A DNA stretch of 53,859 bases from Novosphingobium sp. Its GTDB lineage: Bacteria; Pseudomonadota; Alphaproteobacteria; Sphingomonadales; Sphingomonadaceae. The notes beneath the pieces are model-generated. The model saw only the letters and a list, made by a program, of their open reading frames with translations. It was not told the origin of the DNA and searched no databases. This document shows positions 1 through 53,859 of this stretch, piece after piece. A program made the position numbers and the translations under genes. The DNA lies in NCBI GenBank assembly GCA_027311705.1, contig DAICYJ010000140.1, forward strand, positions 1 to 53,859, in the 5' to 3' direction. Position 1 is the stretch's first letter. Every line of letters begins with the position of its first letter.

Positions 1-335
1 CACGCCAGGCTGAACGCGCGGGTGGCATCGCGGATCAGCGGAAACTGCGGAACAAGGTCTTCGGGCGGGGGTGGGCGGTTGGCCTTGTAGTCCTCGTACA
101 TGGCGTTGCGAAAGGTGATCGAACCCTTGTCGAGAATGACCGCCAGATGGGTCGGACCGTCCGCTTTGTGCAGGTCTTCCGCCAGTTTCCACAGCATCGT
201 GGTGTAACCATAGACCGCACCGACGGGCACGCCGCGCGGGTTCGTCAGCGGGGGCAGGCGGTGATAGGCGCGGAAGATATAGGCCGATCCATCGACGAGA
301 TAGAGGTGCCGGTGGGGGGCGCTGCTGGTTTCCAT
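1..335 (-). CDS. polA: DNA polymerase I, N-terminal 5'-3' exonuclease part (partial, continues past the left edge)
   Basis: Minus-strand translation from the ATG at 335 reads METSSAPHRHLYLVDGSAYIFRAYHRLPPLTNPRGVPVGAVYGYTTMLWKL..., a typical PolA N-terminus. It is absent from the ORF track because no stop codon falls in the window. Confidence 0.93.
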   Translation of the reverse strand, partial: METSSAPHRHLYLVDGSAYIFRAYHRLPPLTNPRGVPVGAVYGYTTMLWKLAEDLHKADGPTHLAVILDKGSITFRNAMYEDYKANRPPPPEDLVPQFPLIRDATRAFSLA

Positions 336-627
336 TTCGCGGTGTTAGCCGCAGACCGGCCCTTGCGAAAGCGCTTCGGAACTTTCTCGCCCCGTCTGGC
401 GTTTTGAACGCTTGGGCGCACCATCAGGGCTGTTTGGCGCAGCCGAAACGGGCCGAAAAAAGCCTTCCGGAACCGTGCGATAGGCAAGCGATGTCGTCAC
501 GGATACGTCTTGTGCTTGCAACCGAGTGAATTGCCGATTAATTGGACCGAGAAGTCTACCGCCAGAGTAGGCTTTGCGGCGGGCTGCGTGCCCGGCGCGG
601 TTCACTTCAATCCAGGGATTGTAACGC

Positions 628-840
628 ATGCGCAAGCTCATCCTCGCCGCTGTCGCCGGCACCGCTTTCGCCCTCGCGGGCTGCACCGAGAAGGCTCCTG
701 AAGCCACCGAAGCCGCTGTTGAGTCGACCGAAGCTGCTGACGCTTCGGAAATGGCTGCTGACGCTTCGGGTATGGCTGCAGACGCCAGCTCTTCGGCTTC
801 GGAAGCCGCTGCTGACGCGAGCGAAGCCGCCAAGATGTAA
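628..840 (+). CDS. Small Ala/Ser/Asp/Glu-rich lipoprotein
   Basis: Signal peptide with LAGC lipobox (MRKLILAAVAGTAFALAGC) followed by low-complexity EA/ADAS repeats. Confidence 0.75.
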   Translation: MRKLILAAVAGTAFALAGCTEKAPEATEAAVESTEAADASEMAADASGMAADASSSASEAAADASEAAKM

Positions 841-870
841 TCCTTTCCCTCACGGGAAAGTTACAGAATT

Positions 871-906
871 AAGGGGTGTGGTTCTTCGGAGCCATGCCCC
901 TTTTTC
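871..906 (+). terminator. Rho-independent terminator after the small lipoprotein gene
   Basis: AAGGGGTGTGGTTC-TTCG-GAGCCATGCCCCTTTTT: GC stem with TTCG loop and T-run. Confidence 0.8.
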
Positions 907-947
907 TGTGTGTGCCTTCGGGATGAGCGGAGGGTGAAAGACTTCGA

Positions 948-1292
948 ATGCAGATCGATTTCAATGGCCACAGTCTAGATTTTTTCGACTGCATGGAAGT
1001 GGGGCAGGGCGGTCCCAATGCATGTTTTTTGAGCATCAACGGGCAAAAGCTAGCGGACCACAAATTCGATCCGTCCCCGCTGATGTTTGAAGACCACATT
1101 CTGGTGTCGATGCGAAAGATCACGTTCCTTAAATCAGGTTATGTTCTTGCACGAATTGATCCAGAAACCTGTAAAGTTGAGATCATTTCCAAAGTTCATG
1201 AATACATGAAGCTCCGCAAAGTTCAGGGGCGATCAGTGGAATTCTCGACTTCGTCTTGGGGGGACGGCGTCGCACTCTGCCCCATTCCATGA
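948..1292 (+). CDS. Hypothetical protein, 114 aa
   Basis: Complete ORF, visibly AT-richer than its surroundings; no recognisable motif. Confidence 0.45.
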   Translation: MQIDFNGHSLDFFDCMEVGQGGPNACFLSINGQKLADHKFDPSPLMFEDHILVSMRKITFLKSGYVLARIDPETCKVEIISKVHEYMKLRKVQGRSVEFSTSSWGDGVALCPIP

Positions 1293-1353
1293 CTAGCTGC
1301 CTCTCTGGGCGCGCTTTCTTCTGTCTATTTGAGTGCCACACGGGCCGCATTAA

Positions 1354-1474
1354 CGTCGCCCCGGACTTGATCCGGGGTCCAGCTTGTTGTGGGCGGTGGG
1401 CGACTTCCACATCGCTTCAGCCTGCCGGATGCGTCGAAAGGCAGCGGGATCCCGGATCAAGTCCGGGATGACGG
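1354..1474. repeat. REPIN-like pair of inverted palindromic repeats (CCCGGACTTGATCCGGG family)
   Basis: Left arm CGTCGCCCCGGACTTGATCCGGGGTCC; right arm GGGATCCCGGATCAAGTCCGGGATGACG is its near-exact reverse complement. Each arm is itself partly palindromic. Confidence 0.8.
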
Positions 1475-1740
1475 GTGGTACATACGGGCGAGGATGAGTG
1501 CTTCCGTGCCCACCGCTGAGCTGACCGCCAACTTTCCTACATCACCGAACGCTGCCACAAAGGCGGCCAAGTTCTTTGAAATCGTCGATCAGGCCAGAAA
1601 TGGCGCGACCCGGAAAGTCACGCCACGTGCGAATAAATAATTGTCGCAAAACGATAATAACGAAATGTCACAAGTCGAAACTGTGTCAACTTGGCCATGT
1701 ATCTCGGTGACGGGAGGCAGGACCAAGCCAGCAATACCGC

Positions 1741-2712
1741 TCAGCGGCGCACCATTTCCATCGTCGAGCGGCCCAGCGGCTGGCTGTAGCCATCGTAGAG
1801 CACGCGGGCGACTTGTGAGATAATGCCCGCATGGGCGGTGTGGCCTTCGGGTCCGGTGACGAAAATCGCAATCGCCAGGTGGCGACCGTCGGGCAGGCGG
1901 ACGATGCCGACGTCGTCGGTCACCCCGGCCAGCGTGCCCGTCTTGTGCGCCAGCAGCGTGCCTTCGGGCAGGCCGGCGCGGATGCGGTTGCGGCCGGTGC
2001 TGGTGCGGGTCATCGTATCGAGCAGCACGGCGCGGCTTTGCGGGCTGAGTGCGTTGCCGCGATCAATGGCCGAAAGCAGCGCGATCATCGCGCGCGGCGT
2101 GCTGCTGGTGCGGGTGTCGATCGTGGTGGCGGGATTGATCCGGCCGTCGTCGCGCACCAGCGTCGCCATCGTGTGGTCCAGCCGCTGGCCGGCAATGCCG
2201 TTGCGCGTCAGCCAGCTGTTGACCGTGGCGATGCCGCCCACGGCCGCGATCAGGCCGTCAGTGGCGTGATTGTCGCTGCGCGTGATGCTCAGCTCCATCA
2301 GATTCTGCGCGGCCATGATCGTGCCGGCGCGGACGGGCGCCACCGAAGTGCGCGCCCTGAGCGGCTGGGCCACCGGCATCATCATCGGGAAAGACTGGTC
2401 GAGCCGCAAGCGCCCCTGCTCCACGCCATCGAGGTACGTTGCGGCAATGGCGATCTTGGCGCAACTGGCCATCGGGAACGGCTGATCGCCGTTGATCAGC
2501 ACCATGCCGCCGCCATCGAGGTCCATCGCGGCAACGCCGATTCGTCCGCGACCCTGCGCAACGATGGCTTCGACCTGTTGCTGGATCGCAAGGTCGCGCT
2601 GGTCCTGCAGCGTAACCGGCGCGCGGCTTTGCACCGCAGGCGCCGTGGCGACAACGGCGGGTGCCGTCAGCAGGAAGGCGGCTGCGAAAAGCCTGATCGA
2701 ACGATGAACCAT
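1741..2712 (-). CDS. Class A beta-lactamase-like serine hydrolase (exported)
   Basis: Signal peptide MVHRSIRLFAAAFLLTAPAVVATA; SxxK (SCAK), SDN (SDNHATDG) and KTG (HKTGTLAGVTDD) motifs. The ORF-track start at 2808 is probably too early. Confidence 0.8.
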   Translation of the reverse strand: MVHRSIRLFAAAFLLTAPAVVATAPAVQSRAPVTLQDQRDLAIQQQVEAIVAQGRGRIGVAAMDLDGGGMVLINGDQPFPMASCAKIAIAATYLDGVEQGRLRLDQSFPMMMPVAQPLRARTSVAPVRAGTIMAAQNLMELSITRSDNHATDGLIAAVGGIATVNSWLTRNGIAGQRLDHTMATLVRDDGRINPATTIDTRTSSTPRAMIALLSAIDRGNALSPQSRAVLLDTMTRTSTGRNRIRAGLPEGTLLAHKTGTLAGVTDDVGIVRLPDGRHLAIAIFVTGPEGHTAHAGIISQVARVLYDGYSQPLGRSTMEMVRR

Positions 2713-2856
2713 GCCGACTTTGTACCCCGACCCGTATTTACCCATGGTTACTATGTCTAACGTATTGCTATTCAAGCGCAAAGGGCAAGGTTCCACCGCC
2801 CGTCGCAAGCGCGGGGCGGAATGGCCGAGGGATAGGTAATTGAATCGGCGAGAAAT

Positions 2857-4074
2857 TTACGCAGCGGCTGCCTTCAGCGCGTCCACCAAGTCGATCCGTT
2901 CCCACGGGAACGTCTCACCTTCGGGCGTGCGGCCGAAGTGGCCGTAAGCTGCCGTCACCGCGTAGATGGGCTTGTTGAGGCCCAATCCCACGCGGATGCC
3001 GCGCGGCGTCAGTCCGCCCAACCGGATGCGCGCGACTTCGGTGATCGCCGCTTCCAGCTTCGCGTCGTCGACCTTGCCGGTGCCGTGGGTATCGACATAG
3101 AGCGACAGCGGCTGCGACACGCCAATGGCATAGGCGATCTGGATGGTGCAGCGCGTGGCAAGCCCAGCCGCAACCACGTTCTTGGCAAGGTAGCGGGTGA
3201 CATAGGCGGCCGAGCGATCGACCTTGGTCGGGTCCTTGCCCGAAAACGCGCCGCCACCGTGCGGCGATGCGCCGCCATAGGTATCGACGATGATCTTGCG
3301 CCCGGTAAGCCCGGCGTCGCCGTCAGGCCCGCCGATCTCGAAGCTGCCGGTGGGGTTGATGTGATAGACGGTGTTGGCCGTCAGCATATCGGCCGGAATG
3401 ATGTCGGCGATGGCCGCCTTCACATAGGCCTTCAGCTCGGCATCGCCTGCGCCTTCGTCGTAACCCGGCTTGTGCTGGGTGGAAACGACGATGGCAGTGG
3501 CTTCCACCGGCTTGCCGCCCGCGAAGCGCAGGGTCACCTGGCTCTTGGCGTCAGGTTCAAGGAACGGTGCCGCGCCCGAGTGGCGATCATCCGCAAGCCG
3601 CTGCAGGATCTTGTGGCTGTAATCCAGCGTGGCGGGCATCAGATCGGGCGTCTCGTCACAGGCGAAGCCGAACATGATGCCCTGGTCGCCCGCGCCTTCG
3701 TCCTTGTTGTCGCCGGCATCCACGCCCTGCGCGATATGGGCAGACTGCGGGTGCAGGTTGTTCTCGAAGCGCAAGGTTTCCCAGTGGAAGCCCGCCTGTT
3801 CATAGCCGATCCGCTTCACCGTGGCGCGAACGGCGGCCTCGACTTCGGCTTCGACGCCGGGCGCCCAGTTGCCATCCGTGTCCATGATGCCGGCGCTGCG
3901 GATTTCGCCGGCGAGCACCACGAGCTGCGTGGTCGTCAGGGTTTCGCAGGCGATGCGCGCTTCGGGGTCCTTGGCGAGGAACAGGTCGACGATGGCGTCG
4001 CTGATCTGATCCGCCACCTTGTCCGGATGGCCTTCGGAAACGCTTTCGGACGTGAAGAGATAGTCGCTGCGCAT
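2857..4074 (-). CDS. metK: S-adenosylmethionine synthetase
   Basis: [30 protein letters not shown]... and [22 protein letters not shown], canonical MetK motifs. Confidence 0.97.
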
Positions 4075-4083
4075 GGGATTCCC

Positions 4084-4105
4084 GATATAAAGCTTTCTTT
4101 ATGTC
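4084..4105 (-). promoter_or_regulatory. Palindromic candidate operator upstream of metK (possible SahR/SamR-type site)
   Basis: GAYATAAAG-N4-CTTTATRTC dyad (minus strand GACATAAAGAAAGCTTTATATC) ending about 9 bp upstream of the metK start codon. Confidence 0.5.
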
Positions 4106-4108
4106 GCC

Positions 4109-5680
4109 CTAGCGACCTCGCCGCCGCGTGGCAACCAGCGCCAGCAAAAGAAGAACTGCGGCCCAGCAAAGCCCAAGCACGTTGCCGGTGCGCGCGAACA
4201 GCGTGGGCGGGTGCGCCGGCGGCACCCGTCCATCGAGCCGCCCGGCGACGAGGCGCGGCACGTGCTGGCGGACAATGCCATCGGCATCGATCACCGCACT
4301 GATCCCGGTGGTTGTACTCCGCAATACCGGCAGGCCTTCCTCAATCGCGCGCATCCGCGCCTGCGCCAGATGCTGTGGCGGGCCCCACGAACCGAACCAG
4401 CCGTCGTTGGAAGGATTGAAGATGTAGTCGGGCCGATGCGCGCGATCGACGACCTCGCCGGAAAAGATAATCTCGTAGCAGATCTGGAACCCTGCCTTGC
4501 CGAATGGTCCGAAATCGATGGTTCGCGGGCCGGGGCCGGAGAAGAAATCGAGCGTGCCCGCCACAAACCGCGAAAGGCCGACGGGTTCGAGCAGCCCGCG
4601 CATCGGCAGGTATTCTCCATAAGGCACCAGGTGCGCCTTGGCATAGCTGCCCCGGATCGTGCCGGTGCCGTCGATAGCGGTAATCACGTTCCATGCGCCG
4701 GTGATGTCGTGGTTGCCTTGTTGCGCCAGATCGGTCGCGCCGGTGAACAGCAGCGCACCGGGACCGATCACCCGGCCTATGCGCGCACGCGCCACATCGG
4801 GATCGGAGGCATACGTCGTCTGTTCGTACCAGAAGCGCTGGTAGCCGGGGCGCAGATAGTCGGGCACGCCGCCTTCGGGCCACAGCACCAGCCGCTGCTG
4901 CGCCGGATTGTGCGCGAGCGACAGGCCCGCGGTCGTCTGGAACTGGCTTTCGAACTTGCGCGGATCGTTGATTTCGTCCTGCCGGGTATCGGGTTGGACC
5001 AGCGTGTAGGGCAGCGTGCCCTCGCGGTGGTCGCCGGTCAGCGGTAGCAGGAACAGCACAAGCGGGCCGAACGCATAGGCGGCGGCCAGCGGCCATTTCC
5101 GGCCACGCAGAGCGCGCAGGGCGAATAGCCAGTACCCTGCGAGCAGCACGACCAACCCGGAAAGGGCATAAGTGCCCAGCCATGCGGCGGCATGGGCAAG
5201 ACCGGGCCGTGCAAAGGGACCGAGTGTGACCATCGCCAGCGGGTTCCACGCGAATCCGGTGAACACCCAGGCACGTAGCCATTCGGAAACGATCCAGCAT
5301 GCTGCTAGCGCTGGGACAACGGCGGCCTTGAACCGGCGTTGCAGGAACCATGCGCCCAGCGCCGCAAACGCAGGCCACAGCGCGAGGTAAAGCGCCAGAA
5401 GGACGACCGCGATCCAGCCGAGCCATGTGGGCATTTCTGCCTGATAGGTGAAGGCCGTGGCGATCCAGCCGTTGCCGACGGTGAACAGGCCCAGCCCGAA
5501 CAGCCAGCCGCGCCAAAACGCGCTGCGCCAGCTGCGGGCATGCTCGATGCGGTCGATCAGGAAAGCGAGCGTGGCCAGCGTGAGCGGCCAGAGCGCGAGG
5601 GGCTGGAACCCCGTGGCAGCGATGCCGCCGGCCGCGATAAGCGCGATCGCATCGCGCAGATGGGGGCGGTTATCAAGCAT
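4109..5680 (-). CDS. lnt: Apolipoprotein N-acyltransferase
   Basis: Multi-TM N-terminus plus nitrilase-like domain (LVLWPEGGVPDYLRP, KAHLVPYGEYLPMRGLL, ICYEIIFSGEV). Confidence 0.95.
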   Translation of the reverse strand: MLDNRPHLRDAIALIAAGGIAATGFQPLALWPLTLATLAFLIDRIEHARSWRSAFWRGWLFGLGLFTVGNGWIATAFTYQAEMPTWLGWIAVVLLALYLALWPAFAALGAWFLQRRFKAAVVPALAACWIVSEWLRAWVFTGFAWNPLAMVTLGPFARPGLAHAAAWLGTYALSGLVVLLAGYWLFALRALRGRKWPLAAAYAFGPLVLFLLPLTGDHREGTLPYTLVQPDTRQDEINDPRKFESQFQTTAGLSLAHNPAQQRLVLWPEGGVPDYLRPGYQRFWYEQTTYASDPDVARARIGRVIGPGALLFTGATDLAQQGNHDITGAWNVITAIDGTGTIRGSYAKAHLVPYGEYLPMRGLLEPVGLSRFVAGTLDFFSGPGPRTIDFGPFGKAGFQICYEIIFSGEVVDRAHRPDYIFNPSNDGWFGSWGPPQHLAQARMRAIEEGLPVLRSTTTGISAVIDADGIVRQHVPRLVAGRLDGRVPPAHPPTLFARTGNVLGLCWAAVLLLLALVATRRRGR

Positions 5681-5739
5681 TGCGGCGGCTTATGCCGGGC
5701 ACCGGGGCCGGCCGCAAGCGGCAGGCCCCGGTCTCGGTC

Positions 5740-6732
5740 TCAGCCTTCCGAAGCGGCGACTTCGGGCAACGGGTTCTTGCGGGGGCGGCCACGCTTGCGC
5801 GGAGCGGGTGCCTCTTCCGCAGCCGGGGCCGCTGCAGCTACCGGCGCTTCGACGACTTCGGGTTCCGGACGCACGCCGATGGCGGGGGGCAGGCTGGAAG
5901 GATCGAGCGCGGCAACCGGAGCAGCGGCAGTTTCGTCACGATCGTCGCGGCGGGGGCGGCGATCGGTGCGGGGACGCAGGCCGCGCGTGGGGCGCGCATC
6001 GCGGACGAAGGGATTGTCCGTCACTTCGGCGATCGGCTCGCCTTCGGCGGCATGAATGCCTTCGCCGGGCAGCGTTTCCTCGAGCGCGGCGACCGGTTCG
6101 GGCCGGCGCGGTTCGCGGTCTTCGCGCGGCGCACGATCGGGCCGTGGTTCCCGATCCTGACGTGGTTCCCGGTCCTGACGCGGTTCGCGATCCGGGCGGG
6201 GCGCGCGGTCCTGCCGGGGCTCGCGCTCCTCGCGCTGCTCTCTCGGCTCACGATCCTGACGCGGCTCACGCTGCTGCTGGTCGCGCGGCTGATCGCGCTG
6301 TTGTTGCTCGCGAGGTTCGCGTTCTTCGCGGCGGGGCGGCTGGCGATCGAAGCCGGGGAAATCGGCTTCCATGCCGAAGTCCATGCTTTCCTCTTCGCCG
6401 TCCTGTTCCTGCCAGCGATCCTGGCCGGGCGCGCCGGGCACGCGCTGGCGCTGCTCGTCCTGACGGACGCGCGCATCGGCGAGCACACGGAAATAGTGGT
6501 CCGCGAACTGGAGATAATATTCGGCCTGGACGCGATCGCCGTTGAGATGCGCGTCCTGCGCCATCTTGCGGTATTTCTCCAGCAACTGGGGGGCATTGCC
6601 CCGCGCACGGCTGTCGATCCGGTTCAGTTGCTGGCCACCGCCACCACCGCCGCCTTGCGGGCGGCCATTGTTGTTGCCGCGACCGCGCCTGCGGTTGTTG
6701 TTGCCACGATTATTGTTGTTCAACTCAGACAC
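5740..6732 (-). CDS. DUF4167-like low-complexity Asn/Gly/Arg-rich protein with R/E/D/P repeats
   Basis: GTG start gives VSELNNNNRGNNNRRRGRGNNNGRPQGGGGGGG..., then a conserved core (QLLEKYRKMAQDAHLNGDRVQAEYYLQFADHYFRVL). The ORF-track start at 6831 is probably upstream of the real one. Confidence 0.8.
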   Translation of the reverse strand: MSELNNNNRGNNNRRRGRGNNNGRPQGGGGGGGQQLNRIDSRARGNAPQLLEKYRKMAQDAHLNGDRVQAEYYLQFADHYFRVLADARVRQDEQRQRVPGAPGQDRWQEQDGEEESMDFGMEADFPGFDRQPPRREEREPREQQQRDQPRDQQQREPRQDREPREQREEREPRQDRAPRPDREPRQDREPRQDREPRPDRAPREDREPRRPEPVAALEETLPGEGIHAAEGEPIAEVTDNPFVRDARPTRGLRPRTDRRPRRDDRDETAAAPVAALDPSSLPPAIGVRPEPEVVEAPVAAAAPAAEEAPAPRKRGRPRKNPLPEVAASEG

Positions 6733-6964
6733 TTCCTTGTCTGGGGCGGCCCTGCCGAAGTTCCGATGAACCGGTGTGCCGCGAAACCCTCCGCCACCGG
6801 ATCGCAACGGGCGAGCCGGGGTTTCCAGCATCTGCGTGTCGCCAGCCCGAATGGCTGGTCATCCCTGCAAATGGTGGAGCTGGCCGCGACGGGAAGCCTT
6901 CATCCGTCGCTATGCCTGATTTCCCAATTAGTGATGCCACCGCCCATTGCCAAGCGAAAACTTG

Positions 6965-7810
6965 CTACGCCCGCCGCATTTCCACAGCCCTTTCACGCTG
7001 GCCCAGATCACAGTGGATGCGCGCGGAAAGCCCGGCAGCATGAGCGAGGGCCGAAACGCCCCTGCCTTGCGCCGATCCGATCTCCACGATGGCCACGCCC
7101 CCGATTGCGAGCAGGGCGGGCAAGGCCGGTACCAGCAGGCGGTAGTCGTCCATCCCGTCTGGCCCGGCAAACAGCGCTTCGTGCGGTTCGTGATCCGCCA
7201 CCATGCGATCGAGCGCCGCGTCGCTTTCCACATAGGGCGGGTTGGCGAGGACCAGGTCGAACGTGCCGAGCGCATCGGCCCAGCGAGGCTGGGTCCAGTC
7301 GCCCGGCAGCCATTCGGCGCGGCTTGCCAGCCCGGTGCGTTCGCCGTTTGCGCGCGCCACGGCCAGCGCATCGGAAGAGCGGTCGATGCCGGTACCGCGT
7401 GATTGTGGAAACATTGAAAGCGCGGCGAGCAGCAAAGCGCCCGATCCGGTGCCAAGATCGAGAATCCGCGCGGGTGGAGCGTTGCAGGCCGACCGCGCGG
7501 CCTCGATCAGCGTTTCGCTGTCTGCGCGCGGGATCAGCACTGCCGGCGTCACGGCAAGGTTCAGGCCATAGAACTCAGTCTCACCGACGATATAGGCGAC
7601 CGGTTCATGCGCGATGCGCCGCGCCAGCAGGAGTTCGAACTCCGGCGGCGCCGCATCGCGCATGGCGCGCAGGATCAGGTCGTTCCGGGAAACGCCCAGC
7701 GCGGCGGCCATCAGCAGCTCAACATCGAGCCGCGCAGTCGTGCTCGCATCGGCCAGCTCCGCAGCCGCAGACCGCAGCCGCTCGCCCACGCTGGGGGCGG
7801 CTTCACGCAT
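6965..7810 (-). CDS. prmC: Peptide chain release factor N5-glutamine methyltransferase
   Basis: [14 protein letters not shown] and LANPPYVES (NPPY) motifs; overlaps prfA. Confidence 0.95.
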
Positions 7811-8867
7811 CCAGCGCGGCGAGGCGTTTGGCCTGGTCCTCGGCGATCAGCGCGTCGATCATTTCGCCAAGCCCGGTGCCCTCGAGGATTTCGGGCAAGC
7901 GGTGCAGCGTCAGATTGATGCGGTGATCGGTGACGCGGCCTTGCGGAAAATTGTACGTGCGGATGCGTTCGCTGCGGTCGCCCGATCCGACCATGGCCTT
8001 GCGCGCTTCGGCTTCCGCCCCGTGGGCTTCGGCGCGGCGCAGGTCATACAGGCGCGTGCGCAGCACCTGCATCGCCTTGTCCTTGTTCTTGTGCTGGCTG
8101 CGCTGGTCCTGCTGGATCACCACCAGCCCGGTGGGCAAGTGGGTGAGGCGCACCGCCGAATCGGTGGTGTTCACATGCTGACCGCCCGCGCCCGATGCGC
8201 GGTAGATGTCTATCTTGATGTCGCCGGGTTCGATCTGCACGTCGACTTCGTCCGGCTCCGGCAGCACGGCGACCGTCGCGGCGCTGGTGTGAATGCGCCC
8301 GCCGCTTTCGGTAACCGGCACGCGCTGCACGCGGTGGACGCCGCTTTCGTACTTGAGCTTGGCGAACACGCCCTGCCCGGCAATGTTGGCGACCACTTCC
8401 TTGAACCCGCCAAGGTCGTTGGCGTTGACCGAGACGAGCTCGATGCGCCAGCCCTGCTCGGCGGCATACTTTTCGTACATGCGATAAAGGTCGGCGGCGA
8501 ACAGCGCGGCTTCGTCGCCGCCGGTGCCGGCGCGGATTTCGAGCATGGCCGGCCGCACATCCGCCGAATCGCGCGGCAGCATGGCAATGGCGAGGCGGTG
8601 CTCGGCATCGGGCAACTCGGCGCGAATGCGGGCGATCTCCTCCTCGGCCAGTTCGCGCATTTCGGGATCGTCCAGCGCGGCGAGGCTGGCGAGTTCGCCC
8701 CGCATCTCGCGCACTTCGCCGGCGACGCGGGCGATCGGCTCGAGTTCCGAATAGTCGCGGCTGGCGGCCACGAAGTCCGCGCCTTCGAGCGTGCCGGATG
8801 CCAGCCGCGCCTCAAGTTCGGCAAAGCGCGAGGCGAGTTGGGCAAGGCGGGTGTTGGAAACGCTCAC
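7803..8867 (-). CDS. prfA: Peptide chain release factor 1
   Basis: [20 protein letters not shown] (GGQ motif) and [16 protein letters not shown]. Confidence 0.97.
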
Positions 8868-10147
8868 TCGGCGCCCATCAAAAAGGCATCGAAAACATCC
8901 TGCGCTTCGACCGAACGAGCAAAACCCTCACCCAGCAGCTTCAGCGCATTGGTCGGCGCGCCATCGCGCAAATCGAGCGAGGCGATCATGGCAGGTTCCA
9001 GCTTGCGCGCGCGGTCGAAGCGCTTGCGCGGGCTGCCGGTGGCGATCACCTCGGCAGAAAATCCGCCGCGACGGAACGCCGTGACCAGGCCGAGCGCGGC
9101 ACTTTCACGGTCGGTATTTTCCGCCACCACCGCGACATCCAGCTTCGCCGGTGCCAGCACGCCCGCATCGGCCACCAACATCGCCAGCCGCTCGATCCCC
9201 GCCGCCCAGCCAACCGCCGGGGTGTGCGACCCGCCCAAAGCCTCGATCAGCCCGTCGTAGCGCCCGCCGCCCAGCACGGTGCCTTGCGCGCCCAGCCGGT
9301 CGGTGACGAATTCAAACGCGGTGTGGCGGTAGTAATCCAGCCCGCGCACCAGCGCCGGTGCGCGGGTCCAGGCCACGCCCGCCGCGTCCAGCCCGCCGGT
9401 CACCTTGGCGAAGAAGTCCGTGGCTTCCGCCGAAAGGTAATCGTCGATCATCGGCGCGTCGGCCACGAACGCCTTGTCGCGCGGGTCCTTGCTATCGAGG
9501 ATGCGCAAGGGGTTGCGCTCCAGCCGGTCCTGCGAATCCTCGCTCAGCTCGCCCTTCACGCTGCGGAAATAGTCGATCAGCGCCAGCCGCCATGCCTCGC
9601 GGCTGGGCGCATCGCCCAGCGTGTTGAGGTGCAGGGTGACGCCATCTGCGATGCCCAGTTCCTTCAGCAACTGGTCCGCCATCACCAGCAGTTCCACGTC
9701 TGCTTGTGGTTCACCCGCTCCGATGATCTCGGCGTCGAGCTGGTGGAACTGGCGATAGCGGCCCTTTTGCGGGCGTTCATAGCGGAACAGCGGGCCGTGG
9801 GTGGCGACCTTCAGCGGTGCATACTGCTGCCAGCCATCGGTGATCCACGCGCGGGCGAGGCCGGCGGTGAATTCGGGACGCAGGGTCAGCGATTCGCCGC
9901 CGCGATCCTCGAAGCTGTACATTTCCTTGGAAACGACATCGGTCGTCTCGCCCAGCGAGCGGCTGAACACCGCGGTTTTTTCGAACACCGGCATTTCCAC
10001 CCGGCGGAAACGATAGAGCTTGCGCACCCGTTCGAAGGTTTCGACCACAAAGCCGAACGCCTCGGCATCGGCGCCGAAGATATCCTGCGTGCCGCGAATG
10101 GCCTGCGGCGTTTCGGGGCGGGGTGGCTTGATTTTGTCGTTGCTCAT
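8864..10147 (-). CDS. hisS: Histidyl-tRNA synthetase
   Basis: Class II aaRS motifs: [56 protein letters not shown]. Confidence 0.96.
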
Positions 10148-10246
10148 GATCGCGCGCGCTTAGCGCGGTAACGCGCCGGTGAAAAGGATGGCGAAAAGGT
10201 TTGGGCCCCGGTTGCGGTTGAGACTTGTTCACGGCATGAAACCGGA

Positions 10247-12202
10247 ATGTCGCCAAAAACACTCGCCGCGTCGCTCCTCCCCGTCCTTCTCGCGTCCACA
10301 TCGGCGCTGGCCCAGGTCCAGCCGCCGGGTAATTCGCGGCCCGTGGCGGTGGCGATCGCACAGTCGGTTCCCGATGCGCAGGACATGGCCTTTCCCGGCA
10401 TGATCGCGCTCGATATCGACGCCAGTGACGTGGTGACCGGCGCCTATCGCGTCACCGAAACGATCCCGGTTGTACCCGGCACCACCCGGCTGACGCTGCT
10501 TTATCCGCAATGGCTGCCCGGCAACCACTCCCCGCGCGGCCCGATTGCAGAACTGGTCGACTTGCGCTTCTTTGCCGGCAATGCGCCGCTGGCGTGGAAG
10601 CGCGATCCGGTAGAACCCAATGCGTTCCATGTCGATCTGCCCGCCGGCACTGCGCAAGTCGTGGCGAAGTTCGTCCACACCTCGCCGCTGCGCGAAAGCG
10701 AAGGCCGCGTGACGATGACGCGCGAGATGCTGAACCTGCAGTGGGAGAAGATGAGCCTTTATCCCGCTGGGCATTATGTGCGGCAGATCCGCGTAAAGCC
10801 CACGGTCACGTTCCCTGCGAACTGGTCGGTGTTCACCGCGCTGGATGGCAAGGCGGCGCAGGGCAATCGGGTGACGTGGGGCGTTACCGACTATGAAACG
10901 CTGGTCGATTCGCCGATCTTTGCGGGGCTGCATGCCCAGCGCGTCGATCTCGGCACGGGCGTGTGGCTGGATGTAGTGGCCGACAAACCCGAGCTTCTGC
11001 CGCAAAAATCGCCCAACCTGCAGGCCTATCGCAACCTGGTGACCGAGGGCGATGCGCTGTTCGGCGCGCGGCACTTCGATCATTACGACCTGCTGACGGC
11101 GATGACCGATCGCATGGGCGGCATCGGGCTGGAGCATCACCGGTCCAGCGAAAACCAGATGGAACCGCGCACCTTGGTCGATTGGGCCGATGGCGACTGG
11201 GACCGCAATGTGCTGGCCCACGAATATGTTCATTCGTGGAACGGCAAGTTCCGCCGTCCGGCGCGGCTGTGGACGCCCGATTATCGCCAGCCGATGCAGG
11301 ATGACCTGCTGTGGGTCTATGAAGGGCAGACGCAGTTCTGTGGCTATGTGCTGGCCGCGCGGTCGGGCGTGCAGAGCAAGGACATGGTGCTGGGCCAGAT
11401 CGCCAGCAACGCGGGCGGCTTTACCCAGACGCCGGGGCGCGCATGGCGTTCGGTGGAGGATACCACGGCCGATCCCGTGCTCGGCTATGGCAAGGCCAAG
11501 CCGTTCCCGTCGCTGGCGCGCGGCACCGAATACTACACCGAAGGCGCACTGGTGTGGCTGGAGGCGGACCAGATCATCCGCGACGGCAGCGCCGGCAAGA
11601 AAAGCCTCGACGATTTCGCCCGCGCGTTCTTTGGGCTGCGCAATGGCGATTGGGGTGTAGTGCCCTATGAATTCTCCGATGTCGTCGCCGGCCTGAACGG
11701 GGTCTATCCCTATGACTGGGACACGTTCCTTAAGACGCGGATCATGACGCCGGGGCAGCCGGTGCCGCTGGGCGGGATCGAGCGCGGCGGGTATCGGCTG
11801 GTGTGGAAGGAAGAACCCAATCCCTATGACAAGGCGCGGATGAAGGCGAACAAGTTCCTGTCGCTCAACCATTCGCTGGGCTTTGCGGTGGACAAGGACG
11901 GCAAGGTCACTGGCAGCCGATGGGATAGCCCCGCATTCCGCGCGGGCGTGGTCACCGGCGTGGAGATTCAGGCGGTGAACGGCACGGCCTATGACGCCGA
12001 TGTGCTGAAAACGGCGGTCACTTCGGCCAAGGGCAATGGCAAGGCTGTGGAATTGCTCGTGAAACGCGACGACCGTGTCTACACGGTGACGGTCGACTAC
12101 CACGACGGGCTGCGCTGGCCCTGGCTCGAACGGGCACCGGACGCGCGCATCCCATCGGGGCTGGACCGGCTGCTCGCGCCCAAGGGGGCGGCGATAAAGT
12201 AG
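10247..12202 (+). CDS. M61 family metallopeptidase with C-terminal PDZ domain (exported)
   Basis: Signal peptide; HEYVHSWNGKFRRPARL zinc-binding motif; YEGQTQFCGYVLAARSG; C-terminal PDZ-like region. Confidence 0.9.
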   Translation: MSPKTLAASLLPVLLASTSALAQVQPPGNSRPVAVAIAQSVPDAQDMAFPGMIALDIDASDVVTGAYRVTETIPVVPGTTRLTLLYPQWLPGNHSPRGPIAELVDLRFFAGNAPLAWKRDPVEPNAFHVDLPAGTAQVVAKFVHTSPLRESEGRVTMTREMLNLQWEKMSLYPAGHYVRQIRVKPTVTFPANWSVFTALDGKAAQGNRVTWGVTDYETLVDSPIFAGLHAQRVDLGTGVWLDVVADKPELLPQKSPNLQAYRNLVTEGDALFGARHFDHYDLLTAMTDRMGGIGLEHHRSSENQMEPRTLVDWADGDWDRNVLAHEYVHSWNGKFRRPARLWTPDYRQPMQDDLLWVYEGQTQFCGYVLAARSGVQSKDMVLGQIASNAGGFTQTPGRAWRSVEDTTADPVLGYGKAKPFPSLARGTEYYTEGALVWLEADQIIRDGSAGKKSLDDFARAFFGLRNGDWGVVPYEFSDVVAGLNGVYPYDWDTFLKTRIMTPGQPVPLGGIERGGYRLVWKEEPNPYDKARMKANKFLSLNHSLGFAVDKDGKVTGSRWDSPAFRAGVVTGVEIQAVNGTAYDADVLKTAVTSAKGNGKAVELLVKRDDRVYTVTVDYHDGLRWPWLERAPDARIPSGLDRLLAPKGAAIK

Positions 12203-12218
12203 GCACGAAGGGGCAGGA

Positions 12219-12884
12219 ATGGCGCGCAGCGGCTGGCAACTCGGCAAGCGGATCGCGCCGCCACGCTTCGTGCTGTTCCTCGTTCTGCTGATCGCCGGCA
12301 GTTATGGCTGGAGCCGGTTTTCCGAAACGCGCGGACTTGCCGATTCGCTGGCGATGGGCTTCGATTTCGCTGCGGTGGGTTTCCTCGTGTCGCTCTGGCC
12401 GCTGCTGCGCGATTGCGATGTTGAAACCATGCGGCGGCATTCGGAAGAAAACGACGCCAACCGCGTGCTGGTGCTCGGCATCACCACGGTGCTCACGCTG
12501 GTGGTGATGGCCGCCATCGCGGGCGAGCTGCCCACCGCGAGCAAGGGCGATCATCTCGCGATGGGCAAACTGATCGGCACCCTGATGCTGACGTGGCTGT
12601 TTGCCAACGTGGTCTACGCGCTCCATTATGCGCACGCCTTCTATCGGTCGGACGAGGATGCGGGCCAAGATTCGGGCGGGCTCGACATTCCGGGCACCGA
12701 CACTCCGGACTACCTTGATTTCGCGTATTTCGCCTTCACGCTGGGCATGACCTTCCAGACATCCGACGTCCAGATCACCTCGCGCCCCATCCGGCGCATC
12801 GCCACGCTCCACAGCTTTGCCGCGTTCATCTTCAATATCGGCGTGATTGCCTTCACCATTAATGCACTCGGCGGCTCGAGTTAA
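12219..12884 (+). CDS. DUF1345 family membrane protein
   Basis: Multi-TM protein with the family-like FYRSDEDAG...YLDFAYFAFTLGMTFQTSDVQITSRPIRR segment. Confidence 0.8.
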   Translation: MARSGWQLGKRIAPPRFVLFLVLLIAGSYGWSRFSETRGLADSLAMGFDFAAVGFLVSLWPLLRDCDVETMRRHSEENDANRVLVLGITTVLTLVVMAAIAGELPTASKGDHLAMGKLIGTLMLTWLFANVVYALHYAHAFYRSDEDAGQDSGGLDIPGTDTPDYLDFAYFAFTLGMTFQTSDVQITSRPIRRIATLHSFAAFIFNIGVIAFTINALGGSS

Positions 12885-12972
12885 TTCGACACAAGTATTG
12901 TTGCAGCGCACAAGAGCCGGCGCTAGAGGCTGCCGAAACGACCCGGCCACACGGCCCAACCAAAGGCAGACC

Positions 12973-13521
12973 ATGCGCATCGACATGATTCCGACCGGCG
13001 ACAATCCCCCGGAGAGCCTCAACGTAGTGATCGAGGTGCCATCGGGCGGCGAACCCGTGAAGTACGAATTCGACAAGGCTTCGGGCGCGCTGTTCGTCGA
13101 TCGCATCCTGCACACGCCGATGCGCTATCCCGCCAACTATGGATTCGTGCCGCACACGCTGTCGCCCGATGGTGATCCGCTCGATGCGCTGGTGATCGCC
13201 CGTTCGCCGTTCGTCCCCGGCTGCGTCGTTCGCGCCCGGCCGATTGCGGTGCTCAATCTCGAAGACGAGCACGGCGGCGATGAAAAGCTGGTTTGCGTGC
13301 CGGTCGATTCGACCTTCCCGTATTATTCGGACGTGAAAGAGCGGGAAGATCTTCCCGAAATCGTGCTCCAGCAGATCGAGCACTTCTTCACCCACTACAA
13401 GGACCTGGAAAAGGAAAAGTGGGTTCGCGTTGGCAAGTGGGGCGGCGCTGAAGAAGCAAAGCAGGTCACTCTGGAAGCCATTGCCCGTTACGAAGAAGAC
13501 AAGGCCGCCAACCCCGCCTGA
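12973..13521 (+). CDS. ppa: Inorganic pyrophosphatase
   Basis: MRIDMIPTGDNPPESLNVVIEVPSGGEPVKYEFDK... DGDPLDALVI; start set by homology to internal ATG 12973. Confidence 0.95.
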   Translation: MRIDMIPTGDNPPESLNVVIEVPSGGEPVKYEFDKASGALFVDRILHTPMRYPANYGFVPHTLSPDGDPLDALVIARSPFVPGCVVRARPIAVLNLEDEHGGDEKLVCVPVDSTFPYYSDVKEREDLPEIVLQQIEHFFTHYKDLEKEKWVRVGKWGGAEEAKQVTLEAIARYEEDKAANPA

Positions 13522-13546
13522 TTCCTGCGGTCGCAGGCCGTGCCGG

Positions 13547-14929
13547 TCACTCGACCGGCCGGCTTGCGTCCAGCAAGTCGTTGCTTTCATCGTCGGTGGC
13601 GCGTTCGCGCGCCACCATGCGTTCGATGTGATGTTCGGGCGCCACATCTTCGGGCTTGAGATTTTCCGCCGCGATCGTGGCGGGCGGCGGGACCGGAACC
13701 GGTGCAGACCGCGCTGAAGTGTCGTTACCCGAAGGCGCAGCCCGCTCCACCTGAATCTTGTAGCTGCCGTCCGGAATCACGAAGCCGTTGTCGCGCAACG
13801 CGCGGCGCACCGCTTCGAACGCCAGCGTGCGCGCCTTGCCGAAACCGGTCTTGGTCTGGTCGACCCAGCCGGTGAAATGCACCACCTGAGTCGTGCCCGG
13901 CATTTCCGAGATTTCCGCCGTAGGCTCCGGCTTTTTCAGCACGAAATCGAGGGCCAACAGCGTCTCCAGCGCCAGTGTACGCGCCACGCACGGGTCGGAT
14001 GCATGATCGAGCGTCAAGTCGAACGCGAAGCGGCGCGTCGGATTGGTTGAAAAGTTCAGGATCACCGCCTTGAACACGGTCGAGTTCGGAATGCGCAAGT
14101 GGTTGCCGTCGAGCGTCATTAGCACGGTCGCGCGGCTGGTCAGGCGCACCACGCGGCCTTCGTGACTGTCGATGCGCACATGGTCGGTGGCGCGGAACGG
14201 CTGGCGCACCGACAGCATCAGCGACGACACATAGTTGTCGATCGAATCGCGTACTGCAAAACCCAGCGCAATACCGATCACGCCCGCGCCGCCCAGCACC
14301 GCGCCGAGCAAGGCCGTCGCGCCGACGATATCCAGCGCCAGCACGATCCCACCGACCACGAAGGCAAAGCGCAGTGCGGTGGCGACCAGATCGGCGAGGA
14401 ACGGGTTGGGCGCCAGCCGGTGCCACAGCTCGCGCCGCCCGGCGATGAAGTAGCCCAGCATGCCGACAAGGATGGCGACGACCACCGCTACGCCGATCAG
14501 CGGCAGCGCGCGCCACAGCCCCACCGCCTTGCCCGAAACGCCGCTCAGCGCAGGCGTCAGATTGCGATCGACCTCAAGATTGCGGGTCACTTGGTTCTGC
14601 ACCGTGACCACGCCCGCAAGCCGTTCGGCAATGCTGCCCGCCTGGTCGATGGCCTTCTGGTCCGCCACCGTGCCGGACAGGGTGACAACCCCGGCGGAAA
14701 CCTGCACCTGCACCGGCTTCAATGCCGAGATCTGGTCGAAGATCGCCCGTATCCGGCCGGTCAGGCGAGCATCGTCCGCGGCGCTGTTGTCGGCCTGAAT
14801 AGGCGATGGCGATGGCGCCGGAGTTGCGGCTGGGGCGGCGGCCAGCCCGGGTAGCGACTGTGCGGCCGCCACCGGGGCGATGATGGCAATCGACAGCGTA
14901 ACAAAAAGCATGCGCAGGAACTTGGTCAT
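13547..14929 (-). CDS. BON-domain-containing MscS-type mechanosensitive channel
   Basis: Signal peptide, BON-like region (VQVQVSAGVVTLSGTVADQKAIDQAGSIAERLAGVVTVQNQV), MscS core (GVIGIALGFAVRDSIDNYVSSLMLSVRQPF). Confidence 0.9.
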   Translation of the reverse strand: MTKFLRMLFVTLSIAIIAPVAAAQSLPGLAAAPAATPAPSPSPIQADNSAADDARLTGRIRAIFDQISALKPVQVQVSAGVVTLSGTVADQKAIDQAGSIAERLAGVVTVQNQVTRNLEVDRNLTPALSGVSGKAVGLWRALPLIGVAVVVAILVGMLGYFIAGRRELWHRLAPNPFLADLVATALRFAFVVGGIVLALDIVGATALLGAVLGGAGVIGIALGFAVRDSIDNYVSSLMLSVRQPFRATDHVRIDSHEGRVVRLTSRATVLMTLDGNHLRIPNSTVFKAVILNFSTNPTRRFAFDLTLDHASDPCVARTLALETLLALDFVLKKPEPTAEISEMPGTTQVVHFTGWVDQTKTGFGKARTLAFEAVRRALRDNGFVIPDGSYKIQVERAAPSGNDTSARSAPVPVPPPATIAAENLKPEDVAPEHHIERMVARERATDDESNDLLDASRPVE

Positions 14930-14978
14930 GGCCCCTTAAGCGACCAGCCCCCGACGGGTTCCCGAAAAGGGCGGCGGA

Positions 14979-16325
14979 TCAGTCCCCCGCGATACTCATT
15001 CCGTCTACCCGCAGCGTCGGCACGTCGATTCCGCGATGGATGTCGAGGTCGTTGGCGGCAGTCAGCGCGGCGAACATGTCGATCAGATTTCCGGCGACGG
15101 TGAATTCGGCAATGGGCCCCGCAATCTCGCCACTGACGATGCGGAAACCCGAAGCGCCCCGGCTGTAATCGCCGGTCACGCCATTCACGCCCATGCCGAT
15201 CAGTTCGGTCACATAGATGCCGTCGGCAATGTCGGCCATCAGCGCAGCCGGGCTGACGGTGCCCGGCTGGAGCACCACGTTGCTGGCGGAAATCTGGGGC
15301 GCGCCCGATCCGCCGCGCGCGGCGTGGCCGGTCGGCACCGCGCCCAGCTGGCGGGCGGCGGCCGAATCCATCAGCCAGCCGGTCAACCGGCCATGCTCGA
15401 TCAGTGCGCGCGGGCCGGTTGGCAGGCCTTCTCCGTCGAACGGGCGCGAACGCAGCCCGCGCAGGCGGTGCGGATCGTCGGTAATGGTGATCGAACTGTC
15501 GAAGATCTGTTCGCCATCCTTGCCCAGCAGGAAGCTGGATCGCCGGGCGATAGACGCGCCGGAAATCGCGCCGAGCAGGTGACCGACGAGTGTGCCGCCC
15601 ACGCGCGGATCGAACACCACCGGCATCGCGCCGCTTTTCACTCGCGCAGGATCGAGCCGCGCCACTGCGCGCTCGCCCGCCTTGCGGCCGATTTCGTCGG
15701 GCGAAAGCAGGTCGGCCGCGTGGCGCGTGCTGCGCCAGCTGTAATCGCGCTGCATATTGCCGCCTTCGCCCGCCACGACGCTGGCGGACAAGCTGTGGCT
15801 GGTCGCGGCATAAGCGCCCGAAAAGCCGTGGCTGGTAACCAGTGCGACGACGCCGCGGCCCGCGCTGGCGCTGCCGCCTTCGCTGTTGGTCACGCCCGGC
15901 ACCGCGCGTGCGGCGTCTTCGGCCTCTTCGGCCATCGTGCGCAAATCGCGCGGCGAGGGCTCCACCGGATCGTCGAGATCGAGCGCGGGCGCACCGGCGC
16001 GCAACAGCAGCTCTTCAGGAGCAAGGCCGGCAAACTTGTCGGCAGGGGCCGCCCGCGCCATCGCCACCGCGCGGATCGCCAGCTCGTCCAGCGCATCGTT
16101 GCCGATGTCGGTGGATCCGATCGAGGCCGAAGCTCCGCCCACGAACACGCGCAGCCCGATCTGTTCGGATTCCGATCGCTCCACGTCCTCCAGCGCGCCG
16201 AGCCGCACCTGCACCGATTCCGAAGCGTTGGCGATGTAGACGGCGTCGCCCGCCTCCGCACCCGCACGGGTGGCGCGCTGGATCAGCGCCTGGCAGCGCT
16301 CCTGAGCTTCGGCGGCGGAAAGCAT
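14979..16325 (-). CDS. pmbA: TldD/PmbA family metalloprotease
   Basis: VVFDPRVGGTLVGHLLGAISGASIARRSSFL and GVNGVTGDYSRGASGFRIVSGEI typical of PmbA. Confidence 0.9.
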   Translation of the reverse strand: MLSAAEAQERCQALIQRATRAGAEAGDAVYIANASESVQVRLGALEDVERSESEQIGLRVFVGGASASIGSTDIGNDALDELAIRAVAMARAAPADKFAGLAPEELLLRAGAPALDLDDPVEPSPRDLRTMAEEAEDAARAVPGVTNSEGGSASAGRGVVALVTSHGFSGAYAATSHSLSASVVAGEGGNMQRDYSWRSTRHAADLLSPDEIGRKAGERAVARLDPARVKSGAMPVVFDPRVGGTLVGHLLGAISGASIARRSSFLLGKDGEQIFDSSITITDDPHRLRGLRSRPFDGEGLPTGPRALIEHGRLTGWLMDSAAARQLGAVPTGHAARGGSGAPQISASNVVLQPGTVSPAALMADIADGIYVTELIGMGVNGVTGDYSRGASGFRIVSGEIAGPIAEFTVAGNLIDMFAALTAANDLDIHRGIDVPTLRVDGMSIAGD

Positions 16326-16414
16326 GGGCGGGTCTTTCGGTTCGGGCGCAACCGCACGGACATGCGGAAAGCGGCCGATCTAGCGAGCCTGTGCCCGCAC
16401 GGCAATCGCTGCCA

Positions 16415-16801
16415 TCAGACGAACGCGACGATCACCTTGTACAACCCGGTCAGCAGGAATGGCAGCCCGATGGACAGCAGCCACACCGCCAACTGGTCCC
16501 GTCGGTAAGCGGATCGCAACGATGGATCGGCCGCACGGTCGTTGTCCAGAACTTCCCAGCGCCGTTCATAGCGCCGGTAAAGCGGAATGATCGCGGCGAC
16601 GAGCACCACCAGCCCGACCAGCGGCAACAGCGAACCGCCGCGACCTTCGACCGCGTGCATCGTCACGAAAATCTGCAGGGCAGTATAGACCAAAAGGCCA
16701 TAGGCGACCGTGTCGCTCATCCGCTTTCGCCAGTCGAGCCGGCGCCCCCCCTCGCGCCTGGTGCCAGCAGTTCCATGCGATCCGTCGATGATCTTGTTCA
16801 T
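16415..16801 (-). CDS. Hypothetical membrane protein
   Basis: ORF with two or more predicted TM segments (MNKIIDGSHGT... start). Confidence 0.6.
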   Translation of the reverse strand: MNKIIDGSHGTAGTRREGGRRLDWRKRMSDTVAYGLLVYTALQIFVTMHAVEGRGGSLLPLVGLVVLVAAIIPLYRRYERRWEVLDNDRAADPSLRSAYRRDQLAVWLLSIGLPFLLTGLYKVIVAFV

Positions 16802-16994
16802 TGGGGTTCCCCCGGGCATTCTCTCGATTCGACTACATCATGCATTCCTGCGCGTTTCAAGGGATATGCGGCATTCAGGCCGCGCCATGCACAAATCCTG
16901 CCAGATTGGATCGCTGGGCCTTTGCCCCGGCGCGCTACGCGGCTATGGCAATGCCGGACGAACCGGTGACAACGACGAGCGAACCTGCGAACCC

Positions 16995-17789
16995 ATGACG
17001 AGCACCCTTGCCCACAGCGCTGCCGCCGATCTGCACCACGCCGCCGATCCTGCCCATCCGATGGCGCAGGGCGGGCTGGAAGTGGTCTCCATCGCCAAAA
17101 GCTATGACAAGCGGGCGGTGTTGACCGATATTTCGCTGTCGGTCGGCAAGGGCGAAGTGCTGGGCCTGCTGGGGCCGAACGGTGCGGGCAAGACCACCTG
17201 TTTCTATTCGATCATGGGCCTCGTCCGTCCTGATTCGGGTCGTATCCTTTTGGATGGCGTCGATATCACCAAGCTGCCGATGTATCGCCGCGCCGTGCTG
17301 GGGCTGGGCTATCTGCCGCAGGAAACCTCGATCTTCCGCGGAATGACGGTCGAGCAGAACATCGCCACGGTCCTCGAACTGAACGAGCCGGACAAGGAAA
17401 CGCGCGCCGCCGAACTCGAACGCCTGCTCGATGAATTCGGCCTCACCCGTCTGCGCGCCTCGGCCGCGATGGCGCTTTCGGGCGGCGAACGGCGGCGTTG
17501 CGAAATTGCCCGCGCGCTGGCGGCGAAGCCCTCGATCATCCTGCTCGACGAGCCGTTCGCGGGTATCGATCCGCTGTCGATCAACGACATCCGCCACCTC
17601 GTCATCGACCTCAAGAACCGCGGCATCGGCGTGCTGATCACCGATCATAATGTGCGCGAAACGCTCGATATCGTCGACCGCGCCTGCATTATCTATGGCG
17701 GGCAGGTGCTGTTCGCCGGCAGCCCCGAAGCACTGGTGGCCGATCCCAACGTGCGCCGGCTCTATCTGGGCGAGGGCTTCGTGCTGTGA
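16995..17789 (+). CDS. lptB: LPS export ABC transporter ATP-binding protein
   Basis: Walker A GPNGAGKTT, LSGGERRRCEIARALA, FAGIDPLSINDI; immediately upstream of rpoN. Confidence 0.94.
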   Translation: MTSTLAHSAAADLHHAADPAHPMAQGGLEVVSIAKSYDKRAVLTDISLSVGKGEVLGLLGPNGAGKTTCFYSIMGLVRPDSGRILLDGVDITKLPMYRRAVLGLGYLPQETSIFRGMTVEQNIATVLELNEPDKETRAAELERLLDEFGLTRLRASAAMALSGGERRRCEIARALAAKPSIILLDEPFAGIDPLSINDIRHLVIDLKNRGIGVLITDHNVRETLDIVDRACIIYGGQVLFAGSPEALVADPNVRRLYLGEGFVL

Positions 17790-17808
17790 TGCACGTGGGG
17801 GCTTAACG

Positions 17809-19326
17809 ATGGCTCTCGGGCCGAGGCTGGACCTCCGCCAGTCGCAATCGCTGGTGATGACGCCGCAGTTGCAGCAGGCGATCAAGCTGCTCACGCTGTC
17901 AAATCTTGAGGTGGAAGCGTTCATCGGCGATGCGCTCGATGCCAACCCCCTGCTCGAAATCGGCGAATCGGTGCCGGTCGAGGCGCTGGAGATCCCAGCC
18001 GAAGAACTGCGGCGCACGCATCTGGAAAGCTCGCCGGTCGATCAACTCGTCGGGGAAGGGCGCGCGGCGGACGACCGTCCGCTCGATATCGATGCCAGCG
18101 CGCTCGATGGCGATCGCGATACCGGCGATGGCGCGGCGCTGACCAGCTCGCCCGATCTTGGCGACACGCGCGCTGCGTCTTTGGGCGGCGAAGGTCCGGA
18201 TATAGACGAGCGTGCCGGCGCGGGCGAGACGCTGGCCGAACACCTCCACGCGCAAGTGGGCGCCACCTCGTCCGAAGCGCAGCTGTTATTCGTCGCGCGC
18301 TGGCTGATCGACCAGCTGGACGAGGCGGGCTACCTCACCGTGTCGCTGGCCGAAGTGGCGGATGCGCTGGGCCTGCCGATGGCCGTCGCCGAAGCCGCAC
18401 TGGCGCTGGTCCAGTCGCTCGATCCCACCGGCGTCGGGGCGCGCGGCCTGTCCGAATGCCTTGCGCTTCAGGCGAAGGAGGCGGACCGCTACGATCCATG
18501 CATGCAGCGCCTGATCGAGAACCTCGATCTGGTCGCGCGCGGAGAATTCGCACGGCTGAAGCGCATGTGCAGCGTGGACGACGAAGACTTCACCGACATG
18601 CTGAACGAACTACGCGGTTATGATCCGAAACCCGGCCTGCGCTTTGGCCACGGGTCGGCCGAAGCGGTGGTGCCAGACATCCTGATCCGCACCGTACCGC
18701 AAAAGGATGGCAGCATCGGGTGGGACATCGCGCTCAATCAGGCCACGCTGCCGCGCCTGATTGTCAACCGCAGCTATTACGTCGAAATGCGCGGTGCCTG
18801 CGTGGCCAAGGACGCGAAGGCCTGGCTCGGCGAAAAGCTGGCCGACGCCAACTGGCTGCTGAAGGCGCTGGACCAGCGGCAGAAGACAATCCTGAAGGTC
18901 GCGGCGGAGATCGTGCGCCAACAGGACGGCTTCTTTCGCCACGGCGTGTCGCAGTTGAAGCCGCTGACGCTGCGCGCGGTGGCCGAAACGATTGCGATGC
19001 ACGAATCGACCGTCAGCCGCGTCACCTCTAACAAGTACCTCCATTGCGATCGCGGCACGTTCGAGCTGAAATATTTCTTCACCTCAGGCGTCGCCTCGTC
19101 CGATGGGGAGGGCGCAGTTTCGGCAGAGGCGGTGAAGGCATCGATCCGCCAGTTGATCGACGCCGAAGATCCCAAGGCCGTGCTTTCGGACGATGCGCTG
19201 GTCGATCTGCTGAAGGACAAGGGCTTCGACCTCGCTCGGCGAACCGTCGCCAAGTATCGCGAGGCCATCGGGCTGGGCAGTTCGGTGCAGCGGCGGCGGC
19301 AAAAGACGCTCGCGGGAGTGCGCTGA
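17809..19326 (+). CDS. rpoN: RNA polymerase sigma-54 factor
   Basis: MALGPRLDLRQSQSLVMTPQLQQAIKLLTLSNLEVEAFI N-terminus and RpoN box ARRTVAKYREAIGLGSSVQRRR. Confidence 0.96.
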   Translation: MALGPRLDLRQSQSLVMTPQLQQAIKLLTLSNLEVEAFIGDALDANPLLEIGESVPVEALEIPAEELRRTHLESSPVDQLVGEGRAADDRPLDIDASALDGDRDTGDGAALTSSPDLGDTRAASLGGEGPDIDERAGAGETLAEHLHAQVGATSSEAQLLFVARWLIDQLDEAGYLTVSLAEVADALGLPMAVAEAALALVQSLDPTGVGARGLSECLALQAKEADRYDPCMQRLIENLDLVARGEFARLKRMCSVDDEDFTDMLNELRGYDPKPGLRFGHGSAEAVVPDILIRTVPQKDGSIGWDIALNQATLPRLIVNRSYYVEMRGACVAKDAKAWLGEKLADANWLLKALDQRQKTILKVAAEIVRQQDGFFRHGVSQLKPLTLRAVAETIAMHESTVSRVTSNKYLHCDRGTFELKYFFTSGVASSDGEGAVSAEAVKASIRQLIDAEDPKAVLSDDALVDLLKDKGFDLARRTVAKYREAIGLGSSVQRRRQKTLAGVR

Positions 19327-19411
19327 TCGGCCGGCCTGTCATACTCGTGCAATGCTGCCGTGCACGGTCATGGTCTTTGGGGTGAGGGAAACGATTTTGC
19401 CGAAAACGACC

Positions 19412-22219
19412 ATGCTGCCCGGTTTCGCGCGTCCGTTCCTTGCCCTTCTGCTTGCTTCGATTTCCACGCCAGCCTTTGCCGGCGACGTGCCGCTATATCA
19501 GCCTGCACCCGCTTGGATCGCGCCCGCGCCGCCGCTCGATTCGGCGGTCGTGGCCAAAGGCGCCACGGTCGTGCTGCTCGATCAACAGGTGCGCATCGAA
19601 ACAGGCACCGTCACCACCTATGCCGATACCGCCCTTCGCGCCGATACGCCCGAAGCGCTGACCCAACTGGGCACGCTCAGCAGCGTGTGGTCGCCGGACA
19701 AGGGCGATCTCATCGTCCATCGCGCCATCATCGTGCGCGATGGCAATGAGATCGACCTGCTCGCCGGCCGCAAGTTTACGGTGCTTCAGCGCGAACGCGG
19801 GCTGGAACGGCGAATGCTCGATGGCCTGTTCACCGCCACGCTGCCGGTTTCCGGGCTGCAAGTGGGCGATCTGCTGCGCTTCGTCTATTCGGTCACGCGC
19901 AAGGACGCGGCCTTGCGGGGCCACGCGCAGGAACTTCGCCCGCTGATCGCCGCACCCACCGCGGTCGGATTCGGGCGCCTGCGCGTCACCTGGCCGGCAA
20001 CAGAGCGCGTGCGCTGGCAGGCCGGGCCGAAAGTAGTCCTGCCCGCCCCCGTGCGCGGGTCTGGGGGCGACATGGTGCTCACACTGACACTGCCGTTGCC
20101 CAAGCGTGATCCGGTGCCCGATGACGCACCATCGCGCTTTCGCCGGGCGCCGCTGTTTCAGGTGGGCGATTTTGCCGATTGGCCCGAAGTCTCGCGCACG
20201 TTCGCGCCGCTGTTCGCCACCGACGGCCTGATCGCGCCGGATTCGCCGGTGGCGCGCGAAGTGGCGGCAATCATGGCCGCCAGCCCCGATCCGCGCACCC
20301 GCTCCGCCCGCGCGCTCGAACTGGTGCAGTCGCGCATCAGCTACCTTCTGCTGGGTATGAACGGCGGCAATTACCAACCGCAGACGCCGGCGGAGACCTG
20401 GGAAAAGCGCTATGGCGATTGCAAGGCGAAAAGCCTGCTGCTGCTGTCGATGCTGCGCGCGATGGGCATCACATCCGAAGCGGTGCTGGCGCTGCTGAAA
20501 GGCGGCGACGCGCTGTCGGAGGCGCTGCCGATGCCCGCCGATTTCGACCACGTGCTGGTTCGCGCCATCATCGACGGGCAGGACCTGTGGCTCGATGGCA
20601 CGGGCGCGAGCAGCCGGCTGGCCGATATCGCCGATGTGCCGCCACTGTTCCACGTCCTTCCGCTGCGGCCCGCCGGGGCAGACTTGATGGCGCTGGCATG
20701 GCGCAAGCCCGAACGCCCCAACCTGCAAGTCACGCTGACGATGGACGAAAGCGCGGGGATAGACCTGCCGGTGCTGGTCGATGGAACCATGGCGTTCAAG
20801 GGTTCGTCGGCGGCCATGCTGGCGCTGGCCAAGGCGCAGTCCGCCCCGGAAAAGCAGGCCGTTCTGGCCAGCGCGGCGATGTCCGCCTATTTCGAGGACT
20901 TCAACCTTACCGACAGTTCCATATCTGTCGACAGCGCCACCGGCATTTCCACCATCCACGTGCAGGGATTGCTGCCCGCGCCCTGGCGGTTCGTGCGCGG
21001 CGGGGCACGACTGGCGATGGACATGGCCCAGCGCATGGTGAAATACACCCCCGATCGCGCCCGCCCGATGTGGCGCGCGCTGCCGGTGGCGGTCACTGGC
21101 CCCGATACCACCGAGATGACCCTTGCGTTCAAGCTGCCCGATGGCGGCAAGGGCTATCGCATCGAAGGCAATCCGCAATTTTCCGGCGTACTGGCGGGCC
21201 AGATCCTCGATCGCACGATGCGCCTCGAAGGCGATGGCATCGTTCTCCACCTGCGACGGGACGCCCCCGCTGGGGCCGAGGTTGCCCCAGCGGACGTGGC
21301 GACCGAAAAGGCCCGCCTCGCGCAATTCCGTACCCGCGCCCCGATCGTGCGAGCCCCGGTCGATGCCGCGCGATATTGGGAAGATGGCACACCCGGTCGC
21401 GCCCGCTTCGCCGCGCTCGATGCCGCCTATGCGCTGGTGATCGCGCGCAAGCCCGATGAAGCCGATGGCTATGCCGATCGCGCGCGGTTTCGCCGCGCCA
21501 CGTTCGATCGCAAGGGCGCGTTCGCCGATTTCGCGAAAGCCCTGTCGATCGAACCAACGGTTGCGCTCTATCGCGAACGCGCAGCCATGCGTGAGGAGGA
21601 CGGCAAGTACGATGCCGCGATGATCGACGTGCTCGCCGCGCTCGATATCGATCCCGCCAACACCCAACTCGCCGCCGCCCGCGCGCACCTGCTGGTCAAG
21701 CTGGGCCGCAAGGCAGAGGCGCTGGCCGTGCGTCAGGAAGCCCTCGACAATGCGGGCACCGACCGCGCGTTGGTCGTCGCGCGCTTTGCCGAAATGCAGG
21801 CAGAAGCGGGCGAAACCCCCGCTGCTCTCGCCGCGCTCGACGAGGCCGCGCTCGAAAAGCCGGGCAATCCGGAAATCCTGAACTTGCGCTGCTGGCTGCG
21901 CGGCACCCGTCAAGCCGATCCCACCGCCGGGCTGAAGGACTGCACCCGCGCCATCGAACTGGCCGATCTCCCCGGAGAACCACTCGATTCGCGGGCGATG
22001 ATCTATTACCGGCTGGGCCGGATGGACGAGGCGCTGGCCGATCTCGATGCCGCGCTGGAAGGCGCGCCAGGCCAGTCGGGCAGCCTGTTCATGCGCGGCG
22101 TGATCCGCGCCGGGCTGGAACAGCCGGAGAAGGCGCGCAAGGACCTCGCCGCTGCCCGCCGTCTCGCTCCGGCCGTTGACCGCCAGTACCGCGAATTCGG
22201 CATCGTCGCCCCGTTCTGA
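19412..22219 (+). CDS. DUF3857/transglutaminase-like protein with C-terminal TPRs (exported)
   Basis: Signal peptide; YLLLGMNGGNYQPQTPAETWEKRYGDCKAKSLLLLSMLRAMGI (transglutaminase Cys region); TPR-like C-terminus. Confidence 0.85.
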   Translation: MLPGFARPFLALLLASISTPAFAGDVPLYQPAPAWIAPAPPLDSAVVAKGATVVLLDQQVRIETGTVTTYADTALRADTPEALTQLGTLSSVWSPDKGDLIVHRAIIVRDGNEIDLLAGRKFTVLQRERGLERRMLDGLFTATLPVSGLQVGDLLRFVYSVTRKDAALRGHAQELRPLIAAPTAVGFGRLRVTWPATERVRWQAGPKVVLPAPVRGSGGDMVLTLTLPLPKRDPVPDDAPSRFRRAPLFQVGDFADWPEVSRTFAPLFATDGLIAPDSPVAREVAAIMAASPDPRTRSARALELVQSRISYLLLGMNGGNYQPQTPAETWEKRYGDCKAKSLLLLSMLRAMGITSEAVLALLKGGDALSEALPMPADFDHVLVRAIIDGQDLWLDGTGASSRLADIADVPPLFHVLPLRPAGADLMALAWRKPERPNLQVTLTMDESAGIDLPVLVDGTMAFKGSSAAMLALAKAQSAPEKQAVLASAAMSAYFEDFNLTDSSISVDSATGISTIHVQGLLPAPWRFVRGGARLAMDMAQRMVKYTPDRARPMWRALPVAVTGPDTTEMTLAFKLPDGGKGYRIEGNPQFSGVLAGQILDRTMRLEGDGIVLHLRRDAPAGAEVAPADVATEKARLAQFRTRAPIVRAPVDAARYWEDGTPGRARFAALDAAYALVIARKPDEADGYADRARFRRATFDRKGAFADFAKALSIEPTVALYRERAAMREEDGKYDAAMIDVLAALDIDPANTQLAAARAHLLVKLGRKAEALAVRQEALDNAGTDRALVVARFAEMQAEAGETPAALAALDEAALEKPGNPEILNLRCWLRGTRQADPTAGLKDCTRAIELADLPGEPLDSRAMIYYRLGRMDEALADLDAALEGAPGQSGSLFMRGVIRAGLEQPEKARKDLAAARRLAPAVDRQYREFGIVAPF

Positions 22220-22253
22220 CCTCGTGCGCCGAAGCGTTTCGTCGCGCTAAGGC

Positions 22254-23126
22254 TTATTCTGCTGCAATCTGGCCGTCGCTGCCCGGCCGTTCGGACAACA
22301 TGCCCTGGATCATCCCTTGCAGGTTGGCATCATAGCGCGCGAGCACGGTGTGATCCTCGGCGGTCTCCCAATGCGTGATCAGTTCACGTCCGTTCCACCA
22401 ATGCAGGGCATAGCCCGGCGGATCGGCGACGATCAGCGCGCGCTGATCGGGCGTGTCGGGGTCTATGGGCCGCAGGTCCAGCGCCACTTGCGGCGCTGTG
22501 GATGGGCAGGTGGCAACCACCAGGTCTTCCCAATGCGTCGTTACCGCGCGGTGGATGTGGCCACACACCAGCCCGATCACGTTGGTGCGCCCGCGCAGGC
22601 AGGCTGCCAGCATTTCCACCCATGGCTCGGCGGGGTCGGTGTTCATCCACGCGATGCCCACTTCGATGGGCGGATGGTGCTGCACGATCAGCGTCTTGCG
22701 GGTCGTTTCCTCGTCCAGCCGCGCGTTCAGCCAGGCCGCGCGCACATCGCAGAATGCGCCGCCGTGGCGGCCTTCCTCCAGCGTATCGAGCACGATCACC
22801 CGCACGGGCAAGTCCTCGATCACATATTGCAGGAAGCCGTCGGCAAAGGCGACTTCGGGGAAAACGGCCTGAAACGTCGCGCGCTCGTCGTGGTTGCCCA
22901 GCGCATAGCGGACGGGGAAGGGCAGGTCGGCCAGTGCCTCGCGCAACCGGCGGTAGCTGTCGGCATCGCCCCGGTCGATCAGGTCGCCGGTTGCCAGCAG
23001 CAGGTCGGGCTGCGGGTTCATCGCGACAAGTTCGGCCACCACGCGGTCCAGCCGCTGGCGGTTGAATTCGCCGGGGCTATCCGGTTCGAAGCCCAGGTGA
23101 ATATCGGTGATTTGGGCGACCAGCAT
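22254..23126 (-). CDS. Class III (CpdA/GpdQ-like) cyclic-nucleotide phosphodiesterase-like metallophosphoesterase
   Basis: Motifs AQITDIHLG, ATGDLIDRGD, ALGNHDER, VQHHPP, VCGHIH. Starts 9 bp after the decaheme cytochrome gene, same strand. Confidence 0.88.
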   Translation of the reverse strand: MLVAQITDIHLGFEPDSPGEFNRQRLDRVVAELVAMNPQPDLLLATGDLIDRGDADSYRRLREALADLPFPVRYALGNHDERATFQAVFPEVAFADGFLQYVIEDLPVRVIVLDTLEEGRHGGAFCDVRAAWLNARLDEETTRKTLIVQHHPPIEVGIAWMNTDPAEPWVEMLAACLRGRTNVIGLVCGHIHRAVTTHWEDLVVATCPSTAPQVALDLRPIDPDTPDQRALIVADPPGYALHWWNGRELITHWETAEDHTVLARYDANLQGMIQGMLSERPGSDGQIAAE

Positions 23127-23135
23127 GGGCGGGCG

Positions 23136-25016
23136 CTATTTCAGGATGGCCGGGAAGCGCGGCCGGTCCGCCACCGCCGTTTGTAGGGCCGGCGCTTTGC
23201 GCTTGTCGGCCGGTTTCCAGGGAGCATCGCTGTCCATGTGATACGCATGACACATCGCGCAGCCCGAATCGACCGGGTCCTTCACTTTAGCGGTGGCCAG
23301 TTTCGCGCCCGCTTCGCCAACATGGCACGAACGGCATCCGCCCGGCCCGTCCATGCCCGGCACCAGCAGGTCGCTGGCGTCGTTCGAACGCTCGGCCTTC
23401 ACGTGGCACGATGCGCAATCGGTCTTGCGGTGGTCCTTATGGTCGAACCAGCCGACGTGGTAATACCGGTCATTCTGCGCCACCCGCTGCACGGTAAAGC
23501 CGCCGGCCGCCGCGCTTCCGCCGCGATTGACGGTGTGGCAATCGAAGCACATCCCGCCCTTGGAAAATACTTGGGCCACCGCCTGATCGCCCTTGGTCGG
23601 ATAGAACCGCACCGCACGGGCATAATCCGCCGCGGTGGAGCGCAGCGCCGCATCGCCCGGCACCCGGCGGGCAAGGCCCGAAAGGTTGGCGGGCCGCGCC
23701 GGAGCGCCGCCGCGATAGAACGCGCGCAGATCGGCCACCACCTGTTCGGGTTCGCCATGCCGCAGCGTGCGGAACGTGCCGCCCACCTGGTCGAAGGTCA
23801 GGCTGTGGCAGCTTTCGCAGGCCTGCTCCATTTCCACCGGCTTGAACCGCGTGCCGCCGGCCTCGATCTTGTGACAATCCTTGCAGCCCAGCGAGTCATT
23901 GGTGGCGAACTGGCCGGGGCGGCGATGGACCATCTGCGCCACGCCGTTCACCTTGGACAAGTGCTGGCCGTGGGTGAACTTCAAGCCGTTGTTTTCCTTC
24001 AGCGTGTCGGTCCAAACCGCGCGCTGCAACAGCGGCTTTTCGCCGTCCATGCCGACGATCACCGTGGGCCGGAACTGCGGGTGCGCCGTCCCGAAATCGG
24101 CGGCGTCGGAGATCTTCGTATCGGGCAAGCGACCCTTCAATCCATCGTGGCAATCGGTGCAGAACTGTTGCCGGGTTGCGGGCATAGCACCCGCGCCCTC
24201 GTGCTCGGTGTGACAATCGACACACCTGCCCGCCGGACGATTGAACGCGGTCGCCACCGCGCGCTGGAATGCGGCGAAGCCCTGCGGCTCGCCCCGTGCC
24301 TTCAGCAGCCTTGCGCCGTCCTTGATATGCTGGTGCGCATCCTGCGTGTGGCAGGTGAGGCAGGCGTTGTCGCGCACCGCGACGAACGGCTCCACATGGC
24401 AGGCCTGGCAATCGTTCTGCAGCTTGCTGTGCGCAACGCTCAGGTGGCCGGACGACCACGCGGTATCGCCATGAACCCCCGCCGGTCGCCGCGCGTCCTT
24501 TTGAAGCGCCAGCGGCTGGTACGTCGCCCAGCTCCAGATCGGGATCGCCAGGAATGCCACCAGCATCAGCAGCGCAAAGGCCCAGGCCGATCCGCGCTTG
24601 CCCGGCAGCAATCCCTTCAGCGTGAACGCAGTGGAAAGCTCCACGTCGCCGGCGCTTTCCGACACCGCTTCCACGCGGCGGACGGTAAAGGTCGGCGCTC
24701 CGGTTTCGGGATCGGCGGAAAGGGTAATGCGATGGCCGCCGAAAGCCAGTTCGGCCCCGGTCGCCACGTCGAGTTCGCGCCGCGTGGTGCTGCGTCCGTC
24801 GACGTCGAACGGCTGATCGCCGATCGATTCGATCATCAGTTTGCCGCCCGAAAGCGGGCTGATCCGCGCATGGAACGGATCGACCGCCAGGTCGGGCAAA
24901 TGGATATCGCAGGCACCGTCGCGCCCAATGGTGATGGCATCAGCTTCGACGGCAGACGGGCGGACGATCTCTTCGCCGCTCGATTTCAGCGCGATCTGGC
25001 GGATCAGGAAGTTCAT
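23136..25016 (-). CDS. FHA domain-TM-decaheme c-type cytochrome fusion
   Basis: N-terminal FHA-like ITIGRDGACDIHLPDLAVDPFHARI; one TM (AWAFALLMLVAFLAIPIWSW); ten CxxCH motifs (CQACH, CLTCH, CVDCH, CTDCH, CKDCH, CESCH, CFDCH, CASCH, CRSCH, CAMCH). Confidence 0.88.
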   Translation of the reverse strand: MNFLIRQIALKSSGEEIVRPSAVEADAITIGRDGACDIHLPDLAVDPFHARISPLSGGKLMIESIGDQPFDVDGRSTTRRELDVATGAELAFGGHRITLSADPETGAPTFTVRRVEAVSESAGDVELSTAFTLKGLLPGKRGSAWAFALLMLVAFLAIPIWSWATYQPLALQKDARRPAGVHGDTAWSSGHLSVAHSKLQNDCQACHVEPFVAVRDNACLTCHTQDAHQHIKDGARLLKARGEPQGFAAFQRAVATAFNRPAGRCVDCHTEHEGAGAMPATRQQFCTDCHDGLKGRLPDTKISDAADFGTAHPQFRPTVIVGMDGEKPLLQRAVWTDTLKENNGLKFTHGQHLSKVNGVAQMVHRRPGQFATNDSLGCKDCHKIEAGGTRFKPVEMEQACESCHSLTFDQVGGTFRTLRHGEPEQVVADLRAFYRGGAPARPANLSGLARRVPGDAALRSTAADYARAVRFYPTKGDQAVAQVFSKGGMCFDCHTVNRGGSAAAGGFTVQRVAQNDRYYHVGWFDHKDHRKTDCASCHVKAERSNDASDLLVPGMDGPGGCRSCHVGEAGAKLATAKVKDPVDSGCAMCHAYHMDSDAPWKPADKRKAPALQTAVADRPRFPAILK

Positions 25017-25026
25017 GGCTCTGACC

Positions 25027-25923
25027 TCACCAGTAGAAGAAGACGCTGACGACATGCGCGGAAAGCGCCGCGATCAGCGCGAAGGTGACCGGCACGTGCA
25101 CGTAGAGCCATGCTTGAAGCCATGATTTCAGCTTCAGATGCCGACGCATCCGCGCCAGCATTGCTTCCTTGCGCGTCAGCAAGGCATCGACCTTCTCGAT
25201 CGGATCGTCGGCTACGCGCGGCTTGTTGGCACGCATCTGGCGCAATCCCGATGCGGCGCTGCGTGTGGCGTCGCGCGGATAGCGGCCCGTCAGGCGGTTC
25301 CAGAAGCTACCGGCAAAGGGGTCTTCCTCAAGGCTGCGATTGACGAGCGCGGCGGCTTCGGAATCGAGCGGCTGCGCGGCATCGTGGATCTGCCGGTCAA
25401 TCGATCGCAGCGCTTCGACCATCTGCTTTTCGGTGATCGCGCCGTCTTCGTCATAGCGGTTGTCGGATAGCGCGCGGGGCAGCGTGGCGTAAACCCAGAT
25501 GCCGAACATGCCGGAAACGATCACCAGCATCATCAGCCCCCAGGCCAGCGTGTGCACATTCCACCCGAATTCAAAACCCGAATGCAGCGTGCCGACCACG
25601 ATCAGCAGCAGGCCCAGATAGACATGCGCCGATGTCCACGCCTTCAGGCTCCAGCGCCCCGGCGTGATCGCCCGCTTGCGCACGCCCAGCATGGTCAGCC
25701 ACAGGATCAGCAGTGCGCCGATGGTGCCCAACGTATAGCCCAGCCACGTCGATCCGAAGTGCTGCCCCGGCAACGGCACGAAAATATACAGCGCGATCAG
25801 TGCCACCGCGAGCAGCGCCGAAATCTTCAGCCAGCGGCCCTTGCGGTGGGTGAGAAACCCCTCGTGCGTGCTGGTCCGTTGGCGGCTGGCACCCGTGCGG
25901 CGCTTTGATGCAATCGTCGCCAC
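25027..25923 (-). CDS. Multi-TM protein resembling a b-type cytochrome
   Basis: At least five hydrophobic segments with His in or near helices (WTSAHVYLG, GTLHSGFEF, VHTLAWG, YVHVPVTF, LSAHVVSVFFYW); tightly linked to flanking redox genes. Confidence 0.72.
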   Translation of the reverse strand: MATIASKRRTGASRQRTSTHEGFLTHRKGRWLKISALLAVALIALYIFVPLPGQHFGSTWLGYTLGTIGALLILWLTMLGVRKRAITPGRWSLKAWTSAHVYLGLLLIVVGTLHSGFEFGWNVHTLAWGLMMLVIVSGMFGIWVYATLPRALSDNRYDEDGAITEKQMVEALRSIDRQIHDAAQPLDSEAAALVNRSLEEDPFAGSFWNRLTGRYPRDATRSAASGLRQMRANKPRVADDPIEKVDALLTRKEAMLARMRRHLKLKSWLQAWLYVHVPVTFALIAALSAHVVSVFFYW

Positions 25924-25926
25924 GCC

Positions 25927-28503
25927 TCAGGCCCCCTCGTTCTCAAGTCGCGCGACGGTCAGGAACTCGTCGGGCGAAACGCGGATCGCGGCCCCGGTCG
26001 GGCAGGCGCGCACGCAGCTCGGCCCGCCTTCGATGCCTGCACACATGTCGCACTTGATCGCCTTCTTGCGGTCCAGCGCCTCGTCCACCTGCGGGTCGCC
26101 GGTGTATTTCGTGTTCTTTTTCGACCACTTGTAAGGCGGCTCGCCTGGCCCCGGCCCATTGCCGAACAACAGCCAGTTCAGCAGCGACGGCTTCTTGGGC
26201 GGAACCTTGTCCATGCGGATCACGCCGTAAGGGCAATTGCGCTGACAGTTGCCGCAACCGATGCAGGTATCGTTGATGAACACTTCGCCGTCCGGCCCGC
26301 GATGGATCGCGTTGGGCGGGCAATCGGCCATGCAATGCGGGTGCTCGCAGTGGCGGCAGCTGGTCGGCACATGCAGGTGGGCAAAGCTCTTGCCGGCCTC
26401 GCGGTCCAGCCGCGAAAGGCCGTCGTGGCTGTCGGCGCAGGCCTTTTCGCAATTGTCGCAGCCCACGCAAAGCCGTTCGTCGATCAGCAGCACGTCGGTC
26501 GCTTCGCCCAGCCCCTGCGCGACGAGGAACTTGGCCTGTTCGGAATAGAGGTCGACGACGCCGGAGAACCCGTCCTTCTTCGATTCGATGAAGGCGTTGG
26601 TGCGCCGGCGGCCTTCCATGTCGTTGCGCGCGCGTTCCAGCAGCGCGGGCTTGGCATCCAGCACGCGGCGGAATGCCTCGCCATCGATCCTGATGACCTC
26701 GCTCTTGATCGCGGCGCGCACCGTGGCGGTGCGCTGTCCGCCATCGATCAGCGCCATTTCGCCCACGTAGGAACCGGCCGGCAGGTACGACAGGAACACC
26801 GGCTTCCCGCCGATGTCCTTTTCCACGATCATCGATCCCACGCGGATCACGAACACGTCCTTGTCGTCCGCGCCCTCGGTGATCACCGGCTCGCCCGCGC
26901 GCACCTGCATGATTTTGGCGGTATCGACCACTTCGCGCACGTCGTCGCTGCTCAGCCCCGATCCAAACATCTGCAGCAATTGCCGCTCGGTCGAGATGCG
27001 CTCGATCGCGCGCTTGGCGGTGGGCACCTGGCTCTGCAGCTTGAGCGCGGCGTTGCGGCTGATTTCCACGCAGATGCAGTCTTCGGCCGCCACGATGGTC
27101 GCGCCGCGCCGCCGCCCGGAAATCAGGCCCACTTCGCCGAAGATCGAGCCTTTGGGAATTGGCACGACCTTGCTGGAATCGTTCGGATCGATCCGAACGT
27201 GCACCGATCCATCGGCGATGGCGAACAGCGACGATCCCGGCGCGTTCTTCTCGAAGATCGTCTCGCCCTTCTTGTAGAAGCGCGCGTCCGAATCGAGCAT
27301 GAACTCGCGCATCTGCAGCGCGGTCATGCCATCGAGGATGGCGATATTGCCGCGCAGCAGCTCCAGCCATTCATTGACCGACTTGCGCCCCGGCAGGTCG
27401 GCGAACTTGGCTTCGAGCAAAGGCTCGTCCGCCGGTTTCAGATCGGTGTTGCCCGAAATGAACTCGATGACGTCATAGCCCTGGTTCATGCAGTGCTTGA
27501 TCAGCGGATAGCCCGCCAGCGCACCGATCACGAAAATGCCCGGCGCTGTCGATTCAAAGCTGGGCGAAAGCGTCGGGAAGGCCAGCCGGTCGGCACTGGC
27601 GAACTCGATGCCGCACCCTTCGACAAAGCCGCGCGGCGGGGCAGACCCGATACGCGCGATGATCCGGTCGCAGCGGATGCGTTCTTCGCCATCGCGCGTG
27701 GCCAGCGTGATCCAGCCCGGCTCCACCGCTTTGGTCTCGGTTTCATACCGGATCGCCAGCTTGCCGATGGCGTCGTCTTCCACCAGCGCCTTGGCGTTCG
27801 GCTCCTTCGCCGTCGGAAAGCTTTCGCGCACGTTGGTCGATTTCGGCGCACGGTTCAGCACCGTCACCACGTTGCCCTGCGCCGAATCCTCGGCCAGCCC
27901 GCGCGCGTTCTCGATCCCCGCATCGCCGGTGCCCACCACGATGATATGTTCGTCCAGGATCGCATAGGGATCGTCGAGCTGATACGTCACGTGCGGCAGG
28001 TCGGAACCGGGGCAGCGCATCAGGTTCGGGTTGCCCTGCGTGCCGATGGCCAGCACCACGTTCTCGGCCATCACCGTCTCGCCGCTGGTCAGCTCGATGG
28101 CATAGGGCGGGGCGAAACGCTGCACTTCGGTGGTCGTGCTCGATCCGTCGCGCGCGCGGGTGACGATCTTCTGCACCGAACCTTCGATCGCCGGGCCGGT
28201 GCCGCGAATGGATTTCACCTCGGCATTGTACTTCACGTTCACGCCCAGATCGGCGGTGCGCGCGGTCCATTTGTCGAGGATGTCTTCCTTCTTGCCCGCG
28301 TCGAAATCCTGATCGGACCGCAGGATCAGCTGCGATGGCGTAGCCATCACATGCTTGCCCTTCTGGTACTTGAAGATCGTGTCGGACAAGTGGCCCGATT
28401 TTTCGAGCAGCACGTGGTCCAGCTTGCGCGCAGCGGCACGGCTCGCGGCGCTCATCCCCGCCGGGCCAGAACCGATGATCGCAACCTTATAGACTTCGCT
28501 CAC
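25927..28503 (-). CDS. FAD/NAD(P) oxidoreductase-(cNMP-binding)2-4x[4Fe-4S] ferredoxin fusion
   Basis: GSGPAGMSAA FAD motif; GTGDAGIENA NAD(P) motif; two cyclic-nucleotide-binding-like segments (GSIFGEVGLISGRRRGATIVA, GSYVGEMALIDGGQRTATVRA); 16-Cys DmsB-like region (CVGCDNCEKAC, CRHCEHPHCMADCP, CIGCGNCQRNCPYG, CDMC...CVRACPTG). GTG start at 28503; ORF track extends to 28530. Confidence 0.87.
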   Translation of the reverse strand: MSEVYKVAIIGSGPAGMSAASRAAARKLDHVLLEKSGHLSDTIFKYQKGKHVMATPSQLILRSDQDFDAGKKEDILDKWTARTADLGVNVKYNAEVKSIRGTGPAIEGSVQKIVTRARDGSSTTTEVQRFAPPYAIELTSGETVMAENVVLAIGTQGNPNLMRCPGSDLPHVTYQLDDPYAILDEHIIVVGTGDAGIENARGLAEDSAQGNVVTVLNRAPKSTNVRESFPTAKEPNAKALVEDDAIGKLAIRYETETKAVEPGWITLATRDGEERIRCDRIIARIGSAPPRGFVEGCGIEFASADRLAFPTLSPSFESTAPGIFVIGALAGYPLIKHCMNQGYDVIEFISGNTDLKPADEPLLEAKFADLPGRKSVNEWLELLRGNIAILDGMTALQMREFMLDSDARFYKKGETIFEKNAPGSSLFAIADGSVHVRIDPNDSSKVVPIPKGSIFGEVGLISGRRRGATIVAAEDCICVEISRNAALKLQSQVPTAKRAIERISTERQLLQMFGSGLSSDDVREVVDTAKIMQVRAGEPVITEGADDKDVFVIRVGSMIVEKDIGGKPVFLSYLPAGSYVGEMALIDGGQRTATVRAAIKSEVIRIDGEAFRRVLDAKPALLERARNDMEGRRRTNAFIESKKDGFSGVVDLYSEQAKFLVAQGLGEATDVLLIDERLCVGCDNCEKACADSHDGLSRLDREAGKSFAHLHVPTSCRHCEHPHCMADCPPNAIHRGPDGEVFINDTCIGCGNCQRNCPYGVIRMDKVPPKKPSLLNWLLFGNGPGPGEPPYKWSKKNTKYTGDPQVDEALDRKKAIKCDMCAGIEGGPSCVRACPTGAAIRVSPDEFLTVARLENEGA

Positions 28504-28616
28504 CGGCGCTTGCCCCCCGCAACACGGCAAAGTGGCGCTTTTTCAGCGCCTGCTCTCCCAACCCGATTTAGTGCGACCCCGGTCTTTCCAGGACTTTACC
28601 CGAAGGAACGCAGTTT

Positions 28617-28644
28617 GCCAGCCGCAAATTGCCAGCCGCGAATT
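28617..28644. repeat. Tandem 14-bp direct repeat in the divergent intergenic region
   Basis: GCCAGCCGCAAATT then GCCAGCCGCGAATT, 13/14 identical. Confidence 0.75.
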
Positions 28645-28762
28645 GGTGGCCCGGCGCAGGTCGCCTAGCCAAAGGCGTGTGCAGGCTGCTTGCCACGGGC
28701 CGGGCGGGCGGGATATGTCCCCGCGAACAAGGCGATGCGCACGCGTCGTTCAGGAGTTTGCG

Positions 28763-29764
28763 ATGTCCGAGGCCGAAACCACGCCTGCCCCCGCCGCTTC
28801 CCCGGACAAGGCCACGCCGGCCCGCGCGGGTCGGCTGGCGCTGGCCGCCGCTGCGGTCATGGCGGTCGTGGCGGGCGGCGTCGCCGTCTATCGCGGGCAA
28901 AAGGAAGAGGTAGCGATCGTCGCTCCGCCGTCGGTCAGCGAAAGCCAGGCTCCCTCGGTCGACGACGTGATCGCCAAGCTCGAAGCCAAGCTGAAGGACA
29001 AGCCCGACGATGCCGAAGGCTGGCGCATGCTCGGCTGGTCCTATTTCCAGACCGAACGCTATGCCGAAGCCGCCACCGCGTTGAAGCAGGCGACCAAGCT
29101 CGATCCCGAACATGCCGAGACTTTCTCGTTCCTTGGCGAATCGCTGGTGCTGGCCAGCAACGAGGAAGGCCACATCCCGTGGGATGCCAAGGCCGCGTTC
29201 GACAAGGCGCTGAAGCTCGATCCCAAGGACGCCCGCGCCCGTTATTTCAAGGCGGTGGCGATGGATCTGGGCGGGCAGCACCGCAAGGCGATCGCGGCAT
29301 GGTTCGCCCTGCTGGAAGATACGCCCAAGGACGCGCCCTATGCCGACGACATCCGCGAAGTGATCCGCAATGTCGGCACCAAGCACAAGATCGACGTGGA
29401 AAAGCGGCTGGCCGAAGCGCAGTTCGCGCCGCCGGCCAACGGCATGTCCACCGACGGTGGAGCTATCGCCGCTGCCGGCATTCCCGGGCCCTCGTCCGAC
29501 GAGATCAAGGCCGCGCAAGCCCTGCCCAAGGGCCAGCAGGAAGCGATGATCCGCGGCATGGTCGAAGGCCTTCAGGCCAAGCTGGAAAAGAACCCCGCCA
29601 ATGCCGACGGCTGGATCATGCTGATGCGCAGCCGCATGCAACTGGGCGAACCGGCCAAGGCCGGCAAAGCCCTCACCGATGGTCTCGCCGCATTCCGCAA
29701 CGATCAGGCGTCAGCGCGCAAGCTGCGCGAAGCAGCGGTCACAGTGGGCGTTCCGGGCGCCTGA
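28763..29764 (+). CDS. TPR protein, CcmI/NrfG-like (possible cytochrome c biogenesis factor)
   Basis: Single N-terminal TM and TPRs (DAEGWRMLGWSYFQTERYAEAATALKQATKLDPEHAE...). Confidence 0.7.
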   Translation: MSEAETTPAPAASPDKATPARAGRLALAAAAVMAVVAGGVAVYRGQKEEVAIVAPPSVSESQAPSVDDVIAKLEAKLKDKPDDAEGWRMLGWSYFQTERYAEAATALKQATKLDPEHAETFSFLGESLVLASNEEGHIPWDAKAAFDKALKLDPKDARARYFKAVAMDLGGQHRKAIAAWFALLEDTPKDAPYADDIREVIRNVGTKHKIDVEKRLAEAQFAPPANGMSTDGGAIAAAGIPGPSSDEIKAAQALPKGQQEAMIRGMVEGLQAKLEKNPANADGWIMLMRSRMQLGEPAKAGKALTDGLAAFRNDQASARKLREAAVTVGVPGA

Positions 29765-29768
29765 ACCC

Positions 29769-31175
29769 TTACCGTTCCGCAATCCGATAGGGCACCAGAT
29801 CGCGCTGGCTGGGATCGACGTCGATCGCCTTGTCGCTGGGGGGGAAGGCGCGCTGGTCGCAATCGTCGCGCGGGCAGATGCGGCAACTGGGTCCGATCCG
29901 GGCCACGGCATCCTCGCTGCGCAGGTTCAGCGCGTCGGCATAGACGAATTCGTCCGCCAGATCGGCCTCGCAGCCAAGGGCGACGGCATAGCGGCGCGGC
30001 GGGCGGTAGTAACTGCCGCTGGGCTTCACCAGGCCCTTGGCGATCGAAACATAGCGGATGCCGTCGGGCATTTCGGCCAGCTGCACATGGATGCGGTCGG
30101 GGATCGCCACCGCTTCGTGCACGATCCACAGCGGGCACGCCCCGCCGAACCGGCCGAATTGCAGCCGCGTGGCCGAATGGCGCTTGGTGATGTTGCCCGC
30201 CATGTCCACCCGGCAGAAGAACACCGGAATGCCGCGCGCCTGCGGGCGTTGCAGCGTGGAAAGCCGGTGGCAGGTCTGTTCGAAGCTGGTGTGGAACTGC
30301 TGGCGCAACCGGTCCACATCGTGGCGCATCGCCCGCGCGGCTGTGCGGAACCGTTCATAGGGCATGAGCAGCGCCCCCGCCGCATAGTTGCCCAGCCCCA
30401 CCGTCAGCAGATGGCGCGCCGCCTCGGTCTGCAACGGGGCCTGCGCCACGATGCCCGCGATCTGGTCCGAAAGCGCCAGCGCCGCCAGCTGATAGGCCAG
30501 CTGGAAGCGCCCGCTTTCGATCGGCTGGTTCGAATCGAGCACCAGATGGCGGCGCTCGGCATCGAACCGCCGCATTGGTCCGCCGCTGCGCCACTCCACG
30601 GTCACACCGTGCCGCCGCAACCAGTCCTGCATCGATTTGACGCGAGGGCTGGCCTCGTCACCTGCGATTTCGAGCGCCAGTGCTTCCGCCCCCCGGTCCA
30701 CGGCATCGACATAGTTGTTGGCCAGGTGAAACCAGTCGCGCGTCTCCTCCCACGGCATCCGCCCTCCGGCGGACAGCGTGCTGCCAATGGTCTCGTCCAT
30801 CATCTCCAGCCGCTGTCGTCCGCGCACATACAGCGCATGCAGCGCCACGAAACGGTCGGCAAATTCGGGAAACTGGCGGGCCAGCCGCTCCACCTGCTCG
30901 CCGGGCAGCGCGCCGCCCAGCAACGGATCGCCCAGCGCCTCACGCAGAATGTCGGCAACGCCATCGCGGTCGGTGGGGGCCAGATCGGCCCAGTCCACCG
31001 GAAAGGCGGCGTGCAGCGCGTCGGCCAGCGACGGGGTCAGGTGTCGCTCGTCGTTTTCCAGTTGCGAGAGGTAGGATGCGCTGATGCCCAGCGCGACCGC
31101 CATTTCGGCCTGCCGCACCCCTCGCCTTTGTCGCAGGGCGCGCAATTGCATTCCAGCAAAGAACCGTCGTTTCAT
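29769..31175 (-). CDS. Short-chain fatty acyl-CoA regulator (ScfR/PccR-type), HTH-ImmA/IrrE-like
   Basis: N-terminal XRE-like HTH (MKRRFFAGMQLRALRQRRGVRQAEMAVALGISASYLSQLENDERHLTPSL), FEQTCHRLSTLQRP region, divergent from pccB. The 809-aa ORF-track start is too far upstream. Confidence 0.9.
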   Translation of the reverse strand: MKRRFFAGMQLRALRQRRGVRQAEMAVALGISASYLSQLENDERHLTPSLADALHAAFPVDWADLAPTDRDGVADILREALGDPLLGGALPGEQVERLARQFPEFADRFVALHALYVRGRQRLEMMDETIGSTLSAGGRMPWEETRDWFHLANNYVDAVDRGAEALALEIAGDEASPRVKSMQDWLRRHGVTVEWRSGGPMRRFDAERRHLVLDSNQPIESGRFQLAYQLAALALSDQIAGIVAQAPLQTEAARHLLTVGLGNYAAGALLMPYERFRTAARAMRHDVDRLRQQFHTSFEQTCHRLSTLQRPQARGIPVFFCRVDMAGNITKRHSATRLQFGRFGGACPLWIVHEAVAIPDRIHVQLAEMPDGIRYVSIAKGLVKPSGSYYRPPRRYAVALGCEADLADEFVYADALNLRSEDAVARIGPSCRICPRDDCDQRAFPPSDKAIDVDPSQRDLVPYRIAER

Positions 31176-31193
31176 TCGCGCGCCGCCACATTC

Positions 31194-31224
31194 TTTGCAA
31201 AGTCCGCCTTTGCAACTTTGCAGA
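31194..31224. promoter_or_regulatory. Candidate PccR/ScfR operator: three TTTGCA-type repeats
   Basis: TTTGCAAA (31194-31201), TTTGCAAC (31209-31216), TTTGCAGA (31217-31224) between the divergent regulator and pccB. Confidence 0.75.
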
Positions 31225-31289
31225 TTAACATTGGACAGCGCGATTGCAATCGGCCATCGGGCCTCGATTGACCACTTTGGGGCACAGCT

Positions 31290-32816
31290 ATGTCCGCTAA
31301 CATTGCCGAAATGGAAAGTCGCCGTCAGGCAGCCGCGATGGGCGGTGGGCAAAAGCGCATCGATGCGCAGCACGCCAAGGGCAAGCTGACCGCGCGCGAA
31401 CGTCTCGAAGTCCTGCTCGATGAAGGCAGCTTCGAAGAAGTCGATACTTACGTCGAACACAACTGCGTCGATTTCGGCATGCCGGAAACGACCATTCCGG
31501 GCGACGGCGTCGTCACCGGATCGGGCACGATCAACGGCCGGCTGGTCTTCGTGTTCGCGCAGGATTTCACCGTGTTCGGTGGCGCGGTTTCCGAACGGCA
31601 TGCGATGAAGATCTGCAAGATCATGGACAGCGCGATGAAGGTCGGCGCGCCGGTGATCGGGCTCAACGATTCGGGCGGTGCGCGCATCCAGGAAGGCGTC
31701 GCGTCGCTCGGCGGTTATGCCGAAATCTTCCAGCGCAACGTGCTGGCGTCGGGCGTGATCCCGCAACTTTCGCTCATCATGGGGCCTTGCGCGGGCGGCG
31801 CGGTCTACAGCCCTGCGATGACCGACTTCATCTTCATGGTGAAGGACAGCAGCTACATGTTCGTCACCGGGCCGGACGTGGTCAAGACGGTGACCAACGA
31901 GATCGTGACGCAGGAAGAACTGGGCGGCGCGGTAACGCACACCACCAAGACCTCGGTCGCCGATCTCGCCTGCGAGAACGATATCGAAGCGCTGCTGCTG
32001 GCGCGCGATTTCTTCGATTACCTGCCGCTGTCGAACCGCGAGGAAGCGCCCGAACGGCCGACGTCTGACCCCTATGACCGCAGCGAGCCCAGCCTCGACA
32101 CGCTGATCCCGGCATCGGCCAACCAGCCGTACGACATGCACGAAGTGATCCGCAAAACGCTCGACGAAGGCGATTTCTTCGAAGTGCAGCCCAAGCACGC
32201 GGGCAACATCCTGTGCGGTTTCGGCCGGATCGAAGGCAAGACCGTGGGCGTCGTCGCCAACCAGCCGATGGTGCTGGCGGGCTGCCTCGATATCAATTCG
32301 TCAAAGAAGGCCGCGCGGTTCGTGCGCTTCTGCGACGCGTTCAACATTCCGATACTCACTTTCGTCGATGTGCCCGGTTTCCTGCCCGGCACGTCGCAAG
32401 AGCATAACGGCATCATCAAGCACGGTGCCAAGCTGTTGTTCGCCTATGCCGAAGCGACCGTTCCCAAGATCACCGTGATCACCCGCAAGGCCTATGGCGG
32501 CGCGTATGACGTGATGGCATCGAAGCACCTGCGCGGCGATCTCAACTATGCGTGGCCCACCGCCGAAATCGCGGTGATGGGGGCCAAGGGCGCGGTCGAG
32601 ATCATCTTCCGTGGGCTTTCGGCCGAAGGCATCGCGGAAAAGACCAAGGAATACGAGGACCGCTTCGCCAACCCATTCGTGGCGGCGAGCAAGGGCTTTA
32701 TCGACGAAGTGATCTACCCGCATTCGACCCGCCGCCGGATCGCGCTCGGCCTGCGCAAGCTGCGCAACAAGAGCCTTGAGAACCCGTGGAAGATGCACGA
32801 CAACATTCCACTGTGA
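31290..32816 (+). CDS. pccB: Propionyl-CoA carboxylase beta subunit
   Basis: Acyl-CoA carboxyltransferase: [59 protein letters not shown]. Confidence 0.94.
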
Positions 32817-32852
32817 TCGGTTCGCGCTAAGCGGACCCCGAAAGGATTGCAC

Positions 32853-34031
32853 ATGACCGACATCTTCATCGTTTCCGGTGCGCGCACCGCCATCGGCACG
32901 TTCGGCGGCTCGCTGGCGTCGTTCCGCCCGGCCGAACTTGGCACCATCGTGATCAAGGAAGCCATCGCCCGCGCCGGCATCACGGCGGACAAGATCGAGA
33001 ACGTGGTGATCGGCACCATCGTCGCCACCCAGCCCAAGGACGCCTATGTCAGCCGCGTCGCAGCGGTGAACGCGGGCATACCGATCACCGCCCCCGCGAT
33101 GAACGTCAACCGCCTGTGCGGTTCCGGCCTGCAGGCGATCGTTTCTGCGGCACAGGCCATTGCGCTGGGCGAAAACGACATTGCCATCGGCGGCGGCTGC
33201 GAAGTCATGTCCAACGCACCGCGCATCATCGAAGGCACGCGCAACGGCCAGAAAATGGGCGACATGGTGCTTCAGGACATGATGCTGGGTGCGCTGCACG
33301 ATCCGTTCGAAGGCATCCACATGGGCATCACGGCGGAAAACATCGCCATCCAGTGCGATATCAGCCGCGAAACGCAGGACGAACTGGCGGTCGAAAGCCA
33401 CAAGCGCGCTGCCGCCGCCACGGCTGCCGGCTATTTCAAGGACCAGATCGTTCCGGTCGAGATCAAGACCCGCAAGGGCGTGACCGTGTTCGACACCGAC
33501 GAGCATTTCCGCAGCGACGCCACGCTTGAGGCGATGGCCGGCCTGAAGCCCGTGTTCAAGAAGGACGGATCGGTCACCGCCGGCAATGCCAGCGGCATCA
33601 ACGACGGCGCGGGGGCGGTCGTGCTGGCCAGCGCCGCAGCTGTGGAAAAGCACGGCCTCAAGCCGATGGCCAAGATCCTTGGCTGGGGCCACGCCGGCGT
33701 CGAACCTTCGGTCATGGGCCTCGGCCCGGTCTATGCCGTTCCTGTGGCGCTCAAGCGCGCCGGGCTGACGCTCGACCAGATCGACGTGATCGAAGCCAAC
33801 GAAGCTTTCGCCGCGCAGGCTTGCGGCGTGGCCAAGGAACTGGGCTTCGATCCCGCCAAGACCAACCCCAACGGCAGCGGCATCTCGCTCGGCCATCCCA
33901 TCGGTGCAACCGGTGCGATCCTCACGATCAAGACCATGTACGAATTGCAGCGCACCGGCGGCAGGTATGGCCTGATCACGATGTGCATCGGCGGCGGCCA
34001 AGGCATCGCCATGGTCATCGAGCGCGTCTGA
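32853..34031 (+). CDS. Acetyl-CoA acetyltransferase / beta-ketothiolase
   Basis: NVNRLCGSGLQAI nucleophile motif, EANEAFAAQ, GHPIGATGA, CIGGGQG. Confidence 0.94.
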   Translation: MTDIFIVSGARTAIGTFGGSLASFRPAELGTIVIKEAIARAGITADKIENVVIGTIVATQPKDAYVSRVAAVNAGIPITAPAMNVNRLCGSGLQAIVSAAQAIALGENDIAIGGGCEVMSNAPRIIEGTRNGQKMGDMVLQDMMLGALHDPFEGIHMGITAENIAIQCDISRETQDELAVESHKRAAAATAAGYFKDQIVPVEIKTRKGVTVFDTDEHFRSDATLEAMAGLKPVFKKDGSVTAGNASGINDGAGAVVLASAAAVEKHGLKPMAKILGWGHAGVEPSVMGLGPVYAVPVALKRAGLTLDQIDVIEANEAFAAQACGVAKELGFDPAKTNPNGSGISLGHPIGATGAILTIKTMYELQRTGGRYGLITMCIGGGQGIAMVIERV

Positions 34032-34468
34032 TGAAACTCGGCCGCCTCAACCACATCGGCGTCGCCACGCCCGATCTCGACGCGAGCATTGCGTTCTATC
34101 GCGATGTGATGGGCGCGGCCGACATTACGGAGCCGTTCGTGCTGGAATCGCAGCAAGTGCGCGTGTGTTTCGTGAACACGCCGGGCGAGGACGGAACTGC
34201 GGGCACGCAGATCGAACTGCTCCAGCCGACCTCGCCAGATAGCGCAGTGGGCAAGTGGCTGGAAAAGAACCCGCTCGGCGGCCAGCACCACCTTTGCTAT
34301 GAAGTGCCCGATATCCTCGCCGCCAAGGCCTGGTTCGAAGGGCAGGGCAAGCGCGTGCTGGGCGAACCGCGCATCGGCGCGCACGGCACGATGATCTTCT
34401 TCGTCCATCCCAAGGACATGGGCGGGCAGCTGACCGAGATCATGGAAACGCCCAAGGGCGCGCACTGA
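34031..34468 (+). CDS. mce: Methylmalonyl-CoA epimerase
   Basis: MKLGRLNHIGVATPDLDASIAFYRDVMGA, VOC fold, in the propionate operon; start overlaps the thiolase stop. Confidence 0.93.
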   Translation: MKLGRLNHIGVATPDLDASIAFYRDVMGAADITEPFVLESQQVRVCFVNTPGEDGTAGTQIELLQPTSPDSAVGKWLEKNPLGGQHHLCYEVPDILAAKAWFEGQGKRVLGEPRIGAHGTMIFFVHPKDMGGQLTEIMETPKGAH

Positions 34469-34475
34469 ACTTAAA

Positions 34476-34513
34476 GCCCTCTCCCTTCAAGGGGGGAGGG
34501 TTGGGAGGGGGGC
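34476..34513. repeat. REP-like G/C-tract hairpin between mce and mcm
   Basis: CCCTCTCCCTTCAAGGGGGGAGGGTTGGGAGGGGGG, related to the 36702-36813 element. Confidence 0.65.
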
Positions 34514-34552
34514 TGGCGCAAGATCCCCCTCTCCAAACCGAGGACCGGAACG

Positions 34553-36691
34553 ATGGCGAATATCGACGACTGGCAGGCAGCGGCAGCGAAAGAGGTCAAG
34601 GGCAAGGACCTGACCTGGAACACGCCCGAAGGCATCGCGGTAAAGCCGCTCTACACGGCGGACGACGTGACCGTGGACCCGGGCCTGCCGGGCTACGCCC
34701 CGTTCACGCGCGGCGTGCGCGCCAGCATGTATGCGGGCCGGCCGTGGACCATCCGCCAGTACGCCGGCTTCTCCACCGCCGAAGCTTCGAACGCCTTCTA
34801 CCGCCGCAACCTCGCCGCCGGGCAAAAGGGCCTGTCGGTCGCCTTCGACCTTGCCACCCACCGCGGCTATGACAGCGACCACCCCCGCGTCGTCGGCGAT
34901 GTCGGCAAGGCCGGCGTCGCAATCGACAGCGTCGAGGACATGAAGATCCTGTTCGACGGCATTCCGCTCGATCAGATGTCGGTCTCGATGACCATGAACG
35001 GCGCGGTCATTCCGATCCTCGCCTTCTTCATCGTCGCGGGCGAGGAACAGGGCGTGCCGCGCAAGCTTCTCGACGGGACCATCCAGAACGACATCCTCAA
35101 GGAGTTCATGGTCCGCAACACCTACATCTACCCGCCCGAACCCAGCATGCGGATCATCTCGGACATCTTCGGCTACACCAGCCGCGAAATGCCCAAGTTC
35201 AACAGCATTTCGATCTCCGGCTACCACATGCAGGAAGCCGGCGCGACGCAGGTTCAGGAACTGGCGTTCACCATTGCCGACGGCCAGGAATACGTGAAGT
35301 ACGGCGTGGCCAGCGGCCTCGATATCGACAAGTTTGCCGGCCGCCTCAGCTTCTTCTTCGCCATCGGCATGAACTTCTTCATGGAAGTGGCCAAGCTGCG
35401 CGCCGCCCGCGTCCTCTGGCACCGCGTGATGACGAACCTCGGCGCGCAGGACGAACGCAGCAAGATGCTGCGCACCCACTGCCAGACCAGCGGCGTTTCG
35501 CTGCAGGAGCAGGACCCCTACAACAACGTGATCCGTACCACGATCGAGGCGATGGCCGCGATGCTGGGCGGCACCCAGTCGCTCCACACCAACGCGCTCG
35601 ACGAAGCCATCGCGCTGCCGACCGACTTTTCCGCGCGCATTGCCCGCAACACCCAGATCGTCATCCAGGAAGAAACCGGGATGACCAAGGTGGTCGATCC
35701 GCTCGGCGGGTCGTATTATATTGAAAGCCTGACCCAGGAACTGGTCGACAAGGCGTGGGAAATCATCGAGCGCGTCGAAGCTGACGGCGGCATGGCCAAG
35801 GCCGTGGCAGCCGGCTGGCCCAAGGCGATGATCGAGGAAGCTGCCGCTGGCCGTCAGGCCCGCGTCGACAAAGGCGACGACGTCATCGTCGGCGTCAACA
35901 AGTACCGCCTCGCCACCGAAGACCACCTCGAAACGCTCGACATCGACAACCATGCGGTCCGCGAAGGCCAGATCGCCCGCCTGAAAACCACCCGCGCCAA
36001 CCGCGACGAGGCCAAGTGCCAGGCTGCGCTGGCCGCGATCACCGCAGGCGCGAAGGGCGACGGCAACATGCTCGAGCTAGCGGTCGAAGCCGCCCGCCAC
36101 CGCGCCACGCTGGGCGAAATCTCCGACGCGATGGAGGCGGTGTTCGGCCGCTATGGCACGTTCCCCACCCCGGTGAAGGGCGTCTACGGATCGGCCTATG
36201 CCGGCGACAACCGCTACCAGCAGGTCGTCGATGGCGTGCAAGCGGTCGGTCGCCGCCTCGGCCGCACCCCGCGCGTGCTCGTCGCCAAGATGGGCCAGGA
36301 CGGACACGATCGCGGCGCGAACGTGATCGCCAGCGCCTTCGGCGACATGGGCTTCGACGTCACCAGCGGCCCGCTGTTCCAGACCCCCGCCGAAGCCGCC
36401 AAGCTGGCGCTTGAAAAGGACGTGGACGCCATCGGCGCTTCGTCGCTGGCGGCCGGCCACAAGACGCTGATTCCCGAACTCATCGGCCACCTGCGCGAAG
36501 CCGGCCGCAGCGACATCAAGGTCGTGGCGGGCGGCGTGATCCCCCCGCAGGACTACGACTACCTGCGCGAAGCCGGCGTGCAGGGCATCTACGGCCCGGG
36601 CACGAACGTGGTCGAAGCAGCGGCGGACATGCTGCGCCTGCTCGGCCACAACATGCCGCCCGCTGGTGAAGAACTGGCTGCTGCTGAGTAA
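34553..36691 (+). CDS. scpA: Methylmalonyl-CoA mutase (single chain with B12-binding domain)
   Basis: [52 protein letters not shown]12 motif [23 protein letters not shown]. Confidence 0.96.
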
Positions 36692-36701
36692 GCGCATTAA
36701 G

Positions 36702-36813
36702 TCCCCCTCCCGCTTGCGGGAGGGGTTAGGGGTGGGCCTTCCACCTCACATCGTTTTGACCATCGCTTGCGGAGCAAGGCCCACCCCCGGCCTCTCCCGC
36801 AAGCGGGAGGGGA
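36702..36813. repeat. REPIN-like inverted repeat element between mcm and pccA
   Basis: Left arm TCCCCCTCCCGCTTGCGGGAGGGGTTAGGGGTGGGCCTT (36702-36740) and right arm AAGGCCCACCCCCGGCCTCTCCCGCAAGCGGGAGGGGA (36776-36813) are near reverse complements; each holds an inner CTCCCGCTTGCGGGAG hairpin. Confidence 0.87.
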
Positions 36814-36820
36814 GCCGCTA

Positions 36821-38842
<2,022 letters not shown>

Positions 38843-38981
38843 TCGGCCTGAAGAAGGTTGAAGTCTGCTTACGTGCCCGATAAGGCACACCGTAAATTGG
38901 TTTACTTTATCCCTCGGGTGGTTGACGCTGATGTAAGCGAACCGTATCCGCCTTGGGTGTCAGAATGAAAGGCTGAGCCAC

Positions 38982-39728
38982 ATGAAAGCCCTGGTCTGCG
39001 TCAAGCGCGTGATCGATTACAACGTGAAGCCCCGCGTCAAGGCGGACGGCACGGGTGTCGATCTCGCGAACGTGAAGATGAGCATGAACCCGTTCGACGA
39101 GATCGCGGTCGAGGAAGCCATTCGCCTGAAGGAAAAGGGCGTGGTGACCGAGATCATCGCGGTGTCGGTCGGCCCGCAAAAGGCGCAGGAAACCTTGCGT
39201 ACGGCGCTGGCGATGGGCGCGGATCGTGCCATCCTGGTGATGACCGACGACGAGGTAGAGCCGCTTGCGGTCGCCAAGATCGTCAAGGGCATTGCCGACG
39301 AGGAGGCCCCCGGCCTGATCATCACCGGCAAGCAGGCGATCGACGACGACAGCAACCAGGTCGGCCAGATGGTCGCCGCACTGCTCGGCCGCCCGCAGGG
39401 CACTTTCGCCAACGAGATCACCGTCGAAGGCGATTCGGTCGTCGTGAAGCGTGAGATCGATGGCGGCCTTGAAACCGTCAAGCTCGCGCTCCCGGCTGTG
39501 GTCACCACCGACTTGCGCCTGAACGAGCCGCGCTATGCCTCGCTGCCGAACATCATGAAGGCGAAGAACAAGCCGCTCGCGAACAAGACGCCTGCGGATT
39601 ATGGCGTCGACACCACCCCGCGCCTCAAGACGCTCAAGGTCGGCGAACCGCCGGTCCGCGTCGCCGGCATCAAGGTGGCCGACGTCGACGCACTGGTCGC
39701 CAAGCTCAAGGAAATGGGAGTCGCGTAA
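38982..39728 (+). CDS. etfB: Electron transfer flavoprotein beta subunit
   Basis: [46 protein letters not shown]. Confidence 0.96.
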
Positions 39729-40660
39729 TGGCTAAGGTTCTCGTTTGGGTCGAACACGACAATGCGTCCGTCAAGGACGCCACGCTCGCCGTCGTCACCG
39801 CCGCGTCGCAGATCGGTGAAGTCACCGCGCTTGTCGCCGGGTCCGGCTGCGATGCCGCCGCCGCTGCCGCCGCGCAGATCGAAGGCGTCACCAAGGTGCT
39901 GAAGGCCGACGATGCGGCCTATGCCAATGCACTGGCTGAAAACGTCGCGCCGCTCGTCGCCGGCCTGATGGCCGATTACGACGCCTTCGTCGCACCCGCC
40001 ACCACCACCGGCAAGAACATTGCGCCGCGCGTCGCCGCACTGCTCGATGTGATGCAGGTTTCGGACATCCTTTCGGTCGAAGGCCCCAAGACCTTCACCC
40101 GTCCGATCTACGCTGGCAATGCCATCGCCACGGTCGAATCCACCGACGCCAAACTGGTCATCACCGTGCGCGGCACCGCGTTCGGCAAGGCGGCCGCCAC
40201 CGGCGGTTCGGCTGCGGTCGAAGCCGTGTCCGGTCCGGCCGATTCCGGCCTGTCCAGCTTCGTCGGTTCGGAAATCGCCAAGAGCGAACGCCCTGAACTG
40301 ACCAGCGCCAAGATCATCGTCTCGGGCGGGCGCGCATTGAAGGATGCCGCGACCTTCCAGGAAGTGATCATCCCGCTGGCCGACAAGCTCGGCGCAGGCG
40401 TCGGCGCCAGCCGCGCTGCGGTGGATGCAGGCTATGTGCCCAACGACTATCAGGTCGGCCAGACCGGCAAGATCGTCGCCCCGCAAGTCTACATCGCGGT
40501 CGGCATCTCCGGCGCGATCCAGCATCTGGCCGGCATGAAGGACAGCAAGGTCATCATCGCCATCAACAAGGACGAAGACGCCCCGATCTTCCAGGTGGCA
40601 GACATCGGCCTCGTCGGCGACCTGTTCAAGCTGGTCCCGGAACTGACCGGCAAGCTTTGA
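39728..40660 (+). CDS. etfA: Electron transfer flavoprotein alpha subunit
   Basis: [83 protein letters not shown]. Confidence 0.96.
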
Positions 40661-40681
40661 TCCGACTTTGACAGTTGACTG

Positions 40682-40716
40682 AAAAGGCCCCGCGAAAACG
40701 GGGCCTTTTCTTTTTG
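40682..40716 (+). terminator. Rho-independent terminator after etfBA
   Basis: AAAAGGCCCCG-cgaaaa-CGGGGCCTTTTCTTTTT. Confidence 0.92.
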
Positions 40717-40748
40717 AACATGCAACACCTTGTCCCTAACATCGCGCA

Positions 40749-41633
40749 ATGCTCCATGACCTTGCGCATCGTTGGCCACTGTTTCCTGTAACTGTCGCGA
40801 TGCTGTTTGCCGCGCCACCGGCGCTGGCGAAGGCCGTTTTGCTCGAACCATCGGGCAAATGGCAGATGATCTATGACGAGGATGGTTGCCGCCTTGGGCG
40901 TTCCTTCGGTGAAGGCAAGAATCTCGTCATCCTTTTCCTTGATCGATACCAGCCAGCGTCCGAACTCATCGTTTCGGTCGTCGGCAAGCCGTTTGCCAGG
41001 CGTGACGTTGCCCACCAACCTATTGCTGTTGATTTTGGGCCGGGGTTGCCGGCGTCGGCCGCGAAGGAATCACTGGTTGGGGTCGTCGGCCCGGACCAAA
41101 CGCCGATGTTGATGCTCGGCTTTCGGGATCTGCTCAATCGCCCGGTCATCGTACATCAGACAGCGGTCATCACTCCTCGGCAGGAGAGCGCGATATCTCA
41201 ACTCACCGTGCGCTCGCGTGGTCAAAGCGATGTCACGTTGCGGACGGGGGAAATGGGCGCGCCAATGGCGGCCATGCGCGCCTGCACCACCGATCTCGTC
41301 CAGCACTGGAAGCTGGATCCGGTGCAGCAGGAACACCGGATGGCAGGCCCGACTCCGATCCACAAACCGGGCGAATGGCTGCGCAGCGGGGACTATCCCA
41401 CCGGTGCGCTGCGGATGGGTGTGAGCGCGGTGATCGATTTTCGCCTGATGGTCGATGCCGCCGGGCAAACGACCGAGTGCCACATTCAGCGGATGACAAA
41501 TAACCCCGAATTCGCGACTCTCACCTGCAAGCTTTTGATGAAGCGAGCAAAGTTTCGCCCCGCTCTCGATTCCGAAGGCAAGCCGATAGCCAGCTATTAT
41601 GTCAGTTCCGTCCGCTGGATCAATGGCAACTAA
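40749..41633 (+). CDS. Exported protein with TonB C-terminal-like domain
   Basis: Signal-like N-terminus; C-terminus [67 protein letters not shown]. Confidence 0.65.
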
Positions 41634-42101
41634 TCACAACCTCAGCGTCAAACACTGGCTGAACCCGTCCAGCACGTAGTCCGCAAAGGCCCCGCACGGC
41701 ACGAACCCATGCTTGCGATACAGCCCCAGCGCCGGTTCGAACGCCTCGCCGCGCCCGGTTTCCAAGCTCACCCGCGCATAGCCGCGCGCCCGTGCCTCGG
41801 CCAGCAGGTGAAGCAGCATAGCTTCGCCCACGCCGCGCCCACGCCATTCAGGAGCGGCGCGCATGGATTTGAGTTCGCCGTGGTCGTCCGCCAGCCGCTT
41901 CATCGCGCCCATGCCGGCGATGTCCCCGCCCACCCAGGCCGACCAGAACGTCACATCGGGATCGCGCAGCCGCTCCACCGGCATCGCGTGGACGCTGCAG
42001 GCGGGCGAGAACTTGTGCATTTCGGCAAGGTGGAAGGCCACTAGCCCGCGAATGCCCTCGCCTGAAAGATCGTCCTCCACGATCCGCAAACTCTCGACCA
42101 T
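41634..42101 (-). CDS. GNAT family N-acetyltransferase
   Basis: MRAAPEWRGRGVGEAMLLHLLAEARARGYARVSLETGRGEAFEPALGLYRKHGF. Confidence 0.9.
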   Translation of the reverse strand: MVESLRIVEDDLSGEGIRGLVAFHLAEMHKFSPACSVHAMPVERLRDPDVTFWSAWVGGDIAGMGAMKRLADDHGELKSMRAAPEWRGRGVGEAMLLHLLAEARARGYARVSLETGRGEAFEPALGLYRKHGFVPCGAFADYVLDGFSQCLTLRL

Positions 42102-42151
42102 GCCCGTTCCCCCACTGGCCAATCCGGTTTCAACTGCTATCACCTGCCACC

Positions 42152-43105
42152 ATGACAGACACCGATTCAACCCAAAAATGGTCGATCGCCATCCACGGCG
42201 GCGCGGGCTCGATGAAGCCCGAAACCATGGACGCCGCCACCGCCGCCAACCATGAAGCCGCGCTCGCCGCCGCGCTGGATGCGGGCGTCGCGCTGCTGGC
42301 AGCGGGAGGCAGCGCGCTCGATGCCGTCACCGCCGCCGTCGCCGCGCTGGAGGATGATCCCCATTTCAACGCCGGGCGCGGCGCGGTGTTCACCTATCAC
42401 GGCACCAACGAGCTCGATGCCGCCATCATGGAAGGCACGCATCGCAAGGCCGGCGCGGTTTCCGGTGTCACCCACACAAAAAACCCCGTCAAGCTCGCCC
42501 GCACGGTGATGGAAGCCGGCCCGCACGTGTTCCTGTCCGGCCTCGGCGCGGAGGAATTCGCCCGCGATCACGGCGTCGAACAGGTCGATCCCGATTGGTT
42601 CGCCACCCCCGAACGCTGGCGGCAGCTGGAGGAACTGAAGGCGCGCAAGCTCGGCTGGTTCGATGCGGACCTGAAGTACGGCACCGTCGGCGCGGTCGCG
42701 GTGGATGGCGAAGGCCATGTCGCTGCCGCCACCTCCACTGGCGGGCTGACGGGCAAGCGCTGGGGCCGCATCGGCGATTCGCCGGTGATCGGCGCGGGCA
42801 CTTATGCCGATGATCGCGCCTGCGCCATCAGCTGCACCGGATCGGGCGAGCACTTCCTGCGCGTCGTCACCGCGCACGAGATTGCCGCACGTGTCCGCTT
42901 GGGGGGTGAAACCGCGCAGGCCGCCGCCGATGCGGTGATCGCCGAACTCGCGGCGATGGGTGGCGACGGCGGCGTGATCTTTGCCGCGCCCGATGGCACC
43001 ACCGGCTTTGCGTTCAGCACACCGGGCATGTACCGCGCGCGGGCAGACAGCACCGGCCTGTGCGAAACCGCGGTGTTCGGACCGGTTGACTCAACCTCCC
43101 GCTAG
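42152..43105 (+). CDS. iaaA: Isoaspartyl peptidase / L-asparaginase (Ntn hydrolase)
   Basis: SIAIHGGAGSM N-terminus and KYGTVGAVAVDGEGHVAAATSTGG autocleavage/nucleophile region. Confidence 0.93.
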   Translation: MTDTDSTQKWSIAIHGGAGSMKPETMDAATAANHEAALAAALDAGVALLAAGGSALDAVTAAVAALEDDPHFNAGRGAVFTYHGTNELDAAIMEGTHRKAGAVSGVTHTKNPVKLARTVMEAGPHVFLSGLGAEEFARDHGVEQVDPDWFATPERWRQLEELKARKLGWFDADLKYGTVGAVAVDGEGHVAAATSTGGLTGKRWGRIGDSPVIGAGTYADDRACAISCTGSGEHFLRVVTAHEIAARVRLGGETAQAAADAVIAELAAMGGDGGVIFAAPDGTTGFAFSTPGMYRARADSTGLCETAVFGPVDSTSR

Positions 43106-43155
43106 GCGCAGTTTCCGCCCGCGCAGGGGCCGGTCCGTAATAATGGGTCGCCCGA

Positions 43156-43206
43156 CTCCCAAGCGTGAAACAGGTGGCAAGCCACGCAGCTTGCCCGATT
43201 TGGGAG
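43156..43206 (+). promoter_or_regulatory. Nested stem-loop 5' leader sequestering the SD of the 43214 gene
   Basis: Outer stem CTCCCAA (43156-43162)/TTGGGAG (43200-43206); inner stem GGCAAGC (43176-43182)/GCTTGCC (43189-43195); the GGGAG SD lies in the outer stem. Confidence 0.5.
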
Positions 43207-43213
43207 ACTGCCA

Positions 43214-43666
43214 ATGCAATCCGTTCGTCTTGCGGCTGTTGCCGCCATCGCGCTTGCCTTCGCCTCGCCATTTGCCACAACGGCCACCGCGCAGGAATAT
43301 CCGGTCATCGCCGGGGATTACGTCACCGTCGGCATGATCTCGGTCGATGATGGCCACGATCTCGATTATGCGAAGCACCTCGCCGGCCTGTGGCGCAAGG
43401 GTCAGGATTTCGCGGTGAAGCAGGGCTGGATCACCGGCTACGAAGTCCTCACCAACGAGAACAAGCGCGCGGGCGAGCCTGATTATTACCTGCTCACGCG
43501 CTTCAGCAAGTTCACCGACGCCGCCGAGGAAGACAAGCGCGAAGCCGCCTACAACACCTTCATGGCGACCACGACCACGCAGATGCAGGCCGCTTCGGGC
43601 GAGCGTGCCAAGTATCGCCACCAGATGGGCTCGATGCTGCTGCGTTCGTGGAAATGGCGCAACTGA
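43214..43666 (+). CDS. Exported hypothetical protein
   Basis: Signal peptide MQSVRLAAVAAIALAFASPFATTATAQEY; SD GGGAG upstream. Confidence 0.7.
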   Translation: MQSVRLAAVAAIALAFASPFATTATAQEYPVIAGDYVTVGMISVDDGHDLDYAKHLAGLWRKGQDFAVKQGWITGYEVLTNENKRAGEPDYYLLTRFSKFTDAAEEDKREAAYNTFMATTTTQMQAASGERAKYRHQMGSMLLRSWKWRN

Positions 43667-43745
43667 TCGCCTGATCGCCAGCGCAATGAAAACGCCGGGC
43701 CGGGCTTAGACTGTATCGACTGTCAGTGCTGAATGTCGATGCAGC

Positions 43746-44699
43746 CTATCCCGCGCCCGGCGTATTCTTGTCCGCCTTGCGCTTGCCGAAGCGCATGCCC
43801 TGTTCCAGCCGCGCGCGCAGCTGGGTGTAATAGGCATCGAGGAACGCCCGCTCGTCACCGCGCCCGGCGCTCCAGCCAATCTTGCGGCAGATCGCCTCGG
43901 CCACGTCGGCCATCGCTTCGGGCCGGTTGTCGCGCAGCACGCGTTCCAGCACCTGCAGCTCATATTCGCCATAGATCGCCAGTTCCGCCTCGCCAAAGCG
44001 GTACTGGGTGCCCGTCGCCGCGCTGCGCCCATTCGCGCCTTCACCCACCGAAAGCGCCTGTTCCAGCTTGCGGCGCGGGGCTTCCACCACCCACGTTCCC
44101 GCGATCACGTCGCCGCAACGCAGCGCGTCGCGATTGAAGAACGGGAACAGCACGAAGATCAGGAACCAGCCGACCCCGGCCCACGCGGCCACATCTACAT
44201 CGTCCCCGCTCATCAGCGCACCGCCGATGAACAGCAGCGGCATGAACAGCTCGATATCGCGCAGCAGGTTGCGCGCGATCACCGCCTCGGTCGTCAGCCG
44301 CTCGCCATGCCGCGCCGCCACGCGGATGCCGACGATGCGCTTGCCCGGCGTCGCCCCGCGCGGCCCCAGTTCGAACAGCAGGAACCACGCATTGCGAAAC
44401 AGGAACATGGCGATGAAATAGAAGATCAGCAGCCCCTGCAACGCGCCGCCGATGGCGGTCTTGTCGTCGATGGAATCGGGCTTCATCCCCAGAACGCCCA
44501 GCCCGATCCACAGCAGGAACGCGGTGGTCGCCACGATGGCGACATAGATCAACAGAAGGTCGAGCAGCAGCGCTGCCGCACGCGCGCCGCGCGAGGCAAT
44601 GGTCAGCGGCAGGCGCACGCCTTCGGGCGTCAGGATCGTGCGGCTGCGGCGATCCTCGTGCGCGTTGAAGCGACCGACGGCACGGATGGCCCGCGCCAT
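43746..44699 (-). CDS. RDD family membrane protein
   Basis: LPLTIASRGARAAALLLDLLLIYVAIV... and GATPGKRIVGIRVAARHGERLTTEAVIARNLLRDIELF. Confidence 0.9.
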   Translation of the reverse strand: MARAIRAVGRFNAHEDRRSRTILTPEGVRLPLTIASRGARAAALLLDLLLIYVAIVATTAFLLWIGLGVLGMKPDSIDDKTAIGGALQGLLIFYFIAMFLFRNAWFLLFELGPRGATPGKRIVGIRVAARHGERLTTEAVIARNLLRDIELFMPLLFIGGALMSGDDVDVAAWAGVGWFLIFVLFPFFNRDALRCGDVIAGTWVVEAPRRKLEQALSVGEGANGRSAATGTQYRFGEAELAIYGEYELQVLERVLRDNRPEAMADVAEAICRKIGWSAGRGDERAFLDAYYTQLRARLEQGMRFGKRKADKNTPGAG

Positions 44700-45796
44700 C
44701 AGGCACCATCCCCTTCGGCGGAGCCAGTCGTGCGCCCGCGTCGCCAAACGAACAGGTACCCGATCCAGAAAATCAGCATCGCCGCGCCCACGATCAGGCG
44801 CGGCGCGGTGGCATCCAGCAATTGCCGCGCGAACGCTTCCAGCACCGCCGCCACGATCAGCATGAACACCACGCCCGCCATCACTTGCGCGGTCCGCCGC
44901 CCCGCCGCCGCCGCTGCATCCAGCACCGATGCCTGCCCCGGAAACGCCATCGCCCGCCCGATATGGATGCCGCTTGCCCCCGCCAGCAGGATCGCGAACA
45001 GCTCGGTCGTGCCATGCACGGAAAGCCAGCCGATCAGCTCGAACGTCAATCCCTGCCCGTGATACAGCCACAACAGCGCACCCAGCAGCGCGGTGTTGTG
45101 CACCAGCAGCAGCACCGATGGCACGCCGAACGCGAACCCCAGCGCATAGGCCATGATCGAAACCTGCGCGTTGTTGTTGAACAGATACGATGCGAACACC
45201 GCCAGCGCCGGCTCGTTCTGGTTGCCGAACAGCGATTTCATCAGCACCTCGCGGCTCGCGCCCGGCACGCGCGGATCGCCGTCGCCGGCCGGCACCAGCG
45301 CGTAATACCAGTCGGGGTTCGACGAAACGAGCAGCCAGCCGACCACCGTGCCGGTCACCATCATCGCCAGCGCGATCAGGATATCGATCCCCAGCGCGCG
45401 CACCGATGCGCCCCAGCCGCCACCCAGAAACCGCCGCAACCAGCCGCCCAGCGTGGCGCGCGGGCCATAGACGATGAACCACGCCCGCTGCGCCAGCCCT
45501 TCAAGATAGGCGATCGTCGCCCGGTCGAGCGATGTCTCGCGCGCAATCGAAAGGCTTGAGGCGACGGTGCGATATAGCGCGGGCAGGGCCAGCAGATCCT
45601 CGTCCGAAATGCGCCGCATCCGCCCCTTCTCGATGCGGGTGACGATGGCATCGAGCCGCTTCCATTCGGGCTCGCGCTCCAGCCGGAACCGATCGGATCG
45701 AAGCGCCGCCACTTCGGCGGCGGCGACCGCCTCTTCCGGGCTGCGGCCCAGCCAGCCAGTCACCCGCTGCGCCAGCGTAGAAGGATTCGTGCTCAT
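44699..45796 (-). CDS. SpoIIM/DUF95 family membrane protein
   Basis: Multi-TM, FASYLFNNNAQVSIMAYALGFAFGVPSVLLLVHNTALLGALL; operon context. Confidence 0.88.
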   Translation of the reverse strand: MSTNPSTLAQRVTGWLGRSPEEAVAAAEVAALRSDRFRLEREPEWKRLDAIVTRIEKGRMRRISDEDLLALPALYRTVASSLSIARETSLDRATIAYLEGLAQRAWFIVYGPRATLGGWLRRFLGGGWGASVRALGIDILIALAMMVTGTVVGWLLVSSNPDWYYALVPAGDGDPRVPGASREVLMKSLFGNQNEPALAVFASYLFNNNAQVSIMAYALGFAFGVPSVLLLVHNTALLGALLWLYHGQGLTFELIGWLSVHGTTELFAILLAGASGIHIGRAMAFPGQASVLDAAAAAGRRTAQVMAGVVFMLIVAAVLEAFARQLLDATAPRLIVGAAMLIFWIGYLFVWRRGRTTGSAEGDGA

Positions 45797-47133
45797 CCGA
45801 TCCGTCCCTCTCGCTTCACCGTCAGATAGGCATCGAGCAGCCGGTTGCCGATGCTCTCATATGGCGCCTCCACCACGCGGATGCCGATGTGGCGCAACCG
45901 CTGCAACACCAGCGCGCGCTGGCGCAGCAGAGTGGTGGCAGTGACCGCCATCGCCGCATGTTGCAGGTCGGTAACGGGCGCGGAAACGATGCCGGAAAGT
46001 TCGGCATCGGCCATCACCACGAAGATCACCAGATGCCGCTCCACCAGCCGGCGCAAGTTCTCCACCATCAGTTCGGCACTGGTCGGATCGGTAAAATCGG
46101 AAAACACTACCACCAGCGAGCGCCGCTTCAGCCGGGCGGAAAGCGTGGCGAAGGCCAGCGTAAAGTTCGGCTCCTCGGCATGGTAATCGATCGCCGCCGC
46201 CGCCTTTTGCAACCGGTGAAACTCGCGGCTCGATGTCACGAACGGCGTCATCACCTGCGGCCGCCCGGCAAAGCCATACAGCGCGATGCGGTCCTGCGCC
46301 TTCAGCGCGACCCATGATGTGGTCAGCGCGGCGGTCACCGCCCGGTCGATGCGCGCCAGCCCGGCAATCGGCTCGCTCATCGCCTGCCCGCAATCGAACG
46401 CGAACACGATCTGGTTGTTGCGCTCGGTCTCGTATTCTTTGGCATAGAGCCGCGCGTGACGGGCCGACGATTTCCAGTCGATCCGCCGCCGGTCCATCCC
46501 CGGCTCATACTCCGCCAGCGATTCGAACTCGGTCCCTTCACCGCGAATCCGCCGCGCGACGAGGCCGAATTGCGCATCGCGCAAAAAGATCTGCAACGCC
46601 GGGCTGCGCACCGGGGCGATGTTCGGCCAAACGCGCACTTCGGCATCGACAGCGCGGCTCGCCTGCCGGTGCGCCAGCCCCAGCGGCCCCTGCCAGCGCA
46701 ACCACACGCGTGAAACAGCGCCGGTGCCGCGCCGGTTGGGCACGGTCTCCACCGTCGCCGCCCAAGCGCCGGCATCGTGCGACAGCGTCAGGTCCAGCCG
46801 GCCGCCTGTCGCAAGCCTTGGATCGAGCGCCAATGCCGCATGTGGCGCAGCACCGCGCCCGGCCCTTGCCAGATCGGCCAGCACCGTCACCCGCATCGGC
46901 TCGCCCACTTCGCAATCCGCCGGCGTCATCGCGCGCAAGTCCGAAAGCGTCCCCGCAAACAGCGCATCGAGCACCACCAGCACCAGCAACGCCCCGCCCA
47001 GCGCCGGCGCGACGATCCACGCGGCCGGTGCAATCGCCGCAACCACCAGCGCCACCGGCGCGGCCAATGCCAGCAGCACCGCTGCGCGCGCGGTCGGGTA
47101 GAACGCCGGAAAGGACGGCCTGCGCCATGCCAT
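45793..47133 (-). CDS. DUF58 domain-containing protein
   Basis: GEGTEFESLAEYEPGMDRRRIDWKSSARHARLYAKEYETERNNQIVFAFDCGQAM. Confidence 0.93.
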   Translation of the reverse strand: MAWRRPSFPAFYPTARAAVLLALAAPVALVVAAIAPAAWIVAPALGGALLVLVVLDALFAGTLSDLRAMTPADCEVGEPMRVTVLADLARAGRGAAPHAALALDPRLATGGRLDLTLSHDAGAWAATVETVPNRRGTGAVSRVWLRWQGPLGLAHRQASRAVDAEVRVWPNIAPVRSPALQIFLRDAQFGLVARRIRGEGTEFESLAEYEPGMDRRRIDWKSSARHARLYAKEYETERNNQIVFAFDCGQAMSEPIAGLARIDRAVTAALTTSWVALKAQDRIALYGFAGRPQVMTPFVTSSREFHRLQKAAAAIDYHAEEPNFTLAFATLSARLKRRSLVVVFSDFTDPTSAELMVENLRRLVERHLVIFVVMADAELSGIVSAPVTDLQHAAMAVTATTLLRQRALVLQRLRHIGIRVVEAPYESIGNRLLDAYLTVKREGRIG

Positions 47134-47136
47134 GGG

Positions 47137-48092
<956 letters not shown>

Positions 48093-48096
<4 letters not shown>

Positions 48097-49346
48097 GCCA
48101 GTTCCTTCTCGATCTTCTGCAATTCGGCTGCGCGCTTCGTCACGTCATCCCGCCGCCGCGCTGCGCGCAGCCGCGCGGCCACATGCGAAAATGGCGGACC
48201 GGCCAACCCGCGCCGTTCCTGCACGCGGTCTATGGCAGCTTCGCTTTCCTCGCCCGTCCGCCCGCGCGGCAGGCCCAGCGCAGCGACCAGTCGCTCGCGC
48301 GCCGCATCGGCATAAGGCCCCGAAATCAGATGGATGCGCCCCGCACGCCGGATCAGCCCAGCCGAATTTCCCACCAAGGCGGTCTTGCCGGCCGCAATCT
48401 CCCGGGCCCGCACCCGCGCCGGGCCGAACCGGTTGAACGCGCGCCACGCCACCGCGAGCATCGCCAGGAAAAGACTGGCCGTCGCCGCCACGAACGGCGG
48501 TTCGAACGCCAGCGTCAGCAGGTTGCGCGTCGCGCCAAGGCCGTTCAGCGTCATGTCGAACGTGATCGGCTGGCTGCGCCCGTCCGCCGCCGCCAGCATC
48601 AGGTCGCGCGCCATCAGCCCGGTCTGCTCGTCCGCCAGCCCCCGATTGTTGAGCAGGTCCGGCTCGAACACCAGCACCAGCGGATAGATCTCGCTATCGT
48701 CGCCGCCGATATCGTGCACGCCGATGAACTGCTCCAACGCGGGGTAATATCCGTCGTCCGATACCCATGCCGCCAGCACACGCCCGCTGTCGCTGGTCAC
48801 CAGCGGCGCAAGGCCTTTGCCCGAACCGGAAAGCACCGTTTTCCCGTCGGGCAACCGACCCCAGCGACCGCCCCCGTGCCAGCCGCGCGCCCGGCCCAGA
48901 TCGACCGATACGCCGTCCTCGAACCCCGGCCAGTTGGGCAGCGCGGTGCCGACGATCTCGGTCCATCCGCGCTTGGCCTTGGGGTTGTTCTGGATCGGCA
49001 TCGCCGCCCACTTCGGCGTGATCACCATCGTCGGCCCCACATGCCGGTGCGCGTCGACGATCTTGGCAATATCCTCGCCCTTGGCCTCGGCCGGCGGGGT
49101 CAGCACCAGCAGGCCCACGCCGTTCAGCGCAGCCTTGTTGCGCCCGCGGACCACCTCGAACCCGTCGGCCTCCATCATCGCGGCCAGCGCGGCATAGCCC
49201 GTCAGCCCGCGCCCGGCCGCATGCGCCCCGCCGTTGTTGGCATTGCCCCCGCTGTTGCCCAACCAATAGAGCAGCGCGACGAACGCCAGCATCCCGATCA
49301 AGACCATGCCGATCACCGTGCCCCGGCCAAAAGTCGGCGCGTTCAT
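48093..49346 (-). CDS. DUF4350 domain-containing protein
   Basis: N-terminal TM; position between DUF4129 and MoxR genes. Confidence 0.8.
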
Positions 49347-49963
49347 GCAGATGCCTTCAGGTCGGCCAGCGCGAATTCGGCATAAGCCCCGCGCGCTTTC
49401 GCCCAGTCTTCTGCGGTCAGCCCGCGCATCGCGAACAGGCTGCGCTCCACTTCGCGCGCGATCACCGCAAAGGCCTGCTTGGCCTTCCACGGCAATTCGC
49501 CGATGGCACCGATCTCGCGCGCCGTGCTCGAAGGCGTCAGCCAGTCCGGCCGCGCGCTGGCGATATGGTGCACGCTGCGTTGCAGCAGCAAGTGCGCCGC
49601 CTCGCCGAAGCGTCCTTCACCGGCCAGCCGGTCCGCATCCTCCAGCAGCGCCAGCGCCGCCTCGCGCGCCGGTGCCCAGCTTTCAGGCGCGGCCACCTTC
49701 GGCTTGCGGTCGCGCCACAGCGGCCACAACAGCATCCATGCAATCCAGCAGGCCCCAGCTACACCGAGCGCGATCAGCAAGATTTCAACCGCGCTCCAGC
49801 TCTGGCCCAGCAAACGGCCCAGCGGACCAATCAGCCCGCCGAGAAAGTCCGCAAGCGCCGAAAGTCCCTTGCCGAAAAAACGCCCGATGGCCTCCAGCCA
49901 GTCCGGCCAGTCGATCGGCTTGACCTGTACCTTGGGCACCGGCGAATACTGGATATCAGACAT
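49343..49963 (-). CDS. DUF4129 domain-containing protein
   Basis: MSDIQYSPVPKVQ... start; C-terminal EAAHLLLQRSVHHIASARPDWLTPSSTAREI; first gene of the MoxR operon. Confidence 0.8.
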   Translation of the reverse strand: MSDIQYSPVPKVQVKPIDWPDWLEAIGRFFGKGLSALADFLGGLIGPLGRLLGQSWSAVEILLIALGVAGACWIAWMLLWPLWRDRKPKVAAPESWAPAREAALALLEDADRLAGEGRFGEAAHLLLQRSVHHIASARPDWLTPSSTAREIGAIGELPWKAKQAFAVIAREVERSLFAMRGLTAEDWAKARGAYAEFALADLKASA

Positions 49964-50105
49964 CGACCGCGCGGCACGCCACGCAGCCTCGCCGGTTTTG
50001 GCCCCCGTTTCGGCGTTTTCCGGTCCCGCTGCGGCTGTCACGCGGGCTTGGTCGCACGGGGCAGCGCCGCCGACAAGCGGAGATCGCACCGCATGTGCGA
50101 AGACT

Positions 50106-51011
50106 TCAGCCGCGCGTGCGTTCCATCGGATATGTGCCCAGGATGCGCAGGTCCTTGGCGTAATAGGCCAGTTCTTCCATCGCCCGGTCCACCGCCGGTT
50201 CGCCCGGCGCGCCCACGATATCGGAAAAGAACGCCGTCGCGGCAAAGCTCGCCCCGCGCTGATAGCTTTCCAGCTTGGTCATGTTGATGCCGTTGGTCGC
50301 AAACCCGCCCAGCGCCTTGTAAAGCGCGGCGGGAATGTTGCGCACTTCGAACACGAAGGTGGTTATGGCGGGGCCGGTGATCGTCGAAACGTCCAGCGGC
50401 TCGTTCGCCAGCAGCACGAACCGCGTCATGTTGTCGTGCGCGTCTTCCACATTGTTTTCGATGATCGTCAGGCCATAAAGCTCAGCGGCGATTTCAGGGG
50501 CGAGTGCGGCCAGATCGGGGTCACCCAGCTCGGCGATATAGGCCGCCGCCCCCGCCGTGTCGGAATAGCTCAGCGGCACGATGCCCCGTGTCCGCAGATA
50601 ATGCCGTGATTGCCCCAGCGCCTGCGGATGGCTGTACGCCCCGGTGAATTTGCGTTCTCCTGCACCTTCCACAGGAAGCGCCATCAACGCCGCGTGGATC
50701 GGCATGAAATGCTCGCCCACGATGTGCAGGTCGCTTTCGGGCAGCAGGAAATGGATGTCCGCCACGCGCCCATGCTGCGAATTCTCGATCGGGATGATCG
50801 CCTGTCCGGCGCGCCCGTCCTTCACCGCGTCCAGCGCATCCTCGAACGAAAAGCACGGCAAAGGCAGGCAATGCGGCAATGCTTCCAGCGCGGCGCGGTG
50901 CGAATTGGCGCCCGGCGCGCCCTGAAAGGCAACGGCCCGCGCCGGATCGGCCGCAGCGGCGGCAGACATCGATTCGACCAGGCGGAGCGCGGGAAGGGGA
51001 AAGCTTTGCAT
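50106..51011 (-). CDS. pheA: Prephenate dehydratase
   Basis: AFQGAPGANSHRAALEALP, FTGAYSHPQALGQ, ACT region KLESYQRG. Confidence 0.95.
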   Translation of the reverse strand: MQSFPLPALRLVESMSAAAAADPARAVAFQGAPGANSHRAALEALPHCLPLPCFSFEDALDAVKDGRAGQAIIPIENSQHGRVADIHFLLPESDLHIVGEHFMPIHAALMALPVEGAGERKFTGAYSHPQALGQSRHYLRTRGIVPLSYSDTAGAAAYIAELGDPDLAALAPEIAAELYGLTIIENNVEDAHDNMTRFVLLANEPLDVSTITGPAITTFVFEVRNIPAALYKALGGFATNGINMTKLESYQRGASFAATAFFSDIVGAPGEPAVDRAMEELAYYAKDLRILGTYPMERTRG

Positions 51012-51193
51012 GGCCGGGGCGATTACGGACCGCGAACGCACGCGGCAAGCCGCATTTGCCAAACCCCCGGTTTCCCGCCTTTTGTCCATAACGCAGCCGC
51101 CATGTTGCAATGGCACTTGCACAGGCGCGGAGCCCTCACTAGAGCGACGCGAAATATGCGCGGGGGCCGGCAAGGGTGCCGGCGGTGCGTAGC

Positions 51194-52165
51194 ATGGGGC
51201 TCGGAATGGACGATCGTTTCAACACCATTGCCGGTTGGGCGCTGTTCGGCGGTATCGTGGCGCTCGGGCTCTCCAGCCTGTCCGGCCACTACTTCCTGGC
51301 AGACAAGCACGAACGGCCCGAAACGATGGGCTACGCGATCGAAGGCGTCGAAGCCGAAGGCGGCGACGCTGCCGCTGCGGTCGAACCGATCGCCAACCGC
51401 CTCGCCAAGGGCGACGTGGCCAAGGGCGAAGCGATCTTTGCCAAGTGCAAGGCCTGCCACACCGTCGATCAGGGTGCCGCCAACGGCATCGGCCCGAACC
51501 TGTGGGCGACCGTGGGTGGTGCCATTGCACAGGGCAAGGGCGGCTTCGCCTTCTCCGATGTGCTGAAGGCCAAGGGCGGCAACTGGGATTTCACCGCGCT
51601 CGATAGCTGGCTCGCCAATCCCAAGGCATTTGCGGACGGCACCAAGATGTCGTTCGCCGGTCTGACCAATCCGATGGATCGCGCCGACGTAATCCTCTAT
51701 CTCAACAGCAAGGGTTCCAACCTGCCGCTGCCCGCTCCCGAAGCGGTTCCGGCTGAAGGCGCTGCTCCGGCTGCCGGTGCCGCCGTTGCGGTCGCCGTTG
51801 GCGACGCGGCCAAGGGCGAAAAGGTCTTTGCGAAGTGCAAGGCCTGCCACACCATCGAACAGGGCCAGCCCAACGGCATCGGCCCGAACCTTTATGGCAT
51901 TGCGGGCGAAGGCGTCGCCGGAGACCGCGGTGGTTTCGCCTTCTCGGACGCGCTGAAGGCCCACGGCGGAAACTGGGATCAGGCAACGCTTGATTCGTGG
52001 CTGACCAGCCCGGCCAAGTTCGCCGCCGGCACCAAGATGACCTTCGCCGGCATCACCGACGCCCAGCAGCGCGCCGACGTGATCGCCTACCTCAATTCCA
52101 AGGGCGGCAAGCTCACCCTCGGCGCCCCGGCGGCAGCAGCCCCGGCGGAACCCGCCAAGAAGTAA
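51194..52165 (+). CDS. Membrane-anchored cytochrome c with two tandem class I-like domains
   Basis: N-terminal TM, two CKACH motifs in highly similar domains joined by a Pro/Ala-rich linker. Confidence 0.92.
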   Translation: MGLGMDDRFNTIAGWALFGGIVALGLSSLSGHYFLADKHERPETMGYAIEGVEAEGGDAAAAVEPIANRLAKGDVAKGEAIFAKCKACHTVDQGAANGIGPNLWATVGGAIAQGKGGFAFSDVLKAKGGNWDFTALDSWLANPKAFADGTKMSFAGLTNPMDRADVILYLNSKGSNLPLPAPEAVPAEGAAPAAGAAVAVAVGDAAKGEKVFAKCKACHTIEQGQPNGIGPNLYGIAGEGVAGDRGGFAFSDALKAHGGNWDQATLDSWLTSPAKFAAGTKMTFAGITDAQQRADVIAYLNSKGGKLTLGAPAAAAPAEPAKK

Positions 52166-52187
52166 GCTTCCGGCCAAGCCGAACAGC

Positions 52188-52220
52188 AAAGGGGCGCTTC
52201 CGCAAGGAGGCGCCCTTTTT
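52188..52220 (+). terminator. Rho-independent terminator after the cytochrome c gene
   Basis: AAAGGGGCGCTTCC-GCAA-GGAGGCGCCCTTTTT. Confidence 0.88.
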
Positions 52221-52274
52221 CGTTGGAGATGGCTTGCGCGGCATCGGCAGCCGCGTACTTGTCGCGCGCTCCTT

Positions 52275-52294
52275 GCTTAGCTATATAGTTAGCC
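52275..52294. promoter_or_regulatory. Imperfect palindrome over the TA promoter (candidate autoregulatory operator)
   Basis: GCTTAGCTATATAGTTAGCC, 14/20 symmetric, contains the -10-like TATATA, just upstream of the antitoxin. Confidence 0.5.
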
Positions 52295-52306
52295 AAGGAG
52301 GCGTTG

Positions 52307-52540
52307 ATGGCCCAGTTTTCCGTGCACGATGCCAAGACCAATCTGTCCCGGCTCATCGCCGATGCTCTCGCCGGGGGCGACGTGGTGATTGCGCGGGGCA
52401 ACATCCCGGTTGTGCGCCTGGTGCCGGTCAAGCCGGTGGGCCAGCGTTGCTTCGGTGCGCTGAAAGGCAAGATCGCCATCGACGCTCGCTTCGACGATCC
52501 CCTGCCGGAAGACGAGCTCGGCGGCTGGCAGCTTGGATGA
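52307..52540 (+). CDS. Type II antitoxin, Phd/YefM-like
   Basis: MAQFSVHDAKTNLSRLIADALAGGDVVIARGNIPVVRLVPV; 4-nt overlap with the toxin gene. Confidence 0.92.
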   Translation: MAQFSVHDAKTNLSRLIADALAGGDVVIARGNIPVVRLVPVKPVGQRCFGALKGKIAIDARFDDPLPEDELGGWQLG

Positions 52541-52923
52541 GGCTGCTGCTCGATACCCACACCCTGATCTGGTGGCTGGCCGGCGATGAGGCGCTGAGCC
52601 GTTCCGCGCGCGAAGCGATTGCCGACGAGGCGAACACCATTGCCGTCAGCGCCGCCTCTGCCATGGAAGTTGCCACCAAGTTCCGCATCGGCAAGTTGCC
52701 CGGCGCGGCGCTGCTTGCCCATGATTTCGAAGGCATCGTCGCCGCGCAGGGCTTTGCCGAACTCTCCATCACGGTGCTCCATGCCCGCCTCGCCGGTGCC
52801 ATGAATATCGCGCACAAAGACCCGTTCGACCGCTTGCTGATCGCGCAGGCGCAAGCTGAGGACATGGCGCTCGTCTCGAACGAGGCGCTGTTTGACAGCT
52901 TCGCGGTGAAGCGCATCTGGTAG
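52537..52923 (+). CDS. Type II toxin, PIN-domain VapC-like
   Basis: MRLLLDTHTLIWWLAGDEALS... HKDPFDRLLIAQAQAEDMALVSNEALFDSF. Confidence 0.93.
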   Translation: MRLLLDTHTLIWWLAGDEALSRSAREAIADEANTIAVSAASAMEVATKFRIGKLPGAALLAHDFEGIVAAQGFAELSITVLHARLAGAMNIAHKDPFDRLLIAQAQAEDMALVSNEALFDSFAVKRIW

Positions 52924-52953
52924 CCGTCCGAAGATCAGGCGCTGAACCAAACC

Positions 52954-52982
52954 TTGACAAAACGAACCAATTAGGTTACATG
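52954..52982 (+). promoter_or_regulatory. Sigma70-type promoter candidate for the right-end ncRNA
   Basis: TTGACA (52954-52959), 17-bp spacer, TACATG (52977-52982). Confidence 0.6.
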
Positions 52983-52987
52983 CCCAC

Positions 52988-53390
52988 TCAGATCGGGAGC
53001 AAGGCACTGGCCGGCCTCGCCTCGCTCTCACGGGGAAACCCGAACGCGACCGGTCGCGGGAGCTGCGGTTATAGGAAGGGGGGTTAGAGAAACCCCCAAG
53101 CCCTGGACCCAGGCATCCAGCGCCTTGCAGCGGAAGATGGATATGGCGTGCCATCAGGCACCGTCTTTGGGCCGTTCGCGAGCCGCCGCCCAAAGCCTCG
53201 CCGTCTTCTATGTGAATACCAGGCTGTGCCGGGTCAGGGGTGCTGTCCCATCCGGCCACTCGCCCAGATGCAGCACAACGCCTCCCCCGCAGCGCCAGCA
53301 GGCGCCGCACCGGTCGCGCGATCTATCGACTGCAAGCGGCGTTATCGTCCGGGCTCGCCGCCGGATGGGTTTCCGCGTGAACCCTATCCC
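52988..53390 (+). ncRNA. Candidate structured non-coding RNA, family unassigned
   Basis: No credible ORF, promoter upstream, multiple stems: long-range GCAAGGCaCTGG (52999-53010)/CCAGcGCCTTGC (53117-53128); CGGG-GAAA-CCCG; CGCGACCGGTCGCG; GGGGGTT-AGAGA-AACCCCC; CTTTGGGC...GCCCAAAG; GCGCC-AGCA-GGCGC. The 3' end is uncertain. Confidence 0.55.
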
Positions 53391-53859
53391 TTAATGCACC
53401 GGCGGATCGACCGGCGGTACCGCGCCGATATTGGCCACCGGTTCGCCCTCGGTGCGCGGCGGCATCGCGTCTGGCGGCACGTCGTCGATCAGCATGTCGC
53501 GCGTCGGCACGGCGGCCAGATTGCGCACCTTCACCGTGATTGCGCCATCCGCCAGCGTCAGTTCGTTGAAGCTGGGCGGGGTGGAGCGCACCCGCAGCGA
53601 CAGCGTGCCCGCGCCGGTCATCCGCACCGGCCCGTTCGGCGTCGGGTGGATCAGGTCGAACGCATCGTGGACATGGCCCGAAAGCACAGCCAGCACGCCC
53701 CGGCTCGCGAGTTCGGCCAGCGCATGCGCGCCGCCGCTGGTCAGCGCCTTGCCATGGGTGCCGGCCTCCACCAGCGGGTGATGGCAGGTCACGATGGCCC
53801 GCATTCCCGCAGGCAGTGCGTCGATCGCCGCCAGCGTCGTGCCCAGTCCGCGCCGGCCG
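53391..53859 (-). CDS. Metallophosphoesterase (C-terminal part; continues past the right edge)
   Basis: VTCHHPLVEAG and VLSGHVHDAFD motifs; frame stays open to base 53859. Confidence 0.85.
   Translation of the reverse strand, partial: GRRGLGTTLAAIDALPAGMRAIVTCHHPLVEAGTHGKALTSGGAHALAELASRGVLAVLSGHVHDAFDLIHPTPNGPVRMTGAGTLSLRVRSTPPSFNELTLADGAITVKVRNLAAVPTRDMLIDDVPPDAMPPRTEGEPVANIGAVPPVDPPVH

Follow-up and report, generated by a model that had tools for sequence, protein, structure and literature searches.

The window, the whole 53,859-nucleotide stretch of Novosphingobium sp. DNA analyzed here, contains four closely spaced minus-strand genes, with two short sequence elements and a divergent gene upstream of them. 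The initial annotation had described the quartet as an operon with gaps of 3, 10, and 9 bp, and the frames, strands, and gaps (in the order FAD gene, cytochrome b gene, FHA-decaheme gene, phosphoesterase gene) were all as claimed. The domain makeup that it gave for the four genes was likewise borne out by Pfam profiles and by the counts of 16 Cys and 10 CxxCH motifs. The features are as follows.

22254-23126, minus strand: calcineurin-like phosphoesterase (CpdA/SpdA-like), 290 aa, a lineage-specific companion (Pfam PF00149)
23136-25016, minus strand: degenerate FHA domain, one TM helix, and periplasmic decaheme cytochrome c, 626 aa (Pfam, motif counts)
25027-25923, minus strand: diheme b-type cytochrome of the inner membrane with five helices, 298 aa (motifs and AlphaFold2 model)
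25927-28503, minus strand: fusion of an FAD/NAD(P) domain (TrxR/YpdA-like), two cNMP-binding domains, and a 16-Cys, four-[4Fe-4S] ferredoxin, 858 aa (Pfam, NCBIfam, and PDB profiles)
28572-28580, minus strand: promoter-region element GGGGTCGCA of the operon, preceded by a TAnnnT box
28614-28628, no strand assigned: TTTGC-N5-GCAAA, a 15-bp palindrome within the divergent promoter region (16 Novosphingobium-type loci)
28763-29764, plus strand: divergent CcmH/CycH-type TPR gene for cytochrome c maturation (PF23914, 5.4e-21)

The FAD gene starts with a GTG at 28503, and a possible alternative start, an in-frame TTG, lies upstream at 28530.

Conservation of the operon and its promoter region

Three of the genes form a conserved core trio, which encodes the FAD/NAD(P)-(cNMP)2-16Cys ferredoxin, the five-TM diheme-b protein, and the FHA-TM-decaheme protein. 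Because their order was identical in all 72 of the 72 Sphingomonadales loci with room for the trio, the arrangement is not a matter of chance; the trio was also syntenic in most distant loci of Pseudomonadota, and in two genomes (L152 and L153) the FAD and cytochrome b genes are a single fused gene. The proposal that all four families co-localize therefore stood for the trio, whereas the phosphoesterase accompanied it in 68 of 71 Sphingomonadales loci and was missing beside it in most others. Considering this lineage-specific distribution, we ruled out the phosphoesterase as a core component; judged from the loci compared, it is a Sphingomonadales addition to the core.

The GGGGTCGCA element occurs in the promoter regions of both the core operon and a second operon, which lies on contig C140 of this genome and encodes outer-membrane components. 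The pattern TAnnnT-N6-14-GGGGTCGCA, which was chosen after both promoters had been inspected, has three matches in this genome: the two operon promoters and one tRNA, where the match falls in what appears, by reading the sequence, to be the T-arm. The TTTGC-N5-GCAAA palindrome is partially to fully conserved across the 16 Novosphingobium-type loci, but it is missing upstream of the C140 operon and was ruled out as an operator common to both. The divergent CcmH/CycH-type TPR gene adjoins the core in 78 of 120 loci and is outside the conduit proposed below.

Cofactor ligands and the cyclic nucleotide-binding domains

We examined the residues expected to hold cofactors in each core protein. The 858-aa protein matched two cNMP_binding domains (2.8e-33), Pyr_redox_3/2, and Fer4_11/Fer4_7 in Pfam, and its Fe-S domain contains exactly 16 Cys, which are kept in 120 to 121 of 121 homologues. 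The cytochrome b protein carries W96-x3-H100-x13-H114, S137-G138-xx-G141, and W272-x3-H276-x13-H290; the W, H, and G positions were conserved in 113 of 113 sequences and the Ser in 103 of 113. Its Pfam similarity to Ni_hydr_CYTB (4.6e-6) scored 27.0 bits, under the 30.1 cut-off, and its sequence had no significant match in the PDB. An AlphaFold2 model (pLDDT 72) was helical, with the hydrophobic stretches all within five long helices, and a PDB fold search with this model returned none at an E value of ≤0.001. The FHA-decaheme protein matched FHA (7.2e-5) and Cytochrome_C7/C3 and contains exactly 10 CxxCH motifs together with ten further conserved His (196, 230, 272, 312, 349, 352, 420, 526, 529, and 593), so ten bis-His hemes are predicted. 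The electron path described in the initial annotation, a continuous series from NAD(P)/FAD through four [4Fe-4S] clusters and two b hemes to ten c hemes over the inner membrane, is thus supported by near-invariant cofactor ligands.

The regulatory part of that annotation fared unevenly. Its FHA domain had been taken as a site of kinase or phosphothreonine control, and the pocket does retain the Gly-Arg pair, but the Ser that contacts phosphothreonine is substituted in every member inspected; phosphopeptide control through this domain is therefore not supported, and we rejected it. In contrast, both cNMP pockets retain their phosphate-binding residues: the Glu and Arg of each cassette (E457/R466 and E582/R591) are invariant in 121 of 121 homologues. 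Cyclic AMP or cGMP is the probable ligand of both domains, which would then gate electron transfer from the flavin to the FeS clusters.

CNB domains can, however, serve as structural modules. The two domains might accordingly be structural or bind another ligand, leaving a conduit that lacks second-messenger gating and a phosphoesterase that is a bystander, a reading to which we give real but less than even weight. The phosphoesterase is not beside the trio in most non-Sphingomonadales loci, and although it is a Metallophos protein (PF00149, 2.3e-17) with the class III PDE dimetal ligands D8, H10, D48, N78, H150, H190, and H192 conserved in 71 sequences, it scores far under the curated NCBIfam cut-offs for SpdA (129 of 400 bits) and CpdA (94 of 225 bits). 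Against a purely structural role, domains of that kind need not keep the Glu and Arg that are invariant here in both. The suggestion that the phosphoesterase belongs to the system is weakened by its restriction to Sphingomonadales; in that order it may lower the cNMP signal.

The outer-membrane operon and the direction of electron flow

The C140 operon, absent from the initial reading, encodes a tetraheme cytochrome, an HbpS-like protein, a putative beta-barrel outer membrane protein (OMP), and an LVIVD-decaheme protein and is, as far as sequence features tell, the outer-membrane half of the system. The outer module (HbpS-like protein, OMP, and LVIVD-decaheme protein) adjoins the core directly in 22 Sphingomonadales regions and in 22 of 40 other regions. 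Among 386 Alphaproteobacteria genomes, 36 of which have the FAD protein, every genome with the LVIVD-decaheme protein also had the FAD protein (29 of 29; Fisher 2e-37, without correction for phylogeny). At the genus level, co-occurrence of the LVIVD-decaheme protein with the core was 11 of 11, including genomes with the loci on separate contigs. Seven FAD-positive genomes lacked the LVIVD-decaheme protein, and three of these had a PCC4-like pentaheme/porin instead.

The OMP has a signal sequence, an aromatic C-terminal beta-signal, and nearly no Cys, and it is encoded in an operon with 10-heme and 4-heme genes. Since its AlphaFold2 model was poor (pLDDT 36.6, left out of the fold search) and too low in confidence to prove a barrel, the barrel assignment rests on these sequence features and on a beta-rich strand prediction. 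Neither the OMP nor the LVIVD-decaheme sequence had a significant match in the PDB. MtrB_PioB (PF11854) had no match on the OMP or in this genome, which ruled out an MtrB/PioB barrel.

Gene content, synteny, cofactor ligands, co-occurrence, and the shared promoter element, all evident in the sequences, are together best explained if the core operon is the inner half of a wire from NAD(P)H to the outer surface, and we think it fairly likely that this is so. In the scheme that we infer, including complex formation, outward direction, substrate and acceptor, and cNMP gating, NAD(P)H electrons would enter at the FAD domain, be relayed by the four [4Fe-4S] clusters, and cross the inner membrane through two stacked b hemes to the anchored decaheme protein with its ten bis-His c hemes. 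The tetraheme would pass them to the OM beta-barrel/LVIVD-decaheme module encoded elsewhere in the genome, and from there they would reach an acceptor on the cell surface or outside it. More tentatively, such a conduit could tap NAD(P)H rather than the quinone pool and be opened or closed allosterically by cAMP or cGMP through its two PKA-like cNMP domains.

Electrons could also run inward: the conduit would oxidize an extracellular donor (for instance, Fe(II), Mn(II), or humics in reduced form), the quinone pool would receive the electrons, and reduced NAD(P) or ferredoxin would be produced by the flavoprotein. This reading draws on porin-cytochrome complex 4 (PCC4), a putative complex described by He et al. 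in 2017, which was modeled as electron inflow to the quinone pool and was seen in genomes of Fe(II) oxidizers (PMC5566968). A cluster with a 10-heme "Forkhead-associated protein" is reported in the literature for 27 of 87 Gallionellaceae Fe oxidizers, and multiheme conduits can run reversibly. With a donor at about 0 V, flow to the flavin/NAD(P) end would nevertheless be uphill in both redox and membrane potential, and the core hosts in our sample are mostly Sphingomonadales, which are mostly aerobic heterotrophs. A 2026 survey also argued for export in PCC hosts, which were mostly heterotrophic (PMC13264449). We therefore regard uptake as rather unlikely.

A periplasmic, not extracellular, system, in which electrons would reach a periplasmic or OM reductase (the LVIVD-decaheme or HbpS-like protein as enzyme) for detoxification or redox homeostasis, also seems improbable to us. 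The LVIVD-decaheme protein does combine a beta-propeller with 17 conserved non-CxxCH His, more than ten bis-His hemes need, and the HbpS-like protein is a conserved lipoprotein. However, the gene cluster repeatedly includes a nonheme OMP of the beta-barrel type, a feature of porin-cytochrome complexes, and other lineages combine the same core with an unrelated OMP and a pentaheme, which is the PCC4 layout.

Comparison with known systems

The wire proposed here shares its functional logic with MtrCAB, MtoAB, and PioAB: an inner-membrane donor, a periplasmic multiheme, and an OM barrel plus multiheme. It differs from them in lacking an MtrB_PioB match and in having a flavin/FeS/diheme-b complex instead of CymA at its inner-membrane end. 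The porin-cytochrome conduits known so far are fed from the quinol pool, and to our knowledge none has been reported as gated by a bound second messenger. If the gated reading is right, cyclic nucleotide signaling would be tied directly to electron export, and extracellular electron export under second-messenger control would occur in ordinary aerobic Alphaproteobacteria; the core genes are present in Novosphingobium, Erythrobacter, Sphingobium, and many further alphaproteobacterial families rarely thought of as electroactive. The cytochrome b protein resembles the TM domain of NOX/ferric reductases and bc1 cytochrome b in its H-x13-H pairs on two helices and two b hemes, and NOX also uses NAD(P)H-FAD as donor. 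Unlike these, it has no FRD Pfam match, takes a separate FeS flavoprotein as its predicted donor, and has a multiheme cytochrome c as its predicted acceptor.

The initial annotation knew of no described system with this combination, and literature searches found no description of FHA/cNMP/cytochrome combinations. That view holds for the two canonical cNMP cassettes, the ten predicted bis-His hemes, and the NAD(P)H flavin terminus, which we did not find described, but not for the core as such, which fits PCC4, itself a predicted family. A survey of Sterkfontein karst MAGs published in 2026 defined a large-decaheme PCC "group 1" with a ferredoxin-NADP+ reductase, in which a 4- to 5-kb decaheme gene lies beside an approximately 20-strand porin and a "ferredoxin-NADP+ reductase" is nearby in 7 of 11 cases (PMC13264449). 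Compared by description only, group 1 is very likely the same LVIVD-decaheme/OMP/FAD system; its main text uses Prokka names, and we found no cNMP, FHA, HbpS, or propeller analysis there (PMC13264449).

By its cytochrome b motifs, its numbers of hemes, and its Fe-S gene, the core operon is probably the inner-membrane module of a PCC4-type conduit. As in PCC4, a five-TM inner membrane protein carries SGxxG on TM4 and WX3HX13H on TM3 and TM5, and periplasmic multiheme cytochromes have 10 hemes (FHA-decaheme) and 4 hemes (the C140 tetraheme, 30% identical at 3e-57 to the tetraheme of the PCC4-like locus L159). As in PCC4 subgroup II, a pfam13247 Fe-S gene lies upstream of the inner membrane protein gene: the gene for the 858-aa protein, which matches PF13247 at 5.5e-11, is directly upstream of the cytochrome b gene. 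The two were annotated as one gene in one PCC4 genome, which parallels the L152 and L153 fusions. NAD(P)/FAD, cNMP, and FHA domains have no mention in the PCC4 main text (PMC5566968). Unlike PCC4, the outer module consists of an HbpS-like lipoprotein, the OMP, and the LVIVD-decaheme protein, and two separate loci are used here. The OMP showed no similarity to the L159 porin, the single template sequence compared (hhalign probability of 0.3%). The LVIVD-decaheme protein stands where PCC4 has a pentaheme and has no significant similarity to the L159 pentaheme, a type found only in L158 to L160 among the examined regions. With the LVIVD-decaheme in place of the pentaheme, we filed the system as a PCC4 variant, not a plain member. 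It provides specific genes with which the long-hypothetical PCC4 family could be tested, and the strict co-occurrence with an unlinked OM operon points to the partner genes that such work had lacked.

Conservation of the four-gene operon

The window, part of a Novosphingobium-type genome, encodes four minus-strand genes separated by gaps of 3, 10 and 9 bp, exactly as the initial annotation had described them (Pfam matches in parentheses):

25927-28503, minus strand: 858-aa FAD protein (Pyr_redox, two cNMP_binding domains, 4Fe-4S domains)
25027-25923, minus strand: cytochrome b (Ni_hydr_CYTB, weak match)
23136-25016, minus strand: decaheme cytochrome (FHA, c7/c3 cytochrome)
22254-23126, minus strand: phosphoesterase (Metallophos)

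Using the FAD protein as a query, we retrieved 80 Sphingomonadales loci. The order FAD protein-cytochrome b-decaheme was kept in 72/72 loci with enough contig, and the phosphoesterase came next in 68 of 71. Across 40 regions from sampled Alphaproteobacteria and Pseudomonadota genomes, this trio was mostly intact and the phosphoesterase mostly absent. The FAD protein was found in 36 of 386 Alphaproteobacteria genomes and 15 of 399 Pseudomonadota genomes. Two genomes carry it joined to cytochrome b in a single protein of 1118 or 1123 aa (L152:7850-11206 and L153:3052-6423), which argues for a physical complex. The FAD gene also occurs on 12 Sphingobium replicons filed as plasmids (~0.9-1.3 Mb), one predicted to be conjugative. 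Divergent from the operon lies a CcmH/CycH-type TPR gene (window 28763-29764), which is near the trio in 78/120 loci.

Predicted cofactors and sensory domains

The 16 Cys residues of the Fe-S domain are kept in 120 to 121 of 121 homologues, and four [4Fe-4S] clusters are therefore predicted. Conservation extends to the Rossmann motifs for FAD and NAD(P) and to R218 (115/121); the latter suggests that NADPH may be the preferred donor. In cytochrome b, helices 3 and 5 each carry W-x3-H-x13-H, with every position kept in 113/113, and two b hemes are predicted, as in bc1-type cytochromes. The decaheme combines ten CxxCH motifs with exactly ten further near-invariant His residues; ten bis-His hemes are thus predicted, which makes the protein a probable wire rather than an enzyme.

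In nearly all of the 121 homologues, the phosphate-binding cassette of each cNMP domain has G-E and R-x-A-[TS]; its Glu and Arg are invariant (121/121), and the residues are spaced as in PKA. Among proteins of solved structure, the closest relatives include PKG, CRP and the regulatory subunits of PKA. Judged by these residues, the cNMP pockets proposed initially appear intact, and gating by cNMP would be the simplest reason for both cassettes staying so. Kinase control, also proposed, is not supported, because in all inspected members another residue (V, D, N or L, among others) stands in place of the phosphothreonine-contact Ser of the FHA domain; Gly-Arg is retained. The FHA-decaheme protein weakly matches PF16697 (YscD cytoplasmic domain), and by analogy a docking role is more likely than phosphothreonine sensing.

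A putative outer-membrane half

The initial idea of an electron conduit stands, and the outer membrane can be included in it. Clustering of neighbours revealed a module that recurs next to the trio and consists of an HbpS-like protein, a putative outer-membrane beta-barrel (OMP; signal sequence, C-terminal aromatic beta-signal, hardly any Cys) and a ten-heme cytochrome of ~1330 aa with LVIVD propeller repeats (LVIVD-decaheme). The last adjoins the trio at 22 loci in Sphingomonadales and in 22 of the 40 other regions. The window's genome carries the module as a four-gene operon on another contig, C140 (locus L177):

14948-13533, minus strand: tetraheme
13533-11554, minus strand: HbpS-like protein (PF03928; lipobox-like LAGC), kept together with the OMP/LVIVD-decaheme module
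11557-9581, minus strand: OMP
9578-5022, minus strand: LVIVD-decaheme

At two loci (L140:3532-13047 and L162:146-9640), the FAD gene has the LVIVD-decaheme gene on one side and the tetraheme gene on the other, immediately adjacent and on the same strand, linking both halves in one apparent operon. At another locus (L186, G007:C5:484939-489006), an in-frame TAA or frameshift breaks the LVIVD-decaheme gene, a possible pseudogene or sequencing error.

Among the 386 Alphaproteobacteria genomes, the LVIVD-decaheme is present in 29, all of them (29/29) within the 36 FAD-positive genomes (Fisher 2e-37, not corrected for phylogeny). Three of the seven remaining FAD-positive genomes (L158-160) have a tetraheme, a pentaheme and a different OMP instead. 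Within the genus (25 genomes), the FAD protein is found in 12 and the LVIVD-decaheme in 11, all within those 12, and 13 have neither (p = 3e-6); the sole exception is a 75% complete assembly. Because the loci lie on different contigs in several genomes, tight linkage alone is insufficient to explain this. In the Pseudomonadota sample, 11 of 12 LVIVD-decaheme carriers have the FAD protein.

Two elements lie in the divergent promoter region of the window:

28572-28580: 9-mer GGGGTCGCA, its single occurrence in the whole window
28614-28628: 15-bp palindrome TTTGC-N5-GCAAA

Their conservation varies across Novosphingobium-type loci. In many of these, a -10-like TAnnnT box followed by GGGGTCGCA stands 73-81 nt ahead of the FAD gene start, and the same layout precedes the tetraheme gene by 84-87 nt in the C140 operon and 3/5 relatives. 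The combined pattern has three matches in the 3.2-Mb genome: the two operon promoters and an apparent tRNA. The motif was picked after inspection of both promoters, and a promoter element common to the two operons is suggestive only.

Probable electron flow and relation to catalogued conduits

Electrons would most likely pass from NAD(P)H through FAD, four [4Fe-4S] clusters, two b hemes, ten c hemes and the tetraheme to the outer-membrane module and an external acceptor. We favor this outward direction because redox span and membrane potential, general bioenergetic drivers of such flow, both push electrons outward. The external acceptor, like a role for the HbpS-like lipoprotein, is presumed. 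He et al. favored inward flow to quinone for PCC4, their predicted porin-cytochrome complex (PCC) family (PMC5566968).

As predicted by He et al. 2017 (PMC5566968), PCC4 comprises a porin together with periplasmic cytochromes of 4, 5 and 10 hemes. Its inner membrane protein has five TM segments and carries SGxxG as well as WX3HX13H twice; members of subgroup II also have a pfam13247 Fe-S gene upstream of the gene for this protein, and one genome has the two annotated as a single gene (PMC5566968). Each of these inner-membrane features is present in the trio, so for the core the initial view that no such system had been described was mistaken. The tetraheme is also a homologue of the one in a PCC4-like locus (L159). 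The PCC4 pentaheme is replaced in the outer module, and the OMP has no detectable relation to the L159 OMP. A 2026 survey reports PCCs in which a decaheme of 4-5 kb occurs with a ~20-strand porin and has a ferredoxin-NADP+ reductase nearby (PMC13264449); these are very likely the same variant. A Gallionellaceae cluster with a 10-heme "Forkhead-associated protein" has been listed, with no analysis given (PMC10734462). Our literature search found no description of the inner end, with its NAD(P)H flavin, cNMP tandem and degenerate FHA domain. The system is of a kind already known as a prediction, and it represents a variant of that kind.
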